Source: Acidipila sp. (GTDB taxonomy: Bacteria > Acidobacteriota > Terriglobia > Acidiferrales > UBA7541). Taken from it: a stretch of DNA of 64,000 nucleotides. How positions within the stretch are numbered: position 1 is the first letter of the stretch; every line of letters begins with the position of its first letter. This document shows positions 1 through 64,000 of this stretch, in pieces. The notes beneath the pieces were generated by a model. The model was not told the DNA's origin. It worked only from the letters and a program-made list of their open reading frames with translations, and ran no database searches. The translations under genes were made by a program, and so were the position numbers. The stretch covers positions 1 through 64,000 of the forward strand of contig JAAFGT010000008.1 in assembly GCA_010365215.1 (NCBI GenBank). The letters run 5' to 3'.

Positions 1-1
1 C

Positions 2-685
2 AGCGGCGAGCACCTTCCCAAGCATTCGGATCTCAACGTCCTGGCGGTACTCGAGCGCCTGGGCGCAGCCGAACTTGACGCCCTGCATCCCGTTGCTACT
101 TGGTGGGCAGGCAAAGGAAATCCCCCACCGCTGCTCTTAACCCGCGGCGAGCTTCGCCGCTCCGCCGACGTATTTGCCATCGAGCTCGTCGATATCTGCG
201 CCCACCGGCGAATTCTGCAGGGTGAAGACATATTCGCGGGCTTCACTGTACCGATGCAGCTGCATCGCGAGCAGGTCGAGCGCGAGCTGCGCGGCAAACT
301 TTTGGCGCTGCGGCAAACTTATCTGCTGGCCTCGCGCCGCGGCGACGCTCGCCTCAAGCTGATGACCGCGTCCGTCTCCACCTTTGCTACGCTCTTCCGC
401 CATGTTTTACTGGCGCTTGAATCCTCTGGCGGCAACGCCGGAGCCAAAGCAGCGCCGAGAACCAAGCGCGAGGCCATCTCCAGCCTTGCAGCGCTTTTTG
501 GATTCGATGCGCGGCCCTTCGGCGATATTCTCGACGTTCGCGAAGGTAAACGCGCCGCCAAGGATCTGGACACATCGACGTTTTCGCAATACCTCGCCGC
601 CATCGAACGCGCCATGGACGAGGTGGATAAAAGATTCGCCTCCGGCGCACCGCCGGACGGAAACCAGCCAGCCAGGGGAGTCTGA
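2..685 (+). CDS. Nucleotidyltransferase-like protein, C-terminal part (5' truncated)
   Basis: The reading frame is open from the left edge of the window to the stop at 683-685, so the gene begins upstream. The first visible residues (HLPKHSDLNVLAVLE) look like the second half of the nucleotidyltransferase catalytic loop, a Ser-Asp next to a hydrophobic strand. A mixed alpha/beta part follows, then a helical C-terminal half rich in Arg and Leu. I recognise this as resembling uncharacterised nucleotidyltransferase-domain proteins, but the G-S motif that would confirm it lies outside the window. The stop is 3 bp before the lemA start, so the two are probably co-transcribed. No substrate can be proposed. 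The frame is well supported, the family moderately. Confidence 0.6.
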   Translation, partial: SGEHLPKHSDLNVLAVLERLGAAELDALHPVATWWAGKGNPPPLLLTRGELRRSADVFAIELVDICAHRRILQGEDIFAGFTVPMQLHREQVERELRGKLLALRQTYLLASRRGDARLKLMTASVSTFATLFRHVLLALESSGGNAGAKAAPRTKREAISSLAALFGFDARPFGDILDVREGKRAAKDLDTSTFSQYLAAIERAMDEVDKRFASGAPPDGNQPARGV

Positions 686-688
686 AAA

Positions 689-1291
689 ATGAAAGCTCTG
701 ATTGCAGTGATCGTCGTGGTGCTTATCGTGGTTTTGGCCTTCGGCGGGTTCTACGTAGGACGCCGCAACGAAATGGTCCGCAAGAGTGCCGACGTCGACC
801 TGGCCTGGGCCCAGGTGGATACCGTTCTGCAGCGCCGCGCGGACCTGATCCCCAACTTGGTCGCCACCGTGCAGGGCTTCGCGGCTCATGAAGAGAAAGT
901 TTTCGGCGATATCGCCAACGCGCGTGCCGCGCTGCTCTCCGCCAAGTCACCCGCCGAGCGCATGGCCGCCAACGGCCAGCTCGACGGCGCCCTCGGCCGC
1001 TTGCTGGCCATCGTGGAAAATTACCCGCAATTGAAATCCAATGAGAATTTCCTGCGCCTGCAGGACGAGTTGGCCGGAACGGAAAACCGCATTGCCGTCG
1101 AACGCCGCCGTTACAACGAAGTGATACGGGACTATAACGTGTACGTCTCTACCTTCCCCAACAGCATCGTTGCCGGCATGGCCGGCTTCGCGCGCAAGCC
1201 CAGCTTCGAAGCTTCACCCGAGTCGCGCCAGGTGCCTAAAGTACAGTTTCCGTCTGCAACCCCGGCTCCAGCGCCGGCTCCAAACCACTGA
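689..1291 (+). CDS. lemA: LemA family protein
   Basis: This 200-residue protein has an N-terminal transmembrane segment (about residues 3-24), then the LemA core with the conserved RRADLIPNLV block at about 49-58 and the characteristic N-x-F-x-x-L-Q-x-E/D-L pattern (SNENFLRLQDEL). The helix bundle continues to about residue 170 with the typical RRRYNEVIRDYN segment. The tail is short and Pro/Ala-rich. LemA proteins are membrane-anchored helical proteins of unknown biochemical role. The start ATG lies 3 bp after the upstream stop with AGGGGAG just before it, which fits translational coupling. Family assignment is firm and function is not known. Confidence 0.93.
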   Translation: MKALIAVIVVVLIVVLAFGGFYVGRRNEMVRKSADVDLAWAQVDTVLQRRADLIPNLVATVQGFAAHEEKVFGDIANARAALLSAKSPAERMAANGQLDGALGRLLAIVENYPQLKSNENFLRLQDELAGTENRIAVERRRYNEVIRDYNVYVSTFPNSIVAGMAGFARKPSFEASPESRQVPKVQFPSATPAPAPAPNH

Positions 1292-1692
1292 GTTGCGTTT
1301 GGGCTGGATGGGGACCTCCCGTGGGCCGGGCTGCGGCCATCACCCTGGGTGCAGTCGGGGCTATTTATCTCTTCACTGTTCACAATTGAACTGCGCAGCG
1401 ATTGCGGGGATGTCATTGTGCTTAATATGCCCAAAGCGAAAGTTCGGAGAGAGTCAGCCAGGTCCACCCTGGCTAGAGTGACCAAGGAAATGGCCGAACC
1501 GCGCATGTCCAAGTCTGCGCGTGAGGGAACCGCGAAGCTGGAAGCTCGGGCGGGTGCCAAACGGGGAGCCGCTGCGGACTAAGCCACCTGCGTTTTGCCT
1601 CGCGCGGCGGGCAACTTGACCGCGCCGCCTTGCTGAGCTAGTCTAAATTCCAGGCGTGCTCTTTCCGCGGAGGTCTGCTACCGCAACCGTTG
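1292..1692. other. Intergenic stretch between lemA and phoH
   Basis: This 400-bp stretch holds no gene I can identify by family. The only sizeable forward ORF runs 1349-1582, and the most credible start inside it is the ATG at 1427. It would give about 51 residues, very rich in Lys, Arg, Ala and Ser, with no recognisable domain. A 7-bp inverted repeat (AGCCAGG / CCTGGCT, 1456-1474, five-base loop) lies inside that ORF and has no T-run, so it is not a standard terminator. A TTGACC hexamer at 1616-1621 could be a -35 element, but no convincing -10 follows at proper spacing. GGAGG at about 1669-1673 is the likely phoH ribosome site, rather far from the start. Confidence 0.4.
1427..1582 (+). CDS. 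Possible small basic protein, unsupported by homology
   Basis: An ATG at 1427 opens a 51-residue frame that begins MPKAKVRRESAR and stays rich in Lys, Arg, Ala, Glu and Ser, like a small nucleic-acid-binding or disordered protein. No clear ribosome site precedes it and no family is recognised. The frame is also open upstream to 1349. It sits alone between lemA and phoH. Ala/Arg-rich frames arise easily by chance in GC-rich DNA, so it is reported only as a possibility. Confidence 0.18.
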   Translation: MPKAKVRRESARSTLARVTKEMAEPRMSKSAREGTAKLEARAGAKRGAAAD

Positions 1693-2775
1693 ATGAAACG
1701 CACCATTCAACTAGCCGGGGGCGTCGAAGAGCTTTTCGGCACCCTGGACGAAAACCTGAAACTGCTGGAATCCGCGCTCCACGTCACCACCGATCTGAAA
1801 GACGACCAACTGGAAATCGAAGGCGAGGCTGAATCGGTGGACCGCGCCGCGCGCCTGGTCGATGAATACAACGGGCTGATCCGCGAAGGCCGCGTCTTTT
1901 CCAACGGCGAAGTGAAACTGCTGCTGCGCGCTGCTTTGGCCGAGCCGGACATTGGCTTACGCAAGGCCGCCACGCCTTCCCGTTCGCGCGTTTTCGGCAA
2001 GAAGCAGGTGCAGGCGAAAACGCCGAATCAGCGCCGCTACATGGAGTTCATCGAGAAGTTCGACATGGTTTTTGCCATCGGCCCGGGAGGCACCGGCAAA
2101 ACCTATCTGGCCGTGGCCATGGCCGTCTCGGGACTGCTCACCAAGCAGTTTTCGCGCATCATTCTCGCGCGGCCCGCCGTCGAGGCCGGCGAACGCCTCG
2201 GGTTTTTGCCCGGCACGCTCCAGCAGAAAGTCGATCCCTACATGCGGCCGCTCTACGACGCTCTCTACGATATGCTCGACGCCGACAAGCTCGAGCGTTT
2301 TCTGGAGAAGGGAATCATAGAAGTCGCGCCGCTGGCGTTCATGCGCGGCCGCACGTTGAACGATTCCATCGTCATCCTGGACGAGGCGCAGAACACCACC
2401 AGCGAGCAGATGAAGATGTTTCTTACGCGGTTGGGCTTCAACTCCAAGGCCGTAATCACCGGCGACATCACGCAGATCGACCTGCCCAGCGAGCGCCGTT
2501 CCGGCCTGATCGAAGCCATGGACGTCTGCGGCGGCATCTCCGATATCGCCTTCATCCACTTCAATGAACGCGACGTAGTTCGCCATAATCTGGTCCAGCA
2601 GATTATCAAGGCTTATGAAAGTTTTGAGGGCGGCGCGCCGGGACGTTCCGGCGCCGGCGGTTCGTCGCGCGATCATTCTTCCCGTGAGCGCACCCCCGGT
2701 GATCGCGCCGCCGGTGACCGCACCCCGCGTGACCATGTATCCCGTGAAAGTGACCGCCGTGGCAGCTCCAAGTAG
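1693..2775 (+). CDS. PhoH family ATPase
   Basis: A PhoH-like P-loop NTPase, proposed to act in RNA metabolism beside the endoribonuclease YbeY, whose gene follows directly. Counting from the ATG at 1693 (a TTG directly upstream at 1690 is the alternative), residues 1-90 form the N-terminal KH-like domain. Walker A is GPGGTGKT at about 130-137, and Walker B lies in IVILDEAQNTT. The rest of the PhoH core (RLGFNSKAVITGDITQIDLP) is intact. The protein is longer than usual because of a C-terminal low-complexity tail of seven 5-residue units (residues 326-360), described separately. The order phoH-ybeY-corC is a classic conserved operon. Only the precise role is unsettled. Confidence 0.95.
   Translation: MKRTIQLAGGVEELFGTLDENLKLLESALHVTTDLKDDQLEIEGEAESVDRAARLVDEYNGLIREGRVFSNGEVKLLLRAALAEPDIGLRKAATPSRSRVFGKKQVQAKTPNQRRYMEFIEKFDMVFAIGPGGTGKTYLAVAMAVSGLLTKQFSRIILARPAVEAGERLGFLPGTLQQKVDPYMRPLYDALYDMLDADKLERFLEKGIIEVAPLAFMRGRTLNDSIVILDEAQNTTSEQMKMFLTRLGFNSKAVITGDITQIDLPSERRSGLIEAMDVCGGISDIAFIHFNERDVVRHNLVQQIIKAYESFEGGAPGRSGAGGSSRDHSSRERTPGDRAAGDRTPRDHVSRESDRRGSSK
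2668..2772 (+). repeat. 15-bp in-frame tandem repeat encoding the PhoH pentapeptide tail
   Basis: Seven consecutive 15-bp units run up to the phoH stop codon. In protein they read RDHSS, RERTP, GDRAA, GDRTP, RDHVS, RESDR and RGSSK, so a basic or Gly residue followed by Asp/Glu returns every five residues. Units 3 and 4 (GGTGATCGCGCCGCC and GGTGACCGCACCCCG) are the most alike. The periodicity is seen directly; the idea that it grew by slippage is an inference. Confidence 0.8.
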
Positions 2776-2788
2776 ATTCAACGCGGCC

Positions 2789-3295
2789 ATGATTCTCAAT
2801 CGCCAGCGTCGCGTGCGCGTTCGTCCTACTCTCCTGGAAGAATTTTTTGCGCGCGTACGCCGCACCGTGGGCCTGCCGGAAGAAGCGGTGGCCATCTGCC
2901 TGGTCAGTGACTTCGCCATGGCGCGATTGAACCGGCGCTATCGTGGAAAGTCCGGACCGACAGACGTGCTCTCGTTTCCCGCCGCGAGCGGGGGGCCGAA
3001 GCCGAAGTCCCGAAAGATCGCGAGAAAATGCGCGAGGCCGAGCGAGCCTGCGGTTTTTCGTGTGCCAGGCAACTCTTCTGTGGTGTCATCTTCTTCCTTT
3101 CTGGGCGACATTGCCATCTCACCGGAAACCGCTCGCCGCAACGCACGCCGTTTCCGGAGACCCCTCGATCACGAGCTGCGCATTCTGATCCTTCATGGAG
3201 TGCTCCACCTGCTGGGTTACGATCATGAGACCGACAACGGGGAGATGGAGCGTCTCGAGCGGCGCCTCCGCGCCAAACTGCTGGTGCGCGCATGA
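2789..3295 (+). CDS. ybeY: Endoribonuclease YbeY
   Basis: YbeY is a zinc-dependent single-strand endoribonuclease used in 16S rRNA 3' maturation and ribosome quality control. The signature HGVLHLLGYDHE gives the three zinc-ligand histidines at about residues 136, 140 and 146. The N-terminal PTDVLSFP block is also intact. The ATG at 2789 is chosen because the protein then begins with the family-like NRQRRVRV strand and lies 13 bp after the phoH stop. The frame is open further upstream (ATGs at 2735 and 2615), but that would translate the phoH repeat out of frame. Between LSFP and FLGDIAIS there is an insertion of nearly 40 residues (about 65-103), where most YbeY proteins have a short loop. 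The gene overlaps corC by ATGA. Confidence 0.93.
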   Translation: MILNRQRRVRVRPTLLEEFFARVRRTVGLPEEAVAICLVSDFAMARLNRRYRGKSGPTDVLSFPAASGGPKPKSRKIARKCARPSEPAVFRVPGNSSVVSSSSFLGDIAISPETARRNARRFRRPLDHELRILILHGVLHLLGYDHETDNGEMERLERRLRAKLLVRA

Positions 3296-4584
3296 TCGTG
3301 CTGCTGATCGGCATCGGCGTGGTGGCTCTCTGCGCGGGACTTTCCGTCATCGCCTGGCTCGACCGCATCTATATCGAGCTCGGCCGTATGACCACAGGCC
3401 GCGTGCATGCCAACCTCGACGTCTTCGTAGAGGAAATCGAGCCGCTGCTGAAGCTCGAGCGCGCCCCGGCGGCCATGAGTTTCCGCCTGCTTTCCAATCT
3501 CGGACTGGTACTTGTCGCCGCGGCCACCTCGGTGGGCGTCTCTCACTACGCGGAAGCTCGATGGGAGTTGCCCCTCGAAGAAACCATATTCCTCATTGGC
3601 CAGGTCTTTTTCTTTCTTCATCTCATTCCTTATCTTTTGCTGACACGCACCAGGGGCCGCTGGGCCAAGCCGTTTGTCCCCGTGGTTCGCATGCTGTGCT
3701 ACCTGGTCTGGCCGCTGCGTGCGTTGCTGGAAGTAGGCGTCACCGTGGCGCATCTCCACGAGGATAAGCCTGGGGAGCGCCCCTCTTCCCAGGAAAGCCT
3801 CGAGGCGCTGGTAGAGGCCGGGGAAGAACAGGGCATTCTCGAGCGCGGCGACGCGGAGCTGATCGAGCAGGTGATGGAATTTGGAGACAAGCGCGCGCGC
3901 GAAGTTATGACTCCTCGGCCGGACGTGGTGGCCGTTGCCGCCACCACATCGCTCGAAGAGCTGCGCCGCCTGCTGGTGGCCACTCGCTATTCGCGCGTGC
4001 CGGTGTTTGAGGAAACCCTGGACCATGTCATCGGCATTGCCTATGCGCGTGACCTGCTGGGCGTGCCCGACCAGGAAGCTGCCCGCCGCACCGTGCGCGA
4101 GATTTTACGTCCGGTGATCTTTGTACCGGAAACCAAGCTGGTTTCCCAGTTGCTCCGTGAAATGCAGCAGAAGAAGCAGCAGATGGCCATCGCCATCGAC
4201 GAATATGGCAACGTCGCCGGCATCGTTACGGCCGAGGATCTGATTGAAGAGATTGTCGGGGAGATCGGCGAGGAGGATCGCCGGCCCGCACCCGACGTGG
4301 TGCGCGAGATGGATGGCGCGCTGCTGATTCGCGGCAGCCTGGCCCTGGATCGGTTCGAAGATCTGCTCGGACGGCGCCTTGATCGCGGCCCGGGTGCCGC
4401 AGCCACCACCGTTTCCGGCTTGCTCAATGAAATTGCCGGCCACGTGCCTGTCGCGGGGGAAAGAATCGAACTGGACGGTTTGCGATTCGAAGTGCTCGAG
4501 GCCAACCAGCGAAAGGTCCTGCGCCTGCGTGCGCGCGTTCACGCTCTGCCTGCTTTCGGAAAAGCTGCGCCCGCCGGCTCCTGA
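3292..4584 (+). CDS. CorC/HlyC-type CBS-domain membrane protein
   Basis: This 430-residue protein belongs to the hemolysin-related CNNM/CorC family, linked to Mg2+/Co2+ transport or membrane integrity. It has an N-terminal hydrophobic helix (about 1-20), further membrane segments in the first third (for example EETIFLIGQVFFFLHLIPYLL at about 97-117), and an acidic linker. A CBS pair follows at about 195-330 (REVMTPRPDVVAV and the second-repeat IDEYGNVAGIVTAEDLIEEI). The CorC_HlyC domain fills about 345-420. The start overlaps the ybeY stop, so translation is coupled. The N-terminal membrane part looks shorter and more divergent than a full DUF21 domain. The direction of ion transport cannot be read from sequence. 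Confidence 0.9.
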   Translation: MIVLLIGIGVVALCAGLSVIAWLDRIYIELGRMTTGRVHANLDVFVEEIEPLLKLERAPAAMSFRLLSNLGLVLVAAATSVGVSHYAEARWELPLEETIFLIGQVFFFLHLIPYLLLTRTRGRWAKPFVPVVRMLCYLVWPLRALLEVGVTVAHLHEDKPGERPSSQESLEALVEAGEEQGILERGDAELIEQVMEFGDKRAREVMTPRPDVVAVAATTSLEELRRLLVATRYSRVPVFEETLDHVIGIAYARDLLGVPDQEAARRTVREILRPVIFVPETKLVSQLLREMQQKKQQMAIAIDEYGNVAGIVTAEDLIEEIVGEIGEEDRRPAPDVVREMDGALLIRGSLALDRFEDLLGRRLDRGPGAAATTVSGLLNEIAGHVPVAGERIELDGLRFEVLEANQRKVLRLRARVHALPAFGKAAPAGS

Positions 4585-4624
4585 TTATCGCGCGTCCTGT
4601 CGAGCGCGGCGGCCGAGTTGCTTT

Positions 4625-6502
4625 CTATTTTTTCTTTTTTGCCACGGATGTCGACCCCTGCTCGTACAGCACCATTTCCGTCACCGCTCCACTGGCGTCC
4701 TTCTTGAATTCCACGCTGAACGAGCCCGCTCCCTGCACGTCAAAAGTCAGACCGCGCACCGGCACCATCACCCGCTCCGGCTGCCCGGGAAAGCTCATCA
4801 CGAGAGTGTCGTTTCCCTTCAACGCAATCGTCACCGTTGCGCCGCCGACTTCATACTGCCCGGCGAGCGGCTCGAGAAAACTTTTTTCGCGCATGCGCGG
4901 GTCCGGTGCGCGTGTAAAGACGATCTCCTTCACACTGGGTTCCAGTGGCACCAGGATGCTGTCGATGTCGCCCTTCAGATCAGTGGTGAAGCGCACTTTC
5001 ATCTTCTCGAACGCGTTGAGCGGATCGGGTGGCGCCTCGAAAACATCATAGTGAAAGTGCCGCATCGGCGAGGTCATGCGGTTATAGGTGAAGGCAAGCG
5101 TGCCGGCCTCTTTGCCCGGATCGATCTGCACCGTGCCGTAGCCGGCATTCTCGTAGGGACCCACGTATTCGTCGAGAGCGTGCGATGGGTGCGTGCCGAT
5201 TTTCTGCCCGGTGTAGCCTTTTGTTTTCGCCTCCGCTTCCGCGTCTTCGCCTTTTTTCTGGTCGCTCAGGTAGCGCGCGCTCCAGTTCACCGGCTCCAGG
5301 TTGAGCAGCCGGTCGAAGACGCCGTACATGGCCACCGCGGTCAAATCGTTTTTGTCGGAATCCAGATTGGTCAGCACCACCACGCCGATGTTGTCCTGCG
5401 TAAGGAATCCCAACTGCGCGGTAAAGCCGTCGATCGCTCCGCCATGCTGCACAAAGCGATGCCCGCGGTAGCCGCCGATGCGGAAGGCCATCCCGTAGCT
5501 TCCAAACCCCATCTCCGGATAACCCGGCTGTCCTTGTATGACCATCTGTGGCGTCTGCATCTGAAGTTCGTTGCTCTCCGAGAGCAGCTGCTTCTCTCCG
5601 GCTTTTCCGTGCGCCATGTGAAAGAGCAGATAGCGCGCCATCTCATCGACGTTTGAGTTGATCGATCCGGCCGGCGCGATTTCATCCACGCCCTGAAACG
5701 GAATTTCTACCACCTTGCCGTTTGCGTTGCGGTACGGTCTTGCAAAATCCGCAGCCTTCTGCGAATCCGTCACCGAGAAATTGCTGCTGGTCATATTCAG
5801 CGGTGCGAATATCCGCTGCCGCACCAGATCTTCCCATTTCATCCCCGAGATGTGCTGCGCCAGCACGCCAGCGGTAACAAACATCAGATTGTTGTACTGG
5901 TAAGTGCTGCGAAAATCTTTGCTGGGTTCGAGGAAGCGCAGCCGCTCCACCATCTGTTCGCGCGTGAGCGTGGTGTTGTACCACAGCGCGTCATGGCGCG
6001 GCAGCCCCGAGCGGTGCGTCACCAGGTCGCGCGGCGTCATGTGCCCGGTGGCTACGTCGTCGTTCATGCGGAATGCTGGAAGATATTCGCGTACCGGCCG
6101 GTCCCAATCGAGCTTGCCTTCATCCGCGAGCATTCCCAGCGCTGAAACGGTAAACGACTTGGTGATGGAGCCGATGGCGAAAAGTGTTTTCGGCGTCACC
6201 GCACGATTATTCTTCACGTCGCGCGCGCCATAGCCCTTCGACAGAATGATCTTTCCGTCTCTGACTACCGCAATCGCCAGTCCCGGCACTTTCCAGTCTT
6301 TCATCACCTGAGCCATCCACGTATCCAGTCCGTCGAAAGGCGCTTGCGGCGCGCTGTTCTCAAGCTGAATAGCGGGTCGTCGCGATTTTGGCGATGTGGC
6401 TTGGCTCTTCTTCTGGTCGGCTACCTGCGCCGTGGCGGAGCAGCCAACGAGCAGTAAAATCACCATTAACCGGCGCACTAGCGAATATCTGTATTTCCGC
6501 AC
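4625..6502 (-). CDS. Secreted serine hydrolase, beta-lactamase class C/PBP4* type, with DUF3471-like C-terminus
   Basis: A probable exported esterase, D-aminopeptidase or penicillin-binding-type hydrolase. I chose the GTG at 6502 because GGAGG precedes it by five bases; an upstream GTG at 6523 lacks a ribosome site. The N-terminus (RKYRYSLVRR, then LMVILLLVGC) is a signal peptide ending in a lipobox-like LVGC, so it may be a lipoprotein. The catalytic S-I-T-K lies at about residues 112-115, YNN at about 203-205, and a late HGG triad element follows. The C-terminal 150 residues resemble DUF3471, common behind this domain. The protein ends in a Lys run. It faces the corC operon tail to tail. 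The class is sure and the substrate unknown. Confidence 0.9.
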   Translation of the reverse strand: MRKYRYSLVRRLMVILLLVGCSATAQVADQKKSQATSPKSRRPAIQLENSAPQAPFDGLDTWMAQVMKDWKVPGLAIAVVRDGKIILSKGYGARDVKNNRAVTPKTLFAIGSITKSFTVSALGMLADEGKLDWDRPVREYLPAFRMNDDVATGHMTPRDLVTHRSGLPRHDALWYNTTLTREQMVERLRFLEPSKDFRSTYQYNNLMFVTAGVLAQHISGMKWEDLVRQRIFAPLNMTSSNFSVTDSQKAADFARPYRNANGKVVEIPFQGVDEIAPAGSINSNVDEMARYLLFHMAHGKAGEKQLLSESNELQMQTPQMVIQGQPGYPEMGFGSYGMAFRIGGYRGHRFVQHGGAIDGFTAQLGFLTQDNIGVVVLTNLDSDKNDLTAVAMYGVFDRLLNLEPVNWSARYLSDQKKGEDAEAEAKTKGYTGQKIGTHPSHALDEYVGPYENAGYGTVQIDPGKEAGTLAFTYNRMTSPMRHFHYDVFEAPPDPLNAFEKMKVRFTTDLKGDIDSILVPLEPSVKEIVFTRAPDPRMREKSFLEPLAGQYEVGGATVTIALKGNDTLVMSFPGQPERVMVPVRGLTFDVQGAGSFSVEFKKDASGAVTEMVLYEQGSTSVAKKKK

Positions 6503-6618
6503 TATTCCCTCCAATGTGCACACGTGGGCGCCGCTCAGTAGTACTGGAGCCGCTACCCTGGTCCCCCGACATTTCTTTCGTGCGCTTGGCCACGCAGACC
6601 GCTATCATCGTTGTGTCA

Positions 6619-7632
6619 ATGATCGCCAAATCACACTCCTCCAAATCACGGTCTATCAAATCCGAGAACCCGAAAACAGGCGTCTCCAAAACGGAGACCT
6701 CCAAAACGGAGATCTCGAAAACACGGATCTACAAATCAGGAAATGTCGCCATTGTCGGCCGCCCCAACGCCGGCAAGTCCACTCTGGTTAACGCTCTCAC
6801 CGGACATAAGGTAGCGATCGTTTCCCGGCTCCCCCAGACTACGCGCAATCGCATCCGGGGAATCGTACACCGGGAAGAGGGAGAAATCGTCTTTATCGAT
6901 ACGCCCGGCATTATCCGCCGCGATTCGGCATTGACCCGCCAGATGATGGATGAAGTGGTGCACGCGCTCGATGAGATCGATGTGCTCGTCCTCATTGTGG
7001 ATGTAGGCAAAAAATTCGGCGCCGGCGATCGCCACGCCCTCGATCTCGCCGGTAAGTTCAGCGGTCCGCGTTTTCTTCTGCTCAATAAAATCGACATCAA
7101 CGCCAAAGAAACCCTGCTGCCCATGATGGACCTCTATGGCAAGGCGCTTCCGTTCGCGGAGATTATTCCCATTTCCGCCAAGAAAGGCGAGGGCCACGCG
7201 CTCCTGATTGAAAAGCTTTTGGAGCATCTCCCGCAAGGCGAGGCCCGTTTCCCGGAGGATGAGTATACCGATCAACCCGAGCGCTTCCTCGCTTCGGAAA
7301 TCATTCGCGAGAAGGTGCTGCACCACACGCGCGAAGAGGTGCCCCATGCCGTGGCTGTGCTGCTGGACAATTGGGACGAGAAGGGCAAGTTAATCCGTAT
7401 TCGCGCCACCATCTACGTCGAGCGCGACGGGCAGAAAGGCATCATCATCGGAAAAGGCGGCGCCATGTTGAAGGAAATCGGCACGCAAGCCCGCAAGGAG
7501 CTGGAGGTCATCTTCGGCGTCAAGATTTTTCTCGAGCTTTTCGTGAAGGCCCAGGCCAACTGGCGGGAGACCCCGGCCCTGGTCCGCCAGCTCGACTGGC
7601 GCCTGCAACTCGACCAGCTTGCCGAGGAGTAG
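6619..7632 (+). CDS. era: GTPase Era with N-terminal pentapeptide-repeat extension
   Basis: Era is the essential KH-domain GTPase that binds the 3' end of 16S rRNA during 30S assembly. Counting from the ATG at 6619 (337 residues), G1 is GRPNAGKS at 47-54, G3 is DTPG, G4 is NKID, and the C-terminal KH domain carries GKGG inside GIIIGKGGAML. A normal Era begins about eight residues before the G1 motif, at the segment here equal to YKSGNVAIVG. This protein instead carries about 37 extra residues in which Lys-Ser/Thr returns at exact five-residue spacing. A GTG two codons upstream (6613) is an alternative start. The gene diverges from the serine hydrolase with only about 115 bp between them. Confidence 0.95.
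   Translation: MIAKSHSSKSRSIKSENPKTGVSKTETSKTEISKTRIYKSGNVAIVGRPNAGKSTLVNALTGHKVAIVSRLPQTTRNRIRGIVHREEGEIVFIDTPGIIRRDSALTRQMMDEVVHALDEIDVLVLIVDVGKKFGAGDRHALDLAGKFSGPRFLLLNKIDINAKETLLPMMDLYGKALPFAEIIPISAKKGEGHALLIEKLLEHLPQGEARFPEDEYTDQPERFLASEIIREKVLHHTREEVPHAVAVLLDNWDEKGKLIRIRATIYVERDGQKGIIIGKGGAMLKEIGTQARKELEVIFGVKIFLELFVKAQANWRETPALVRQLDWRLQLDQLAEE
6625..6744 (+). repeat. 15-bp in-frame repeat array at the 5' end of era
   Basis: Eight 15-bp units encode AKSHS, SKSRS, IKSEN, PKTGV, SKTET, SKTEI, SKTRI and YKSGN. Lys falls at residues 4, 9, 14, 19, 24, 29, 34 and 39, always followed by Ser or Thr. Units 5 and 6 (TCCAAAACGGAGACC and TCCAAAACGGAGATC, 6685-6714) differ by one base, which suggests recent duplication. 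The last unit is the conserved Era start itself. Confidence 0.85.
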
Positions 7633-7685
7633 CGCTGTCGCAGAAATTCTCGTTGTCCTGATTCCTCATTGATTCCAAGTGCGCG

Positions 7686-7724
7686 TCCAAACATCGAGTC
7701 CAAACATCGAGTTCAAACATCTAG
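7686..7724. repeat. Three tandem 13-bp repeats between era and ntrX
   Basis: Two exact copies of TCCAAACATCGAG (7686-7698, 7699-7711) are followed by a third with two changes (TTCAAACATCTAG, 7712-7724). The third copy contributes the stop codon of ntrX on the minus strand (7721-7723). The array fills part of the convergent spacer and is not a hairpin, so it is not a terminator. The core TCCAAA also occurs in the era 5' repeat. Confidence 0.85.
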
Positions 7725-9097
7725 GACACGGGCCCCGCGGGCGAAGGTTCTTCCGCGGAAATTCCCAAGGCTCTCATCTTGCGGTAGAGGTGGCTCCGCT
7801 CCAGGCCCAGCGCCGCTGCGGTACGCGTCATGTTCCACTGGTTTTCTTCCAGCTTGCGCAGAACGATTTCGCGCTCGTAGGCATGCCGCGCTTCGGCCAG
7901 CGTGGCGAAGGCCTGCTGCGGGCTGCGCGCCGCTCCGCGATAGAGCTCCGGCGGCAGATGCTGCGGTTCGATGCGCGTGTCCGGACACATGATCACCAGC
8001 CGCTCCACCACGTTGCGCAGCTCGCGAACATTTCCCGGCCACGGATACTGCATCATCACCTCCAGCGCCGCCTGGCCCAGCTCACGCGCCGGGCGGCCAT
8101 AGGCCGCGCTGAATTCGGCCAGGAAGTGCAGCGCAAGAATAGGGATATCCTCGGTGCGCTCCCGCAGCGGTGGGAGATGCAGGGGAATCACGTTCAGGCG
8201 ATAGAACAGATCTTCGCGAAAAGCGCCTTTGCCGATTTCCTCGTCTAGTTTTTTATTGGTTGCGGCCAGAACGCGCACATCCACTTCCGTGGCTTTCTGC
8301 GAGCCCACCGGCTCAAAGCGCTGCTCCTCCAGCACGCGCAAAACTTTGGCCTGCGTCTTCAAGCTCATGTCGCCCACTTCGTCAAGAAATAACGTGCCTC
8401 CATCGGCCTTGTGAAATTTTCCGGTTTTGTCATCCGTGGCTCCGGTAAAACTGCCTTTGATATGGCCGAACAGTTCCGACTCGATCAACTCTTCAGGGAT
8501 AGCGGCGCAGTTCACTTCCACGAAAGGCATCCGTGCGCGCTGGCTTTGCGCATGCAGCGCTCTGGCGACCAGTTCCTTGCCCGTTCCGCTTTCCCCGTAA
8601 ATCAGCACGCGTCCGTTGGTTGGCGCGGTAATGGCGATGAGCTGCCGTAAAGATTTCATCGGCACGCTTTCGCCCAGCAGTTGGTGGTGCTGTTCGAGCT
8701 CGTTGCGCAGCCGTCTGTTTTCTGCTTCCAGGCGCACCTGTTCCAGCGCGTTGCGTACCGCCACCAGCGTCTTCTCGAGGGAAAGCGGCTTTTCGATGAA
8801 GTCGAATGCGCCCAGCTTGGTGGCCCGCACCGCCGTTTCAATGTTGCCGTGCCCGGAAATCATCACGACCAGCGGCGCGCGTTTCGATTCGTTCAGCCGC
8901 CGCAGCGTCTCCAGGCCATCGATCCCCGGCAGCCACACGTCGAGTAGAATCAGGTCGTAATCTTGTTTCTCGGTCGCGCCCAGGCAGTCTTCACCGGAGT
9001 TTACCGCCGCAACGCTATAGCCTTCGTCGCGCAGCACGGACGCCAGCGACTGCCGGATGCCGGCCTCGTCATCGACGATCAGTATGGAATTGGCCAT
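7721..9097 (-). CDS. ntrX: NtrX-like sigma-54-dependent response regulator
   Basis: An NtrC-class activator of sigma-54 RNA polymerase with 458 residues. The receiver domain (1-120) has the phospho-acceptor Asp53 in LLDVWLPG. The AAA+ domain follows, with Walker A GESGTGKE at about 168-175 and Walker B in GGTLFLDEVGDM. A Fis-type helix-turn-helix lies at about 425-447 (MTRTAAALGLERSHLYRKM). The sigma-54 contact loop reads GSFTGA (215-220) in place of the consensus GAFTGA. The start lies 4 bp after the upstream kinase stop, so the pair is one transcript. The NtrX name rests on pairing with an NtrY-type kinase; the targets are not visible here. Confidence 0.9.
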   Translation of the reverse strand: MANSILIVDDEAGIRQSLASVLRDEGYSVAAVNSGEDCLGATEKQDYDLILLDVWLPGIDGLETLRRLNESKRAPLVVMISGHGNIETAVRATKLGAFDFIEKPLSLEKTLVAVRNALEQVRLEAENRRLRNELEQHHQLLGESVPMKSLRQLIAITAPTNGRVLIYGESGTGKELVARALHAQSQRARMPFVEVNCAAIPEELIESELFGHIKGSFTGATDDKTGKFHKADGGTLFLDEVGDMSLKTQAKVLRVLEEQRFEPVGSQKATEVDVRVLAATNKKLDEEIGKGAFREDLFYRLNVIPLHLPPLRERTEDIPILALHFLAEFSAAYGRPARELGQAALEVMMQYPWPGNVRELRNVVERLVIMCPDTRIEPQHLPPELYRGAARSPQQAFATLAEARHAYEREIVLRKLEENQWNMTRTAAALGLERSHLYRKMRALGISAEEPSPAGPVS

Positions 9098-9101
9098 CGC
9101 G

Positions 9102-11405
9102 CTATCCCTGTGTCCCGGTCAGTGTTCCGCGCGGCGTTGCGCTCGGCGCTCCGGCCGCCGTGGTGACCGGCGTTACTGCAGGCGCTTCCGCCAGGGGCAG
9201 CCGAATGACAAACCGCGAGCCGCGCGGCAGATTGTCTTCCACGCGGATAGTGCCGTGATGCTCGGAGATGATGCGCTCGGCGATGGCCAGTCCCAATCCG
9301 GTGCCGCGCTCGCGCGTTGAAAAATGCGGCAGAAACAGTTTGTCTTTGTCGGACGGCGCTATTCCGTGTCCGGTGTCCGCCACAATAATCTCGACGGTCT
9401 CGCCTTGCGTGCCCAGGCGGGTGGAAATTTCCAGCTCCTTGCGGACGAAAGCTTCCATCGCTTCCGCGGCATTGTCGATTAGATTCACCAGCACGCGCCG
9501 CAGCAGTTCCGGGTCGGCTTTCACCGCGGGAAGTCCCTCAGCGAGCTCGAGATGCATATTGACGCCGTCCAGGCGGCCGGCGAACACTTCCACGGCGCTG
9601 GAGAGAATGGCATTGAGATCGCTCGAGACCGGCTTGACCTGCGGGAAGCGCGCAAACTGCGTGAATTCGTCCACCAGCCCTTCGAGCGTGGCTACTTCGC
9701 GCTCGATTAATCCGGCGCATTCCGAAACCAGCGCCTCGAGTTCGCCCGGCGGCGGGGCCTCGTGCGCCGGTTGTCGCGCCAGAAAGCGATTCAGCCGCTG
9801 CGCCGAAAGTTGGATGGGGGTCAGGGGATTCTTGATTTCGTGGGCGATGCGCTGCGCAACTTCTTGCCAGGCTGCGGATTTTTGGGCATGCAGCAGCTCG
9901 GAGAGGTCGTCGATGACCACCACAAACCCCGGGTTGGTGCGGCGCGGCCCCAGCGAGCTGACCGTCACCGCGGCGTGCAGCACGCGGCCCGGCAGTGCAA
10001 TCTCGATGTCCTGTGATGCTGTGCCCATGCGCCGGGCGCGCCGCATCAGCCGTTCCACCATGGGCGCTGCCGCCGCGCCCACCAGATCCGCCACCGCTCG
10101 CGCGCCGCGTCCCGTCTCGCCGAAAATTCTCACCACTGCGGGGTTAACGCGGTTCACCGCGCCGCTTTCGTCCACGGACAGAACGCCGGTGGGAATATTT
10201 TCCAGAATCGTTTCCATCAGCCGCCGCCGCTGTTCGATCTCGTTGACGGCCTGCTGCAGGCTGCGATTGAAATCTTGAATCTTTTCGCGGCTCTCGGCGA
10301 GCTGTGCGGTCATCTGGTTGAACGAGTTCACCAGGGTGCCCAGCTCGTCCTGCGCTTGTACGGTCACGCGGTAATCGAAATTCCCCTGGGAAATCTCCCG
10401 CGTCGCTTCGGCCAGCGCTCCAATCGGCACGGTAACCTGCTTCGAGAGATAAAGCGCGGTCCAGGTAACCGAGAACACCAGCAGCAGGGTGACCAGGAAC
10501 AGCGTCAGCAGAATCAACCGTTTGAATACGCGCAACTGCTGCTGCTGGCCGCCGTAAGTTTTTCGCTGCGCTTCGATCACCGCATAGCGCTTCAGAAAAT
10601 CGTCGGGGATCCGCCTGCCAACAAAGATCTGTTGATTGCCGAATGGCGCGCTGCCGGCGATAAGCAGGACGCCTTCCATTTGCCAAACTTCCGCGCCGCT
10701 CTGCAAAAATCGCACATGCGTCCCTGCTGGATGTTGCACTTTCGGAGCGAACGCCGTCGCGCTGGCGGTTACCTCGCCCTTCGCATTCACCACCCAAAGT
10801 GCATCCGCCCCTGGATGGATAATTTTGAAGGCGTCCTCGAGCGTGCCTGATTTTGGGCCGGTGCGGTGATCATCCCGCGCCCCATTCTGCCGGTTGTTGA
10901 GTTTGGCCTGGCCGGAACTTGCCGGCGCCGCAGTCGTGAGTTGGCCTGCCAGCGTGGCCAACTCCACCAGCCGCGCCTGGTTGCTCCTGCCCATTTCGTT
11001 CAACAGTTCCTGGCTCTGCTCGCTGGCGATTTCCAGCGGCCGGGGGAACCACTTCCCGAGCGTGCGGTTCAGCAGGGAATAGCTGACAAAAAACAGAAAA
11101 ATAATCGGCAGCAAAGAAATCCCCATCGCGCCCAAAACCATTTTGGTCTTGAACCGCGATCCAAGCTGCCCCGCGCGGCGCTCGCCCCACATTCGGAGTA
11201 AGCTGCGCGTCAGAATAAGCCCCAATATCAGCAGAGCGATGAAGATGAAGGTCGAGAGAGCGAGCAAAATTAGTAGTTGCAGCTCGCTGCTCGGTGCGAA
11301 TGGTACGTCGAGCGAACCCAGCGTGAAGGCGAGCGCCATCAGAATCGCCAGGCCCAGAAGGCCCGCGGTCTGCCACAGCTTCCGTCCTCGATTGGGCGCG
11401 GTCAT
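9102..11405 (-). CDS. ntrY: NtrY-like sensor histidine kinase
   Basis: A 767-residue membrane kinase, the partner of the NtrX-like regulator immediately downstream. From the ATG at 11405 the order is: two to three N-terminal membrane segments, another segment (MGISLLPIIFLFFVSYSLL), an extracytoplasmic sensor of about 200 residues, a membrane helix (ILLTLFLVTLLLVFSVTW), HAMP, PAS (TGVLSVDESGAVNRVNPAV), HisKA with the His in RIAHEIKNPLTPIQLSAQRL, and a HATPase domain ([28 protein letters not shown]). The frame is open to 11468, but the earlier start adds residues unlike this family. This layout is that of NtrY, which in other bacteria responds to nitrogen or redox state. The signal here is unknown. 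Confidence 0.9.
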   Translation of the reverse strand: MTAPNRGRKLWQTAGLLGLAILMALAFTLGSLDVPFAPSSELQLLILLALSTFIFIALLILGLILTRSLLRMWGERRAGQLGSRFKTKMVLGAMGISLLPIIFLFFVSYSLLNRTLGKWFPRPLEIASEQSQELLNEMGRSNQARLVELATLAGQLTTAAPASSGQAKLNNRQNGARDDHRTGPKSGTLEDAFKIIHPGADALWVVNAKGEVTASATAFAPKVQHPAGTHVRFLQSGAEVWQMEGVLLIAGSAPFGNQQIFVGRRIPDDFLKRYAVIEAQRKTYGGQQQQLRVFKRLILLTLFLVTLLLVFSVTWTALYLSKQVTVPIGALAEATREISQGNFDYRVTVQAQDELGTLVNSFNQMTAQLAESREKIQDFNRSLQQAVNEIEQRRRLMETILENIPTGVLSVDESGAVNRVNPAVVRIFGETGRGARAVADLVGAAAAPMVERLMRRARRMGTASQDIEIALPGRVLHAAVTVSSLGPRRTNPGFVVVIDDLSELLHAQKSAAWQEVAQRIAHEIKNPLTPIQLSAQRLNRFLARQPAHEAPPPGELEALVSECAGLIEREVATLEGLVDEFTQFARFPQVKPVSSDLNAILSSAVEVFAGRLDGVNMHLELAEGLPAVKADPELLRRVLVNLIDNAAEAMEAFVRKELEISTRLGTQGETVEIIVADTGHGIAPSDKDKLFLPHFSTRERGTGLGLAIAERIISEHHGTIRVEDNLPRGSRFVIRLPLAEAPAVTPVTTAAGAPSATPRGTLTGTQG

Positions 11406-11721
11406 CGCGTATGCCTCGGGGGTATAGGCCTCGAGCCAGAGAGGGCTGCAAACCGCATATACAGGCAAGATAGCGGGGGCTCTCCCGGCAAGTCAAGGCA
11501 GCAAAGCCTCCGGGCGGGTTTCAGCCGCAAAGTCATGATTTTAACGGCTCCCCACACCCCCGCCGGCACCCGGCGCGCCTTCTCATCCTTGACAGGGTGT
11601 TGCCGGATTCACTACGATGTCGCTAAATTCTATGGAGCAATGCTCCCTCATTAGGTCAGGATGGTCACGGCATCCCGCTATCAACCGAAGGGACGTGATT
11701 CAGTCTGTCAGGAGCCTGTGA
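11406..11721. other. Divergent promoter region between ntrY and pilB
   Basis: No gene is seen in these 316 bases. They separate the leftward ntrYX operon from the rightward pilus operon and contain the pilB promoter candidate at 11589-11618. The likely pilB leader is about 95 bases long. CAGGAGCC at 11709-11716 is the probable ribosome site. Confidence 0.6.
11589..11618 (+). promoter_or_regulatory. Sigma-70-type promoter candidate for the pilB operon
   Basis: A perfect -35 hexamer TTGACA (11589-11594) is followed after 18 bases by TACGAT (11613-11618), four of six matches to TATAAT. Transcription would start near 11625. It is the only good candidate upstream of pilB and has the right orientation. 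Confidence 0.5.
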
Positions 11722-13437
11722 ATGTCTGCCCGATTGGGCGAACTTCTGGTTAAAGAAAAACTGATCTCGCAGGACCAGTTAAAGCAGGCCTTGGACCACC
11801 AGAAATCCCACGGGGGAAGGCTGGGCACGGCTTTGGTGAAATTGGGGCTGGTCACCGACGACGAGGTGACCGCTGTTTTGTCACGCCAATACGGCGTTCC
11901 GTCCATCAACCTCAAGTTTTATGAAGTCGACCCCGCGGTGGTAAAGCTGATCCCGCAGGAAACCGCTGTCCGGTACCAAATCGTTCCGCTCTCGCGCGTC
12001 GGTTCCACGCTGACCATCGCGATGACCGATCCCACGAACGTCTTCGCCATGGACGACATCAAGTTCATGACCGGCTTCAACGTGGAGCCCGTGGTCGCAT
12101 CGGAATCCGCTATTGCCGGAGCCATCGTTAAATTTTATGGAGAGTCGTCGAGCGTTCAGGAGCTCGACAAGGTCATCAAGGATCTGGCCGGCGATGAAGC
12201 GGACCTGGAGCTGGCCACCGAAGAGCAAGAGATGGACTTGGCGTCCCTGGAAAAGGCCGCCGAGGAAGCGCCCATCATCAAGCTGGTCAACCTCATACTC
12301 ACCGACGCGGTGCGGCGCGGCGCCAGCGACATTCACATCGAGCCTTACGAAAAAGAATACCGCGTACGCTTCCGCACGGACGGCATCCTGCAAAACGTGA
12401 TGGCCCCGCCGATGAAGTTGAAGGATGCCATCACCAGCCGCCTGAAGATCATGGCCAAGCTCGACATCAGCGAGAAGCGCCTGCCGCAAGACGGCCGCAT
12501 CATGATCAAGTTTTCCAAGGACGGCAAAAAGAGGGAGCTCGACTTTCGCGTTTCTACCGTCCCCACGCTCTTCGGTGAAAAAGTTGTTTTGCGCCTTCTG
12601 GACAAGGAAAACCTGCGCCTGGATATGACCAAGCTGGGGTTTGAGCAGGAATCGCTGACCAAGTTCGAGCGCAACATCTTAAAGCCCTACGGCATGGTGC
12701 TGGTCACCGGCCCCACCGGGTCGGGCAAGACCAATACGCTGTATTCCTCGGTCGCGCGCCTCAACCAGCCAGAGACCAATATTATGACTGCCGAGGATCC
12801 AGTCGAGTTTCAACTCGCCGGCGTCAACCAAGTGCAGATGAAAGAGCAGATCGGGCTGAACTTCGCCGCCGCGCTGCGCGCTTTTTTGCGGCAAGACCCC
12901 AACATCATTCTGGTGGGAGAGATTCGCGACTTTGAAACCGCGGAGATTGCCGTGAAGGCCTCGCTCACCGGCCACCTGGTGCTCTCTACGCTGCACACCA
13001 ATGACGCGCCTTCCACCATCAGCCGCCTGATGAACATGGGCATTGAACCGTTCCTGGTGGCCACCTCGGTGAACGTCATCTGCGCGCAACGTCTGGTGCG
13101 CCGCATCTGTGGGCAGTGCAAGGAACAGCTTCCGCTGCCGGAGCAGACTCTGCTAGACGCGGGCTACACGCCTGAAGAAGCCAAGACCATTAAAGTCTTC
13201 CACGGCAAAGGCTGCCAGAACTGCAACAGCAACGGCTACAAAGGGCGCGTGGGGCTTTACGAAGTGATGGAAATCAACGACGAATTGCGAGAGTTGATTC
13301 TGGTGGGCGCCTCGGCTATGGAGCTGAAGAAAAAAGCTTTGGAAAACGGAATGATCACCCTGCGGCGCAGCGGGCTGATCAAGGCCTCCACCGGGCAGAC
13401 CACGCTCGAAGAAGTTTTGCGCGAGACTATGTTATGA
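11722..13437 (+). CDS. pilB: Type IV pilus extension ATPase PilB
   Basis: PilB is the hexameric ATPase that drives pilus polymerisation at the inner membrane. The 571 residues comprise an N-terminal GspE_N/MshEN domain (about 1-150, starting MSARLGELLVKEKLIS) and a catalytic domain with Walker A GPTGSGKT at 330-337 and Walker B in PNIILVGEIRDFETAE. The family zinc site follows, two CxxC pairs: CGQC and CQNC. MshEN domains in this family can bind c-di-GMP; whether this one does cannot be read safely. The gene opens a pilB-pilT-pilC-pilS-pilR run with 13-57 bp gaps. A second, different PilB copy lies at 29561. Confidence 0.96.
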   Translation: MSARLGELLVKEKLISQDQLKQALDHQKSHGGRLGTALVKLGLVTDDEVTAVLSRQYGVPSINLKFYEVDPAVVKLIPQETAVRYQIVPLSRVGSTLTIAMTDPTNVFAMDDIKFMTGFNVEPVVASESAIAGAIVKFYGESSSVQELDKVIKDLAGDEADLELATEEQEMDLASLEKAAEEAPIIKLVNLILTDAVRRGASDIHIEPYEKEYRVRFRTDGILQNVMAPPMKLKDAITSRLKIMAKLDISEKRLPQDGRIMIKFSKDGKKRELDFRVSTVPTLFGEKVVLRLLDKENLRLDMTKLGFEQESLTKFERNILKPYGMVLVTGPTGSGKTNTLYSSVARLNQPETNIMTAEDPVEFQLAGVNQVQMKEQIGLNFAAALRAFLRQDPNIILVGEIRDFETAEIAVKASLTGHLVLSTLHTNDAPSTISRLMNMGIEPFLVATSVNVICAQRLVRRICGQCKEQLPLPEQTLLDAGYTPEEAKTIKVFHGKGCQNCNSNGYKGRVGLYEVMEINDELRELILVGASAMELKKKALENGMITLRRSGLIKASTGQTTLEEVLRETML

Positions 13438-13450
13438 GTCGGGAGAATCC

Positions 13451-14566
13451 ATGCCGGCAATAAGCCTGAGCGACCTGCTGAAGAAGATGATCGAGATGGC
13501 CGGGAGCGACCTGCACATCACCACCAACAGCGCTCCGCGCATCCGCGTCCACGGCAAGTTGCGGCCGCTGGACATGCCGCCCCTCGGCGCCGCGGATACC
13601 AAGGCCCTGGCTTACAGCGTGCTCACCGACGCGCAGAAGCATCGGCTTGAGGAGAATCTGGAGATCGATTTTTCGTTCGGCATCAAGAATCTGGCCCGGT
13701 TTCGCGCCAACGTCTTCCATCAGCGCGGCGCCATCGGCGCGGCCTTCCGCATGATCCCCTGGGAGATTAAAGGGTTCGCCAGTTTGGGCCTGCCGCAGGT
13801 GGTTAGCGGGCTTTGCGACAAGCCGCGGGGGTTGGTACTGGTTACCGGTCCTACCGGGTCGGGCAAGTCCACTACGCTTGCCGCCATGCTGGACAAGATT
13901 AATTCCGAGCGCGAAGAGCACATTATTACCATCGAAGATCCCATCGAGTTTCTTCACACCCACAAGCGCTGCCTGGTCAACCAGCGCGAAGTGCACTCGG
14001 ACACTCATTCCTTCGCGAATTCGTTGCGTGGCGCGTTGCGCGAAGACCCTGACGTGGTGCTTATCGGCGAAATGCGCGACCTGGAGACCATCGAAAGCGC
14101 TCTGCGCATCGCCGAGACCGGCCACTTGACCTTCGCCACGCTGCACACCAATTCCGCCATCTCCACCATCAACCGCATCATCGACGTGTTTCCGGCACAC
14201 CAGCAGCCCCAGGTTCGCGCGCAGTTATCGATTGTGCTGGAAGGCGTCCTGTGCCAGGCGCTGATGCCGCGCATCGATGGCCGCGGCCGCGTAATGGTCA
14301 TGGAGATCCTGATTCCCAACGTGGCCATCCGAAACCTGATTCGTGAAGACAAAATTCACCAGGTCTATTCGGCCATGCAAAGCGGTATGTCGCAGACCGG
14401 CATGCAGACATTTAACCAGTCGCTATCGGCCATGTATGCTAGCAAGCAGATCACTCTCGAAAGCGCCATGTTGCGGTCGTCGAATCCCGATGAGCTGCAG
14501 GACATGATCAGCCGCGGTGTGGCTCCCGTGCAGCAGAAGGGATCGCCGGTCGGCGTCCGCCGGTAA
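13451..14566 (+). CDS. pilT: Type IV pilus retraction ATPase PilT
   Basis: PilT powers pilus retraction and hence twitching motility. The 371-residue protein has an N-terminal PAS-like domain (GSDLHITTNSAPRIRVHGKL), Walker A GPTGSGKS at 133-140, Walker B around VVLIGEMRDLETI, and the PilT-specific AIRNLIRE motif at 292-299. It lacks the PilB zinc site, as expected for a retraction motor. The ATG is preceded by GGGAGAATCC. It lies 13 bp after pilB. Confidence 0.97.
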   Translation: MPAISLSDLLKKMIEMAGSDLHITTNSAPRIRVHGKLRPLDMPPLGAADTKALAYSVLTDAQKHRLEENLEIDFSFGIKNLARFRANVFHQRGAIGAAFRMIPWEIKGFASLGLPQVVSGLCDKPRGLVLVTGPTGSGKSTTLAAMLDKINSEREEHIITIEDPIEFLHTHKRCLVNQREVHSDTHSFANSLRGALREDPDVVLIGEMRDLETIESALRIAETGHLTFATLHTNSAISTINRIIDVFPAHQQPQVRAQLSIVLEGVLCQALMPRIDGRGRVMVMEILIPNVAIRNLIREDKIHQVYSAMQSGMSQTGMQTFNQSLSAMYASKQITLESAMLRSSNPDELQDMISRGVAPVQQKGSPVGVRR

Positions 14567-14623
14567 CATTTTTTATCCCCGACCGCGCGAGCGGCCGGGA
14601 GCAGGGAAGAGGAGGGCAAGCGT

Positions 14624-15835
14624 ATGCCTGTGTTTACTTATCGCGGCGTCAATCGCTCCGGAAGCACCATCACCGGTGAACGCGCCGCCACCAGTAAGGC
14701 GGAGCTTACCGCTGTTCTACGCCGGGAGCAGATCACGGTCAGCAAACTTTCCGAGAAGGGCAAAGAGTTTGCCATGCCCTCTTTCGGCGGCAGCGGTGTG
14801 TCGGCGAAAGAGCTGGCCGTTTTTACCCGGCAATTCTCGGTGATGATCGATGCCGGACTTCCCCTGGTGCAGTGCCTGGAGATTCTTGCCGGACAGCAGG
14901 AGAACAAGAGATTCGAGAGGGCCCTCAGCAGCGTGCGCGCGTCGGTCGAAGGCGGTTCCACGCTCTCCGCGGCTATGCGCCAGCACGAAAAGATTTTCGA
15001 CGCACTCTACGTCAACATGGTCGAGGCTGGCGAGACTGGCGGTATTCTCGACACCATTCTTCAGCGCCTCTCCGGCTACATTGAAAAGAACGTTAAGCTG
15101 AAGCGTGCCGTACAGTCCGCCCTGATCTATCCGGTTTCCGTTCTGTCCATCGCCGGACTGGTCATCATCCTGTTGTTGTGGAAAGTCGTTCCCATCTTCG
15201 CCACCCTGTTTGCCGGTTTGCAGGTTGAGCTTCCGCTGCCCACGCGCATCGTCATGGGCATGAGCGCCTTCGTGGGCAGCATCTGGGGTCTGCTCATCGC
15301 TGTTCTTTTCGGGTTGACGTGTTTCGGATTGTCGGTGTGGTATGGCACGCCGCAGGGCCGATACATCCTGGACAGCATCCTGCTGAAGCTGCCGCTGATC
15401 GGTATCCTGCTGCGCAAGATCGGAGTGGCGCGATTCACGCGCACGCTCGGCACGCTCATCTCCAGCGGTGTGCCCATTCTCGACGGGCTCGACATCACCG
15501 CGCGCACATCGGGGAACGCGGTCATCGAGCGCGCTCTGCAGAAGACTCGCAAGGCCGTTGAAGCAGGCCGTACGCTGGTGGATCCACTCAAAGAAAGCGG
15601 CGTCTTTCCAACCATGGTGACGCAGATGATCGGAGTGGGCGAACAGACCGGCGCCATGGATGCCATGCTCTCCAAGATTGCCGACTTTTATGAAGACGAG
15701 GTCGACGCTGCGGTAAAGGATCTTTTGACGGCTATGGAGCCCCTGATGATTGTCTTGCTCGGCGGCGTAGTCGGCGGCGTAGTGATCTCCATGTACCTGC
15801 CGCTGTTCACACTGATCGGCAAGCTGGCAGGATGA
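14624..15835 (+). CDS. pilC: Pilus inner-membrane platform protein PilC
   Basis: PilC/GspF is the polytopic platform protein on which the PilB and PilT motors act. The 403 residues hold two T2SSF domains (about 65-190 and 270-395), each with the family pattern FTRQFSVMIDAGLPLVQCLEIL or FTRTLGTLISSGVPILDGL, and three hydrophobic segments. The first 55 residues form the short N-terminal domain (MPVFTYRGVNRSGSTITGE). GGAAGAGGAGGG upstream gives a strong ribosome site. A paralogue lies at 28334. Confidence 0.96.
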   Translation: MPVFTYRGVNRSGSTITGERAATSKAELTAVLRREQITVSKLSEKGKEFAMPSFGGSGVSAKELAVFTRQFSVMIDAGLPLVQCLEILAGQQENKRFERALSSVRASVEGGSTLSAAMRQHEKIFDALYVNMVEAGETGGILDTILQRLSGYIEKNVKLKRAVQSALIYPVSVLSIAGLVIILLLWKVVPIFATLFAGLQVELPLPTRIVMGMSAFVGSIWGLLIAVLFGLTCFGLSVWYGTPQGRYILDSILLKLPLIGILLRKIGVARFTRTLGTLISSGVPILDGLDITARTSGNAVIERALQKTRKAVEAGRTLVDPLKESGVFPTMVTQMIGVGEQTGAMDAMLSKIADFYEDEVDAAVKDLLTAMEPLMIVLLGGVVGGVVISMYLPLFTLIGKLAG

Positions 15836-15873
15836 GCTACGGAGGGTAGCGTCACGAGGACACGGTCACCACA

Positions 15874-17694
15874 GTGACCTCCCAGGATCCTTCAGAAGCC
15901 GCACGCGGAGCGGTCCGCGTGTCCTCCGCCCGCGCTGCCCGCCAGGACGTCCACCCCTGGTTTGCACCGGCCGCCGTGGATCTGCGCGTCTGGCTGTTCT
16001 GGCTGGCGCGTGTTCGCTTCGTAATCATCACTGTTCTCTTTTCCGTCGTTCTGGTCCTGCAGAAGTACACAGCACTTCCCGCGCCCGCGCGTTACTTCGT
16101 TCCGCTGGTACTGATCTGGTACACGCTGGCGCTTTTTTTCGGGCTCTTGATGCGCGCCCTGCCGCCCTTCGCGGCCATGCCGCGCTGGCTGGCGCCGGTG
16201 CAGGTCACTTGCGACCTGCTGATGACCACCGGCGTGGTCTTCGTTACCGGAGGCCATGAGAGCTACTTCATCTCCCTCTATCTTCTGGGCATCCTGTTCT
16301 CGAGCATCCTGTTTACTCGCCGGGGAACTTTCATTGTTGCCGGCTCCTGTTTCGTTTTGCTGGGCAGCCTGGTCGAGCTCACCTACTACGATAAAATTCC
16401 CCGCACAGCGGTTAGCTTCCCCAGCGAGGCTTCGTTGCAGAGCTGGATGCTCAGCAACCTGTTTTATTTCATGGCTGTGGCCTATCTCTCCAGCCTCCTG
16501 ATGCTGACCTTGAGGCGTCGCGGTGTGGAGCTCGAAGCCCAGCGGGAAGAATTGCTCGATCTGCGCGCCTTTAATGACGACATTATCGAATCCATGCGCG
16601 GAGGCCTGCTGACCACCGACGTGGAAGGCCGCATCCTGCTGCTCAATCGTGCCGGCGAGGAAATCACCGGCTACCGTTTTTCGAGCCTGTCCGGAGGCAT
16701 GCTGCGCGATGTGTTTCCTGAATTTCTTCTGGACCCGCCTTCGTCGCCTGACGGCACCGACCCCGTGGCCGGCGACCCGGCGCGCGAGGGCCGCAAGGAA
16801 ATTTCGTTTCGCGATGCCGCAGGGCACGAGCGCTTCGTGGGTATTTCCGTTTCGCCCTTGCGCTCTCCGGCGCGCGGCGAGTTCGCTATCATTGGATTCG
16901 TTTACAACTTTCAGGACCTGACCGAGCTCAAGCGCCTGGAGCAGGAAGTGGCCGCCCGCGACCGCATGGCTGCGCTCGGGCGCTTGTCCGCGGCCATCGC
17001 CCACGAAATTCGCCAGCCGCTCACCGCCATGGCCGGCGCCGTGAAGGAGCTGGCGCGCCTCGTGCCGCTCGAAGAAGACGAGCGCCGCCTGGTGCGCATC
17101 GTCAATCAGGAATCCGAACGCCTCAACCAGATCATCACCGATGTGCTCAACTATTCCGGCGAAAAAACTTATGTTTTTGCAGCGGAGGATCCCGCGGAGC
17201 TCTTGGAGGAAACTCTTCTTCTCTTGCAGCGCCAACCCGGTTACGTGGACGGGCGCTACCGCATCGAGCGCATCTTCGGACCGAATCCCATGCGCATCTC
17301 CGTAGACCGCGACCGCATCAAGCAGGTGTTCTGGAACCTTTGCGACAATGCCTTTCGTGCCATGCCGGACGGAGGTACTCTCACCGTGCGCCTCGAAGCG
17401 CGTCGCGACGGCGTGCGCATCGACTTTCGCGACACCGGCGTGGGTATGGACAGAAAAGATATGGGCAAGATTTTCGAGCCGTACCACTCCACTTTTCCGG
17501 GAGGCACCGGACTCGGGCTGGCTATTGTTTACGAAATTGTGGAGGCCCACGGCGGCAGGATTCGCGTGACATCGCGCAAGAATGAAGGTTCCGAATTTAC
17601 CGTAGAGCTTCCGCTCACCCCGGTGCCGCCAGCGGGTGCCAGGCAGGGCCGGGGCCGCACCTCCGCCCCGCAGACGACCCCAGCCGGCAAGTAG
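15874..17694 (+). CDS. pilS: PilS-like sensor histidine kinase
   Basis: A membrane sensor kinase, the likely partner of PilR. The start is a GTG at 15874. The N-terminal 210 residues contain about six membrane segments, as in PilS, then a short coiled coil and a PAS domain (about 230-350, [20 protein letters not shown]). HisKA follows with His377 in [13 protein letters not shown]. The HATPase domain carries [29 protein letters not shown] and [13 protein letters not shown]. In pseudomonads and Myxococcus, PilS controls pilin gene expression through PilR. Position between pilC and pilR supports that role, and pilin promoters of the right class lie downstream. Confidence 0.92.
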
Positions 17695-17749
17695 CCCGCG
17701 GCGGGCGGGTGGTGGTCAGCCCGAAACTTGAGGAGCGATCGAGATATTT

Positions 17750-19135
17750 ATGGCCCACCTCCTGGTGGTTGACGATCAGAAGTCGATCTGCGAGCTGCTG
17801 GAGATTACCTTTCGCAAGGAGGGTCATCGCGTCGAAGTTGCCTCCAGCGGCGAAGCGGCCAAGCGCCGCATCGAATCGCAGATCTTCGACATCATCATCT
17901 CCGATATTCGCATGCCTGACCTCAGCGGCGTCGAGCTGCTGCGCCTGGTGAAGGAGACGTCTCCTTCCACTATTTTTATTCTGATCACCGGAGTTCCTAC
18001 CATCGAAACGGCCATCGATGCGGTCAACTATGGCGCCGATCGTTACGTCATCAAAGGCGACAAGCTCACCGAGCAGTTGCGCCACGCCGTGCGCCAGTGC
18101 GCCGAAGTCATCAAGCTCCGCAAGGAGACCGGCTACCTCCGGCGCGAAATTCGCAAACTCACCGGACTGGGGCAGATCGTCGGGCACAGCAGCAAGATGC
18201 GCGATATTTTCGAGCTGATCCAGACCGTCGCGCCGCAGTCCAGTCGCGTGCTGGTCACCGGCGAGAGCGGCACCGGTAAGGAACTGGTGGCGCGAGCCAT
18301 CCATGAGAACAGTTCCCGCGCTGACGCTCCCTTCATCACCATAAACTGCGGCGCATTTCCTGAAACTCTGCTCGAGTCGGAGCTCTTCGGCTACATGCGC
18401 GGGGCCTTCACCGGCGCTAACGAAAACCGTATCGGCCTGTTCGAAGCCGCGCATGGCGGAACGCTGTTCATGGACGAGATTGGCAACATGAGTCCCACCA
18501 TGCAGGTGAAGCTCTACCGCGTCTTGCAGGAGGGCAAAGTCCGCCCGGTAGGCAGCACCGAGGAGAGAGACGTAGATGTTCGCGTGATTACCGCGACGAA
18601 CAAGAATCTAGAAAAGGAGATCGCTGAAGGCCGCTTCAGAGAAGACCTGTTCTATCGCCTGAACGTGATTCCCATCCAGCTTCCTGCCTTGCGCGAGCGC
18701 CGCGAAGACATTCCGTTGCTGGCCCGGCACTTTCTCGAACGCTTCCGGAAATCCATGGACAAGCCCGTCGACAGCATTTCCCCCGAAGCCCTATGCCGCC
18801 TCGAAGCCTATGACTGGCCGGGCAATGTCCGCGAATTGGAAAACACCATGGAGCGAGCTATGGCTCTCGAGACCGGCACCGCCATCGGCGTTAGCGTGCT
18901 CTCAGAAAAAATCAACCACTTCTCCGCGGGACAGGCGCACGCCGCCGTTTCCGGCATTCCCGCGGTGCACATCCCTCCCGAAGGCGTGGACTTTGAGAAG
19001 TTGGTGCACCAGACCGAGCGGGATTACCTGCTTGCTGCCCTCGAAATCGCCGGTGGCGTCCGCATCCGCGCTGCGGAGTTGCTGGGGATGCGCTATCGTT
19101 CTTTCCGCCATTACGCCAAGAAGTACAACATCTGA
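17750..19135 (+). CDS. pilR: PilR-like sigma-54-dependent response regulator
   Basis: An NtrC-family activator of 461 residues. The receiver has Asp52 in IISDIRMPD. The AAA+ domain has Walker A GESGTGKE at 171-178 and an exact GAFTGA sigma-54 contact loop at 218-223. The C-terminal helix-turn-helix ends [21 protein letters not shown], close in style to PilR. It follows pilS by 55 bp. Sigma-54 promoter matches precede both pilin genes at 21918 and 22995, so control of pilin synthesis is the expected job. In Myxococcus the same order, pilB-T-C-S-R-A, is known. Confidence 0.93.
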
Positions 19136-19142
19136 CTTCGCC

Positions 19143-19171
19143 AACTTCACCGTTAACTTCACGAACTTCAA
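19143..19171 (+). repeat. Three short direct repeats AACTTCAC downstream of pilR
   Basis: AACTTCAC occurs at 19143-19150 and 19155-19162, and AACTTCAA at 19164-19171, directly after the pilR stop. Spacing is 12 then 9 bases. They could be remnants of duplication or protein-binding half sites; nothing else supports either. Confidence 0.45.
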
Positions 19172-19210
19172 GCGCCGCGGTCACGCGCACTTTCGCACAC
19201 GGAAATGGTT

Positions 19211-19243
19211 GTGCAGGGGCACGGCATGCCGTGTCTGCTGCAC
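19211..19243. repeat. Nested inverted repeat in the pilR-19432 spacer
   Basis: A perfect 14-bp palindrome CACGGCATGCCGTG (19220-19233) sits inside a second inverted repeat, GTGCAG (19211-19216) and CTGCAC (19238-19243). RNA could form a two-part hairpin, but there is no T-run, so a Rho-independent terminator is unlikely. A dimeric or tetrameric DNA-binding site is equally possible. Confidence 0.5.
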
Positions 19244-19431
19244 GGCGCACAAAAGTGCACGTTCTCCGTCTCCTCATGCGTCCAGGCTAGTTCAGTCTAC
19301 GAATCACCGCGCCTGAATTCAATAGACTCAAGTGAAGCACCTGTCTGATGATGACGCTTAGTTGCGGCGAGCCTTTCCCTTTTTGAAAAGCTATCGCCCG
19401 TGGCGCTTCGCTAATGCTTACAGCAAAATAA

Positions 19432-21609
19432 ATGGTCACAGCAACATCTCCGCTAACCGCTCCGCCATCAGCCGAGGCGGAAAAACCTGCGCCAGCGCCG
19501 CTGAATCTTTACCCAGCGCTAGTCCTGATCAGCGCGTTCCTGCTCTTTCAGACGGAATTGATTCTCGCGAAATACATTCTGCCCTGGTTTGGCGGGGCGC
19601 CCGCCGCATGGAATGCGTGCATGCTGTTCTTTCAAATGGTGCTGTTCGCCGGATACGGCTATAGCGATTGGGTAACGCGCTACCAGTCGCGGCAACGGCA
19701 GGGCCGGCTGCATCTGCTGCTGCTGGCCATCGCGTCGGCCGCGCTGGTGGTGAGCCTGGTGTGGTGGGGTTCTCCTTTGACGCCGGATGTTCGGTGGAAG
19801 TGGCGTCTGACGGATAGTCCCGTGACACACATTCTCGTTCTGCTCACCGCCACCGTCGGGATCCCGTTCTTCCTGCTTTCCACCACCGGGCCGCTGATGC
19901 AGCGCTGGTTTCATCAAGCCTACCCCACAAAGGCTCCCTACCGGCTTTATGCCATCTCCAACCTGGGATCGATGCTGGGGTTGCTGAGCTATCCATTCGC
20001 GCTGGAATGGCTGCTGACGGTGCGAAAGCAGGCCTGGGTCTGGACGTTTCTATATGCTCTTTTCCTGATATTGTGCAGCATCCAGGCGTGGCAATTTGGA
20101 AAACATCGCGACCGCTTCGCTGATAACGAAGGGCTCGTGGAACGCGAAACTAACACGCGCAGCAAGCGTCCTGCGCGGCGTGACATTATTTTTTGGATAG
20201 CCCTGTCCGCATGCGCTTCGACGATGCTGCTGGCCACTACCAACCTGGTTTGCCAGGATGTTGCCGCCATACCGTTTTTATGGGTGGTGCCACTCTGCAT
20301 CTACCTGCTGTCGTTCGCCATCTGCTTTGAGAAGTCCTACTGGTACAACCGATGGGTGTTTCTGCCCTTGTATATCGCTACCGTGCCGCTGGTGATGCGC
20401 TTTCTTCCTACGGGCGTGGTGGCCGAAGACGTCGTGCGGCAAGTGAGCGCGTACTTCCTGGTTCTCTTCGCGGTTTGTATGATTTGCAACGGTGAATTGG
20501 AGCGACTGAAACCGCCGGCGGAGCGGTCGACCGGGTTCTACCTTTGTATTGCGGGCGGCGGCGCTCTCGGGAGCGCATTCGTCGTCTTGATTGCCCCTTT
20601 CTTATTTCGAGGTTTTTACGAATATCACGTAGCGCTGCTGGGGTGCGGTCTTCTGGTTTGCGCGCTGCTCATTGTCGATGCAGCCGCGCCGGTTTCCGCC
20701 GAACCGGACGCCCAAGTCCACCCGCGCAGGAGCCTCGTGCTCAGGGGCACGGCGGCGGCGACTCTTCTGACGGTCATGGCTGCGGGCGCCTACCTTCAGT
20801 TCCACTCCGAACCCCCCATCCGGCTGCAAGTGCGCAATTTTTTTGGAACCAAGCGAGTCTACGACCGGGACAACGTCCGCTATCTTCACGATGGAGCCAT
20901 CGATCACGGTGGCCAGTCGCTGGGGGCCTCCTCGAAGTTGACGCCCCTTACCTATTACACATCGAGGAGCGCGATCGGTATCTTGTTCCATAACTACCGG
21001 ACGCTGCTGGGCTACGACCCGGACCGTGCATTGCGGATCGGAGCCGTCGGTCTGGGAGTGGGCACGATGGCGGTTTATAATCACGACGGCGACACGATCC
21101 GATACTACGAGCTAGACCCGCAGGTCGCCGAGCTATCCACCCGCGCGGATCCGCTCTTCACTTTCTTGCGTGACTCGCCCGGCACCAAAGAAATCGTCCT
21201 GGGTGATGGTCGGCTTTCCCTGGAAGCAGAAGCTGCCGCCGGCCACTCGCAGCAGTACGATATCCTGGTGATCGACGCATTCAGCGGCGACGCGATCCCG
21301 GTACACTTGCTGACCGTCGAGGCCATGCAGCTTTATTTGCGTCATCTTCGCGGGCCCGACTCCGTCATCGCCGTGCACATCTCCAATAGAGTGCTGGATC
21401 TGACTCCGGTGCTTCTGGGAGTAAGTAAAAAACTGCAGCTTGGTTTTGCGTATTCCGGAAACACGATGACTGGCAGTTGGGTGTTCCTCTCTGCCAACCG
21501 CGAGCTTATGAAAAATCCGATGTTGCGCACACCCTTTGATTGGTCGGGAGTGGATTCGGTCCTCTGGACAGATGACTACAGTAATCTTTTGAGCGTGCTG
21601 AAGCGGTGA
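19432..21609 (+). CDS. Polytopic membrane protein with C-terminal spermidine-synthase-like domain
   Basis: This 725-residue protein resembles the fused MFS/spermidine-synthase family. The first 470 residues hold about ten hydrophobic segments (starting YPALVLISAFLLFQTELILA). The C-terminal 240 residues form a Rossmann methyltransferase-like fold with GLGVGT as the cofactor loop, YELDP as the acidic end of strand 2, and LGDGRLSLE. The usual spermidine-synthase catalytic Asp motif is replaced by DAFSGDAIP, so polyamine synthesis is not assured. The gene stands alone between pilR and the pilins, preceded by 296 bp of spacer. Adjacency suggests a link to pili or envelope, but that is inference. 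An ordinary housekeeping role is just as possible. Confidence 0.75.
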   Translation: MVTATSPLTAPPSAEAEKPAPAPLNLYPALVLISAFLLFQTELILAKYILPWFGGAPAAWNACMLFFQMVLFAGYGYSDWVTRYQSRQRQGRLHLLLLAIASAALVVSLVWWGSPLTPDVRWKWRLTDSPVTHILVLLTATVGIPFFLLSTTGPLMQRWFHQAYPTKAPYRLYAISNLGSMLGLLSYPFALEWLLTVRKQAWVWTFLYALFLILCSIQAWQFGKHRDRFADNEGLVERETNTRSKRPARRDIIFWIALSACASTMLLATTNLVCQDVAAIPFLWVVPLCIYLLSFAICFEKSYWYNRWVFLPLYIATVPLVMRFLPTGVVAEDVVRQVSAYFLVLFAVCMICNGELERLKPPAERSTGFYLCIAGGGALGSAFVVLIAPFLFRGFYEYHVALLGCGLLVCALLIVDAAAPVSAEPDAQVHPRRSLVLRGTAAATLLTVMAAGAYLQFHSEPPIRLQVRNFFGTKRVYDRDNVRYLHDGAIDHGGQSLGASSKLTPLTYYTSRSAIGILFHNYRTLLGYDPDRALRIGAVGLGVGTMAVYNHDGDTIRYYELDPQVAELSTRADPLFTFLRDSPGTKEIVLGDGRLSLEAEAAAGHSQQYDILVIDAFSGDAIPVHLLTVEAMQLYLRHLRGPDSVIAVHISNRVLDLTPVLLGVSKKLQLGFAYSGNTMTGSWVFLSANRELMKNPMLRTPFDWSGVDSVLWTDDYSNLLSVLKR

Positions 21610-22002
21610 CATGAGGGCCACCTTCGATTTTCAATTTGCACGACTCCGTCCACTGCAGTTCATGGCGTTTCTTGGCAGGGTCACTAATTGCCGAGTCACA
21701 TTACGTCTGGTGAGGTCTGTTTAGGGCGCTTTTGCCTCACAGGAGCGCCGGCCACAAAGTGTCATTTTTGGATGGCACTTCCTGTCAGAAACGCTTGGTT
21801 GGTCCCTGCGAAGTGAGAGCTCGGGAGGCTGTAATCCGAAACATGCTATCCTGCAAACTATTCACAACAAGCAAGATATAGGTTATTCGCGGTCACTTGT
21901 CACGGGGCCAGTTGATTTGGTATCAGGCTTGCACCATTCACTGCGTTGGCTCGCCAGAGCTAAAGAAAATAGCCCACTTTGTGGCCCAAAACAGGAGAGT
22001 GT
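21610..22002. other. Upstream region of the first pilin gene
   Basis: No gene is seen in these 393 bases. They contain the sigma-54 promoter at 21918-21933 and, further upstream, copies of the (C/G)TGTC pattern (GTGTC 21759-21763, CTGTC 21782-21786) that resembles the half site reported for PilR in Pseudomonas. The last 70 bases form the predicted leader, with AGGAG at 21993-21997 as ribosome site. Confidence 0.6.
21918..21933 (+). promoter_or_regulatory. Sigma-54 promoter of the first pilin gene
   Basis: The sequence TGGTATCAGGCTTGCA matches the -24/-12 consensus TGGCAY-N5-TTGCW: GG at 21919-21920 and GC at 21931-21932 are exactly 12 bases apart, and TTGCA is complete. It lies 69 bases upstream of the pilin ATG, with predicted start near 21945. 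The sigma-54 activator PilR is encoded 2.8 kb upstream on the same strand. Confidence 0.8.
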
Positions 22003-22476
22003 ATGCGTAACAACAAACAGAAAGGTTTCTCGCTAATCGAACTGTTGATCGTTGTGGCGATTATTTTGATTATTGCCGCAATCGCTATTCCCAACCTGCT
22101 GCGTTCGAGAATGGCTGCTAACGAAGCCTCAGCAGTTGGTTCGATGCGCACCATCAACACCGCGTGCGTAACCTATTCGTCCACCTACGGCACTGGTTTC
22201 CCCGCAGCCTTGGCCAACCTCGCGCCTGCTAACCCGGCAACCGCCGCGGCAGCCGACTTGATCGACCAGGTTCTTGCTGGTAAGCAGAAGAGCGGCTACG
22301 CGTTTACGTACGTCGCCGGCGCCGCTGTTGGCGGTGTGATCCCGACCTACACGCTGAACGCCGACCCCATCAGCAGGGGCACCACCGGTCAGCGCGGCTT
22401 CTTTACCGACCAGTCTGGCGTCATCCGCTTTGACCCAGTAGCTGCGGCCACAGTGGCCAGCCTGCCGATCAGCTAG
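22003..22476 (+). CDS. pilA: Type IV major pilin, first copy
   Basis: A 157-residue type IVa prepilin. The leader is short (MRNNKQKG), with cleavage by PilD expected after Gly8 and before Phe9. The mature start FSLIELLIVVAIILIIAAIA has Glu at position 5 and the standard hydrophobic helix. The globular part has one Cys (TINTACVTYSS), so the C-terminal disulfide loop of Neisseria-type pilins is absent. It ends in a soluble segment rich in Ala, Gly and Thr. The ATG at 22003 follows AGGAG at proper distance; an earlier GTG at 21979 would spoil the leader. A sigma-54 promoter lies upstream and a strong terminator follows, so it is monocistronic, as expected for an abundant pilin. Confidence 0.96.
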   Translation: MRNNKQKGFSLIELLIVVAIILIIAAIAIPNLLRSRMAANEASAVGSMRTINTACVTYSSTYGTGFPAALANLAPANPATAAAADLIDQVLAGKQKSGYAFTYVAGAAVGGVIPTYTLNADPISRGTTGQRGFFTDQSGVIRFDPVAAATVASLPIS

Positions 22477-22502
22477 TGTGATCGCGGTTGGATGATTCTC
22501 CC

Positions 22503-22536
22503 GGGAGGAGGCGCAAGCCTCCTCCCTTTTTTTTTT
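22503..22536 (+). terminator. Strong Rho-independent terminator after the first pilin
   Basis: A perfect 10-bp stem GGGAGGAGGC / GCCTCCTCCC (22503-22512, 22517-22526) with a GCAA tetraloop is followed at once by ten T residues (22527-22536). It starts 27 bases after the pilin stop and should end the transcript fully. Confidence 0.95.
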
Positions 22537-22838
22537 GCGGCCGCTGCCACCGCAATCGGGCTTGCATCTTCTGTCGCTCCCCAGAAACCAGAGTTCCTGC
22601 TCAGCGGATCGCCTTGTAGACTCAGCCCTCCAAACCAGAATCTCATGCTTGAATTAATGCCAACCCTGCTTCCGGCCCCGAGCGTTCTCAGTCATCATAA
22701 GTGGCGGGCGGTACTCGACCCGCTAGAACCCCTCATACTGGCCACCCGTGCGTGTCAGGCGAGCCTCCGCCGTGACTCGTGACATCTATCACCCTAAGTC
22801 GTGGTCAAGAGCACTACTGAAGCGTATTGATCTCAACA

Positions 22839-22869
22839 TGTGACACATTATGTCGATCCCGTTGTCACA
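22839..22869. promoter_or_regulatory. Candidate operator dyad upstream of the second pilin promoter
   Basis: TGTGACA (22839-22845) and its exact complement TGTCACA (22863-22869) are separated by 17 bases, about 130-155 bases upstream of the sigma-54 promoter. That is a normal distance for an enhancer-binding activator such as PilR. Further TGTC elements lie next to it. Binding is inferred only. Confidence 0.35.
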
Positions 22870-22994
22870 CACTGTCCAATGAGACTGGAAACTCCGCTGC
22901 TGCCACTGTCAGCAGGTTACTCATCGTATTCATAAGTCCATAAAAGACATAGATTTAGGACGGTTCCCGATATACTTGACGTGCGAGTTTCTAA

Positions 22995-23010
22995 TGGCCT
23001 CAGAGTTGCT
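22995..23010 (+). promoter_or_regulatory. Sigma-54 promoter of the second pilin gene
   Basis: TGGCCTCAGAGTTGCT has the complete TGGC of the -24 box and TTGCT of the -12 box. GG (22996-22997) and GC (23008-23009) are exactly 12 bases apart. The predicted start is near 23021, giving a leader of about 155 bases before the ATG at 23178, longer than for the first pilin. Confidence 0.7.
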
Positions 23011-23177
23011 CCTCTGTACTGGAGATCTATCTGAGACTTACCTTTCACAGTCGTGCGGAATGTTCGGTAACCAAAGGTTTTGCGCCAGTTATGTCGAAGC
23101 GCGGAGCGATAATCGTGGGGCAGGGGAACGTAAGCCTTACTGTGCCTCCTCTGCGCGCCGGTGAGAAGGAGCCAGCC

Positions 23178-23696
23178 ATGTCATGGCAACAGGCCCGGCC
23201 CGAGAAGCTAACGCCGCCCCATCGCCGCCCGACGTCCTGCGGCTTTTCCCTGATCGAGTTGCTCATCGTGGTGGCCATCATCCTGATTATTGCCGCCATC
23301 GCCATTCCGAATTTCATGCGCTCCCGGATGGCGGCCAATGAATCGGCCACGGTTCAGAATATGCGCAATATCTGTACGGCGAACGTCGCCTATTCCACTA
23401 CCTACGGGATCGGTTTTTCCTCCACGCTGGCCCGATTGGGTAGTGTGGGCGGAGTGCCAAGCGCTGCTGGAGCGCAGTTGATTGACGACGTTCTTGCTAC
23501 CGGCACTAAGAGCGGCTACATCTTCACGTACACCAGCACTCCTCCCCAAAACGGCATTATCTACGACTACTCAATAAACACGAGTCCCATCAACCCAGGC
23601 AGTACGGGCTCACGGTATTTCTATACCGACCAGACTGGCGTAATTCGCCAAAATAACGCGGGCGTCGCGGGGCCTTTAGATCCGCCGATAGGTTAA
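23178..23696 (+). CDS. pilA: Type IV pilin, second copy
   Basis: A 172-residue prepilin closely related to the first, with the same SLIELLIVVAIILIIAAIAI helix and Glu5. The leader is unusually long: from the ATG at 23178 it has 22 residues (MSWQQARPEK...RRPTSCG), with cleavage expected after Gly22. The frame is open upstream to 23091, but AAGGAG seven bases before 23178 decides the start. The globular part diverges from copy 1 but keeps a single Cys near the same place (NICTANVAYS) and the shared FYTDQTGVIR end motif. It has its own sigma-54 promoter. A T7 run follows the stop without a clear hairpin. It could be an alternative major pilin or an abundant minor one. Confidence 0.93.
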   Translation: MSWQQARPEKLTPPHRRPTSCGFSLIELLIVVAIILIIAAIAIPNFMRSRMAANESATVQNMRNICTANVAYSTTYGIGFSSTLARLGSVGGVPSAAGAQLIDDVLATGTKSGYIFTYTSTPPQNGIIYDYSINTSPINPGSTGSRYFYTDQTGVIRQNNAGVAGPLDPPIG

Positions 23697-23853
23697 AGCG
23701 TTTTTTTATCCTGGGTTTCCGGTTTTCCCGCGCGGCTCAGGGAAGGGCCTGCTCTCGTGGGAGCTTCGCCAACCGGTTCCGCATTCGATCCCGACCTTCA
23801 GCGCACTTTCTGAAATGTGCAGGTGAGGTTGTTCGGTCGAAACTCCAGGCAAG

Positions 23854-23862
23854 TGCTATAAA
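23854..23862 (+). promoter_or_regulatory. Extended -10 promoter just before lolA
   Basis: TGCTATAAA (TG at 23854-23855, hexamer TATAAA 23857-23862) fits an extended -10 element. No -35 is evident. The ATG at 23871 begins nine bases after the hexamer, so the transcript would have almost no leader. Confidence 0.45.
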
Positions 23863-23870
23863 CTTTGTAC

Positions 23871-24605
23871 ATGCTCCCGCGGTGGAAAGAAATTCGCAGC
23901 AATGTGACGTTGGGATTGGTATTCGCCGTTATCGCCGCCGGCCTACCCGCGAAGGTCTCAACTCAAGTGCTTTCGCCAAAGCCTTCGCCGCTGTTCGCGG
24001 TCGTGCGCGCTCTGGAGGCACGCTACCACGGCGTGACCGCGCTGAAAGCTACGTTCCTCGAGCGCCGCTCGGAAGGGAAGCGCGCAGTAGAAATAGAATC
24101 GGGAACGGTCTATTTCCGCAAGCCGGGGCGCATGCGCTGGGAATACGAATCTCCGGAGAAAAAACTGTTTCTCACCGATGGCAAGTATGCCTGGTTCTAT
24201 GTGCCTGCCGACCACACCGTCAGCCGCGCCAGGATGAAGGAGAGCGACGACGAGCGCGTCCCTCTCGCTTTGCTTACCGGCAACGCCAAACTTTCACGCA
24301 TCTGCAAGCGCATTGAGTTTGCCGGAGCGTCCACACTTTCCGGCAACTCCCCATCCGCGATTAACCATATCGCGCTGAGGTGTTTTCCGCGCAGCGAGGG
24401 GGCGTTCCTGGATGCAATCATCGAACTGGACGCAAGCTACCGTATAGCGCGCATCCTCCTGCACGAACCCGGCGCGATCGAGACTGAATTTCGCTTCGCC
24501 GATTGGCAGGAAAACGCGCGGCTTTCGGATGAGCTGTTCCGCTTCGCGGCACCGCCGGGTGTGGCGATCGTAGAAGCGCCTTCCGCTGAATCTCTAAATC
24601 AATAG
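23871..24605 (+). CDS. lolA: LolA-like outer-membrane lipoprotein carrier protein
   Basis: A periplasmic chaperone that would carry lipoproteins from LolCDE to the outer membrane. The 244-residue protein has an N-terminal hydrophobic signal (about 11-30, VTLGLVFAVIAAGLPA), then the LolA beta-sandwich: LEARYHGVTALKATFLER, the typical GTVYFRKPGRMRWEYESP, and KLFLTDGKYAWFYVPAD. These are hallmark LolA strings. The ATG at 23871 is used; a TTG at 23865 is also in frame. The gene is single. It ends 88 bp before a convergent gene, with a shared hairpin between. Confidence 0.88.
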   Translation: MLPRWKEIRSNVTLGLVFAVIAAGLPAKVSTQVLSPKPSPLFAVVRALEARYHGVTALKATFLERRSEGKRAVEIESGTVYFRKPGRMRWEYESPEKKLFLTDGKYAWFYVPADHTVSRARMKESDDERVPLALLTGNAKLSRICKRIEFAGASTLSGNSPSAINHIALRCFPRSEGAFLDAIIELDASYRIARILLHEPGAIETEFRFADWQENARLSDELFRFAAPPGVAIVEAPSAESLNQ

Positions 24606-24623
24606 CAGGACTGCGTCATTGCC

Positions 24624-24651
24624 AAAAAAAAGGGCACCGTGAAGGGTGCCC
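24624..24651 (-). terminator. Terminator for the glycine-zipper gene
   Basis: A 7-bp stem GGGCACC / GGTGCCC (24632-24638, 24645-24651) with a six-base loop is followed on the minus strand by eight T residues (plus-strand A8 at 24624-24631). It ends the leftward transcript. In the plus direction only three T residues follow one G, so lolA may share it less efficiently. Confidence 0.88.
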
Positions 24652-24692
24652 GTTTATCACCGGTTAAGTTTATGCGGTGAAGCAAAGTCAGC

Positions 24693-25493
24693 TCACTCCG
24701 GGGCCAACGTGACGGCCTGGTCCAAATTAAATCGAAGGATGGTTTCGGCGGGAACGCGCACTTCCTTGCCTTTGGTCAGCACCTGCACGCCTGCGCCTGC
24801 GGCGGCTCCGGCAGCCGCTCCAATGGCCGCGCCCTTGCCGTGTCCGAGAATGGCTCCAATAATCGTGCCGGCTACCGCGCCGCCTCCGATGTACTCGGCC
24901 GTGCGCTTGTTCTTGCCGATTCCCCCGCTACCTTTCTGCTGCAGGTCACTGGTGCTTACCGTGTAGCGCCGCCCTCTAACGGTGAGGGAATTGATATCGA
25001 GGGTAATCTCAGGATTGCCGGTCACTCCACCACCAGCAGCGGATCGAATGATCAAGGCCGCAGGCGACCCTTTGGGGACGATCAGCTCGTTCGAACTGTC
25101 GACAACATCCTGATCCACCTGTGCGGAGAAGGTCTGGCCCTGTCTAGAGGTGTTCGAATCGATCTGTTCGTTCGTCACGATGACGATCTGCGTTCCCGCA
25201 GGCAGCACTTCAGGCTGGCGGTCGCCGGCTGCAGAGCGGGTCTGGCCGTTCGAGTTGTTGTTTGGGTAGCTCTGGTTTGCCGAGTCAACTTGCACATCCT
25301 GCACCGAGGAAGCCTTGTAACGACGCACGGTGCCGCGCGAATTCCGGAAGGTAATCGTTTTTGATGTTCTCCGAACCAGCGTTCCGGTAATCCGCGTCCC
25401 GCTGCGCAGAATCAGTGTGTCAGCCAAGACGGTACCGGGCAATGCCGACAGCAGCAGGCCGAACAAAGTCAGCATGTAGAATTTCTTGGTCAT
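24693..25493 (-). CDS. Exported glycine-zipper protein of unknown function
   Basis: The 266-residue protein has a clear Sec signal peptide ([20 protein letters not shown], cleavage near ALA at about 25). A small beta domain follows ([20 protein letters not shown]), then a linker rich in Asn/Ser, a middle beta domain resembling DUFs of exported proteins, and a glycine-zipper helix region (about 200-240: [30 protein letters not shown]). Such zippers insert into or associate with outer membranes. AAAGGAGA precedes the ATG. Acidobacterial genomes carry many like it, as far as I recall. Function is unknown. Confidence 0.8.
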
Positions 25494-25535
25494 AAAATCT
25501 CCTTTGGATTCTCCGAGAAAACGACGCGACAGGGT

Positions 25536-25754
25536 TTAAACTCCAGATCCCAGATTCTGCGGCTGGGACGTTTCGTTTTGGCCCAACTGAAAAACGCTCG
25601 AGCGCTCAGTGTGGGTGTCCCCTGCGGGCTCCAGGCGCAACTCGCCGGATAACCGGTTTAGCATTTCCGTCAGGCGCGCGCATTGCACAATGAGGTCCCG
25701 CGCCCGCGGTTCAAAAGAGTTGGATTGGTTCTGTCCGCCGTTCAAACTCGCCAT
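25536..25754 (-). CDS. Small protein of unknown function
   Basis: From the ATG at 25754, supported by GGGAG seven bases upstream, this gives 72 residues starting MASLNGGQNQSNSF. The middle (ARDLIVQCARLTEMLNRLSGEL) is a likely amphipathic helix; the ends are polar and probably disordered. It lies 42 bp upstream of the glycine-zipper gene on the same strand, so the two may be co-transcribed. No family is recognised. The ribosome site and position make it more credible than a chance ORF. Confidence 0.5.
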   Translation of the reverse strand: MASLNGGQNQSNSFEPRARDLIVQCARLTEMLNRLSGELRLEPAGDTHTERSSVFQLGQNETSQPQNLGSGV

Positions 25755-25896
25755 GACGCTTCTCCCTGATACCTCGATGGTTGCCATCCTAGGCGAAAGC
25801 CCGGCCCGGTGTCTGTACACATCGGAACACCTTAAGTAATTGCGGCCGGAGGGGCCAGGCAGGCTCGCGGTACGACAAAAATGACTGGAAACAGGC

Positions 25897-27252
25897 CTAG
25901 ATTGGTAACGCGAGTGAGACGCGCTGATGCTGATTCTTCATAGCGTAAAGCGCCTGATCAGCTTTGTGGAGCAAAGCCTCGATAGTCTCGCCATCCTGCG
26001 GGTAGCAGGCTGCGCCTACGCTGATGGATAGTTTCGGATATTCGGCGTCATGGGCCAGGTAGTCGCGAACACGGTCACCCAGCAGATCAGCTTCGCGCGC
26101 GGTAGTTTCCGGGAGCACGATCGCAAATTCGTCGCCGCCGTAGCGCGCCGGCGTGTCGATGGACCGGCAGGACGAGCGGAAGGCCATAGCCATCCGGCAC
26201 AGCGCCCGGTTGCCGGCCAAATGTCCGAAGCCATCGTTGATGCTCTTCATGTCGTCCACATCGAATATGAGCACGGAGAAGGCCCGTTCCGTGCGTTGCG
26301 ATCGCTTTATCTCCGAATCGAGCTCCCGGGCGAATTGGCGGTAATTGGCCAGGCCGGTAAGCGCGTCGGTGGCCGCCATATGCCGCAGATGTTCTTCCAT
26401 GGCGCACTGTGCAGTCACGTCCTCCACGATCAGCCCGAATCCCGGCTGCACGCTGGCTTCGTGGTCCACCTGGCAGCCGCTCAGCCGTACCTTCATCGGC
26501 GAGCCGTCTTTTCGCCTCCATTCCAGTTCGATGCAGTTGATCCGCGTACTTTGCTGATACGCCTCCAGAAACTGCTTGCGCTCCGCCGGATCACGGATAA
26601 TGTCGTTAACAAGGTTTACGGCGAGCAGCTCCGCGATCGATTCGTAACCCAGCATGGTCACCATCGCCTGATTGACCGCCAGAAGCTTGCCCCCCGGTTC
26701 AAACCGGCAAACTCCAAACGTCGGGTTTTCCACCAGCGCGCGATAATGCGCTTCCGACCGTCTCGCCTCGCTCACCGCGCGATTGCGCTCCTCGCGGAGT
26801 GCCTTTTGCTCAACGGCCAGGGCTACAGCCATGGGCAAAAGCGCCAGGTGGTATTTATCCACCCAATCGGACGCGCCCTTCTTGACGAACTCCCCCACGG
26901 TTGCCTCGTCGGAAGGCTCGGCAAGTACGATAAAGGGTATCTCCCGCCCTTCGTTCCGCAATATTTCCAATGCCTGGATCCCAGTCCAATGTTTCAGCGA
27001 GCTATCGCAAACTACGACGTCAAACGCTTTCGTGCTCAATCGTTCGACAAAGTCAGTGCCGTTGTGAACCAGATCCATAGAAACTGCAAACTGTGCCCAT
27101 TTCATCTCTTGCAGGCAGAGTTCGACCACAAGGGGATTGTCGTGGATGAACAAAACGTTAATTACACGATTCCTGTGGGCCGCCAAGCCGCCCCCGGACC
27201 TGGCGGTAACTCCTTGACCTCGAAGCACTTCGCCGTGTGCTGGACTGGACAT
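25897..27252 (-). CDS. Response regulator-PAS-GGDEF diguanylate cyclase
   Basis: A three-domain protein that would make c-di-GMP. From the ATG at 27252 (a GTG at 27288 is also possible) it has 451 residues. A receiver domain (about 30-150) has Asp83 in VVVCDSSLKHW. A PAS domain follows (about 165-285, CRFEPGGKLLAVNQAMVTML), then GGDEF (about 290-450). The active-site YGGDEF is intact (372-376), and an inhibitory I-site RSID lies at 363-366, exactly five residues before it, so feedback inhibition by c-di-GMP is expected. No transmembrane segment is seen. The gene stands between the two pilus loci and near a PilZ gene, which suggests, but does not prove, control of surface motility. Confidence 0.9.
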   Translation of the reverse strand: MSSPAHGEVLRGQGVTARSGGGLAAHRNRVINVLFIHDNPLVVELCLQEMKWAQFAVSMDLVHNGTDFVERLSTKAFDVVVCDSSLKHWTGIQALEILRNEGREIPFIVLAEPSDEATVGEFVKKGASDWVDKYHLALLPMAVALAVEQKALREERNRAVSEARRSEAHYRALVENPTFGVCRFEPGGKLLAVNQAMVTMLGYESIAELLAVNLVNDIIRDPAERKQFLEAYQQSTRINCIELEWRRKDGSPMKVRLSGCQVDHEASVQPGFGLIVEDVTAQCAMEEHLRHMAATDALTGLANYRQFARELDSEIKRSQRTERAFSVLIFDVDDMKSINDGFGHLAGNRALCRMAMAFRSSCRSIDTPARYGGDEFAIVLPETTAREADLLGDRVRDYLAHDAEYPKLSISVGAACYPQDGETIEALLHKADQALYAMKNQHQRVSLALPI

Positions 27253-27501
27253 TCGTAGTCTCTGTGGCGCCAGATTCCATTCTGGCACTGCTTACTTTGA
27301 CTCCATATCAACTGCCTGGCTCACTCCACAATTACGATTCTCCTCTCAGGAACAGAAGCCATCTGTTCAATACTGGACATATCTCCAGATGTGTCGAATT
27401 AAATAACCCCAAAAAACAGCGTAGAAACTGAGCTTTTGTGTTCCGCGCCGAGCCCGGCCCTGGGTGGGCCTCAACCGGCCCTCGCCGGGTTTGGGGACTT
27501 G

Positions 27502-27510
27502 TGCTAAAAT
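27502..27510 (+). promoter_or_regulatory. Extended -10 promoter before the Crp/Fnr gene
   Basis: TGCTAAAAT (TG 27502-27503, hexamer TAAAAT 27505-27510) has five of six matches to TATAAT plus the TG extension. No -35 is seen. The predicted start near 27517 leaves about 17 bases before the ATG at 27534. Confidence 0.5.
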
Positions 27511-27533
27511 CCCGTTATCCGGGGATGCCGCCT

Positions 27534-28193
27534 ATGAAATCGAAAGCGCCGAAGCGACCTTTTAGCGTCCAGGCCTATCTGGACTCCGCGGGCGTCTCGA
27601 AGAAAATCAAAGCCTATCGCAAGGGCGGCGTGGTCTATTCACAGGGCGACCCTGCCAACACCGTAATGTTCATAAAAGAAGGCGTCGTGAAACTTACGAC
27701 GGTCTCGGAAGCGGGAAAAGAGGCTGTCGTGGCCATCCTCGGCACCGGGGACTTCTTTGGCGAGGGATGCATGGCGGGCCACACCGTCCGCCTGGGTTCG
27801 GCGACGGCAATTGGAGCTTGCTCCATCATCGATATCGGCAAAGAGGAAATGATTCGCGTCCTGCATCGGGAACATGCCCTTTCCGATCATTTCATCGCTT
27901 ACATGCTTTCCAGGATTATTCGCGTGGAGGCAGATTTGGTCGATCAGCTCTTCAATTCCAGCGAGAAGCGCTTGGCCCGCACGCTTTTGTTGCTCTCTCG
28001 TTATGGCAAGGACGAGTCTCCTCAAAAAAAGGTCCCTAAAGTTTCGCAGGAGATGCTCGCGGAAATGATTGGCAGCACGCGATCCCGCGTAAACTTTTTC
28101 ATGAATAAATTCAGGCAACTCGGTTTCATCGAGTACGGCGGTGACGGCTTACACGTCAACAGCTCTCTGCTAAGTGTTGTTCTCCACGAGTAG
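27534..28193 (+). CDS. Crp/Fnr family transcription regulator
   Basis: A 219-residue regulator with an N-terminal cyclic-nucleotide-binding beta roll (about 20-125: GGVVYSQGDPANTVMFIKEG, then VVAILGTGDFFGEGCMAG) and a C-terminal winged helix (about 150-215: SQEMLAEMIGSTRSRVNFFM). The recognition helix STRSRVNFF lacks the Glu and second Arg that Crp uses for GTGA, and no Fnr-type Cys cluster is present, so ligand and target are unknown. The ATG at 27534 has GGGGA at good distance; ATGs at 27525 and 27438 are less likely. It lies 140 bp upstream of the second pilus-like operon, which it could regulate. Confidence 0.88.
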   Translation: MKSKAPKRPFSVQAYLDSAGVSKKIKAYRKGGVVYSQGDPANTVMFIKEGVVKLTTVSEAGKEAVVAILGTGDFFGEGCMAGHTVRLGSATAIGACSIIDIGKEEMIRVLHREHALSDHFIAYMLSRIIRVEADLVDQLFNSSEKRLARTLLLLSRYGKDESPQKKVPKVSQEMLAEMIGSTRSRVNFFMNKFRQLGFIEYGGDGLHVNSSLLSVVLHE

Positions 28194-28333
28194 GTTTCCC
28201 TCCCGGGCCATCCAGTTGCGGGATTCCGCATTCCCACTCAACGGGGCGCGTCCGCTTGCTCTCAGGAGGCACCCCCGCTGGCTTCCTCGGCATCCATGCA
28301 AGTGTTACACTGCGAAGTTCCAGTGAGAGGGAG

Positions 28334-29554
28334 ATGCCGGAATTCATTTGCAAAGTTGCTGATGCCTCGGGCCGTGTTTTTGAAGAGCGTGAGGCCGCGC
28401 AGTCGCCCCAGGAAGCCCGCCAGAAGCTGTCCGACCGGGGGTTGCTGGTCTACGCGGTCAACTCGCGTGGTGGCGTTTTGGGCGCAGCCTTGCCGGCCTT
28501 CGGGCGCCGAGGCGGTGCTGTCGGCGGCACCGACTTCCTCATTTTCAACCAGCAATTCGTCACCTTGATCCGCGCCGGACTCCCGATTATCAAGGCCCTC
28601 GACCTTCTCGTTGAGCGCGCCGCCGCCCCGCGCCTGCGTCCCATGCTGCGCGATGTTCGCGATCACGTTCGCGAGGGAGCGCTGCTCTCCGAAGCCTTCG
28701 AAAAACAGGGCCTTTTCGACCGCGTCTACACCACGTCGATTCTGGCGGGAGAGCGCAGCGGAAATCTGATCGGGGTTCTGGAATCCTATATTGCTTACCA
28801 GCGCGTAACCTCGGGACTGAAGAAGAAGCTCGTCGCCGCACTGATCTATCCCATTATTCTTATCACCGCGGCCACTATTATTTTCACCTACATCGCCACC
28901 TACGTGATCCCGCAGTTTGGCAGGCTCTACTCGGAGATGAACGTCGAGCTGCCCTGGATCACTTTGGTGATGACGCAGTTGGCTACCGACTACCGCTACT
29001 ACGTTTTGGCCCTGGTAGCTCTCATCATTTGCGCCGCAGTGGGCGCGGTGATCTGGTCGCGAACGGAACGCGGCGGGTACGTTCTCGATCGGGTGAAGCT
29101 GCGCCTGCCGATCTATTCGAATATCTGGGTGAAGTTTCAGGTGGCTCAGCTCTGCCGCACCCTGTCCACGCTGCTGACGGGCGGCATTCCCCTGGTCACG
29201 GCGCTTGAGACTGCGGCTGGGGCGGTGCGCAGCCGCCTGTTTGCCGAAGCGCTGGGCGATGCCGCGGAGCGCGTCCGTGAAGGCCAGACGCTTTCCGCGG
29301 GCTTGGCGGCTACCAAACTTGTGCCGCCCCTGGCGCTCGACATGGTCGAGGTGGGAGAGGCTTCCGGCGCGCTGGCCGCCATGCTCGGCAGCGTGGCCGA
29401 TTTCTTCGAGGAGGAGGTAAACACGCGGCTCTCCACCCTGGTTTCGATAATCGAGCCGCTGATCTTAATCTTCATGGCTATTGTCGTATTTATGATCCTG
29501 CTGGCGCTTTATCTCCCACTGTTCAGTTTTTCAGTGGGCACTGTGGCAAAATAA
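28334..29554 (+). CDS. Second platform protein, PilC/GspF type
   Basis: The 406-residue protein has the GspF/PilC layout: a short N-terminal domain (MPEFICKVADASGRVFEE), T2SSF domain one (NQQFVTLIRAGLPIIKALDLL) and two (CRTLSTLLTGGIPLVTALET), and membrane helices including LIYPIILITAATIIFTYIA and the C-terminal LILIFMAIVVFMILLALYL. The ATG at 28334 follows GAGGGAG. It heads an operon with an ATPase and PilMNOP-like proteins. It is clearly a paralogue, not a duplicate, of the protein at 14624. Confidence 0.93.
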   Translation: MPEFICKVADASGRVFEEREAAQSPQEARQKLSDRGLLVYAVNSRGGVLGAALPAFGRRGGAVGGTDFLIFNQQFVTLIRAGLPIIKALDLLVERAAAPRLRPMLRDVRDHVREGALLSEAFEKQGLFDRVYTTSILAGERSGNLIGVLESYIAYQRVTSGLKKKLVAALIYPIILITAATIIFTYIATYVIPQFGRLYSEMNVELPWITLVMTQLATDYRYYVLALVALIICAAVGAVIWSRTERGGYVLDRVKLRLPIYSNIWVKFQVAQLCRTLSTLLTGGIPLVTALETAAGAVRSRLFAEALGDAAERVREGQTLSAGLAATKLVPPLALDMVEVGEASGALAAMLGSVADFFEEEVNTRLSTLVSIIEPLILIFMAIVVFMILLALYLPLFSFSVGTVAK

Positions 29555-29560
29555 GGACTT

Positions 29561-31186
29561 ATGGAAACTCCGGGTCGTATCCCAAACGTTCTTCCGCAGG
29601 ATGACCAGCAGGCGCGCGAGCGCACGCAGCGCCTGGCTGAGCGCTACCGCTGCCCGTTTGTAGATCTGCGCGAGCAGCGTATTGATCCCGAGCTTTTCCG
29701 CTCGATTCCGGCGGACCTGATGTTCCGCTACAACTTCGTGCCGCTGGAGAGCCACAATAATTCGCTGGTCGTTGCGGTGTCCGACCCCAGCCAGCTTCTG
29801 CTCACTGACGAGCTGTCGCTCCTGCTGGGCCGCAAGCTGGTGATCAAGGTAGCCACGGGAACGCAGATCAGCGATCTGCTGAAGCGCACCGAGCAGTCTC
29901 AGCGCGTTCTGGAGCAGGCCACCGAAGGCTTTACCCTTAACGTTGTCAACGATGACGAGGCGGAAGAAAACATCTCTGTCGACCGGCTGGCGCGCGACAG
30001 CGAGGTCAGCCCGCTGGTGCAGCTCGTCGACACCATCATTTTCACCGCGCTCGAGCGCCGCGCCAGTGACATCCACATCGAAACGCGCGACGACGAAGTG
30101 GCCGTCAAGTACCGCATCGACGGCATCCTGGTCTACGCCATGCGTTCCATTGCCAAGGAGTATCACTCCACTATAATTTCGCGCATTAAAGTAATGAGTG
30201 AGCTGGACATTGCCGAGCGCCGGGTCCCTCAGGACGGCCGCTTCCGCGTGCGCTACAAGGGCCGGTTCATCGATTTCCGCGTTTCCATCATGCCCTCCAT
30301 CCACGGCGAGGACGCCGTGCTTCGCGTGCTGGACAAGGAAACTCTCAGCGAGAAATTCAGCAATCTGACTCTGGATGTCGTCGGGTTCGGCGAAGATGAC
30401 CTGCGCAAGTTTCGCCGCTACATTCGCGAGCCTTACGGCATGGTTTTGGTGACCGGGCCCACCGGCTCCGGCAAGACCACCACGCTCTACGCCGCCGTCA
30501 ATGAGATCAAGACGGACGAAGATAAAATTGTCACCATCGAAGATCCTGTGGAATACCAGATACGCGGCATTACGCAGATTCCGGTGAACGAGAAAAAAGG
30601 TCTTACCTTTGCCCGCGGCTTGCGCTCCATTTTGCGCCACGACCCCGACAAGATTATGGTCGGCGAAATTCGCGACACGGAAACGGCGCAGATTGCCATT
30701 CAGTCCGCGCTCACCGGCCACCTGGTTTTTACCACCGTTCACGCCAACAACGTCACCGACGTAATCGGCCGGTTCATTAACATGGGCGTGGAGCCGTACA
30801 ACTTTGTTTCCGCGCTCAACTGCATCCTGGCGCAGCGATTGGTGCGGCTTATCTGCCTGAACTGCCGCCAGCAGGTGAAATATACCGACGACGAACTGCG
30901 CGCGGCCGGGCTCCAGGAGAAAGAGTGGCAGGGCATCACTTTTTACGAAGGCGTGGGCTGCCTGGAATGTTCCGGAACAGGATACCGGGGTCGCACGGCC
31001 ATCCACGAGCTGCTCGATCTCTCCGATCACATCCGGGAAATGATCATCGACCGCCGTCCCACCAGCGAGATCAAACGCGCGGCGCGCGAACAGGGTATGA
31101 CTTTTCTTCGCGACAGCGGCGTCGCCAGGGTGCGATCCGGTCTCACCACGCTGCGCGAGATCAACAAGGTGACGTTTATTGAGTAA
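29561..31186 (+). CDS. Second assembly ATPase, PilB/GspE type
   Basis: A 541-residue secretion/pilus ATPase. The N-terminal domain (about 1-150) is a shortened GspE_N. The core has Walker A GPTGSGKTTTLY, Walker B around KIMVGEIRDTETAQ, and the His box HLVFTTVHANN. The zinc site pairs are CLNC and CLEC. It lies 6 bp after the platform gene. Its zinc-bearing C-terminus and lack of AIRNLIRE place it with extension ATPases rather than with PilT. It could serve a type II-like secretion pseudopilus or a second pilus; the operon contents below do not settle this. Confidence 0.92.
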   Translation: METPGRIPNVLPQDDQQARERTQRLAERYRCPFVDLREQRIDPELFRSIPADLMFRYNFVPLESHNNSLVVAVSDPSQLLLTDELSLLLGRKLVIKVATGTQISDLLKRTEQSQRVLEQATEGFTLNVVNDDEAEENISVDRLARDSEVSPLVQLVDTIIFTALERRASDIHIETRDDEVAVKYRIDGILVYAMRSIAKEYHSTIISRIKVMSELDIAERRVPQDGRFRVRYKGRFIDFRVSIMPSIHGEDAVLRVLDKETLSEKFSNLTLDVVGFGEDDLRKFRRYIREPYGMVLVTGPTGSGKTTTLYAAVNEIKTDEDKIVTIEDPVEYQIRGITQIPVNEKKGLTFARGLRSILRHDPDKIMVGEIRDTETAQIAIQSALTGHLVFTTVHANNVTDVIGRFINMGVEPYNFVSALNCILAQRLVRLICLNCRQQVKYTDDELRAAGLQEKEWQGITFYEGVGCLECSGTGYRGRTAIHELLDLSDHIREMIIDRRPTSEIKRAAREQGMTFLRDSGVARVRSGLTTLREINKVTFIE

Positions 31187-31224
31187 GTTTTTTCGAGCAG
31201 CACTTTTAGTGAAGGTAAAACCGT

Positions 31225-32253
31225 ATGGCATCCACTAGCGCCATCCCCTCTTCGCGTACTGATGCAGACGGCGCGCTCTCGCCGCTCGACCGCGTTGTGC
31301 GATGGCTCGATCATATGCCCAGCCCCGCGTTGGCCTGCGAGATCAGCCCTCACGGCGTAGCGGCGGCGCGTGGCGCCAAGCACAGGGTCGCGCTGGAAGC
31401 GCACGCGTTTGAAGCTCTCCCGGCAGGCGCAGTCCTGCCCTCGCCGGTTGAGCCCAACATCATCTACCCAGACGCGGTGCGCCAGGCCTTGCAGCGCGTT
31501 TTGACCAGTGTTGCTGGTCACGACGCCGGGACGGTACTGGTAATTCCTGATCAGGTGGTGCGCGTATTTCTACTTCCGTTCGACAACTTTCCGCACCGTG
31601 CGGAAGAAGCCATTCCGCTCCTGCGCTGGCGGCTGAAGAAAAGCGTGCCCTTTGATGTCGACGATACTGTGGTTTCCTACGCCGTGCAGGACTCCGCCCC
31701 CAAGCCCACTGAATCCGGAGCTTTGCTCGCTGCCGGCGGAGTGCAAGTGCTGACGGCCGTAGCGCGCCAGCGCATCGTCCGCCAGTACGAAGAGCTGCTG
31801 GAATCCGTGGGCCGCAGCGCTGGCGTTGTGCTCAGCTCCACGCTTGCCGCGCTGCCGCTGGTTGACGATACGCATCCATCGCTCCTTGCCCGGCTGTGCG
31901 GGCGAACACTCACCACCGTCATCGTTCGCCGCGGCGTTTTGGCGGTCTACCGCTGCACCGAGATGCCCGCCGGCGCGGACGCGCTTGCGCCGCAAAGCCT
32001 GCTCGACGAGATTTATCCCGCCTCCGCGTACTACCATGACACTTGGGGTGAACCCGTCGCGCAGGCGCGTCTGGCGGGCTTCGGCGGCCGCTACGAGGAG
32101 TTCCGCGAGGTTGTCGAGCGCGAACTGAGCTGCAAGGCTGCGCCGCTCTCCGCCTCGGCGGTGCTCGAGGAGCGTCCCGTCGGCGAAGCCCGCGCTACGA
32201 TCGACCGCGATTTTGATGCCCTGGTGGGATGGATGCTATACCGTGAGGAGTAA
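31225..32253 (+). CDS. pilM: PilM-like actin-fold assembly protein
   Basis: The 342-residue protein follows the ATPase gene by 38 bp and precedes PilN- and PilO-like genes, the usual PilM place. It has the PilM/GspL-type actin-like features in weak form: ALACEISPHGVAAARGAKHR as a phosphate-1-like loop, then EEAIPLLRWRLKKSVPFDVDD, a string typical of acidobacterial PilM proteins, and VARQRIVRQYEELLESVG. No membrane segment is predicted, as expected for a cytoplasmic ring that binds the PilN N-terminus. Sequence is divergent from proteobacterial PilM. Confidence 0.75.
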   Translation: MASTSAIPSSRTDADGALSPLDRVVRWLDHMPSPALACEISPHGVAAARGAKHRVALEAHAFEALPAGAVLPSPVEPNIIYPDAVRQALQRVLTSVAGHDAGTVLVIPDQVVRVFLLPFDNFPHRAEEAIPLLRWRLKKSVPFDVDDTVVSYAVQDSAPKPTESGALLAAGGVQVLTAVARQRIVRQYEELLESVGRSAGVVLSSTLAALPLVDDTHPSLLARLCGRTLTTVIVRRGVLAVYRCTEMPAGADALAPQSLLDEIYPASAYYHDTWGEPVAQARLAGFGGRYEEFREVVERELSCKAAPLSASAVLEERPVGEARATIDRDFDALVGWMLYREE

Positions 32254-32327
32254 GGGGCCTAAAAACAGCAAGCAACTCTGGAGCGCAAGCCGGATATAAG
32301 CCGGCTATAACGCAGCTATAACTATCG

Positions 32328-32969
32328 ATGAAACCACGCCTCAATCTCGCTACCGCGCCGCTTGAAAACAAGCGCCGTTTTTTCGCCGCTGCCCTGGGTC
32401 TTGGCGTTCCGGCGCTGCTGCTCTTCGCGGCGCTAATCGCCGCGGCGTACAGCGACTGGCACTCCACCCGCGAGCGCCGCGCCGAAGTTTCCCGCCTCGA
32501 GGCCGACCTGCGCGATTACCATCGCCGCCGCGCCGACCTGGAAAAAGCGTTCGCGGATCCTGCCACCAAGCGGATTATCGAGCGCGCCACTTTCCTCAAT
32601 GGCTTGATCGAGCAGCGCAGCTTCCCGTGGACCAAGATGTTCATGGACCTGGAGCGCGAGCTTCCCGCGGGCGTTCACGTGATGAGTCTCTCGCCGCGCA
32701 TGTCCGCGGGCGGCGTGGAAGTGCACATGACCGTGGCCGCCTCCACCGATCTCGCCAAGCTCGAGTTCCTGCGCACTCTCGAGAGTTCGCCCGAATTTAC
32801 GCACCTGCTGGTTATTTCCGAGACGCGCCCGGCCCGCCAGGAAAACAGCGCCGACACCGTGCAGCTCGAGCTCGTCGCCCGCTACGGCGCGGAAGATGAC
32901 GCCGTCCACACGATCTCTGCGCCTGCGGAGCGGCCGGCGCGAGGGAATCGCGCGGCGAAAAAACAATGA
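32328..32969 (+). CDS. pilN: PilN-like inner-membrane alignment protein
   Basis: A 213-residue bitopic protein. The start MKPRLNLATAPLENKRRF contains the short cytoplasmic NLA-type motif by which PilN docks into PilM. A single membrane helix follows (about 22-44), then a coiled coil (STRERRAEVSRLEADLRDY) and a ferredoxin-like domain with FMDLERELPAGVHVMSLSPR, typical of PilN. It overlaps the next gene by ATGA. A basic tail ends the protein (RGNRAAKKQ). Confidence 0.85.
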   Translation: MKPRLNLATAPLENKRRFFAAALGLGVPALLLFAALIAAAYSDWHSTRERRAEVSRLEADLRDYHRRRADLEKAFADPATKRIIERATFLNGLIEQRSFPWTKMFMDLERELPAGVHVMSLSPRMSAGGVEVHMTVAASTDLAKLEFLRTLESSPEFTHLLVISETRPARQENSADTVQLELVARYGAEDDAVHTISAPAERPARGNRAAKKQ

Positions 32970-33526
32970 TTCCTCAACGCACCGTCGGAAAAGAGTTCAA
33001 GCGCTGGATCGTCCGGGCGCTTTTCGTTCTACTGTCCATCGACCTGGTTCTGGGAGTTTACGTCTGGCGCACCGCCGCATCCCATCCGGCCAGCGAGAAA
33101 ATCGCCTTGGACAGGCTACGCGCTCGCCATCGCCAGTACGGCGACGATCTGCGGCGCGCCGAGCTCATTCAGCAGAGACTTCCCGAAGTGGAGCGCGAGT
33201 GCAATCGGTTCTTTGAAGCGCAGTTTTTGAACACGTCTACCGGGTACTCGTCGGTGGTCGAGGACCTCGGACGTATTGCGCGCACCGCCGGCTTGCCTCC
33301 CAGCGCCATCAGCTTTAAGCAACGCGAAATAGAGAAGCGCGGTGTTGTCGAGGTGGCCGTAAGTGCTACGGTGGAAGGGGAGTATCCCGCTCTGGTCCGC
33401 TTCGTCAACGGTCTCGAGCGTTCCGAGCATCTTTACCTGCTCGATTCGCTGAACCTCATCGACGCCCAGGAAAAGCACGTCAAACTGAACTTGCAGATGA
33501 AAACATATTTCCGGCTGGCCGGATGA
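32966..33526 (+). CDS. pilO: PilO-like inner-membrane alignment protein
   Basis: A 186-residue bitopic protein: basic cytoplasmic start, membrane helix (about 12-30, RALFVLLSIDLVLGVYVW), coiled coil, then a ferredoxin-like periplasmic domain (VEDLGRIARTAGLPPSAISF, VSATVEGEYPALVRFVNGLE). This is the PilO design, the partner of PilN in the alignment ring. Both ends overlap neighbouring genes by ATGA, so stoichiometry is probably set by translational coupling. Confidence 0.82.
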   Translation: MIPQRTVGKEFKRWIVRALFVLLSIDLVLGVYVWRTAASHPASEKIALDRLRARHRQYGDDLRRAELIQQRLPEVERECNRFFEAQFLNTSTGYSSVVEDLGRIARTAGLPPSAISFKQREIEKRGVVEVAVSATVEGEYPALVRFVNGLERSEHLYLLDSLNLIDAQEKHVKLNLQMKTYFRLAG

Positions 33527-34062
33527 CGCAGCGCAATCAATTGCGCGTTTTGGGCGGCCTGGCAGCTTTGCTGCTGTTGCTGCTGTTTGTGTATTTTTAT
33601 GGGCAAAGCGCTTCGCCCCTTGCTGCGGGCCTCGGTGGGGAAGAGAAGTTCACACCCATTGACGTTAAAGATCCGGCTTTGCGGCTCGACCGGCTGGAGC
33701 GCATCCGCAAGCTGGCCTATCCGGGAATGAAGCGGGACATCTTCAGCGGCCAGCGGCCAGCTCCACCTCCGCCACCCGTGGTCGCCAGGGTTGTGCCGCC
33801 TCCGGTGATTGTCGATTCGGGCCCGCCGCCACTTGAGTTGCCGTTCAAATTTTACGGTCTCACTGTGGATCCTCGTTCCGGCAAACGCCGCGCCTTCTTC
33901 ACCACCGGCGAGGACGTGATGATCGCTTCGGAAGGCGACACGTTGATGACGAAATTTCGCCTGCTGCGAATCGGCAACAGTTCCGCCGACTTTGAAGAGG
34001 TTGGCAGCGGTCGCCACGCTTCACTTACGCTGGAGCAGCCGGTGCAACCGCCGCAGGGATGA
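33523..34062 (+). CDS. PilP/GspC-like periplasmic linker protein
   Basis: The 179-residue protein has an N-terminal membrane anchor (about 8-27, LGGLAALLLLLLFVYFYG), a linker with PAPPPPPVV proline runs at about 80-105, and a small C-terminal beta domain (LPFKFYGLTVDPRSGKRRAFFTTGEDVMIASEGD). That last part matches the homology-region domain of PilP and GspC, which links the inner-membrane ring to the secretin. PilP is usually a lipoprotein; here the anchor is a helix, closer to GspC. No secretin gene follows. The role is inferred from position and domain shape. Confidence 0.7.
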   Translation: MTQRNQLRVLGGLAALLLLLLFVYFYGQSASPLAAGLGGEEKFTPIDVKDPALRLDRLERIRKLAYPGMKRDIFSGQRPAPPPPPVVARVVPPPVIVDSGPPPLELPFKFYGLTVDPRSGKRRAFFTTGEDVMIASEGDTLMTKFRLLRIGNSSADFEEVGSGRHASLTLEQPVQPPQG

Positions 34063-34075
34063 AGAGCTAACGAAG

Positions 34076-35023
34076 ATGAGAGCGATAGTAATAAAAAACA
34101 TACACGAAAAAGTGGAGCAAGGCAGCGCCACGCCCTGCCATCCGAATGGCCGCCGTTCACGGCGGCATCGGTCCGGTGATTCCGGCTATGCGCTCCTGGC
34201 GGTTATTTTTCTGGTAGGAAGTATGGTTCTGGCCGCGGCTGTAGCTGCGCCGGTGATTCTTACGCAAGGGAAGCGCGACAAAGAAGAAGAACTCATCTGG
34301 CGTGGAGAGCAGCACGTCCGCGCCATCCGTCTCTACTATCGGAAGTACGGCCGGTTTCCGAAAGCCATCGAGGACCTGAGCAAAGCCAAAAACAACATCC
34401 GCTTTTTGCGCCAGCCCTACAAAGATGTGATGAATCACGAGGACGGCTCGTGGCGCATGATTTACGTCGGCCCCACCGGGCAGCTAATCGGCAGCGTCAC
34501 GCGAGCCAGCATTACCGGACTGCCTCAGCCACCGAACCCTGCAGCAGCTGCCGGCGCGAAACAGCCGCCCGCGGGCACGGCGGTGCCGTCCGCCACCCAG
34601 AAAGCGCTGGCAAATCCCAACGCGAATCCGAATCCCGACCCCAACGCGAATCCTAACCTAGACCAGAATCCGAATCCGGAGGGCGACCCCAGCGGCCAGA
34701 ACCCGGTGGAAGTTGTCGCCACGCCCGTGGCGCCTGTCGCTGCTCCGAAATCCGGTGCGGCCGAGACCGCTTTGCCCGGGCAGGGGCAAGTTTTCGGTGG
34801 AAACCTGATCGGTGTTGCCAGCAAGACGGACAAGAGCTCGATTAAATTTTATAAAGGCTACGGAAAGTATAAGGAGTGGGAGTTTATCTGGGACCCCCAA
34901 GCCGAGGCCGCCGCAGCCGCCGGGCTCACCATTAACCAGTCCGGCGTGCAACCGAATCAGCAGCAAAGTTTGTTTCCGCCGCCCCCGCCGCAGCAACCAC
35001 CGGCGAACCCGCCGCAGCAGTAA
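34076..35023 (+). CDS. Aberrant pseudopilin-like protein with Asn-Pro repeats
   Basis: A 315-residue protein from the ATG at 34076, 14 bp after the previous gene. A long basic leader (residues 1-37, with GRRSRRHRSGDSG) precedes YALLAVIFLVGSMVLAAAVA, a type III-signal-like helix with predicted cleavage after Gly37. The Glu normally at mature position 5 is Ala here. A GspG-like segment follows (RAIRLYYRKYGRFPKAIEDL). Then comes a long low-complexity part with three 8-residue Asn-Pro units (182-205), an Ala/Pro linker, and a second folded piece (FGGNLIGVASKTDKSSIKFY). The end is Pro/Gln-rich. It ends the operon. It may be a pseudopilus tip or non-polymerising subunit; whether PilD cleaves it is unknown. 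Confidence 0.7.
   Translation: MRAIVIKNIHEKVEQGSATPCHPNGRRSRRHRSGDSGYALLAVIFLVGSMVLAAAVAAPVILTQGKRDKEEELIWRGEQHVRAIRLYYRKYGRFPKAIEDLSKAKNNIRFLRQPYKDVMNHEDGSWRMIYVGPTGQLIGSVTRASITGLPQPPNPAAAAGAKQPPAGTAVPSATQKALANPNANPNPDPNANPNLDQNPNPEGDPSGQNPVEVVATPVAPVAAPKSGAAETALPGQGQVFGGNLIGVASKTDKSSIKFYKGYGKYKEWEFIWDPQAEAAAAAGLTINQSGVQPNQQQSLFPPPPPQQPPANPPQQ
34619..34690 (+). repeat. 24-bp in-frame repeat (Asn-Pro-rich) in the pseudopilin
   Basis: Three 24-bp units encode NANPNPDP, NANPNLDQ and NPNPEGDP. Units 1 and 2 share the first eleven bases (AACGCGAATCC...). Copies are degenerate, so the array is not very recent. Confidence 0.75.
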
Positions 35024-35045
35024 GCCGCGGACACAGATCATCCTG

Positions 35046-35073
35046 CATCCTGAGCGATGCGAGGAATCTGCTC
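35046..35073. repeat. Partial copy of a dispersed intergenic repeat
   Basis: The 28 bases starting CATCCTGAGCGATGCGAGG and ending AATCTGCTC match 54321-54348 at 23 of 28 positions. The copy fills the convergent gap between the pseudopilin and HAD genes. It resembles a family of short elements that I recall as common between genes in Acidobacteria. Confidence 0.6.
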
Positions 35074-35077
35074 GTAT

Positions 35078-35917
35078 TCACCCTTGCCCCAGCGCATATC
35101 TCTCAATCGCCATGGCCACGCCGGCGTCGTCGTTGCTTCCGGTCACCGCCCAGCCGTTGGCCTTCAATTCCTGCACGGCATTTCCCATAACGACGGGCAG
35201 ACCCGCATACTCCAGCATCTCGCGGTCATTCAGGTTGTCGCCAATCGCCATTATCGATTCGCGCGTGTAGCCCTGACGCCTGGCCCAGCGCTCCAGTGTC
35301 TTTCCTTTGGTGACATCGGCGTGCAGCACGTCCACCAGCGAGAAGTCGCGGCTCTCATATTCCGTCAGCGCCACGGAAAACTTTTCGCGGTAGTCCAGTT
35401 TGTCCAGCCGCGCGGCGATTTCGCGCATGAGCGCCACAGTTCCGGTGAACATCACTTGAATAGGGTCTTCCACCAGGCACGACTCGAGCGGCGTCACCTC
35501 CCCGATAAATTCGCGGTTGCGCTCCCAATATCCCTTGCGCGATGGATGTTCCCAGTCCAGCGCTTCGAACATGATCTGGTTCTCGCGTGGCCGGTTGAAC
35601 ACCACGGTGGTGGTGTTGCGCTGATCCATCGTCGCCGCGAGGATGCTCCGGGCAATCTCCCGCCCCAGCAGCGTGCGGAGAAACGTCTCGCCCCCTTTTG
35701 ACTTCACCAACGCGCCGTTATTGACGATCATGGTCAGCGCCCGGTCGATCTGCTTTGCCACCGGCAGCGCGAAGTCGAATCGACGCCCGGTGACCAGCGC
35801 CACTTCAATTCCGCTGTCCACCGCGCGAGAGATGGCGCGCAGGTTGGCCGCCGGGATTTTGAAACTGCTGTCGAGCAGCGTCCCGTCGATGTCGATTCCA
35901 ATCAGCCGAATGGCCAT
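35078..35917 (-). CDS. Cof-type HAD-IIB phosphatase
   Basis: A haloacid-dehalogenase-superfamily hydrolase of the Cof type, 279 residues from the ATG at 35917 (a TTG two codons earlier is open). Motif I is DIDGTLLDS near the start, with nucleophile Asp and acid/base Asp. Motif II is the Thr in VALVTGR. The C2B cap lies between about 85 and 200. Motifs III/IV are the Lys in DVTKGKTLE and GDNLNDREML. Substrates of this family are sugar phosphates, nucleotides or flavin phosphates; sequence does not choose. It is convergent with the pseudopilin gene and probably monocistronic. Confidence 0.9.
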   Translation of the reverse strand: MAIRLIGIDIDGTLLDSSFKIPAANLRAISRAVDSGIEVALVTGRRFDFALPVAKQIDRALTMIVNNGALVKSKGGETFLRTLLGREIARSILAATMDQRNTTTVVFNRPRENQIMFEALDWEHPSRKGYWERNREFIGEVTPLESCLVEDPIQVMFTGTVALMREIAARLDKLDYREKFSVALTEYESRDFSLVDVLHADVTKGKTLERWARRQGYTRESIMAIGDNLNDREMLEYAGLPVVMGNAVQELKANGWAVTGSNDDAGVAMAIERYALGQG

Positions 35918-36042
35918 AAACAATTCTATCGTGTTTTGACGGCGCTGCCCGTCTGTTGCAAAGGGAAATCAGCAGAGCTTCACAGCGCCGGGTAACTTTC
36001 TTCTGCGGTCGCCGGCGCTGTTTGTGATAAATCTTGCTGGCG

Positions 36043-36939
36043 ATGAAAGTCCTGATCACCGGCACGGGCGGCCTGCTGGGCCACGGCCTTGCGCGGGTGT
36101 TTGCCGGGCGCCACGACGTCCGGCCGGTCACCCGCGCCGACGCCGACATCACCGATCTTGCCGCCGTGCGTGCCTGCTTTGGGCGCTGGCGACCTGAGAT
36201 AGTCATTCATCCAGCGGCCATACCGGACATCGACGAGTGCGAACGAAATCCGGCGCTGGCGCAGCGCGTGAACGTGGAAGGCACGCGAACTGTCGTTCAG
36301 GCTGCCCGAGAAATTGGCGCCGCCATCGTCCACATTTCCACCGACGCTGTTTTCGACGGCAAAAAGAATTCACCCTACGACATTGACGACCCGGTGGCTC
36401 CTCTCAGTGTTTATGGCCGCACCAAAGTGGAGGCCGAGCGCATCGTCGCGGCTTACCCAGCTCACTGGATTCTGCGCATTCCACTTCTATTTGGGCCGCG
36501 CGCCGCCGGCCATCCCAGTCCTGATTTCGTCGAAAAGGGTCTGCGCCTGGTAGCCGCGGGCAAGCAATACATCGTTGCCAGCGACCAGTTGGGTTCGGCG
36601 CTTTACACGCTGGACGCTGGCCGGGCGATTGAGCAACTGATACTCAAGTCCACTCCAAGCGCCCCGACCTTTGGCCTTTACCATCTCTCGAACGCAGGCT
36701 CATGCACGCGATATGAGCTTGCCCGCCGCGCCGCGGAGATTGCCGGCCTCGACGCGAGTTTGGTGGTGGGCAAGCCGCTGGCGGAAATGGGGCCGCGTGC
36801 GCCGCGCTTGCGTTACGCGGTCATGACTCTCGACTCCCTGGCCAAAGTGGGCGTAGCCCCGTTGCGCCAGTGGCCGCTCGCTCTCGAGGAATTCATTCAC
36901 TCGCTCGGTGGGGGCGAGAAACTTGCCCTGAAAAACTGA
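36043..36939 (+). CDS. RmlD-like dTDP-4-dehydrorhamnose reductase / SDR
   Basis: An extended short-chain dehydrogenase of 298 residues. The NAD(P) loop is TGTGGLLGHGL near residues 7-17. The catalytic triad parts are the Thr in HISTDAVFDG and YGRTK (Tyr-x-x-x-Lys). The string INP-type VIHPAAIPDIDECERNPALA and the late HLSNAGSCTRYELARRAAEI are typical of RmlD_sub_bind. No other rhamnose genes are adjacent, so it may act on another nucleotide sugar. The ATG at 36043 is used. An extended -10-like TGATAAATC lies ten bases upstream. Confidence 0.85.
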   Translation: MKVLITGTGGLLGHGLARVFAGRHDVRPVTRADADITDLAAVRACFGRWRPEIVIHPAAIPDIDECERNPALAQRVNVEGTRTVVQAAREIGAAIVHISTDAVFDGKKNSPYDIDDPVAPLSVYGRTKVEAERIVAAYPAHWILRIPLLFGPRAAGHPSPDFVEKGLRLVAAGKQYIVASDQLGSALYTLDAGRAIEQLILKSTPSAPTFGLYHLSNAGSCTRYELARRAAEIAGLDASLVVGKPLAEMGPRAPRLRYAVMTLDSLAKVGVAPLRQWPLALEEFIHSLGGGEKLALKN

Positions 36940-37041
36940 GATGAGCGTCACAGTAAAGCCAAGCGCGCAATACCCTTCGGCCTGGTGATAGAAGCGGCCG
37001 CGCAAGGAGTGAGCCCATCGCCGTGATAAACTTACGCACTT

Positions 37042-38226
37042 ATGCTCTCAACGATTACTCATCTGGAATGCTCGCGCTGCGCGAAGACCTATCCTCACGA
37101 TCGCTTGCAGAATCTGTGCACCTGCGGGATGCCGTTGCTGGCGCGTTACAACCTGGCGGCCGCCAAGAAAACGCTCACCCCTGAAAATCTCTCGCGTCGC
37201 GCGCCGGACATGTGGCGCTATTCGGAAGTCCTCCCGGGCGGAGCTCCGGTCACGCTGGGCGAGGGCATGACGCCGCTGGTGCGCTGTGAGCGGCTCAGCG
37301 CGGCCCTGGGACTAACGCGTTTATACATAAAAGACGAAGGCCTCAATCCCACGGGCTCGTTCAAGGCGCGTGGCCTTTCCGCCGCGGTCACTTGCGCAAA
37401 AGCCCTCGGCGCGAAGACGCTGGCGATTCCCACGGCAGGCAATGCTGGCGGCGCCTTGGCCGCTTATGCTGCTCGCGCGGGCCTGAAGGCCGTAGTGGCC
37501 ATGCCCCGGGATACTCCGCGCTGCAACGTCATGGAGTGCCAGGCCACGGGAGCAGAAGTGCACATGATTGACGGGCTGATCTCCGACTGCGCGCGTTACG
37601 TGGCCGAACGCAAGGATAGCGAAGGCTGGTTCGACGTCTCCACGCTCAAAGAGCCCTACCGCGTGGAAGGGAAAAAAACTATGGGCTACGAGCTGTGGGA
37701 ACAGTTTGGCGGCCGGCTCCCGGACGTGATTTTCTATCCTACCGGCGGCGGCGTGGGGATGATCGGCATGGCCAAAGCTTTCGACGAAATGGAAGCCATG
37801 GGATGGATCGGCGCGGCGCGCCCGCGAATGGTTGTGGTGCAGGCCGCCGGTTGTGCGCCGGTGGTCGAGGCCTTTGCCAGCGGCGCGGCCCATGCGGAAT
37901 TCTGCCAGAATGCGTCTACCATCGCGTCCGGGCTGCGTGTGCCCAAGCCGCTCGGTGACTTTTTGCTGTTGAATACATTACGCGCCACCGGCGGCACTGC
38001 GATCGCCATCAGCGATGCCGAAATTCTTGCGACGGGACGCGAGCTGGCTGCTGCGGAAGGAATTTTTGCCGCGCCCGAAGGCGCTGCCACCGTGGCCGCC
38101 GCGCGCCATCTGGCTGCGCGAAAATGGCTTGCCGCGGACGAAAAGATCGTGCTGTTTAACACCGGCACCGGCTACAAGTACAGCGAAGCCTGGGAAAAGG
38201 CGCTGGCGCCTCTCACGGTCAGCTGA
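37042..38226 (+). CDS. thrC: Threonine synthase
   Basis: This pyridoxal-phosphate enzyme turns O-phosphohomoserine into threonine and phosphate. The 394-residue protein starts with a small zinc-ribbon-like segment (LECSRCAKTYPHDRLQNLCT, then CG), as in the threonine-synthase type that groups with ThrC of archaea and Bacillus. The PLP lysine is in NPTGSFKARGL, and the phosphate-binding glycine loop appears as PTGGGVGMIGM. The substrate loop TAGNAGGALAAYAA is intact. The gene is single. TGATAAACT lies ten bases before the ATG and fits an extended -10 with almost no leader. Confidence 0.93.
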   Translation: MLSTITHLECSRCAKTYPHDRLQNLCTCGMPLLARYNLAAAKKTLTPENLSRRAPDMWRYSEVLPGGAPVTLGEGMTPLVRCERLSAALGLTRLYIKDEGLNPTGSFKARGLSAAVTCAKALGAKTLAIPTAGNAGGALAAYAARAGLKAVVAMPRDTPRCNVMECQATGAEVHMIDGLISDCARYVAERKDSEGWFDVSTLKEPYRVEGKKTMGYELWEQFGGRLPDVIFYPTGGGVGMIGMAKAFDEMEAMGWIGAARPRMVVVQAAGCAPVVEAFASGAAHAEFCQNASTIASGLRVPKPLGDFLLLNTLRATGGTAIAISDAEILATGRELAAAEGIFAAPEGAATVAAARHLAARKWLAADEKIVLFNTGTGYKYSEAWEKALAPLTVS

Positions 38227-38314
38227 AAGCGGGCGGCGCGAGCAGAAGCGACAAGCATGTTTCCGCATCGACAACCAATAGCTGCTTCCGCTCAAACGGA
38301 GATCAGCGAGCGAG

Positions 38315-38323
38315 TGCTAAAAT
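38315..38323 (+). promoter_or_regulatory. Extended -10 promoter before the gene at 38345
   Basis: TGCTAAAAT (TG 38315-38316, TAAAAT 38318-38323) is identical to the element before the Crp/Fnr gene. The predicted start is near 38330, inside the following 11-bp duplication. Confidence 0.5.
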
Positions 38324-38325
38324 CG

Positions 38326-38347
38326 AGGTCTGGATGAGGTCTGGATG
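38326..38347 (+). repeat. 11-bp tandem duplication covering the start region
   Basis: AGGTCTGGATG is present twice in tandem (38326-38336, 38337-38347). Each copy carries a possible start codon (ATG 38334 and ATG 38345). The first gives a four-codon reading frame (Met-Arg-Ser-Gly-stop) whose TGA overlaps the second ATG. Confidence 0.85.
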
Positions 38348-39124
38348 ATGATCCGTTGCACGACATTTTGCGTGACATTAGTATTTCTGCTTGCGGCCGC
38401 TTCTGCCGCCTCACCTCAGGAGCCGGCGAAATCTCGTCCCGCGGCGCCGGTAGTGGCGGAGAAAGTTCCTACCGTTGAGCAGGTACTCGACGCCTATTTC
38501 AAAGCGATTGGCGGCCTCGACGTCATTCGCAAATTCTCCAGCCGGGTCATGAAAGGATCGTTTGCAGCGCCGGCCATGGGCGTCACCGGTACAGCCGAAA
38601 TCTACAAGGCGGCGCCCGATAAGATGTATTCTCTTGTGCATATCGAATCGGTTGGAGATTTTGTCCAAGGGTACGATGGCCAGGTGGGGTGGTCTTCGGA
38701 TCCTAACAGCGGCTTCCGCGAGCTTGCCGGAGAGGAATTATCCGACAGCCGGCGTCAGAGCCAGTTTTATCACGAGCTCCATTTCATCGAAATCTACCCG
38801 GAGCGGCGCGTCATCGGCAAGGTCAAAGTCGACGAAAAGGACGCCTGGGTAGTTGAGGCCGCGGCGCCCGAGGCGGCTCCTGAGAAGTTCTATTTTGACG
38901 TAGAGTCCGGCCTGATGGTACGGCACGATTCCATCCAAATCACTGCGCAATCTCGCGTCAGCATCGAACAATATTTTTCAGATTACACTTTGGTGGATGG
39001 CTTGCGTTTGCCCACGACCGTCCGGCACATCGACCCGCAGATCACCTGGCAAGTGCATTTTACCGACATCGCGCAGAACGTCCCGATCGAGGCGTCGAAA
39101 TTCGCCAAACCCACGGCACAATAA
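38345..39124 (+). CDS. Periplasmic LolA/outer-membrane-lipoprotein-sorting-like protein
   Basis: The 259-residue protein has a Sec signal peptide (MMIRCTTFCVTLVFLLAAAS, cleavage near ASA). A short Pro-rich linker leads to VLDAYFKAIGGLDVIRKFSS, a string frequent in acidobacterial proteins that resemble LolA/LolB or the outer-membrane lipoprotein-sorting family. A beta-rich domain follows (KGSFAAPAMGVTGTAEIYKA, YDGQVGWSSDPNSGFRELAG). The fold is probably LolA-like, but none of the LolA signature strings of the gene at 23871 are present. An alternative ATG is three bases downstream. The gene is followed 17 bp later by a convergent PilZ gene. Confidence 0.7.
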   Translation: MMIRCTTFCVTLVFLLAAASAASPQEPAKSRPAAPVVAEKVPTVEQVLDAYFKAIGGLDVIRKFSSRVMKGSFAAPAMGVTGTAEIYKAAPDKMYSLVHIESVGDFVQGYDGQVGWSSDPNSGFRELAGEELSDSRRQSQFYHELHFIEIYPERRVIGKVKVDEKDAWVVEAAAPEAAPEKFYFDVESGLMVRHDSIQITAQSRVSIEQYFSDYTLVDGLRLPTTVRHIDPQITWQVHFTDIAQNVPIEASKFAKPTAQ

Positions 39125-39141
39125 TCGTTGAGGAAGTTTTG

Positions 39142-39471
39142 TCACGCCGCCGGCGGCTCGGCCCCGGTCTGCCAAAACGTTTCCACGGGATCGAGCAGCG
39201 CAATTCCATAGCTCCATCGCCCGTTGAGCTTGGCTACGCTACGCCAAGCGATGCGGCATTGGCTGCTGACCCCGGAATTGAGGTTGGTCAGCTTGAGTCT
39301 GTCGTTGAGCTGCAGTTCCGCGGAAAGCGCGATCAGCGCTCCAGCCCGGTTGATCAACAGCGTGTTGGTCTCTTCCAACAGGGGCTGATGATTGCGGTCG
39401 CGCCCTTCCACGCGCAAGGGTATTTTTGCCGGTACGCGCGGGCTGCCCCGCAGATCGCTCTGGTCTGGCAT
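39142..39471 (-). CDS. PilZ-domain protein
   Basis: A small (109-residue) single-domain PilZ protein from the ATG at 39471; a TTG at 39531 could add 20 residues. The N-terminal RxxxR part of the c-di-GMP site is visible as RGSPR. The second motif, normally D/N-x-S-x-x-G, is replaced by LINRAGAL, so Ser is missing. Binding may be weak or absent. C-terminal beta strands (QCRIAWRSVAKLNGRWSYGI) are typical. It lies 11 bp downstream of the giant BNR gene on the same strand and may be co-transcribed. It could act as a receptor for the cyclase at 25897. Confidence 0.78.
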   Translation of the reverse strand: MPDQSDLRGSPRVPAKIPLRVEGRDRNHQPLLEETNTLLINRAGALIALSAELQLNDRLKLTNLNSGVSSQCRIAWRSVAKLNGRWSYGIALLDPVETFWQTGAEPPAA

Positions 39472-39542
39472 CGCACGGAATGATACGGGATGTGCCGGAC
39501 GAGGCGCAAGCGGCTCGCCCGGCGCTTCCAAACGCGGCCAGT

Positions 39543-42500
39543 TTATTTTTTCTGAGTCCCCGGAACCCCCACGGCAGGGAAGTGCTGTTTCTGGATTTTC
39601 TGGTTCAGCTCGGCCAGATCGCGCTCCATCACTTCTTTCCAGATGGCCATTTCCGTACTGGCCTTGGCGCGCATATCCTCGAAGTATTCATAGGACTGTT
39701 GCGTCGGCGCCGTATCCGCGCTGTCTACCACATTTTCCAGCCAGGCCAGCTTGTTGCTGAGCTTGGTCGGATAGTTGCACATGTCTTGCGAGGACCTGGC
39801 CTTCACTTCGAAGAATTCCGCTTCGGCGGGCGACATCTTCTTGTCGATAGCGCTGGAAGCGGCTAGTACTTCCGCAGCGTTGGGATCTCCTTCGAAGCGT
39901 TTGCGAAGGCCTTCGAGCTGCGCGCGCAGGTTGCGCATTTTCATCACTGCGTCGTGCTCCTGGCCGAGCAGCTCGTCGATCTTTCCCACCAGCTCATATT
40001 GCTTTTCCAGGTCCGCTCGCGTCGTGGTGATGCGCGGGTCGAGCTTCACCTCCACCGGCGCGGTATAGCTCTTCCCGGCGACGGTCAACCTGGCCTGATA
40101 CTTGCCGGGCAGCGCCATCGCTCCATGCGGCGCGCCCATGTCCCAGATGGACCCCGGCAGAAGCTCCGGCAGCTTGTAGCGCATGTCCCATACGAAGCGA
40201 TGCATGCCCGCGGTGACAGGCAGGCGCTCGGAATCTTCGTCGTGCACCGGATGTTCCGGCAAAGGTTTGCCCACGACGACTTTCTCTTTGCTGGTAAAGC
40301 TGCGAATGACCTTGCCGGCAGGGTCCATGATGTCCAGAGTGATCTCGTTCTTTGCCGCATCCTTCAAATAGTAATCAATGACCACGCCGGTGGGCGGGTT
40401 ATCGGCCAGGAACGATCCGCGTGCGCGCTCGCTCCGGAAGCGGTAGGCCGGGCCCGGTGTATAGAGGTAAGTGTCGCCCTTGGCCATTTCGGCGTTCACC
40501 TGTCGCAATGGGGAGAGGTTATCCAGAATCCAGAACGCGCGGCCGTGCGTCGCCACCACTAGGTCGTCGTCCTTGATCACTAGATCGTGAATCGGCGTAG
40601 TGGGCAGGTTGAATTGCAGCGGCTGCCATTTTGCGCCGTCGTCCAGCGACACAAACACGCCCGTTTCGGTGCCCGCGTAGAGCAGGCCCTTGCGAACGGG
40701 GTCCTGTCGAATGGCGTGAGCAAAAGTATTTTCCGGAATTCCGTCGGTTATCTTCGTCCAGGTCTTTCCGTAGTCGTGGGTTTTGTAAAGATAGGGACGC
40801 AGGTCGTCAAACTTGTGACGATCCACGGCGATGTACGCCGTGGCCGCATCGGTGGGCGAAGCGTCGAGAATGCTGATCATGCTCCACTCGGGCAGAGCCT
40901 TCGGCGTGACGTTGCTCCAGTTCTTCCCCCCATCGCGCGAGAGGTGCACCATCCCGTCGTCGGTGCCGGCCCACAAAAGGTCTTTCTGAACCGGCGACTC
41001 GGCAAAGGTGAAAATTACATCGTACGTTTCCACGCTGATGTTTTCGTCAGTGATCGGGCCGCCGGAGCGCTGCTGCTTGCTCTTGTCATTGCGCGTGAGG
41101 TCCGGGCTGATGGCCGTCCAGCTCATGCCTTCGTTGGTGGACTTGAACAGAATGTTTCCGGCCATATACAAGACGTGCGAATCGTGCGGGGAAACGATGA
41201 TGGGCTCGGTCCAATTGAAGCGGTATTTCACGTCGGCGGCTTCGTGCCCGTCGGCGTCGTCCGGCCATACCATGATGTTCTGAACCTGCGCGGTGCGGCG
41301 GTCAAAGCGGTTTACGATGCCCCAATAATCTCCCGAGTAAATGATATTGGGATCGGCTGGATTCACCGCCACATATCCGGCTTCTCCGCCGCCGATGGGA
41401 TTCCAGTCGGCGCGCCCGATAGCCCCGAAATCACTGCGGCTGGCGATTCCGATGGCGGTGTTGTCCTGCTGCGCTCCGTAAACACTATAGGGAAACCGCG
41501 TGTCCGTGGTTACGTGATAAAACTGCGCCGTCGGCTGATTGTCCTGCCGGCTCCAGGTTGCGCCCCCGTCCAGCGAAATCGTTGCGCCGCCGTCATTCGC
41601 GTTGATCATGCGCTTCGAATTATTCGGATCAATCCACAGACTGTGGTGATCGCCATGCGGCGTGGCGATGGGCGTCCAGGTGTGGCCGCCGTCCGTCGAG
41701 CGATAAAGAGATGTATTCATCACGTAGACAGTGTCCAGGCTTTTCGGGTCCGCGGTAACGTGCGTGTAGTACCACGGGCGATTCCTCAGGCGATGGTCGT
41801 CGGTAACGTGCGTCCAGTGGTCGCCTCCATCACTCGAGCTGTAAAACCCGCCAGCATCCTCCGCCGCTTCAATGATCGCGTATACGCGGCTGGTATCCGC
41901 CCCAGATACGCTTAAACCGATTTTGCCCATCAGGCCGGTGGGCAATCCGTTGCCTTCGAGATGCTTCCAGGTGCTCCCGCCGTCGGAGGATTTGTAGATC
42001 CCGCTGCCCGGGCCGCCGCTGGTCAGGCTCCACGGGGTACGGTTCGCTTCCCAGAGCGCGGCGTAGAGCACATGCGGGTTTCCTGGATCAAATTCGACGT
42101 CCATGGCGCCGGTCTTTTCGTCCTTGTACAGAATCTTCTCCCATGTTTTTCCGCCGTCCGTGGTGCGGAATACGCCGCGCTCCGCGTTGTGTCCATAGGG
42201 ATGGCCCAGCGCCGCCACATAGACGATGTCAGGATTTGTGGGGTGCACGATAACGTGGGCGATGGCACGCGTGTCGCGCAGGCCGATGTTCGTCCAAGTT
42301 TTTCCTGCGTCTACGGACTTGTAGATTCCGTCGCCGTGCGAGATATTTCCGCGAATGCATGCCTCGCCGGTCCCGGCGTAAACGATATTGGGGTCGGAAG
42401 CGGCCACGGCTACGCTGCCGATGGAGGAAACGCTTTGCTTATCGAATAGCGGCGTCCAGGTCATACCGCCATTCGTGGTTTTCCATACGCCGCCCGAAAC

Positions 42501-42713
42501 CGCCCCGAAATAGTAGGTGTTGGGATCGCTGGGCACGCCCACTGCAGTGATCGACCGGCCGCCGCGATACGGCCCGATCAGCCGGTACTTCATCCCGTTA
42601 AATAATTTCTCGTCGTATTGCTGAGCGCTGGCCGGAATGCCGCTCGTCAACAACGCGATACCCACGCCAAACAAAACCCAGCACGACAGAGCTCTGCTCC
42701 TGCGCATCGTCAC
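39543..42713 (-). CDS. Large secreted BNR/sortilin-type beta-propeller protein
   Basis: At 1056 residues the largest protein of the window. A signal peptide (about 1-30, ending ASAQQ) is followed by two seven-bladed-type propeller regions marked by many BNR/Asp-box strings such as TTDGGKTWEKI, STDGGHTWTPI, SRDGGKNWSNV and SLDDGAKWQPL. These resemble VPS10/sortilin and xyloglucanase-like folds. The last 350 residues form a beta domain (RVNPEM-like PAYRFRSERARG) and a coiled-coil end (EKQYELVGKIDELLGQEH). Related proteins are annotated as glycosyl hydrolases without proven activity. Carbohydrate or peptide binding at the surface is plausible. Catalytic residues cannot be named. Confidence 0.85.
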   Translation of the reverse strand: MTMRRSRALSCWVLFGVGIALLTSGIPASAQQYDEKLFNGMKYRLIGPYRGGRSITAVGVPSDPNTYYFGAVSGGVWKTTNGGMTWTPLFDKQSVSSIGSVAVAASDPNIVYAGTGEACIRGNISHGDGIYKSVDAGKTWTNIGLRDTRAIAHVIVHPTNPDIVYVAALGHPYGHNAERGVFRTTDGGKTWEKILYKDEKTGAMDVEFDPGNPHVLYAALWEANRTPWSLTSGGPGSGIYKSSDGGSTWKHLEGNGLPTGLMGKIGLSVSGADTSRVYAIIEAAEDAGGFYSSSDGGDHWTHVTDDHRLRNRPWYYTHVTADPKSLDTVYVMNTSLYRSTDGGHTWTPIATPHGDHHSLWIDPNNSKRMINANDGGATISLDGGATWSRQDNQPTAQFYHVTTDTRFPYSVYGAQQDNTAIGIASRSDFGAIGRADWNPIGGGEAGYVAVNPADPNIIYSGDYWGIVNRFDRRTAQVQNIMVWPDDADGHEAADVKYRFNWTEPIIVSPHDSHVLYMAGNILFKSTNEGMSWTAISPDLTRNDKSKQQRSGGPITDENISVETYDVIFTFAESPVQKDLLWAGTDDGMVHLSRDGGKNWSNVTPKALPEWSMISILDASPTDAATAYIAVDRHKFDDLRPYLYKTHDYGKTWTKITDGIPENTFAHAIRQDPVRKGLLYAGTETGVFVSLDDGAKWQPLQFNLPTTPIHDLVIKDDDLVVATHGRAFWILDNLSPLRQVNAEMAKGDTYLYTPGPAYRFRSERARGSFLADNPPTGVVIDYYLKDAAKNEITLDIMDPAGKVIRSFTSKEKVVVGKPLPEHPVHDEDSERLPVTAGMHRFVWDMRYKLPELLPGSIWDMGAPHGAMALPGKYQARLTVAGKSYTAPVEVKLDPRITTTRADLEKQYELVGKIDELLGQEHDAVMKMRNLRAQLEGLRKRFEGDPNAAEVLAASSAIDKKMSPAEAEFFEVKARSSQDMCNYPTKLSNKLAWLENVVDSADTAPTQQSYEYFEDMRAKASTEMAIWKEVMERDLAELNQKIQKQHFPAVGVPGTQKK

Positions 42714-42869
42714 ACCCCTTATGTTGTCGGTTCGGCTGAATCCTACTTCGCCGCGGTCAAAAAAGGAAACTGCTTTTTCCTGGCTGCAAAAATAAAGGGA
42801 GGATTTTCGGCGCTAACAGCAGCAGCTAGTGTGGGCGTAGGCGAATCGCGGTTGGCCGTTTCACAATTA

Positions 42870-43115
42870 TTAAGGCGTGAGGCTCGCGGATGCACTTTTA
42901 GGAGGCGTGTCCTGCGGAAGTTCCGTTGGAGAGATTCGCCGGTAAAAACGCCGGTCACACTGTTGGCACCGGAACGGAAAGACATTTATCGTGGGGAGCA
43001 CTGAAGTTTCAAAGAACCCCTTGCGTCTGGAGCGGCGCGTTTCATCACTTCGGCATGACGGGCACAGGATCCGTGTGGGTCGGGATTTTTCGTCCGCCTT
43101 GAGGTGGGTACGCAT
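42870..43115 (-). CDS. Small double zinc-ribbon-type protein
   Basis: An 81-residue protein from the ATG at 43115. It carries CPSC near the N-terminus and CQQC in the second half, with a basic stretch between (RRSRRKGFFE) and FRCQQCDRRFYRR after. This is a rubredoxin-like or zinc-ribbon pair, and the string pattern is one I recall from small acidobacterial proteins. The tail is polar. A start at 43178 is also open but would lie upstream of the TATAAT promoter. Role unknown; RNA or DNA binding is plausible. Confidence 0.6.
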   Translation of the reverse strand: MRTHLKADEKSRPTRILCPSCRSDETRRSRRKGFFETSVLPTINVFPFRCQQCDRRFYRRISPTELPQDTPPKSASASLTP

Positions 43116-43131
43116 CGGTAAACCGTTAAGA

Positions 43132-43140
43132 ATTATAACA
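43132..43140 (-). promoter_or_regulatory. Extended -10 promoter before the zinc-ribbon gene
   Basis: On the minus strand TGTTATAAT contains a perfect TATAAT (43137-43132) with the TG extension (43140-43139). The start codon at 43115 lies 17 bases beyond, so the leader is about ten bases. Confidence 0.6.
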
Positions 43141-43241
43141 GACACCGAAACTTGCGTCTGTGCGCTCGCACACCGCACTCCGGGGCGGGTGAATCATTCC
43201 GGCCTTGCATTCGCCAACATGCGAACGCTTAAAAACCTGGT

Positions 43242-43382
43242 CTAAAAAGAGGAGGGCCCGCTACGCGGCCTAAACCGCGGAGCGGGCCTTTTCGCGGCCT
43301 GTGCTGGTCCTAGGGGGGTCATCCATAAATCTGCACTGGGCCGCGCTGACACCCTTATACAGTTACCCCATGACCGTGTCTG
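43242..43382 (-). ncRNA. Candidate small RNA (about 140 bases)
   Basis: A minus-strand TATAAA (43394-43389) could start a transcript near 43382. It would run through a possible internal helix (GGTCAT with ATGACC) and end at a large hairpin (43288-43255) followed by CTCCTCTTTTT. No known RNA family is recognised. The promoter lacks a clear -35, so this is a low-confidence proposal resting mainly on the hairpin in otherwise empty DNA. Confidence 0.25.
43255..43288. terminator. Strong hairpin, probable terminator
   Basis: GGCCCGCT (43255-43262) pairs with AGCGGGCC (43281-43288), and inside it CGCGG (43264-43268) pairs with CCGCG (43275-43279) around CCTAAA. Four T residues follow on the plus strand. 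On the minus strand five T residues follow after a five-base gap (CTCCT). It may work in both directions. No coding gene ends right beside it. Confidence 0.7.
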
Positions 43383-43625
43383 TCCGATTTTATACACTCG
43401 CGGCGTTTTTTTGGGCTCTCGAGCCAAATGCAAAAGGATTTCACCGCCTCGGAAACATTGCCCGCGTAAGGGGCCGCAAGTTCGACCAAACCGCCAAGCA
43501 GCAGCATACATGCCACTTGCGGTCCCTTTTGCGCGCAGGTACTCATGGCTTGTTAAGATCGACGAAGTTTTTCCCAGAGCGTGCCCAAAAAACTCGGTTT
43601 TAAAACAGCAAGTCGTGGAAAGGTT

Positions 43626-43701
43626 TGGTGGACCGCGGGGGGCTCGAACCCCCGACCTCCTCGTTGCGAACGAGGCGCTCTCCCAGCTGAGCTAGCGGCC
43701 C
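43626..43701 (-). tRNA. tRNA-Ala (anticodon CGC)
   Basis: All four arms fold: acceptor GGGCCGC/GCGGTCC with the alanine identity pair G3-U70, D arm GCTC/GAGC, anticodon arm CCTCG-TTCGCAA-CGAGG, and T arm GGGGG-TTCGAGC-CCCCC. The anticodon CGC (plus-strand 43666-43668) reads GCG. The discriminator is A and the CCA end is encoded (43626-43628). It is a single gene, 115 bp downstream of the S41 protease gene on the same strand. Confidence 0.97.
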
Positions 43702-43816
43702 ACGATTTTGCAATGTTAACAGACGAGCGGCGACGCGCCAACGCCATGTCGACTGGAATTGAGGAGAGCGTTACTTTCAGCAGGGAATGATGCAGCCGCA
43801 AGCTTGCGCTTGAAGC

Positions 43817-45433
43817 TTACGGGTTTACGCCGCCGCCGGTGCGTTGCGCGATCACGCGCTTGGCGTTTTCATAAAGCGCACGGGCCTGCGGAATCGCTTC
43901 GATGGCTTTCTGCACCTGAACGTCATTCTCCAGCTCGACCTTGTAGCCTTCTTCGAGCCCGAAGGTGGAGACGAAGAGCTCGCGCTTGATCTTGCGCTTG
44001 ATCCAGTCACGGTTCTCGGCGATGTCGGCTTCCGTGAAGCTGACCTTTTGCTTGTCGAGGAATTTGCGAAACTCGCTCAGCACGGCGTCATCGGCCTCGA
44101 AATCTTTCGTGATCACCGTTTTGTGCGACAGGTAATAGGTGGCAAAATCGCCCACGCCGATTTCGTAGGGCAGGAAGATCCGTCGCCGCAGCAGCTGTTC
44201 CTGGAAAGTGTCGAACTTCGGCGCCGCCACCACAACGTCCGGTGAAATTCCGCCGCCACCGGTGACCTGCCGCCCACCGTCGGTGAGTTTGATTTCCGTG
44301 GGCTGATCCGGCACTTTGCGATTGTAGTGGTAGTCCCACAGCGACATCGCTTTATAGTCCCGCTGGATCAGTCTCCCGCTGGGCGTGTAGTAACGCGCGG
44401 TGGTCAGCGCCAGACCGGTGTTCTCACTGAGCGTGTAGACCGTTTGCACCAGGCCCTTGCCGAAACTGGTTTCCCCCACGATCAGCCCGCGGTCGTGGTC
44501 CTGAATCGCGCCCGCCACGATTTCCGACGCCGACGCGGCATTGTTGTTGAGCAAAACCACCAGCGGCACGGCGTTGCCGCCGTTTCCGTGCAGCGCGTAG
44601 TAACGCCGCTCCGCGGAGGCCCGGCCGCGGTGAGAGACAATCAGCTGGTTCTTGTCCAGGAACATATCCGCGACTTCCACACCTTCGTTCAGCAGGCCGC
44701 CGGGATTATTCCGCAAATCTAAAATCATTCCTTTCAGATTGGGGTAGCCCAACTGGCGCAGGCCATCGGCCAGTTCGCGGCCGGTGGTTTCATTGAAACC
44801 CGCCACGCGGATATATCCGATTCCCGGACGCACCAGCACGGGATTATCCACGCCGTGGCGCGGGATTTCGTCACGCGTCACCGTGTAAAGAATGGGTTCA
44901 GGGATGCCCTCGCGCCCGATGCTGATGTGCACCACGGTGCCCTTGGGTCCTTTCAACAGGTCGGCTACTTCCGAGGTGGAAAGTCCGTCGCAAGGCTTGC
45001 CGTCTACGCTGACGATGATGTCACCGGGCCGGATCCCGGCTTTATAGGCGGGAGATCCCACGAAGGGCGCCATGACCACGGTGTGGTTCTCGCGCGGCGC
45101 CACTTGCATTCCTACACCATAATATTTTCCATGCTGATCTTCACGAACCAGCGCGAAGGCGCGCGCATCAAAGAAGTTCGAGTGCGGATCGAGAACGCGC
45201 AACATTCCGGGGATAGCGCCGTTATAGATGGCTTTGTCGGTGTCCACGGGCTCCGCGTAATTCTGCTGGACAATAGCCAGCACACGCGTAAATGTGCGAA
45301 TGGAGTCCTGAAAATCCCCGGCATCGGTCGCCGTGGCCCGCGCGGAAGTGCCGTAAAGCCCTCCGAACAGGGCGGAGATCAAAAGAACGGCTGCAACCAG
45401 AAGAAGACTGCGGCCTTTAGGCTGGTTTTTCAT
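43817..45433 (-). CDS. S41 family C-terminal processing protease
   Basis: An exported Ser/Lys protease of the CtpA/Prc type, 538 residues. A signal or anchor helix (about 9-28, LLLVAAVLLISALFGG) is followed by an N-terminal helical part, a PDZ domain (about 85-190, YYGVGMQVAPRENHTVV, KAGIRPGDIIVSVDGKPCDG) and the S41 core. The catalytic Ser lies in NNNAASASEIVAGA and the Lys in GETSFGKGLVQ. The C-terminal 150 residues are helical. Such proteases trim or degrade periplasmic proteins. An extended -10 (TGATATACT) lies just upstream of the ATG. Length is longer than most CtpA because of the C-terminal part. Confidence 0.92.
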   Translation of the reverse strand: MKNQPKGRSLLLVAAVLLISALFGGLYGTSARATATDAGDFQDSIRTFTRVLAIVQQNYAEPVDTDKAIYNGAIPGMLRVLDPHSNFFDARAFALVREDQHGKYYGVGMQVAPRENHTVVMAPFVGSPAYKAGIRPGDIIVSVDGKPCDGLSTSEVADLLKGPKGTVVHISIGREGIPEPILYTVTRDEIPRHGVDNPVLVRPGIGYIRVAGFNETTGRELADGLRQLGYPNLKGMILDLRNNPGGLLNEGVEVADMFLDKNQLIVSHRGRASAERRYYALHGNGGNAVPLVVLLNNNAASASEIVAGAIQDHDRGLIVGETSFGKGLVQTVYTLSENTGLALTTARYYTPSGRLIQRDYKAMSLWDYHYNRKVPDQPTEIKLTDGGRQVTGGGGISPDVVVAAPKFDTFQEQLLRRRIFLPYEIGVGDFATYYLSHKTVITKDFEADDAVLSEFRKFLDKQKVSFTEADIAENRDWIKRKIKRELFVSTFGLEEGYKVELENDVQVQKAIEAIPQARALYENAKRVIAQRTGGGVNP

Positions 45434-45445
45434 CGTCTCGCAAAA

Positions 45446-45454
45446 AGTATATCA
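45446..45454 (-). promoter_or_regulatory. Extended -10 promoter before the S41 protease gene
   Basis: On the minus strand TGATATACT has the TG extension (45454-45453) and TATACT (45451-45446), five of six matches. The ATG starts at 45433, 13 bases further on, so the leader is about six bases and holds no ribosome site. Confidence 0.55.
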
Positions 45455-45528
45455 TAAGGGTTTACGGTGCCAGAGGAGCTTTCAGCGCCTGTGACTAGGA
45501 TGCCCGGCAGCGAAGGAAGGCTGTAGAC

Positions 45529-45960
45529 TTGTTCGGACTTACCCACTGGATCATCGTTCTGTTGATCGCGCTGGTGGTCTTTGGCCCGGAGAAATTGCCG
45601 GAGCTGGCGCGCACGCTGGGCAAAGTTTTGGCTGAATTCCGCCGCGCCTCCACGGATTTTCGCCGCGTGGTCGAGGACGAGCTATATGACATCGAGCGTC
45701 AAACCCGCGAGCGGGAACGTCAGGCGGCCTTAGCCACCGTGGCGGCGCACACCGTCCCCGAAACAGTGGTTCCTGAAGTGTTGCCACAGCCCCCGGGCGC
45801 AGTGCCCACGGATCCTCCGGCTACTTTCCCTGCCGCAGCACTGTCATCCGAAAGAGGGCCAGAGACGCCTTCAGGGGCGATTGCGGCGCCGGAGTCGGCC
45901 CACGCTGCCGCGCTGCCCGCCGCACCCCCGACCCCCGAAGGCCATGCCGACAGATCCTGA
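45529..45960 (+). CDS. tatB: Twin-arginine translocase subunit TatB
   Basis: The 143-residue protein starts with a TTG at 45529, nine bases after GAAGGAAGG. The N-terminal membrane helix (about 7-18, WIIVLLIALVVF) ends in the family motif FGPEKLPE, followed by an amphipathic helix (LARTLGKVLAEFRRASTDFR) and a charged helix. The last 80 residues are Pro/Ala-rich and disordered. The long polar helix and position before tatC point to TatB rather than TatA. It overlaps tatC by 17 bases. No tatA is adjacent. Confidence 0.92.
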   Translation: MFGLTHWIIVLLIALVVFGPEKLPELARTLGKVLAEFRRASTDFRRVVEDELYDIERQTRERERQAALATVAAHTVPETVVPEVLPQPPGAVPTDPPATFPAAALSSERGPETPSGAIAAPESAHAAALPAAPPTPEGHADRS

Positions 45961-46852
45961 AAAATTGACTGATCCCGAGAGGGTCGCGGGCCTCCCCGAA
46001 GGTGTGGGCTACGCCTCCGGCGAAAGTCCGGCCGTCCAGGTTGGCGGACCGCCGGCCACTCCGCCAGATCAGTCGGCTTTGGCTGCCAGCGAAGACCCAA
46101 CTTCGCGGATGAGTTTCCTCGACCATCTCGTCGAGCTGCGCCGCCGCTTGATCTGGTCCATCGGCTTCGTTTTTACAGGCGTGCTTTGCGGCCTCCCTCT
46201 CGCTAGTCGCTTCGTGGACTTTCTCTCGCGGCCTATCATCAAGGCGCTGCACGACGCGGGCGTCGCCAACAACAAGCTCATCTATACCGCCCCCACGCAG
46301 GCGCTGACTCTCTATATCACCACCGGGCTCTACCTCGGGCTGGTGCTGGCGCTTCCTTTCGTGCTCTATCAGGTGTGGCTGTTCGTCGCCCCTGGCCTGT
46401 ATCGCCACGAACGCGGTGCCGTCGCCTGGTTTATCAGTTCCGCGGTGTTTCTGTTCCTGGCGGGCACGGCCTTTGGATACTTCGTCATGCTGCCCACCGT
46501 GCTTAAGTTCCTGCTCAGCATCAAGGGTCCGTTCGAGCCTATGATCAGCATCAACGAATATTTTGATTTGACTACCGTGTTGCTGCTGGGACTCGGCGTG
46601 GTCTTTCAACTTCCCATTCTGATTTTCTTTTTGACGTTGTTTGGTGTGGTCACGCCGAAGTTTTTGTGGGACAACTCGCGCTACGCGATTTTGATCATCG
46701 CCATCATTGCCGCGGTGGTCGTTCCCACCACCGATGCCCTGACCATGCTCATCTTTATGGCGCCCATGATCGTGCTGTACTTCCTGGGTATCGGCGTTTC
46801 CGCCCTGGTTGTGCGGCGCAAGCGCACCGCGGCGCTGGCTGGCGGAGTGTAA
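45944..46852 (+). CDS. tatC: Twin-arginine translocase subunit TatC
   Basis: TatC is the polytopic receptor for twin-arginine signal peptides. From the ATG at 45944 the protein has 302 residues. A polar, Pro-rich N-terminal extension of about 60 residues precedes the family start MSFLDHLVELRRRLIWS. Six membrane segments follow, with the conserved FVLYQVWLFVAPGLYRHERG loop and the PTTDALTML motif before the last helices. TatC proteins usually start within 10-20 residues of the SFLDHLxELRxRL motif, so the extension is uncommon. An internal ATG right before SFLDH might be the real start. Confidence 0.95.
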   Translation: MPTDPEKLTDPERVAGLPEGVGYASGESPAVQVGGPPATPPDQSALAASEDPTSRMSFLDHLVELRRRLIWSIGFVFTGVLCGLPLASRFVDFLSRPIIKALHDAGVANNKLIYTAPTQALTLYITTGLYLGLVLALPFVLYQVWLFVAPGLYRHERGAVAWFISSAVFLFLAGTAFGYFVMLPTVLKFLLSIKGPFEPMISINEYFDLTTVLLLGLGVVFQLPILIFFLTLFGVVTPKFLWDNSRYAILIIAIIAAVVVPTTDALTMLIFMAPMIVLYFLGIGVSALVVRRKRTAALAGGV

Positions 46853-46985
46853 TCGCGAGGCAATCATTCGCGGCGCCGGCTCCAGCCGACTGCTCATGGC
46901 GACGGAAAATAAGCGCCGGCTGGAAGCCGGGCTAGCAAAACCAACTTTCATCGAGAAAGGCGTGATAGGTGATTCAGGAGGATTC

Positions 46986-48002
46986 TTGTCACTGACGCAG
47001 CATCCCGCAGGGCTCAAGCTTCGCTACTCGCCCGCACCTATCAGCTGCGCACTTTTCTTGACTCTGGCGTTTGCAGCTTGTGCCCGCAGTTCCGCGGAGA
47101 AACCGGCCACCTCCGCGCCCACGACTCAATCCTTCGCTGCGCCTCGTATTTCTCCGGACGATGCTCCCCTCTCTCCGGAGAAGACTGGCGGCTTCGATGC
47201 CGCTCGAGCCTACGCCCACGTTGAAAAACAGGTGGCCTTCGGCCCGCGCCCTCCTGAGTCGGCATCGATTCGCCGCACGCAAGAATATCTGCGCAGCGAG
47301 CTCACCTCCTACGGCTGCCAGGTTGACGAAGACAACTTCAGCGCGCAGACGCCACTCGGCGCCATGGCCATGAAAAACATCATCGCCAAGGTTCCCGGCA
47401 GTGGCGACAGCGTGATTCTACTGCTCACGCACTACGACACTCTGCGCAAGGAAAAATTCGTCGGTGCAAACGACGCTGCTTCTTCCACCGGCGTAATGCT
47501 GGAGATGGCCCGGCTGCTCTGCGGCAAGAAACGCAGCGTGGCCGTGTGGATTGCGTTTCTCGACGGGGAAGAAGCCCAGGTGCGATGGACGGATACCGAC
47601 AGCGTCTACGGCAGCCGCCAGCTTGCCGCCAAACTGGCACTTTCGGGTGAGTTGAAGCGAATAAAAGCCGTGGTGCTGGCTGACATTGTGGGCCAGCGGG
47701 ACCTAAAGCTGAAACGCGAGAGCGATTCCACTCCGTGGCTTACCGACCTGGTGTGGTCCACCGCCGACCGCCTGGGCTACAGCAGTGTCTTCGTAAACGA
47801 CCGCATTGCCATGCAGGATGACCATTTGCCGTTCCTTCGGCGAAATGTTCCGGCAGTCGATCTGATCGCCGGCGATTATGTGGGTCGCCCTCCGTGGCAC
47901 ACTACCGACGACACGCTGGATAAAATCAGCCCGCGCAGCCTGGGCATTGTGGGACACGTGCTGGTGGAATCTGTGGCGGCGCTGGACAAGAAGTTCCGGT
48001 AG
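46986..48002 (+). CDS. M28-family zinc peptidase, glutaminyl-cyclase-like
   Basis: The best start is the TTG at 46986, four bases after AGGAGG; earlier in-frame starts lack a site. The 338-residue protein has an N-terminal signal (PISCALFLTLAFAACARS) with a possible lipobox at AFAAC. The M28 core has LLTHYDT, the metal Asp in GANDAASSTGVMLE, the Glu pair in FLDGEEAQVRW, DSVYGSRQLAAKL, DDHLPFLRRNVP, and the last metal His in WHTTDD. These strings resemble animal and bacterial glutaminyl-peptide cyclotransferases more than aminopeptidases. It would form N-terminal pyroglutamate on exported proteins. It follows tatC by 133 bp. Confidence 0.85.
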   Translation: MSLTQHPAGLKLRYSPAPISCALFLTLAFAACARSSAEKPATSAPTTQSFAAPRISPDDAPLSPEKTGGFDAARAYAHVEKQVAFGPRPPESASIRRTQEYLRSELTSYGCQVDEDNFSAQTPLGAMAMKNIIAKVPGSGDSVILLLTHYDTLRKEKFVGANDAASSTGVMLEMARLLCGKKRSVAVWIAFLDGEEAQVRWTDTDSVYGSRQLAAKLALSGELKRIKAVVLADIVGQRDLKLKRESDSTPWLTDLVWSTADRLGYSSVFVNDRIAMQDDHLPFLRRNVPAVDLIAGDYVGRPPWHTTDDTLDKISPRSLGIVGHVLVESVAALDKKFR

Positions 48003-48109
48003 GCGCCAGAGGAATCGCCGCGCACATTCAGAGGATTCACAGTAATTCGCTCTTTCTTCTACCGCCGAGCAAGGCGCCAGCCGGGCGACCCAATAGCACA
48101 ACGACTCGC

Positions 48110-48763
48110 CTACCGAATCTCCACCTGGTTAAACCCCAAGCCCTTCAGCATGCTGGTGACGGTGCTGCGCGCGTTCTGCTCCGCAGACTTCAATACGCCA
48201 TCCTGCAGTGCCGCCTGAAGCAACTGCCGCTCCGCTTCCGCCCGTACTTCACTCTCCAGGTTTGGATCGGGAGAAGAGAATACCCCCGTATCCCGCGAGT
48301 ACACCCGCGTTTTCGCATTATCAATGCGCGTGCTGAAGACCTCGGTGGCGGGAATGTGAATGCTGACGTCGTGGCCGCTGACCACGACGTCGCTGGGCTT
48401 AAGCGTGCCCAGGTTGACGCCCGCAATCACCTCGCCGTGAACCATCAGCAGCAACCGGTCGCTGACCAGGAATTTTGGCAGGTAGGGATTGTCGCGCTCG
48501 CCGGTGATAATTTTATCCATGGTGTAGCCGACGGTCTCCAGCCGCTGCAGTTGCTGGATCTGACGAACCACGGTGGGCTGGTCCACTCCGATGCGCGTGC
48601 CCCCGCCGCGCAGAAATCCCATCAGATGAAAAATCCCCACTCCGGCCGTGAACCAGAGCAGTGCCGCGAGGGCGATGACAGTTAGTAGAACACCCGCAAA
48701 AATCCCCGGTATCCATGAGGATCTCGGACGGTTTTGCTGTGGAATTTGGTTGTCGACTGTCAT
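48110..48763 (-). CDS. DUF4230 domain membrane-anchored protein
   Basis: The 217-residue protein has a single N-terminal membrane helix (about 18-38, IFAGVLLTVIALAALLWFTA) and then a DUF4230 domain: VVRQIQQLQRLETVGYTMDK, MVHGEVIAGVNLGTLKPSDV and IHIPATEVFSTRIDNAKTRV. The end is helical (EAERQLLQAALQDGVLKSAE). This family is widespread and uncharacterised. The gene lies 49 bp after nadB stops, on the same strand, so nadB may be upstream in one transcript. Confidence 0.85.
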   Translation of the reverse strand: MTVDNQIPQQNRPRSSWIPGIFAGVLLTVIALAALLWFTAGVGIFHLMGFLRGGGTRIGVDQPTVVRQIQQLQRLETVGYTMDKIITGERDNPYLPKFLVSDRLLLMVHGEVIAGVNLGTLKPSDVVVSGHDVSIHIPATEVFSTRIDNAKTRVYSRDTGVFSSPDPNLESEVRAEAERQLLQAALQDGVLKSAEQNARSTVTSMLKGLGFNQVEIR

Positions 48764-48811
48764 TTTGGACCACCTATGGCGAGCGGTGCGGTAGCTCGAA
48801 ATCGAATCTGG

Positions 48812-50479
48812 CTACGCGAATCCGATCTTCTGTCCCGTCACCACCACCGAATGCTTCAGGAATTTCTCGTCATTGTGATACGGAAAATCCGACCGGTAAT
48901 GTCCTCCGCGGCTCTCTTCTCTGGCCAGCGCCGAGCGCGCGATCAGCCGGCCGAGCAGCCAAAGATTATGCAGTTCGAGGCCGTTCCGCGAAGGAATTTC
49001 AGGGCTGGGCACCTCCAGCGCGGAGAGCTGTTCGATGGCTCGCGTCAGGTCGCGACCATTGCGCAGAATGCCGACCTCTTTCCACATGATGTTCTGAATG
49101 CAGCCGAGCGTCTCTTGCCGCGCAGACTCGCTCGAGTCGGCCGCGGCGGTATCACTCGCGGCGGTCTTTGACGCTCGCTGAGTCTCCGCGCCGGTCACTG
49201 CGGTACCGGATTTTTTAGGCTTGCCCGCTTTGCTGGATTGCTTCTCCCATTTTTCTTTCAGCATGGCCTGCCCGGCGCGCGCGCCAAACACCAGGCCTTC
49301 CAGCAGGGAATTGCTGGCCAGCCGGTTTGCTCCGTGTACGCCTGTCGCCGCAGTTTCACCGGCCGCGTAGAGTCCCGGCAAGCTGGTTTGGCCCTGCAGA
49401 TCCGTCTTCACCCCGCCCATGGCGTAATGCGCCGCCGGGCGAACGGGAATCACTTCGCTGGTGATGTCCACACCATAGCGCAGGCAGGTGGCATAAATTC
49501 TCGGAAAGCGCTTGCGGATGTAATCCGCCTTCAGATGTGTGAGGTCCAGGAACACGAATTCGCTTGCGGTGCGCTCCATCTCCGCCACGATCGCACGCGA
49601 TACTACGTCGCGCGGCGCCAGCTCTCCCGCCTCGTTGTAACGCTTCATGAACCGTTCCAGGTCGACATTGCGCAGGATGCCGCCCTCGCCACGCAGCGCT
49701 TCCGAAAGCAGGAAATGCGGCGCGCCTTTCACCGCCAGCGCCGTGGGGTGGAACTGCACAAACTCCAGGTCGGAGAGCATCGCGCCGGCCTCGTACGCGA
49801 TGGCCATGCCATCGCCGGTGGCTACGGACGGATTCGTGGTCTCGCGATACACTTGCCCCAGCCCGCCCGTCGCCAGCATCACCGCGCTGGCGCCTACCCC
49901 GTGCACGCGATTCTCTTTTTCATCGAGGTAACGCAGCCCGGTAACCCGTCCAGCATCTTGCAGCAGCTCCGTGGTGAAGGCGTGCGCGTGAAAGTGCAAA
50001 TTGCGCAGCGCCTGAGCCTTGGCCAGCAGCGCGCGCGCGATCTCCTTGCCCGTAGAATCGCCCTGCGCGTGCAAAATTCGCGACCTGCTATGCGCCGCTT
50101 CTCGCGTGAATGCCAGCTTGATGCCGGCGCGATCGAACTCGGTGCCCCATTCGATCAGCTCCAGGATGTATTTAGGACCTTCCTCCACCAGTACGCGCAC
50201 CGCTTCTGGGTTGCACAGCCCATCGCCCGCCTGCAACGTGTCGTGCTCGTGCAAACCGATCTCATCCTCGTCGGAAAGCGCCGCAGCAATGCCTCCCTGA
50301 GCCCACTCCGTGGCCGAGTCGGTCAGCCCGGACTTGGCCAGCACCAGCACGTTGGCTCCGGCGTTGCCCAGTTCCACGGCGGTGCGCAGTCCGGCGATGC
50401 CGCAGCCCACCACCGCGAAGTCCACCGCATGGGCGTCGAGAGCCTTCATGCCGACAGCATTTACGTCGCTCGATTTCAT
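48812..50479 (-). CDS. nadB: L-aspartate oxidase NadB
   Basis: NadB oxidises L-aspartate to iminoaspartate, the first step of de novo NAD synthesis. The 555-residue flavoprotein has the FAD loop GCGIAG at 25-30, the succinate-dehydrogenase-type strings RILHAQGDSTGKEIARAL and RPAAHYAMGGVKTDLQGQ, and the late flavin strand GANRLASNSLLEGLVFG. A linker of about 45 residues rich in Lys, Ser, Ala and Thr (KSGTAVTGAETQRASKTAAS) then separates the FAD part from the C-terminal helical domain. Most NadB proteins have a much shorter link. No nadA or nadC lies next to it. Confidence 0.93.
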   Translation of the reverse strand: MKSSDVNAVGMKALDAHAVDFAVVGCGIAGLRTAVELGNAGANVLVLAKSGLTDSATEWAQGGIAAALSDEDEIGLHEHDTLQAGDGLCNPEAVRVLVEEGPKYILELIEWGTEFDRAGIKLAFTREAAHSRSRILHAQGDSTGKEIARALLAKAQALRNLHFHAHAFTTELLQDAGRVTGLRYLDEKENRVHGVGASAVMLATGGLGQVYRETTNPSVATGDGMAIAYEAGAMLSDLEFVQFHPTALAVKGAPHFLLSEALRGEGGILRNVDLERFMKRYNEAGELAPRDVVSRAIVAEMERTASEFVFLDLTHLKADYIRKRFPRIYATCLRYGVDITSEVIPVRPAAHYAMGGVKTDLQGQTSLPGLYAAGETAATGVHGANRLASNSLLEGLVFGARAGQAMLKEKWEKQSSKAGKPKKSGTAVTGAETQRASKTAASDTAAADSSESARQETLGCIQNIMWKEVGILRNGRDLTRAIEQLSALEVPSPEIPSRNGLELHNLWLLGRLIARSALAREESRGGHYRSDFPYHNDEKFLKHSVVVTGQKIGFA

Positions 50480-50512
50480 GCGCGCTGCGTATGCTGCATT
50501 CTGAATTCGTAT

Positions 50513-50521
50513 GTTAGCACG
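50513..50521 (-). promoter_or_regulatory. Extended -10 candidate before nadB
   Basis: On the minus strand TGCTAACAT (TAACAT, four of six, with TG extension) lies 34 bases upstream of the nadB ATG at 50479. It faces a similar element for aroB across the divergent region. Confidence 0.35.
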
Positions 50522-50616
50522 AACCTGCAGCCCCTCCGGATTTCCGGGTTACCGCCAAAGCGAGCGGCGACCGCCGCGCTGCCCGCGTTCACCTCTCTAT
50601 TCTTCTAGAATTCGTG

Positions 50617-50625
50617 TGCTAGAGT
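50617..50625 (+). promoter_or_regulatory. Extended -10 candidate before aroB
   Basis: TGCTAGAGT (TAGAGT, four of six, with TG extension) ends 13 bases before the aroB ATG at 50638, leaving a leader of about six bases without ribosome site. Confidence 0.35.
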
Positions 50626-50637
50626 AGGCTACTCGTC

Positions 50638-51774
50638 ATGAACACGATTTCCGTCGAGACTCCTTCCGCCTCCTACACCATCGAATGCGGGCGTGGCGCT
50701 ATCTCCCGCGCCGGTTCGCTGGTGGCCTCGCTGGCTCCGGCCAGCGGCATCTATTTTCTTTCCTCCCCACCCGTTTGGAAGCACTGTGGCCCGTTGCTCT
50801 TGCGAAGCTTTCGCGGCAACATTGCCGGCAAATCCAAACGCGTTGCCGCTGCGAATCCCGTCCTCTTTCGCGATGGCGAGCAGTTCAAAACAATGCGCAC
50901 GGTCGAAACGCTTTGCCGGGCGCTGGTCCGTGCCGGCGCGGATCGCCAGGCGCTGCTGGTTGCCGTCGGCGGCGGCGTCGTTGGCGACGTCGCCGGTTTC
51001 GCTGCCGCCTCCTATCTTCGCGGCGTTCGCGTGGTGCACATCCCCACGACTCTGGTGGCCCAGGTGGATTCCTCCATCGGCGGAAAGACCGGCGTCAATT
51101 TACCGGAAGGGAAAAATCTTGCCGGCGCGTTTCATCAGCCCGCGCTGGTTCTCGTCGATCCCGATCTCCTGCGTTCGCTTCCAGACCGCCAGTTCCGCTC
51201 GGGCCTGTACGAGGTTATCAAGTACGGCGTGCTCGGCGATCGAGGCCTTTTCGATTTTCTGGAAAATCGCATGACTCAGATTCTCGCGCGTGACCGCGCT
51301 TCACTCAACTGGATTATCCCGCGGTGCATCAGCGCCAAGGCGGCCATCGTCAGCGGCGACGAACGCGAGGCCGGCGCGCGCGAGAGCCTCAACCTCGGCC
51401 ACACCTTTGGCCATGCGCTTGAATCGCTCACGCGTTATCGCCGCTTTCTCCACGGGGAGGCGGTGGGATGGGGCATGGTCGCCGCGGCACGTCTCGCCGT
51501 CGAAGCCACGCGGCTTTCTTCCGCCGACGCCCGGCGCATCGAGCGCCTTATTTACGCCGCAGGCCCGCTCCCCGCCATCCCTGCGTTCCCCGCCTCACGC
51601 TGGCTGGCGGCCATGCGCTCGGATAAGAAGACGCGCGCGGGCCGCTTACGATTTATACTCCCGCGAAAAATTGGCGAGGTTTCCGCCGTGGACGGAGTTT
51701 CCGAAAAGTTGGTTGGCCGCGTCATCGGAAATGTTACCCGCGATGCCGCGCGGCGTCGAGAAGGGCAGCGCTAA
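50638..51774 (+). CDS. aroB: 3-dehydroquinate synthase
   Basis: AroB turns DAHP into 3-dehydroquinate, the second shikimate-pathway step, using NAD and a metal. The 378-residue protein has the NAD loop GGGVVGDVAGFAAA, the IPTTLVAQVDSSIGGKTGVN signature and the metal-site strings SGLYEVIKYG and NLGHTFGHALE. All core strings are intact. It is followed one base later by the acyl-CoA synthetase ATG, so translation is coupled. No other shikimate gene is visible in the window. Confidence 0.96.
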   Translation: MNTISVETPSASYTIECGRGAISRAGSLVASLAPASGIYFLSSPPVWKHCGPLLLRSFRGNIAGKSKRVAAANPVLFRDGEQFKTMRTVETLCRALVRAGADRQALLVAVGGGVVGDVAGFAAASYLRGVRVVHIPTTLVAQVDSSIGGKTGVNLPEGKNLAGAFHQPALVLVDPDLLRSLPDRQFRSGLYEVIKYGVLGDRGLFDFLENRMTQILARDRASLNWIIPRCISAKAAIVSGDEREAGARESLNLGHTFGHALESLTRYRRFLHGEAVGWGMVAAARLAVEATRLSSADARRIERLIYAAGPLPAIPAFPASRWLAAMRSDKKTRAGRLRFILPRKIGEVSAVDGVSEKLVGRVIGNVTRDAARRREGQR

Positions 51775-51775
51775 G

Positions 51776-53416
51776 ATGAGTTCCGGCGCGCGCGATCCGC
51801 TTTTTGGAACCATGATGGACTTCCCGCTGGTTCTCCCCCAGATCCTCGAACGCGCTGCGAGAATTTTCCCCAAAGTTGAAATTGTCTCCCGGCGGCCCGA
51901 TAAATCTGTGGCCCGTTCCCACTACGCGGATTTTGCCCGCCGTGCAAGAGCGCTTGCCGCGGGCCTTCTGGCGAGCGGACTGCGCCGCGGAGACCGCGTG
52001 GCCACGCTGCAGTGGAATCACCAATTCCACCTGGAAGCGTATTTCGGCGTTCCGGCCGCCGGCGCGATTCTGCACACATTAAATTTGCGTCTGCACCCCG
52101 ACGAGCTGGCCTTCATCATCCAGCACGCCGCGGATCGATTTCTCCTGATCGATGACGTGCTCCTCCCGTTGCTCGAAAAACTCTCCTCCAAAGTTCACTT
52201 CGAGCGCGTCTGGGTTGTTCCGTTTTCCGGCCAGCCGCTACCCGCCGGTTGGGAGAGTTATGAGTCTCTGCTTGCCGGCGCCCCGGCCGATTTCAAATAT
52301 CCCACGCTCAACGAAAACGAAGCAGCGGCCATGTGCTACACCTCGGGCACCACCGGAAAGCCCAAGGGAGTGCTCTATTCTCACCGCGCGCTCGTTCTGC
52401 ACTCCATGAACATGACTGCTGCCGACACACTGGCGGTCAGCGAACGGGACGTGGTGCTGATCGCAGCTTCCATGTTCCACGCCAATGCCTGGGGTTTCCC
52501 TTACGTTGCGACCATGGTCGGCGCCAAGCAGGTCTTTCCCGGCCCGCATCTCGACGGCGAAAGTTTTCTCGATCTCCTCGCCTCCGAGCGCGTCACGCTC
52601 ACCAATGGCGTGCCTACTATCTGGATTGGCGTCCTCGACGCGCTCAATCGCAACCCGGGCCGCTGGAAACTCGCTCCTGGGTTGCGCGAGCTTTGCGCGG
52701 GCTCGGCGCCGCCGGAGGCGCTCTTCCGCGGTCTCGATGGGCACGGTATCGAATTGCTCCACGCCTGGGGCATGACCGAAACCACGCCCCTGGCCAGCTT
52801 CGGCCGCCTCAGTCCGGTAATGCGGCGTCGCTCACCTGACGAACAGTATTCCGCGCGCGCCATGCAGGGTCGCGAGGCGCCTTTTGTAAACCTGCGCGCC
52901 ATGGCTGGCGACCAGGAAGTTCCCTGGGATGGCTGCACGCTCGGCGAGCTGCACGTTCGCGGCGCGTGGATCGCCGCAAGCTATTACGAACTGCCCGAAG
53001 CGCGGGATCGCTGGACCGAAGACGGCTGGTTCCGCACCGGCGACGTGGCGGCTATCTCCCCGGACGGGACCATCCGCATTGCCGACCGCAGCAAAGACCT
53101 GATCAAGTCCGGCGGCGAGTGGATCAGTTCGGTGGACGTGGAAAACGCGCTCATGGCGCATCCCGCGGTGAAAGAAGCTGCGGTGATCGGCGTCGCTCAC
53201 CCCAAATGGCAGGAGCGCCCGCTGGCGGTGGTGGTCTGCCGCGAAGGAGTGCAGCCCACGCCCGACGAGCTGCGCGAATTTCTCGCTGCGCGCTTCGCCA
53301 AGTGGCAACTGCCCGACGCGTTCGTGTTCATCGCTGAGATTCCCCGGACTTCCGTGGGCAAGTTTCAGAAATCGCGGCTGCGCGAAATGTACAGCGATTG
53401 GAAATGGGAATCGTAG
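51776..53416 (+). CDS. Fatty-acyl-CoA synthetase (AMP-forming)
   Basis: An acyl-adenylate-forming ligase of 546 residues from the ATG at 51776, right after the aroB stop. The P-loop-like motif [12 protein letters not shown] lies at about 187-198. Other ANL motifs are [11 protein letters not shown], the hinge region [10 protein letters not shown] and [15 protein letters not shown], and the catalytic Lys in [13 protein letters not shown]. The layout matches medium/long-chain fatty acid ligases related to FadD and AlkK. Chain length cannot be read. It overlaps ubiE, which follows, by 13 bases. Partner genes of beta-oxidation are not adjacent. Confidence 0.93.
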
Positions 53417-54204
53417 CAGTGCCGCCGAAACTTCCCGGGACCCGCCCCGAAGGCGCGCAGAACGAAGGCGAATCCTCCGCGCGCATCCGGCAAATGTTCA
53501 GCGACATCGCCCCGCGCTACGATCTGCTGAACCACCTGCTGTCGCTGTCCCTCGACCGCGTGTGGCGGCGGCGCACCGCGGCTGCATTCGATCGCATCCT
53601 GCGCGGTCCACACGCACGCGTTCTTGATCTCTGCTGCGGCACCGGAGATCTCACGCTGGCGCTACAGCGGCGCGCGGAAAAAGCCGGCAACCGGTCTGCG
53701 GCGATATTCGGAAGCGATTTCGCTCATCCCATGCTGGTCCGCGCGAGTCAAAAGAGTTCTGCTCCAGCGGCCAAGCCCGAAGTCCGCTCGAGGGGAATCG
53801 AATACGCGGAAGCCGACGCGCTTCAGCTTCCATTCGCCGACGCCAGCTTCGATCTGGTGACTGCGGCCTTCGGGTTCCGCAATCTGGCAATTTACGATGC
53901 CGGACTTCGCGAGATGTTCCGCCTGCTGCGGCCGGGCGGGGAAGTGGGCATTCTCGAATTCGCCGAACCTACCGGAGCGCTCTTCGGCCCCCTCTACCGG
54001 TTTTATTTTCGACAGATACTGCCGCGGATCGGCGGCGCCGTTTCCGGCCGCGGCTTCGCCTACTCCTACCTGCCCGCCTCGGTGGCAAAGTTTCCAGCAC
54101 CCGATGACCTGGCCGCGATGATGACCCGCGCAGGCTTCGCCAACGTAAGCTTTAAATGTTGGACCGGCGGTACAGTAGCTTTGCACCGTGGCCAAAAACT
54201 TTAA
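53404..54204 (+). CDS. ubiE: UbiE/MenG quinone C-methyltransferase
   Basis: A SAM-dependent methyltransferase that makes menaquinone (or ubiquinone) from its demethyl form. The 266-residue protein has RIRQMFSDIAPRYDLLNHLL at the start, motif I VLDLCCGTGDLTLAL, EADALQLPFADASFDLVTAA, FGFRNL and RLLRPGGEVGILEF. These are family-specific strings. Acidobacteria mostly use menaquinone, so MenG is the more likely role. The ATG at 53404 overlaps the acyl-CoA synthetase end; a GTG at 53419 is an alternative. An insertion of about 20 residues lies in the middle (SQKSSAPAAKPEVRSRG). Confidence 0.92.
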   Translation: MGIVAVPPKLPGTRPEGAQNEGESSARIRQMFSDIAPRYDLLNHLLSLSLDRVWRRRTAAAFDRILRGPHARVLDLCCGTGDLTLALQRRAEKAGNRSAAIFGSDFAHPMLVRASQKSSAPAAKPEVRSRGIEYAEADALQLPFADASFDLVTAAFGFRNLAIYDAGLREMFRLLRPGGEVGILEFAEPTGALFGPLYRFYFRQILPRIGGAVSGRGFAYSYLPASVAKFPAPDDLAAMMTRAGFANVSFKCWTGGTVALHRGQKL

Positions 54205-54317
54205 CCCGTACCCTCAACCGGCTTCCCTCATTTAGGATTGCGGGCCAAGCGACTGCATGACCTTCAACTCATACGCACGCCCTTCGAAGCCCGAGCAGCG
54301 CCCCAAACGCGCATTTG

Positions 54318-54413
54318 TGTCATCCCGAGCGCGGCGAGGGGTCTGCTCTTGCTGAAGCCGCTGGGAATCAGATTGCTCATTGTCAGCTCGAAGCGGGGCT
54401 CTGCGGAATGACA
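54318..54413. repeat. Dispersed intergenic repeat with terminal inverted ends
   Basis: A 96-bp segment begins TGTCATCCCG and ends CGGAATGACA, whose complement is TGTCATTCCG, so the ends match at nine of ten bases. The first 28 bases after TGT match the copy at 35046-35073 at 23 of 28 positions. It lies in the convergent gap between ubiE and the next gene. It resembles a short non-coding repeat element family; no transposase is present. Confidence 0.65.
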
Positions 54414-54445
54414 TCGACCATTTACAGAAAGTAAAGAGGCCAGCT

Positions 54446-56113
54446 CTACGGCAGCTCTCTTGCTGCGCCAGCCGAGACTTTCAGCGTCACAGAGCCATGA
54501 CCGTTTTCTTCGGCTCGCACTTCCACGCCTCTACTCTCAAACGGCTTCAGAAATTCAGGGTCTTGCCACTCATCATTCTGCACACCCTGCCACGCGAAAA
54601 CCTTGTAATCCCCCGGTGCGATTCCCTGGAGTATGAATTTGCCGTTTTGATCGGTCACAACATCTTTATACAGGAGGTAGAGCTTGCGTCTGTTCCCTTC
54701 GGGAATTAGCACGACCGTCGCGCCGGCCACCAACAGGCCATCTGCATCGGCAACCGTACCATCCAATTGGTAGCCCCCCAGGCTGATGACGACCTCCAGG
54801 GGGCCGTGGCTTCCCTCGGTACCAATTTCCAGATTGCGGTTCAGGATATCCTCTCCGTTGATTCGAGCCGATTTCAGGTAGGCCCCGGGCGGCTTTACTA
54901 AGACATTGAACTCATAACTTCCCAAAGCGACATCTGCAAAATGAAAAGTCCCGTCCCGTCGCACCTCAGCTTCAGCACGCGGATATTCCCCATCCTTTGG
55001 CGTTAAAAGAAACTGTAAAGTGGAACGATCGAAAGATTCGCCATTTTCCACGGTTATTCGACCGGTTACTTCGACGCCAGGGGAAAGCGTGAGGTTGATA
55101 TCCTCCAGATTCGCATTGCTTACCTCCACGGGGACCGGCGCTGCGTGCAAAGCTTTCTGTCCCCACGCAACAGCGATGACAAAATAGGATCCCGGCGGCA
55201 CGTTATCTATCTCAAAGCCTCCCTTGATTCCAAACGGATAACCCGGCCCGGGGAAGGCGTTGGTCCCTGAAGTGTTGTCGCGGGATTTCAGATAGACGCA
55301 GCAATGTCCCTTGCCCGGAATGGCACTATAAACATGTCCGCGGATTCGCATCGCTCGCGTGGCAACCAATCTGAAATCGACAGACGGGAGCTCCTGGCCT
55401 GATGCCAGGGTAACGGTTGAGGCCCGGGACACATCCACTGTTCCCGGATAGAAAATCGGAGCATACACGGTGGTGGAAGGTGAGCTTTGTGTATATTCCG
55501 CCCGCACGTAGTAACGGCCTTTCGCCAGACCATAAAGGCGGTACTCTCCGAGGTCGTTCGTAAGAGCGGTTTGACTCGGGGAAAATTTGCGCTGGCCCTC
55601 GTCGACATAGCTTTGCAACGCAACCACCTCGGCATTTGCCACCGGATCGCCGTCTTGATCCGTGATGCGACCGGAGATGACTGCCCACACGGGCATTCGA
55701 ACCAGAAGATTGCTTATTTTCTTTCCGGCATCCAGTGCGAGATTAACGCGATGGCCGTTGGATGGATCCACTCCGACCGTTTCCGTTACGAAACCAGTGC
55801 GGTCCACCTTGAGTTCGTAGTTGCCAGGAGCAATGCCCTCCAGAAAAAAACGCCCGGCGTCGTCGGTAGTTGCGCTGTAGCCACGCGTGTGCTCACCCGC
55901 CGTATAAACCAGGACCTGTGCCTTCCGTATCGGCTCCTCCGTCCCGGCGCGCACCACCACGCCCGCTATTGAGCATGTTGCCGCCTTTTGTGAGACTGGC
56001 GTTGGCTCTACCGGCGTGGTAATTTCTTGGGCGGAAAGGCTGGCCGTCAGAAAGGGGAAGCACACGCTCAGCATGAGCGCGCGCAGCGCGGCGACCTTTC
56101 TGTAGCCACACAT
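54446..56113 (-). CDS. Exported carboxypeptidase-regulatory-like multi-domain protein
   Basis: The 555-residue protein has a signal peptide (MCGYRKVAALRALMLSVCFP, cleavage after LSA at about 28). Repeated beta-sandwich domains of the carboxypeptidase-regulatory type follow: SIAGVVVRAGTEEPIRKAQV, VISGRITDQDGDPVANAEV, VTGRITVENGESF and LDGTVADADGLLVAGATVV, each followed by strings like GRFFLEGIAPGNYELKV or GKFILQGIAPGDYKVFAW. Such proteins are abundant in Acidobacteria, often next to TonB receptors, and may bind the surface. No enzyme site is seen. A TATGAT box lies just before the ATG. Confidence 0.85.
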   Translation of the reverse strand: MCGYRKVAALRALMLSVCFPFLTASLSAQEITTPVEPTPVSQKAATCSIAGVVVRAGTEEPIRKAQVLVYTAGEHTRGYSATTDDAGRFFLEGIAPGNYELKVDRTGFVTETVGVDPSNGHRVNLALDAGKKISNLLVRMPVWAVISGRITDQDGDPVANAEVVALQSYVDEGQRKFSPSQTALTNDLGEYRLYGLAKGRYYVRAEYTQSSPSTTVYAPIFYPGTVDVSRASTVTLASGQELPSVDFRLVATRAMRIRGHVYSAIPGKGHCCVYLKSRDNTSGTNAFPGPGYPFGIKGGFEIDNVPPGSYFVIAVAWGQKALHAAPVPVEVSNANLEDINLTLSPGVEVTGRITVENGESFDRSTLQFLLTPKDGEYPRAEAEVRRDGTFHFADVALGSYEFNVLVKPPGAYLKSARINGEDILNRNLEIGTEGSHGPLEVVISLGGYQLDGTVADADGLLVAGATVVLIPEGNRRKLYLLYKDVVTDQNGKFILQGIAPGDYKVFAWQGVQNDEWQDPEFLKPFESRGVEVRAEENGHGSVTLKVSAGAARELP

Positions 56114-56119
56114 GGACGT

Positions 56120-56125
56120 ATCATA
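56120..56125 (-). promoter_or_regulatory. -10 element suggesting a leaderless transcript
   Basis: On the minus strand TATGAT (five of six to TATAAT) ends seven bases before the ATG at 56113, so transcription would begin at or next to the start codon. No -35 is clear. Confidence 0.4.
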
Positions 56126-56233
56126 CTGCTAACCGGGAAGTGTTTGCACAGATGTCCAATCAGTTTTCTGTAGCTCCACACGCCCGCCGCGCGTGCGTTC
56201 TAAATATTAAGTGTCAAGCTGAGTGCGCCGCCG

Positions 56234-57625
56234 TTACCCCTCGAGGCCCAGCGCTTTAATTTTGTTGAGCAGAGTTTTGTAGGAGACGCCGAGTTTTTCG
56301 GCGGCGCGGGTCTTGTTCCAGCGGCATTCGCGGAGTACGGTTTCGATTTTGAATTTCTCCACGTGGGCTACGGCTCGCCCCGAGACCTCGTCCAGCGTTC
56401 CTTCCCAGGAAAAACCTTCGTCCAGCGCGCCTGCGGGAATTTCGGTGGCCGTGGGCCGAGCCGCGGGGAGGCGCAGGTCGGCGGCGTCGAGGGTTTCGCC
56501 GTCGGCTAGGAGAACGGCGCGCTCGATGGTGTTTTGCAGCTCGCGGATGTTGCCTGGCCAAGGATAGGCGGCGAGGCGCTCTTTGGCGTCTTCGGTCAAG
56601 CGCAATCCGGGCTTGGCCAGCTCGCGCCGGAATTTTTCCAGAAAATGTTCGGCGAGCAGCTGCACGTCCGCGCCGCGCTCGCGCAACGGCGGGATGGTGA
56701 TGGGCACGGCGGAGATGCGGAAGTACAGGTCTTCGCGGAACGTCTTGCCGGCCACCGCGGCATGGAGATCGCGGTTGGTGGCGCAGACGATGCGTGAATC
56801 CACTTCGATGGCTTGCGTGCCGCCCACGCGCTCGAACTGCCTTTCTTCGATTACGCGCAACAGCTTGCTCTGGGTGAGCAGCGGAAGTTCGCCAATTTCG
56901 TCGAGGAACAGCGTGCCGCGGTGGGCCAGCTCCATTTTGCCGGCTTTACGCGCGCCCGCTCCGGTGTACGCGCCCTTTTCGTGGCCGAAGAGCTCATTCT
57001 CCACCAAGCCCTCGGGAATGGCCGCGCAGTTGAGCGCTACGAAGGGTTGATCGCGACGTTTGGAGAGGTGGTGAATGGCGCGCGCAAAAAGCTCCTTGCC
57101 CGTGCCGCTCTCGCCGAGCAGCAGGACGGTGGTTTCCGCCGCGGCTACGCGCTGCACCTGCTGTCCGATTTCGAGGATGGAGGGATGCTCGCCCACGATG
57201 CGCGGAAAGCCGTAACGCGCCGCGTAGTCTTCGCGAAGCACCAGGTTCTCGCGCAGCAGCTCCTGCTGGCGCGCGGCACGCTCGACCAGCAGCCGCAAGT
57301 GGTCGAGGTCCACTGGCTTCTGAATGAAATCGAAGGCGCCTTCCTTCATGGCCGTCACCGCTTCCTCCACCGAGCCGAAGGCGGTCATCAGGATGACAGG
57401 TATGGTGGGGTCGGCTTCTTTTACGCCGCGAAGCACGTCGAGGCCGGAGCAGCCCGGCAGCTTCAGGTCGGTGAGCACCAGCAGGTAGCGCATGCGCCGC
57501 AGCTTATCGAGGGCGGTGGTGCCGTCGGGCGCCTCGTCGACGTTCCACCCGGCGAGTTTCAGCGCTTTGGATAGCACCGCGCGCAGCTCGGCCTTATCCT
57601 CGACCAGCAGCAGCGGTTCCTTCAT
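56234..57625 (-). CDS. Sigma-54-dependent response regulator (NtrC/ZraR type)
   Basis: The 463-residue activator has a receiver with Asp53 in LVLTDLKLPG, an AAA+ domain with Walker A GESGTGKE at 171-178, and a Fis-type helix-turn-helix (CRWNKTRAAEKLGVSYKTLL). The sigma-54 contact loop is GAYTGA (218-223), with Tyr in place of Phe. It is the likely partner of the histidine kinase at 58519; a small exported protein is encoded between them. Since pilD is upstream on the same strand, a role linked to pili or secretion is possible. Targets are unknown. Confidence 0.9.
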   Translation of the reverse strand: MKEPLLLVEDKAELRAVLSKALKLAGWNVDEAPDGTTALDKLRRMRYLLVLTDLKLPGCSGLDVLRGVKEADPTIPVILMTAFGSVEEAVTAMKEGAFDFIQKPVDLDHLRLLVERAARQQELLRENLVLREDYAARYGFPRIVGEHPSILEIGQQVQRVAAAETTVLLLGESGTGKELFARAIHHLSKRRDQPFVALNCAAIPEGLVENELFGHEKGAYTGAGARKAGKMELAHRGTLFLDEIGELPLLTQSKLLRVIEERQFERVGGTQAIEVDSRIVCATNRDLHAAVAGKTFREDLYFRISAVPITIPPLRERGADVQLLAEHFLEKFRRELAKPGLRLTEDAKERLAAYPWPGNIRELQNTIERAVLLADGETLDAADLRLPAARPTATEIPAGALDEGFSWEGTLDEVSGRAVAHVEKFKIETVLRECRWNKTRAAEKLGVSYKTLLNKIKALGLEG

Positions 57626-57713
57626 CCGTACCTCACAGGCGCACCTGATATCCGCAGTTCATATTCGCAGCTCACCGAACTTTCACTGAACCGGGCCGGC
57701 GAAAATTTGCCGT

Positions 57714-57747
57714 AAATAAAAAAACGGCGTCAACTGCAAGGACGCCG
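57714..57747 (-). terminator. Terminator after the coiled-coil protein gene
   Basis: A 7-bp stem CGGCGTC / GACGCCG (57725-57731, 57741-57747) with a nine-base loop is followed on the minus strand by a T-rich run (plus-strand AAATAAAAAAA, 57714-57724). It separates the coiled-coil gene from the response regulator gene, so that regulator may have its own promoter or depend on readthrough. Confidence 0.8.
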
Positions 57748-57836
57748 CTCTCTGCGCGAAGTTTCCCCGCCGGACTCTTCGCCAGTACGTTTGCTGATTT
57801 TGGTTTCGTGCCGCGCAATATTCGCGGCTGCGGCGG

Positions 57837-58433
57837 TTATTCGCGCGACCAGCTCGACGGCAGGCCCGCGCGGCGCAGTTGATCGTCCAGGTCGGAAAGC
57901 TGTGCCTGCATGTCTGCGAGCTCGCGCCTCATGTCGTCAATCTTGGTTTTGGAATCGTTTATGTCGCTGCGGGAATACTGCTCGCGCAGAGCCACGTTGG
58001 GATCGCTATAATACTGCTGCTGCTTTAGATTCAACTCGCGCTGGGTAACGTCGATCTCTTTTGCCTTCAGCGCAATTTTGTCGCGCAGCTCGCTGAATTT
58101 CTTGCGCCACGCCGCCTCGTTCGCAGCCGAATCTTTGGCCTTGTCACCGGGCTTGACCACCGCTCCGGTGCCCGTGCCGGCAACGCCACTGGTGCTGCCG
58201 GTTGCCGTGGTGCTGCCGCTAGCTGGCAGGCTGCCTACCACCGAAACCGATCCCGCCGTAGCCAGGTCCTCATTCCCGTAGACGCGCTTCGCCCGCGGCG
58301 CCTCTTTCTTCTGCTCCTGCGCGCGACGCGCGGCTTCACCCAAAGAAACCTGCTGGGCAAATGACGGCACCCACGCCGGCACACACGATCCCGCCAGCAG
58401 CAGCGCCACGGCAAACTTCAAGTTGTTCTTCAT
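57837..58433 (-). CDS. Exported coiled-coil protein of unknown function
   Basis: The 198-residue protein has a signal peptide (MKNNLKFAVALLLAGSCVPA, cleavage near SFA). A stretch VSLGEAARRAQEQKKEAPRA follows, of a kind I recall as frequent in acidobacterial exported proteins. Next is a Ser/Thr/Gly-rich linker, and then a long charged coiled coil (about 105-190: KFSELRDKIALKAKEIDVTQ, IDDMRRELADMQAQLSDLDD). The ATG at 58433 is preferred over 58442 because it starts with Lys/Asn as signal peptides do. It lies between the kinase and regulator genes. It might be a sensor partner or a structural envelope protein. Confidence 0.75.
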   Translation of the reverse strand: MKNNLKFAVALLLAGSCVPAWVPSFAQQVSLGEAARRAQEQKKEAPRAKRVYGNEDLATAGSVSVVGSLPASGSTTATGSTSGVAGTGTGAVVKPGDKAKDSAANEAAWRKKFSELRDKIALKAKEIDVTQRELNLKQQQYYSDPNVALREQYSRSDINDSKTKIDDMRRELADMQAQLSDLDDQLRRAGLPSSWSRE

Positions 58434-58518
58434 ACCCACCACCTTCGCGCATGGACTTCAGCGACTCTTTGGACTCTCAGAGTTTAGATGCGTCCAGCAG
58501 CCTTAGCAACCACGTAGC

Positions 58519-59898
58519 TCAAGCCGTTGGCGCGGGTAACCAAAGGATTAACTCGGCCCCGCCTTCCGGGCGGTTCTGCGCTTCGGCGCTTCCCCCGTGC
58601 TGCACGGCGATTTTCTGGACGATGGCGAGGCCCAAGCCCGTCCCCGAGGTCTTGGTGGTATAAAAGGGCAGGAACACCTTGCTGAGGTCTTCGGCGGGGA
58701 TTCCCGGGCCATCGTCGCGAACCCCCAGCCGTTGCATCCGGCGTCCGGCCAGATCCTCGATGGTCCCAAGCACTTCGACGCGTCCCCCGGGCTTAAACCC
58801 AGGCGAGTCGCTCTTTTCGGTACCGGTTCCGGGAGCCGTTCCGGCACGCTGCGCGAGTGTCGCTTCCGCGGCATTCCGCACCAGGTTGAGCAGCGCCTGG
58901 CGCAAAAGCCCTTCGTCGCCGGCCACATCGGTAAACTCCCCGGCCGAGGAGAAGATAACTCCCGGAAAAATCTCTCGTCCTTCCGCGACCACTCGCTCCA
59001 CCAGCGGCGCCATGGCCAGGAGTTCGCCCTCCAGCTCCATCGGCCGTGCAAAGCGCAGAAATTCGGTGACCACGTGGGTGAGCGAGCGCGCCTCGCTCAA
59101 AATTTTCCCGGCATTCTCTGCCACATCGCTGCTTACCGACTGTTGCTGGATCAGTTGTGCATACGCGCACAGCGTGGCCAGCGAATTCTTGAACTCGTGG
59201 GCGATCCCCGCGGACATCTCCCCGAGCGACGCCAGGCTTTCCTTCAATCGCATCTGCCGCTGCAGCGCGGTAAGCTCGGTGAGGTCGCTCATCAGGCACA
59301 GCGCACCGGTGGCTTTACCCTCAACCATGGACACAGGCGAAATGGTCACGCCCAGGTGGCGCGTTTCGCCTGCCGCAGTGCGGTGGTCTATTTCCTGACG
59401 CTGAAAGGTCTGTCCCTGGCGCAGGCAAGCGCCCACCAGTTCGGCGAGCGCGGAATCCGTACCCAGCAGATCCGTATACCGGCGGTACTGCAGCGCGCCA
59501 ACGCCCAGCGCGGCCTCCGCTGCGGGATTCGAAAGATTCACCAGCGAGTTGGCCCCCACCACGATCAATCCCGTGGGCATGTTGCGCGTCACTGCATCGG
59601 TGAGCCGCTCCGTCCGTTGCGCGCGTTCGCGTTCCACATTACGCAGACGCTCCAGCTCGCGCTCCTGCTCCCGCAACTTCTGGATCACGGCTTGCACCGA
59701 TGCAGCAGCGAACGCCGTCTCGCCGGCCAGGGCTGGCCGCCCCGTGGTGTCTTCTTTTTTGTTGAGGCCGGCGCGCAGGTGACGCAGGAACATGTAGGAA
59801 ACCAGCAGGAACCCGAAGAACACCGCCAGCATAAAAAACGTTCCAGCGGAGAGAAAGAAACGCGGGCTTCCCGAAAATTGGATTTGCGTGGTCATCAT
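58519..59898 (-). CDS. PAS-containing sensor histidine kinase
   Basis: A 459-residue kinase with one N-terminal membrane helix (about 15-37, LSAGTFFMLAVFFGFLLVSY), a coiled coil (about 65-100), and a PAS domain (about 105-215, NMPTGLIVVGANSLVNLSNP). HisKA follows with His in GIAHEFKNSLATLCAYAQLI, then a HATPase domain ([30 protein letters not shown]). There is no extracytoplasmic sensor, so the signal is probably internal or membrane-borne. It starts 58 bp after pilD and is likely co-transcribed with it. Confidence 0.9.
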   Translation of the reverse strand: MMTTQIQFSGSPRFFLSAGTFFMLAVFFGFLLVSYMFLRHLRAGLNKKEDTTGRPALAGETAFAAASVQAVIQKLREQERELERLRNVERERAQRTERLTDAVTRNMPTGLIVVGANSLVNLSNPAAEAALGVGALQYRRYTDLLGTDSALAELVGACLRQGQTFQRQEIDHRTAAGETRHLGVTISPVSMVEGKATGALCLMSDLTELTALQRQMRLKESLASLGEMSAGIAHEFKNSLATLCAYAQLIQQQSVSSDVAENAGKILSEARSLTHVVTEFLRFARPMELEGELLAMAPLVERVVAEGREIFPGVIFSSAGEFTDVAGDEGLLRQALLNLVRNAAEATLAQRAGTAPGTGTEKSDSPGFKPGGRVEVLGTIEDLAGRRMQRLGVRDDGPGIPAEDLSKVFLPFYTTKTSGTGLGLAIVQKIAVQHGGSAEAQNRPEGGAELILWLPAPTA

Positions 59899-59956
59899 TT
59901 CTGTCTGGGTTTCTATCTGGGTTCTTTCACGCTTCTTTCTCGCGGCTGCTTCTGCG

Positions 59957-60799
59957 TCAGCGCAGCCCCGCGAAATACCACTTGAGCACCGGCCTGCCGA
60001 AGAAAACCACCAGCAGCGCCGCAGCTCCTAAAAATGTGCCGAAGGGAAGCTCGTACTGGCTGTCTTTGCGGCGCATCAACATGAATGACGTCCCGATCAC
60101 GCTGCCCAGCAGCGCGCCGGCTAGAATGGTCAGCAGTGTAGCCTTCAGTCCCATGAATGTGCCTACCATTCCCATCAGCTTCACGTCGCCAAGCCCCATC
60201 CCTTCGCGTCCGCGAAGCCGGAAGTAGCCTTCCGAGACGATCCACAGAAAGCCGTAGCCCGCCGCAGCCCCCAGCAGGGCATCGGCAAACGACAGCACCG
60301 CAGCGGGCGGCGGAAATGCGAACCAGCGCGCGGCCAGCGCCATCGCCGAACCATCGGCCACGGGCGTAAGCAAACTAAACACCAAGCCGATCACCGCTCC
60401 CGTCAGGTTCACTTTATCCGGGAGAATGCGCTCGCGCATATCCGTGACCATCAGCACGACCAGCAGCGCGCAAAGTACGGCCCACTTCGCCATCTCCGTC
60501 GTCAGACCAAAAGCGAAATAACAGGCCAGGAACAGTAATCCGTTCAGCAGTTCCACCGCCGGATACAGCGGTGAGATCGGCGTCTTGCAGCCGCGGCACT
60601 TGCCTCCCAGCAGCGCCCAGCTCAGCACGGGAATGTTGTCGTAAGCCGCGATGGCCTGATTGCATTTCGGGCAGCGCGACCGTGGGTGAACGATGGACTC
60701 CCCCGCAGGAATGCGCAGAATGCACACATTCAGGAAGCTGCCGATAATCATCCCCAGCATGAAAATTACGCCGCCAATCACAGCCCGACTCTGCCACAA
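59957..60799 (-). CDS. pilD: Prepilin leader peptidase/N-methyltransferase PilD
   Basis: PilD cleaves prepilin leaders and methylates the new N-terminus. The 280-residue protein has the N-terminal domain with zinc Cys pairs at 43/46 (CPKC) and 68/71 (CRGC), and the membrane peptidase A24 part with both catalytic Asp: 120 in VVLMVTDMRE and 204 in GLGDVKLMG. About seven membrane helices are visible. It should process both pilins at 22003 and 23178 and perhaps the pseudopilin at 34076. The gene lies in a unit with a histidine kinase, which is not the usual pilB-C-D arrangement. Confidence 0.95.
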   Translation of the reverse strand: MWQSRAVIGGVIFMLGMIIGSFLNVCILRIPAGESIVHPRSRCPKCNQAIAAYDNIPVLSWALLGGKCRGCKTPISPLYPAVELLNGLLFLACYFAFGLTTEMAKWAVLCALLVVLMVTDMRERILPDKVNLTGAVIGLVFSLLTPVADGSAMALAARWFAFPPPAAVLSFADALLGAAAGYGFLWIVSEGYFRLRGREGMGLGDVKLMGMVGTFMGLKATLLTILAGALLGSVIGTSFMLMRRKDSQYELPFGTFLGAAALLVVFFGRPVLKWYFAGLR

Positions 60800-60964
60800 G
60801 CCGCCGGACCCCTCAAGCAGCGCCGCGCTCGGTATGTTCCATGCCTAACGGCAGCCCTCTGCGTCTGCACATACTCACTCGTGCGTCCCAGTGGGTTCCG
60901 CCGCGCGCCGTCTCCGAATTTGACACTCCCGCAACGCGCCACTATATTTGTTGGTTTGCCCTCC

Positions 60965-61975
60965 ATGCGTTTACTCGAACAGTTTATCCGCCGCTATGAA
61001 CACCGCCGCTGGGCCACCGACCAGCGCGCCGTTCTGCCATTTTCATGGGGACTCGAGCATATCGGCGGGCGCGCCGACGAATCCGACCCGCGAGGCTTCC
61101 TGGATGAGTGGGTCAAGAAAACACTGGCCTCGAGCGAGGAATGGTTCTCCGCCCCACCGGCGCAAGATTACCGCTTGGAGGGCGACGAGCTGACTTTCTC
61201 CACCGCCGTGCCGTCCCCGTGGCCCGAAAATAACCTGGTGCACGCGCGCTTTTTTCCGGCAGGCAAGGCCGGCCCGGCGGTGGTGGTGATGGCACACTGG
61301 AACGCCAAGCCTGCCGAGCACGTGGCCATCTGCCGCTGGCTAAACGCAATCGGCATCTCCGCATTGCGGCTGACACTGCCGTATCACGATAGCCGCGCCA
61401 CTCCAGGGCACGAACGCGCCCACAATCTCGTAGGGCCCAACCTGGGCCTCACTCTACTTGCCAATCGCCAGGCAGTCTGCGACGCGCGCCGCTGCTTTCG
61501 GTGGCTCGAGCAGCAAGGCTACGGCAAGCTGGGTGTGCTGGGCACCAGCATCGGCTCTTCCATTGCCTTCATCACCATGGCGCACGACGCGGCGATCCGC
61601 GCCGGCACGTTTCTCCACGTATCCACCTATTTCGGGGCGGTGGTCAGCACCGGGCTTACCACCACGCACGTCTGGGAGCCGTTGCAATCACAAGTTACGC
61701 GGGAAGAGATCATCCGCTTCTGGTCGCCGATCAGCCCTTTTCCCTACGTGCACCGATTAAAAGCCGGAAAGCAAAAAGCGCTCATGGTTACGGGCCGCTA
61801 CGACCCCACGTTTTGGCCGGAATTTTCCGAGGAGATGCTGGCGGTTCTGGAACGGGATGGAATAGAAGTGGAAAGGCTGCAGCTACCTTGCGGGCACTAT
61901 TCGCTGGGCTTGCCGCCGTTCAGTTGGATGGTCGGCGCACGCCTCGGCGCCTTCTTCATGCGTACGCTGGCATAG
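60965..61975 (+). CDS. Alpha/beta hydrolase family protein
   Basis: The ATG at 60965 starts a 336-residue protein. The frame is open upstream, but that part overlaps pilD in antisense. The fold shows PAVVVMAHWNAKPAEHVAIC (oxyanion strand), the nucleophile elbow GTSIGSS with Ser in the middle, the acid-bearing MVTGRYDPTFWPEFSE, and the His in LPCGHYSLG. This matches the dienelactone-hydrolase/abhydrolase type. No signal peptide is seen. It diverges from pilD. Substrate unknown. Confidence 0.82.
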   Translation: MRLLEQFIRRYEHRRWATDQRAVLPFSWGLEHIGGRADESDPRGFLDEWVKKTLASSEEWFSAPPAQDYRLEGDELTFSTAVPSPWPENNLVHARFFPAGKAGPAVVVMAHWNAKPAEHVAICRWLNAIGISALRLTLPYHDSRATPGHERAHNLVGPNLGLTLLANRQAVCDARRCFRWLEQQGYGKLGVLGTSIGSSIAFITMAHDAAIRAGTFLHVSTYFGAVVSTGLTTTHVWEPLQSQVTREEIIRFWSPISPFPYVHRLKAGKQKALMVTGRYDPTFWPEFSEEMLAVLERDGIEVERLQLPCGHYSLGLPPFSWMVGARLGAFFMRTLA

Positions 61976-62007
61976 CTCGAGAAGGCGGCAGGGTGGTAAA
62001 CGCGCCG

Positions 62008-63552
62008 CTACCTCAGGTCACTATTTCCCAGCGCCATCTGGATGTCGCCGTCTCGAATCAGCTTGGCCACGTCGGCAATGTCCGGGGCCAGCGACCGGTC
62101 GGCGTCGACGCGCGCCGAAGCGCCGCGCACGCGCTCGTAGGCCTTGTGCGCTTCGCGCCCGGTGCGCAATGGCGCCAGCAGATCGATGCCCTGGCATGCG
62201 CAGAGCAGCTCGATGGCCAGCACGTAGCGCAGGTTATCCAGCATCGGACCCAGACGTCGCGCTGCGCTCATGCCCATCGAGACGTAATCTTCCTGGTTGC
62301 CTGAAGTGGGAATGGAATCCACCGAATGCGGCGCGGCCTGCGCTTTCATTTCGCTGGCCAGCGAGGCCGCGGTCACCTGCAGAATCATGAAGCCTGAATT
62401 GAGTCCGGCGCTCGCCGTTAAAAACGCCGGCAGCAGGCTGGTAAGAGGATTGGTCATGTGGTCGATGCGGCGCTCGGAAATGCCGGCGATGGCGCACAGC
62501 GCCACGGCCATCTGGTCCGCGGCCATGGCCAGCGGCTGTCCGTGAAAATTGCCGCCGCTGAGGACTTCGCCTTCTCCCACGGCGCCGGAGGCAAACACCA
62601 AGGGGTTGTCGGTCGCGCTGTTCAGCTCGATTTCCAGAGTGCCGCGAATCTGCGTCAAGGCGTCGCGCGCCGCGCCATGCACCTGCGGCGTGCAGCGCAC
62701 ACTGTAAGCGTCCTGCACGCGCTGGTCTTTTTCCGGCGCGCGGTGGGACTCACGGATTTCGCTGCCGGCGTTGAGCCGGCGCAGGTTTTCCGCGCTGCGC
62801 ATCTGCCCGGGGAAGGGACGCACGCGGTTCAGGCGCTCGTCGAACGCCGACGGGCTGCCGCGCAGGGCGTCGAGCGAAAGCGCCGCGGCCACGTCCGCGG
62901 TATCCGCCAGAATATCCGCGTCACGCAGCGCCAGCGCGAGCAACGCCAACATTCCCTGCGTGCCGTTCAATAGCGCCAGCCCTTCTTTCGCCTCCAGTTG
63001 GAGCGGAGCGATTTTCGCCAGGCGCATGGCCTCGGCACCGGCCATACGCTGGCTGCGATAGATGGCTTCGCCTTCTCCGATAGCCACCTGCGCCAGATGC
63101 GCCAGCGGGGCCAGGTCACCCGAGGCGCCTACGGAACCTTGCGCAGGGATTACCGGATGCACTCCGCGCGCCAGCATGGCGGCAAGCGTTTCTACCACCA
63201 CAGGACGCGCCCCGCTGAAGCCCTTGGCCAGAGTATTCGCCCGCAGCAGCATCATGGCGCGGGTTTCCGCTTCGCTCAGCGGCGCGCCCACTCCGCAGGA
63301 ATGACTGCGCACCAAGTTCACCTGCAACTGCTTGATCTGGTCTTGCGGGATGCGCACCGCGGCCAGCTTTCCAAAGCCGGTGTTGATTCCGTAGGCGGTT
63401 GCGCCCGATTCCAGCAACTTCTCAATCACCGCGCGCGATGCTTCCATGCGGCGGCGCGCTTCCGGCGCGAGCTGTATTTCGCGGCCGCGCAAGGCCACGT
63501 CGTAAACCTGCCCCAGGGTGAGGCCATTGCCGGTAATCTCAATACGATTCAT
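62008..63552 (-). CDS. hutH: Histidine ammonia-lyase
   Basis: HutH removes ammonia from histidine to give urocanate. From the ATG at 63552, which overlaps the upstream stop as ATGA, it has 514 residues. The MIO cofactor triad Ala-Ser-Gly is at 143-145 in GSVGASGDLAPLAH. Other family strings are YGINTGFGKLA, the RxQDxYS-type QRVQDAYSVRCTPQVHGAA, and NSATDNPLVF. A typical HutH is about 510 residues. No hutU, hutI or hutG is adjacent. Related tyrosine and phenylalanine lyases share the fold; SHSCGVGAP near residue 83-91 fits the histidine enzyme. Confidence 0.93.
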   Translation of the reverse strand: MNRIEITGNGLTLGQVYDVALRGREIQLAPEARRRMEASRAVIEKLLESGATAYGINTGFGKLAAVRIPQDQIKQLQVNLVRSHSCGVGAPLSEAETRAMMLLRANTLAKGFSGARPVVVETLAAMLARGVHPVIPAQGSVGASGDLAPLAHLAQVAIGEGEAIYRSQRMAGAEAMRLAKIAPLQLEAKEGLALLNGTQGMLALLALALRDADILADTADVAAALSLDALRGSPSAFDERLNRVRPFPGQMRSAENLRRLNAGSEIRESHRAPEKDQRVQDAYSVRCTPQVHGAARDALTQIRGTLEIELNSATDNPLVFASGAVGEGEVLSGGNFHGQPLAMAADQMAVALCAIAGISERRIDHMTNPLTSLLPAFLTASAGLNSGFMILQVTAASLASEMKAQAAPHSVDSIPTSGNQEDYVSMGMSAARRLGPMLDNLRYVLAIELLCACQGIDLLAPLRTGREAHKAYERVRGASARVDADRSLAPDIADVAKLIRDGDIQMALGNSDLR

Positions 63553-63968
63553 GATGCCGTGGCCATTTCCTGAAACACCTTCGCATATTTTTCCGGGAGT
63601 GGACACATTTTCAGGTTCGCGTCGGTGACCACATGCGAAGTCTCGCCCTCGGCCAGTAACAACCCGTCGGCCTGGCGCAAAATCTCGTAGGTAAACTGGA
63701 CCAGCGACCCGCGCACGCCTTTTAGCCGCGTGCGAATCAGAATGAGGTCGTCGTAGCGCGCGGGAGATTTATACCGGCAGCGCGCTTCGGCCACGGCGAT
63801 GAAGCATCCATGCTCGCGTTCCATCTCGCGGTAGTCGAGTCCCAGCGAGCGCATCAATTCCACGCGGCCGACTTCGAACCAGATAAAAAAGTTGGCGTGA
63901 TACACCACTCCCATCTGATCCGTTTCGGCGTAGCGCACCCGCACCGTAGTTTCGTGGGAATCTCTCAC
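63549..63968 (-). CDS. YbgC/FadM-type acyl-CoA thioesterase
   Basis: A small hotdog-fold thioesterase of 139 residues from a GTG at 63968. The active-site Asp17 is in VRYAETDQMGVVYHANFFIW, the classical family start, followed by FEVGRVELMRSLGLDYREME. It overlaps hutH by ATGA. In other bacteria YbgC is linked to the Tol-Pal system, but no tol gene is visible here. The start lies 32 bases from the window edge, and a start further upstream cannot be excluded. Confidence 0.88.
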   Translation of the reverse strand: MRDSHETTVRVRYAETDQMGVVYHANFFIWFEVGRVELMRSLGLDYREMEREHGCFIAVAEARCRYKSPARYDDLILIRTRLKGVRGSLVQFTYEILRQADGLLLAEGETSHVVTDANLKMCPLPEKYAKVFQEMATAS

Positions 63969-64000
63969 CGCGGGGAAGTGTAGTCGAAACCCCGGCAGGG

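Follow-up and report, generated by a model that had tools for sequence, protein, structure and literature searches.

Introduction

Proteins of the Era class bind the 3' end of 16S rRNA (GAUCACCUCC). Fusions of further domains to Era are reported to be extremely rare, which has been ascribed to the lack of room on the small subunit as it is assembled (PMC10582724). Tails of short lysine repeats have been described in other proteins, namely actinobacterial TopA and HupB, where they stabilise nucleic-acid binding (PMC7398561). A TANNNT element about 10 bp before the start codon is the signature of bacterial leaderless genes, which make up 13.3% of genes on average in three Acidobacteria (PMC3160421). 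A literature search for an N-terminal repeat on Era returned no matching report among the titles and abstracts retrieved.

Here we describe an era gene from the window, a 64,000-nucleotide stretch of a soil-type Acidobacteriota genome. Its core is standard; what is unusual is a repeat-built N-terminal tail on an otherwise ordinary protein.

Results

Era and its N-terminal array

The gene and the elements of its array are as follows.

6619-7632, plus strand: era, 337 amino acids; the NCBIfam Era model spans residues 38-325, and residues 1-37 are extra
6619-6738, plus strand: eight degenerate 15-bp units, each encoding an xxxK(S/T) pentapeptide; lag-15 identity 65/108
6682-6698, plus strand: inverted repeat GTCTCC-AAAAC-GGAGAC (hairpin) in the youngest units, the unit being partly palindromic
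6733-6741, plus strand: AAATCAGGA, Lys-Ser-Gly, the ancestral Era FKSG codons at the end of the array, from alignment with relatives

Era was read from the sequence alone as an essential GTPase with a basic N-terminal tail, and domain assignment supports an intact Era. In the NCBIfam search it scored 353.9 bits against NF000908 (cutoff 237) and 287.4 bits against TIGR00436, and Pfam assigns MMR_HSR1 and KH_2. The GTPase motifs GxPNxGKST (G1), DTPG and NKxD are present as GRPNAGKST, DTPG and NKID, and the C-terminal type II KH domain (PF07650, 73.8 bits, residues 240-316) is modelled with its helices and strands. Era is single copy in the genome, the remaining matches being weak and to Der-like GTPases, and GGATCACCTCCTTT has one match in the genome, at the expected 16S 3' end. 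Two residues depart from the relatives: residue 42 is Asn where the relatives almost always have Phe (SGF to SGN), and residue 99, after DTPG(I), is Ile in place of His.

In an AlphaFold2 model built from 40 sequences most of the core has pLDDT above 90, and nearly all of residues 1-33 fall below 50. The core is confidently folded and the tail is predicted to be disordered. The tail carries a net charge of about +7 and has the make-up of a lysine-repeat tail, that is, a terminal segment, predicted to be disordered, with eight Lys units and 19% Lys.

The eight units translate as MIAKS HSSKS RSIKS ENPKT GVSKT ETSKT EISKT RIYKS, followed directly by GNVAIVGRPNAGKST, the Era G1 motif. Lys stands at positions 4, 9, 14, 19, 24, 29, 34 and 39, each time followed by Ser or Thr, exactly as had been read, and Ser/Thr make up 15 of 41 residues. 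The period is one of DNA as well as of protein: none of 100,000 codon shuffles reached the 65 lag-15 matches, the best giving 54. Identity at lag 30 is 52/93 and most other lags give 20-40. By this lag-identity measure the period-15 signal is the strongest in the window. When the units are cut in the register TCCAAAACGGAGAYC, a single base separates unit 5 from unit 6, as had been read. The term minisatellite, used in the sequence-only reading, holds for the 15-bp array itself and fails in so far as it implies a fresh one, since neighbouring units are only about 60% identical. A recent look is confined to units 5 to 7, and TRF calls only this youngest core (6684-6722, 2.6 copies, 91%). The tail had also been called growing, which the comparison, made with genomes from outside the genus, does not support. 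The inverted repeat at 6682-6698 is a possible aid to slippage.

Two things never vary over the eight units, the Lys codon and, in the Ser/Thr codon, the second base; the 40 differences between neighbours lie in the other columns. At least four invariant columns arise under random placement with p about 1e-4, in a column test chosen post hoc with the pattern already seen. The result suggests, but does not prove, that the Lys and Ser/Thr columns are conserved and the rest drift. The Lys codon is AAA in 8/8 units (P 0.0018 at genome usage). AAATCA is present in units 1, 2 and 8, and the repeat does look made from the first codons of Era itself, as had been proposed. The nine bases of AAATCAGGA recur unchanged at the matching position in relatives L012 and L063. 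The last unit, taken at first for the normal Era start, is homologous to FKSG in relatives; the ancestral start codon, in contrast, probably lies at unit 1.

Start codon and promoter box

6603-6608, plus strand: TATCAT, a -10-like element 10 nt 5' of the era start and the sole TANNNT in 6561-6760
6619-6621, plus strand: ATG, most likely the true and ancestral era start codon, from alignment with L007 and L047

The stretch from box to start reads TATCAT-cgttgtgtca-ATG here, TACAAT-cgttgtctgc-ATG in L007 and TACAAT-cgttgtactc-ATG in L047. A TANNNT box stands 6-11 nt before the own era start in 30/42 examined relatives outside genus g6; the search took the best of the candidate starts lying up to 75 residues before the conserved core, so that a few of the 30 may be chance. 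The background for such boxes is 3.1% of random ATGs in the genome. No Shine-Dalgarno sequence precedes the ATG at 6619, and most relatives are without one too. The gene thus shows the TA-led leaderless arrangement, in which a TANNNT precedes the start codon by about 10 bp and no Shine-Dalgarno is present. From 6622 to G1 there is no in-frame ATG, GTG or TTG, only ATC and ATT codons, and 6561-6760 holds no second -10-like box or promoter within the array. Because the box before 6619 is alone in its surroundings and similarly placed in the relatives, the era mRNA probably begins at this ATG or only a few bases away, that is, leaderless or nearly so. By the same comparison, this ATG is probably the ancestral start, and the array would lie between it and the ancestral F-K-S-G codons. 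We regard translation of the tail from 6619 as very probable.

Tandem arrays in the same genome

Genome-wide statements, here and above, refer to 773 kb of stretches sampled from the same genome. These contain about 80 short degenerate tandem arrays, many with period 15. At a lag identity of at least 60/108 there are 12 distinct arrays, and 6/12 outscore the era array. Judging by these numbers, the genome is generally prone to tandem duplication. The array as a dispersed genomic repeat was rejected, there being no second copy in the genome.

Some individual arrays deserve mention. The C-terminal end of PhoH (1690-2775) holds a degenerate 15-bp array at 2684-2734, encoding an Arg/Asp-rich pentapeptide tail (RERTPGDRAAGDRTPRD), which is the second strongest period of the window by the lag-identity measure. 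Elsewhere in the genome, a peptidyl-prolyl isomerase-like protein (L076:3118-3928) ends in KSPAK repeats from a 15-bp array (3857-3904). Just 3' of era, a 13-bp array (GTCCAAACATCGA x2.8, 7685-7721) separates the gene from a convergent one for an NtrC-type regulator. On the other side, a beta-lactamase-family serine hydrolase gene with DUF3471 (4625-6523, minus strand) is flanked by the CNNM/CorC gene and by era and runs divergently to the latter; no homologue of it was found at the era-flanking loci of the relatives compared, within the available flanks.

Distribution among relatives

Among 89 genomes of the family, 85 of which gave matches at the cutoff, no other match aligned along the array, and none of the Era N-termini of relatives read directly contains it. 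The array as a family-wide trait was rejected on both counts. In a class sample of 399 genomes the own genome alone matched, at a cutoff (E 1e-9) so strict that even the Era cores of relatives were missed. The contig scan found no close relatives. The nearest named one, a Candidatus Acidiferrales MAG (Acidobacteriota), is distant, with 61% identity over the Era core. The usual Era start in the family is about 11 residues before G1.

Two further genera of the family, g6 and g12, do carry basic N-arms on Era. Like the tail described here they are Lys-rich and stand before F(K/R)SGF. Arms of g6 are mostly 6-26 aa long; Lys makes up 19-20% of the arm in g1 and g6, against a Lys content of 3.6% for crude long ORFs from the genome. 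The g12 extensions (L018, L021, L028, L030 and L195) have about 58-80 residues and are strongly basic, with 43% K+R in the first 20 aa; past the first 20-25 residues they become acidic and Pro/Ala-rich, unlike the array tail. Neither g6 nor g12 arms show repeats (by eye) or pair their Lys with Ser/Thr. A leaderless-type promoter stands at the arm start in 4/5 g12 loci (L018, L021, L028 and L195), whereas most g6 era genes, unlike the one in the window, have no promoter box. In the Era tree the base of the family is poorly resolved and this Era sits on a long branch, and therefore the tree gives no count of independent N-arm gains.

Discussion

We propose that era is driven by its own promoter and read from a leaderless or near-leaderless mRNA beginning at the ATG at 6619. 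Between this start codon and FKSG/G1, 15-bp stretches carrying the ancestral Lys-Ser codons would have been duplicated in tandem, adding about 35 residues. Translated, these would form a disordered basic arm of net charge about +7 ahead of an Era with ordinary GTPase and KH domains. The Lys-Ser/Thr pairs would have been retained while the spacer residues drifted, and by analogy with other lysine-repeat tails the arm would most likely lend Era additional RNA affinity of loose specificity, towards 16S rRNA or the pre-30S particle. To this reading as a whole we assign a probability of roughly one half. The array, its frame, the lack of other starts, the position of the promoter, the predicted disorder and the column conservation come directly from computation. 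An RNA-affinity arm is favoured by that conservation, by the basic arms of g6 and g12 and by the lysine-repeat tails of TopA and HupB, and the recurrence of a basic Era N-arm across genera suggests that the arm is useful. Against a functional arm, most relatives are without one, so that it must be dispensable for Era function in general, and arrays are so common in this genome that era may have acquired its own by chance.

The last point leads to neutral slippage, a live alternative that we consider somewhat less likely than the arm. A chance in-frame 15-bp array behind the start codon would be translated and tolerated, with no function. Scattered arrays of the same period, the variable length of the Era N-terminus across bacteria and the predicted disorder of the tail are what it would lead one to find. 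Against it speak the non-random conservation of the Lys and Ser/Thr columns, the basic arms in other genera of the family, and the preservation of frame and openness through the array despite about 40% divergence of neighbouring units.

Selection could also act on the message, with the peptide as a by-product. A-rich codons would keep the leaderless 5' end unfolded, put distance between the start codon and the structured G1-coding region, and so raise initiation. The first 60 nt fold with -3.8 kcal/mol, whereas 98% of the crude ORF starts in the sample fold more strongly (mean -14.7). Of 32 boxed era genes, the four whose 5' ends fold most weakly all have long N-extensions (5' folding in extended versus other genes, p=0.0018, the extended rows being partly related). 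The use of AAA for every Lys, a point against the arm, fits retention at the DNA or mRNA level as well as it fits selection on the protein. Nevertheless, about 12-20 codons would suffice for this effect, the whole array folds better than its own shuffles (z -2.67), most leaderless relatives cope with -12 to -20 kcal/mol, and RNA leaves the Lys/Ser-Thr register unexplained. We therefore consider this explanation improbable.

The array might instead be an untranslated or alternative leader, with Era starting at the last unit or later, which the sequence-only reading had itself named as the result that would overturn it. The usual start of relatives close to G1 and the missing Shine-Dalgarno before 6619 point that way. 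Yet relatives mostly lack a Shine-Dalgarno as well and keep the box at a similar distance, the reading frame is open throughout, and the array offers neither a start codon nor a second box. Such a leader is very unlikely.

By analogy with the acetylation reported for HupB lysine repeats (PMC7398561), the eight K-S/T sites might be phosphorylated or acetylated and so tune RNA binding. The regular K-(S/T) spacing and the richness of the tail in Ser/Thr would suit such a platform, but the arms of g6 and g12 are Lys-rich with no S/T pairing, the analysis gave no evidence of phosphorylation, and we hold this to be highly doubtful. It is equally hard to credit that the repeat is a self-regulatory RNA element, at which Era would bind its own leaderless mRNA and so repress it. 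The start of the era message (AUCACACUCCUCC, from 6630) resembles the 16S 3' end (AUCACCUCC), Era's binding target; AUCACACUCC at 6630-6642 is close to it, and ATCAC(N)CTCC occurs 15 times in 1.55 Mb, both strands of the sample being counted, or 0.0012 times per 120 nt. The match was found post hoc, however, has a one-base insertion, is lacking in relatives and is possibly coincidence.

The disordered basic arm, which we prefer to these alternatives, occurs in a family where basic Era N-arms recur, and it would allow one to test directly whether duplicating simple sequence behind a start codon can give assembly GTPases more affinity for RNA. Since every base past the ATG is read, a leaderless start renders such duplications coding by default.

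Compared with bacterial Era (NF000908 / TIGR00436), the protein shares the GTPase and KH domains, the single copy and the neighbourhood phoH-ybeY-CNNM-era, and differs by about 35 extra N-terminal residues from eight pentapeptide repeats. YbeY-Era fusions (PMC10582724) likewise add sequence at the Era N-terminus, but there it is a folded nuclease domain, whereas here it is a disordered repeat and ybeY is a separate gene. The tails of TopA and HupB/HupS (PMC7398561) are likewise short, degenerate, Lys-rich repeats, basic and carried by a nucleic-acid-binding protein. Those tails are C-terminal and on DNA-binding proteins; the one in the window is N-terminal, on an RNA-binding GTPase, with K-(S/T) every five residues. 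The Era tail stands outside the TopA and HupB families, and its action, if it works, would be like that of lysine-repeat tails.
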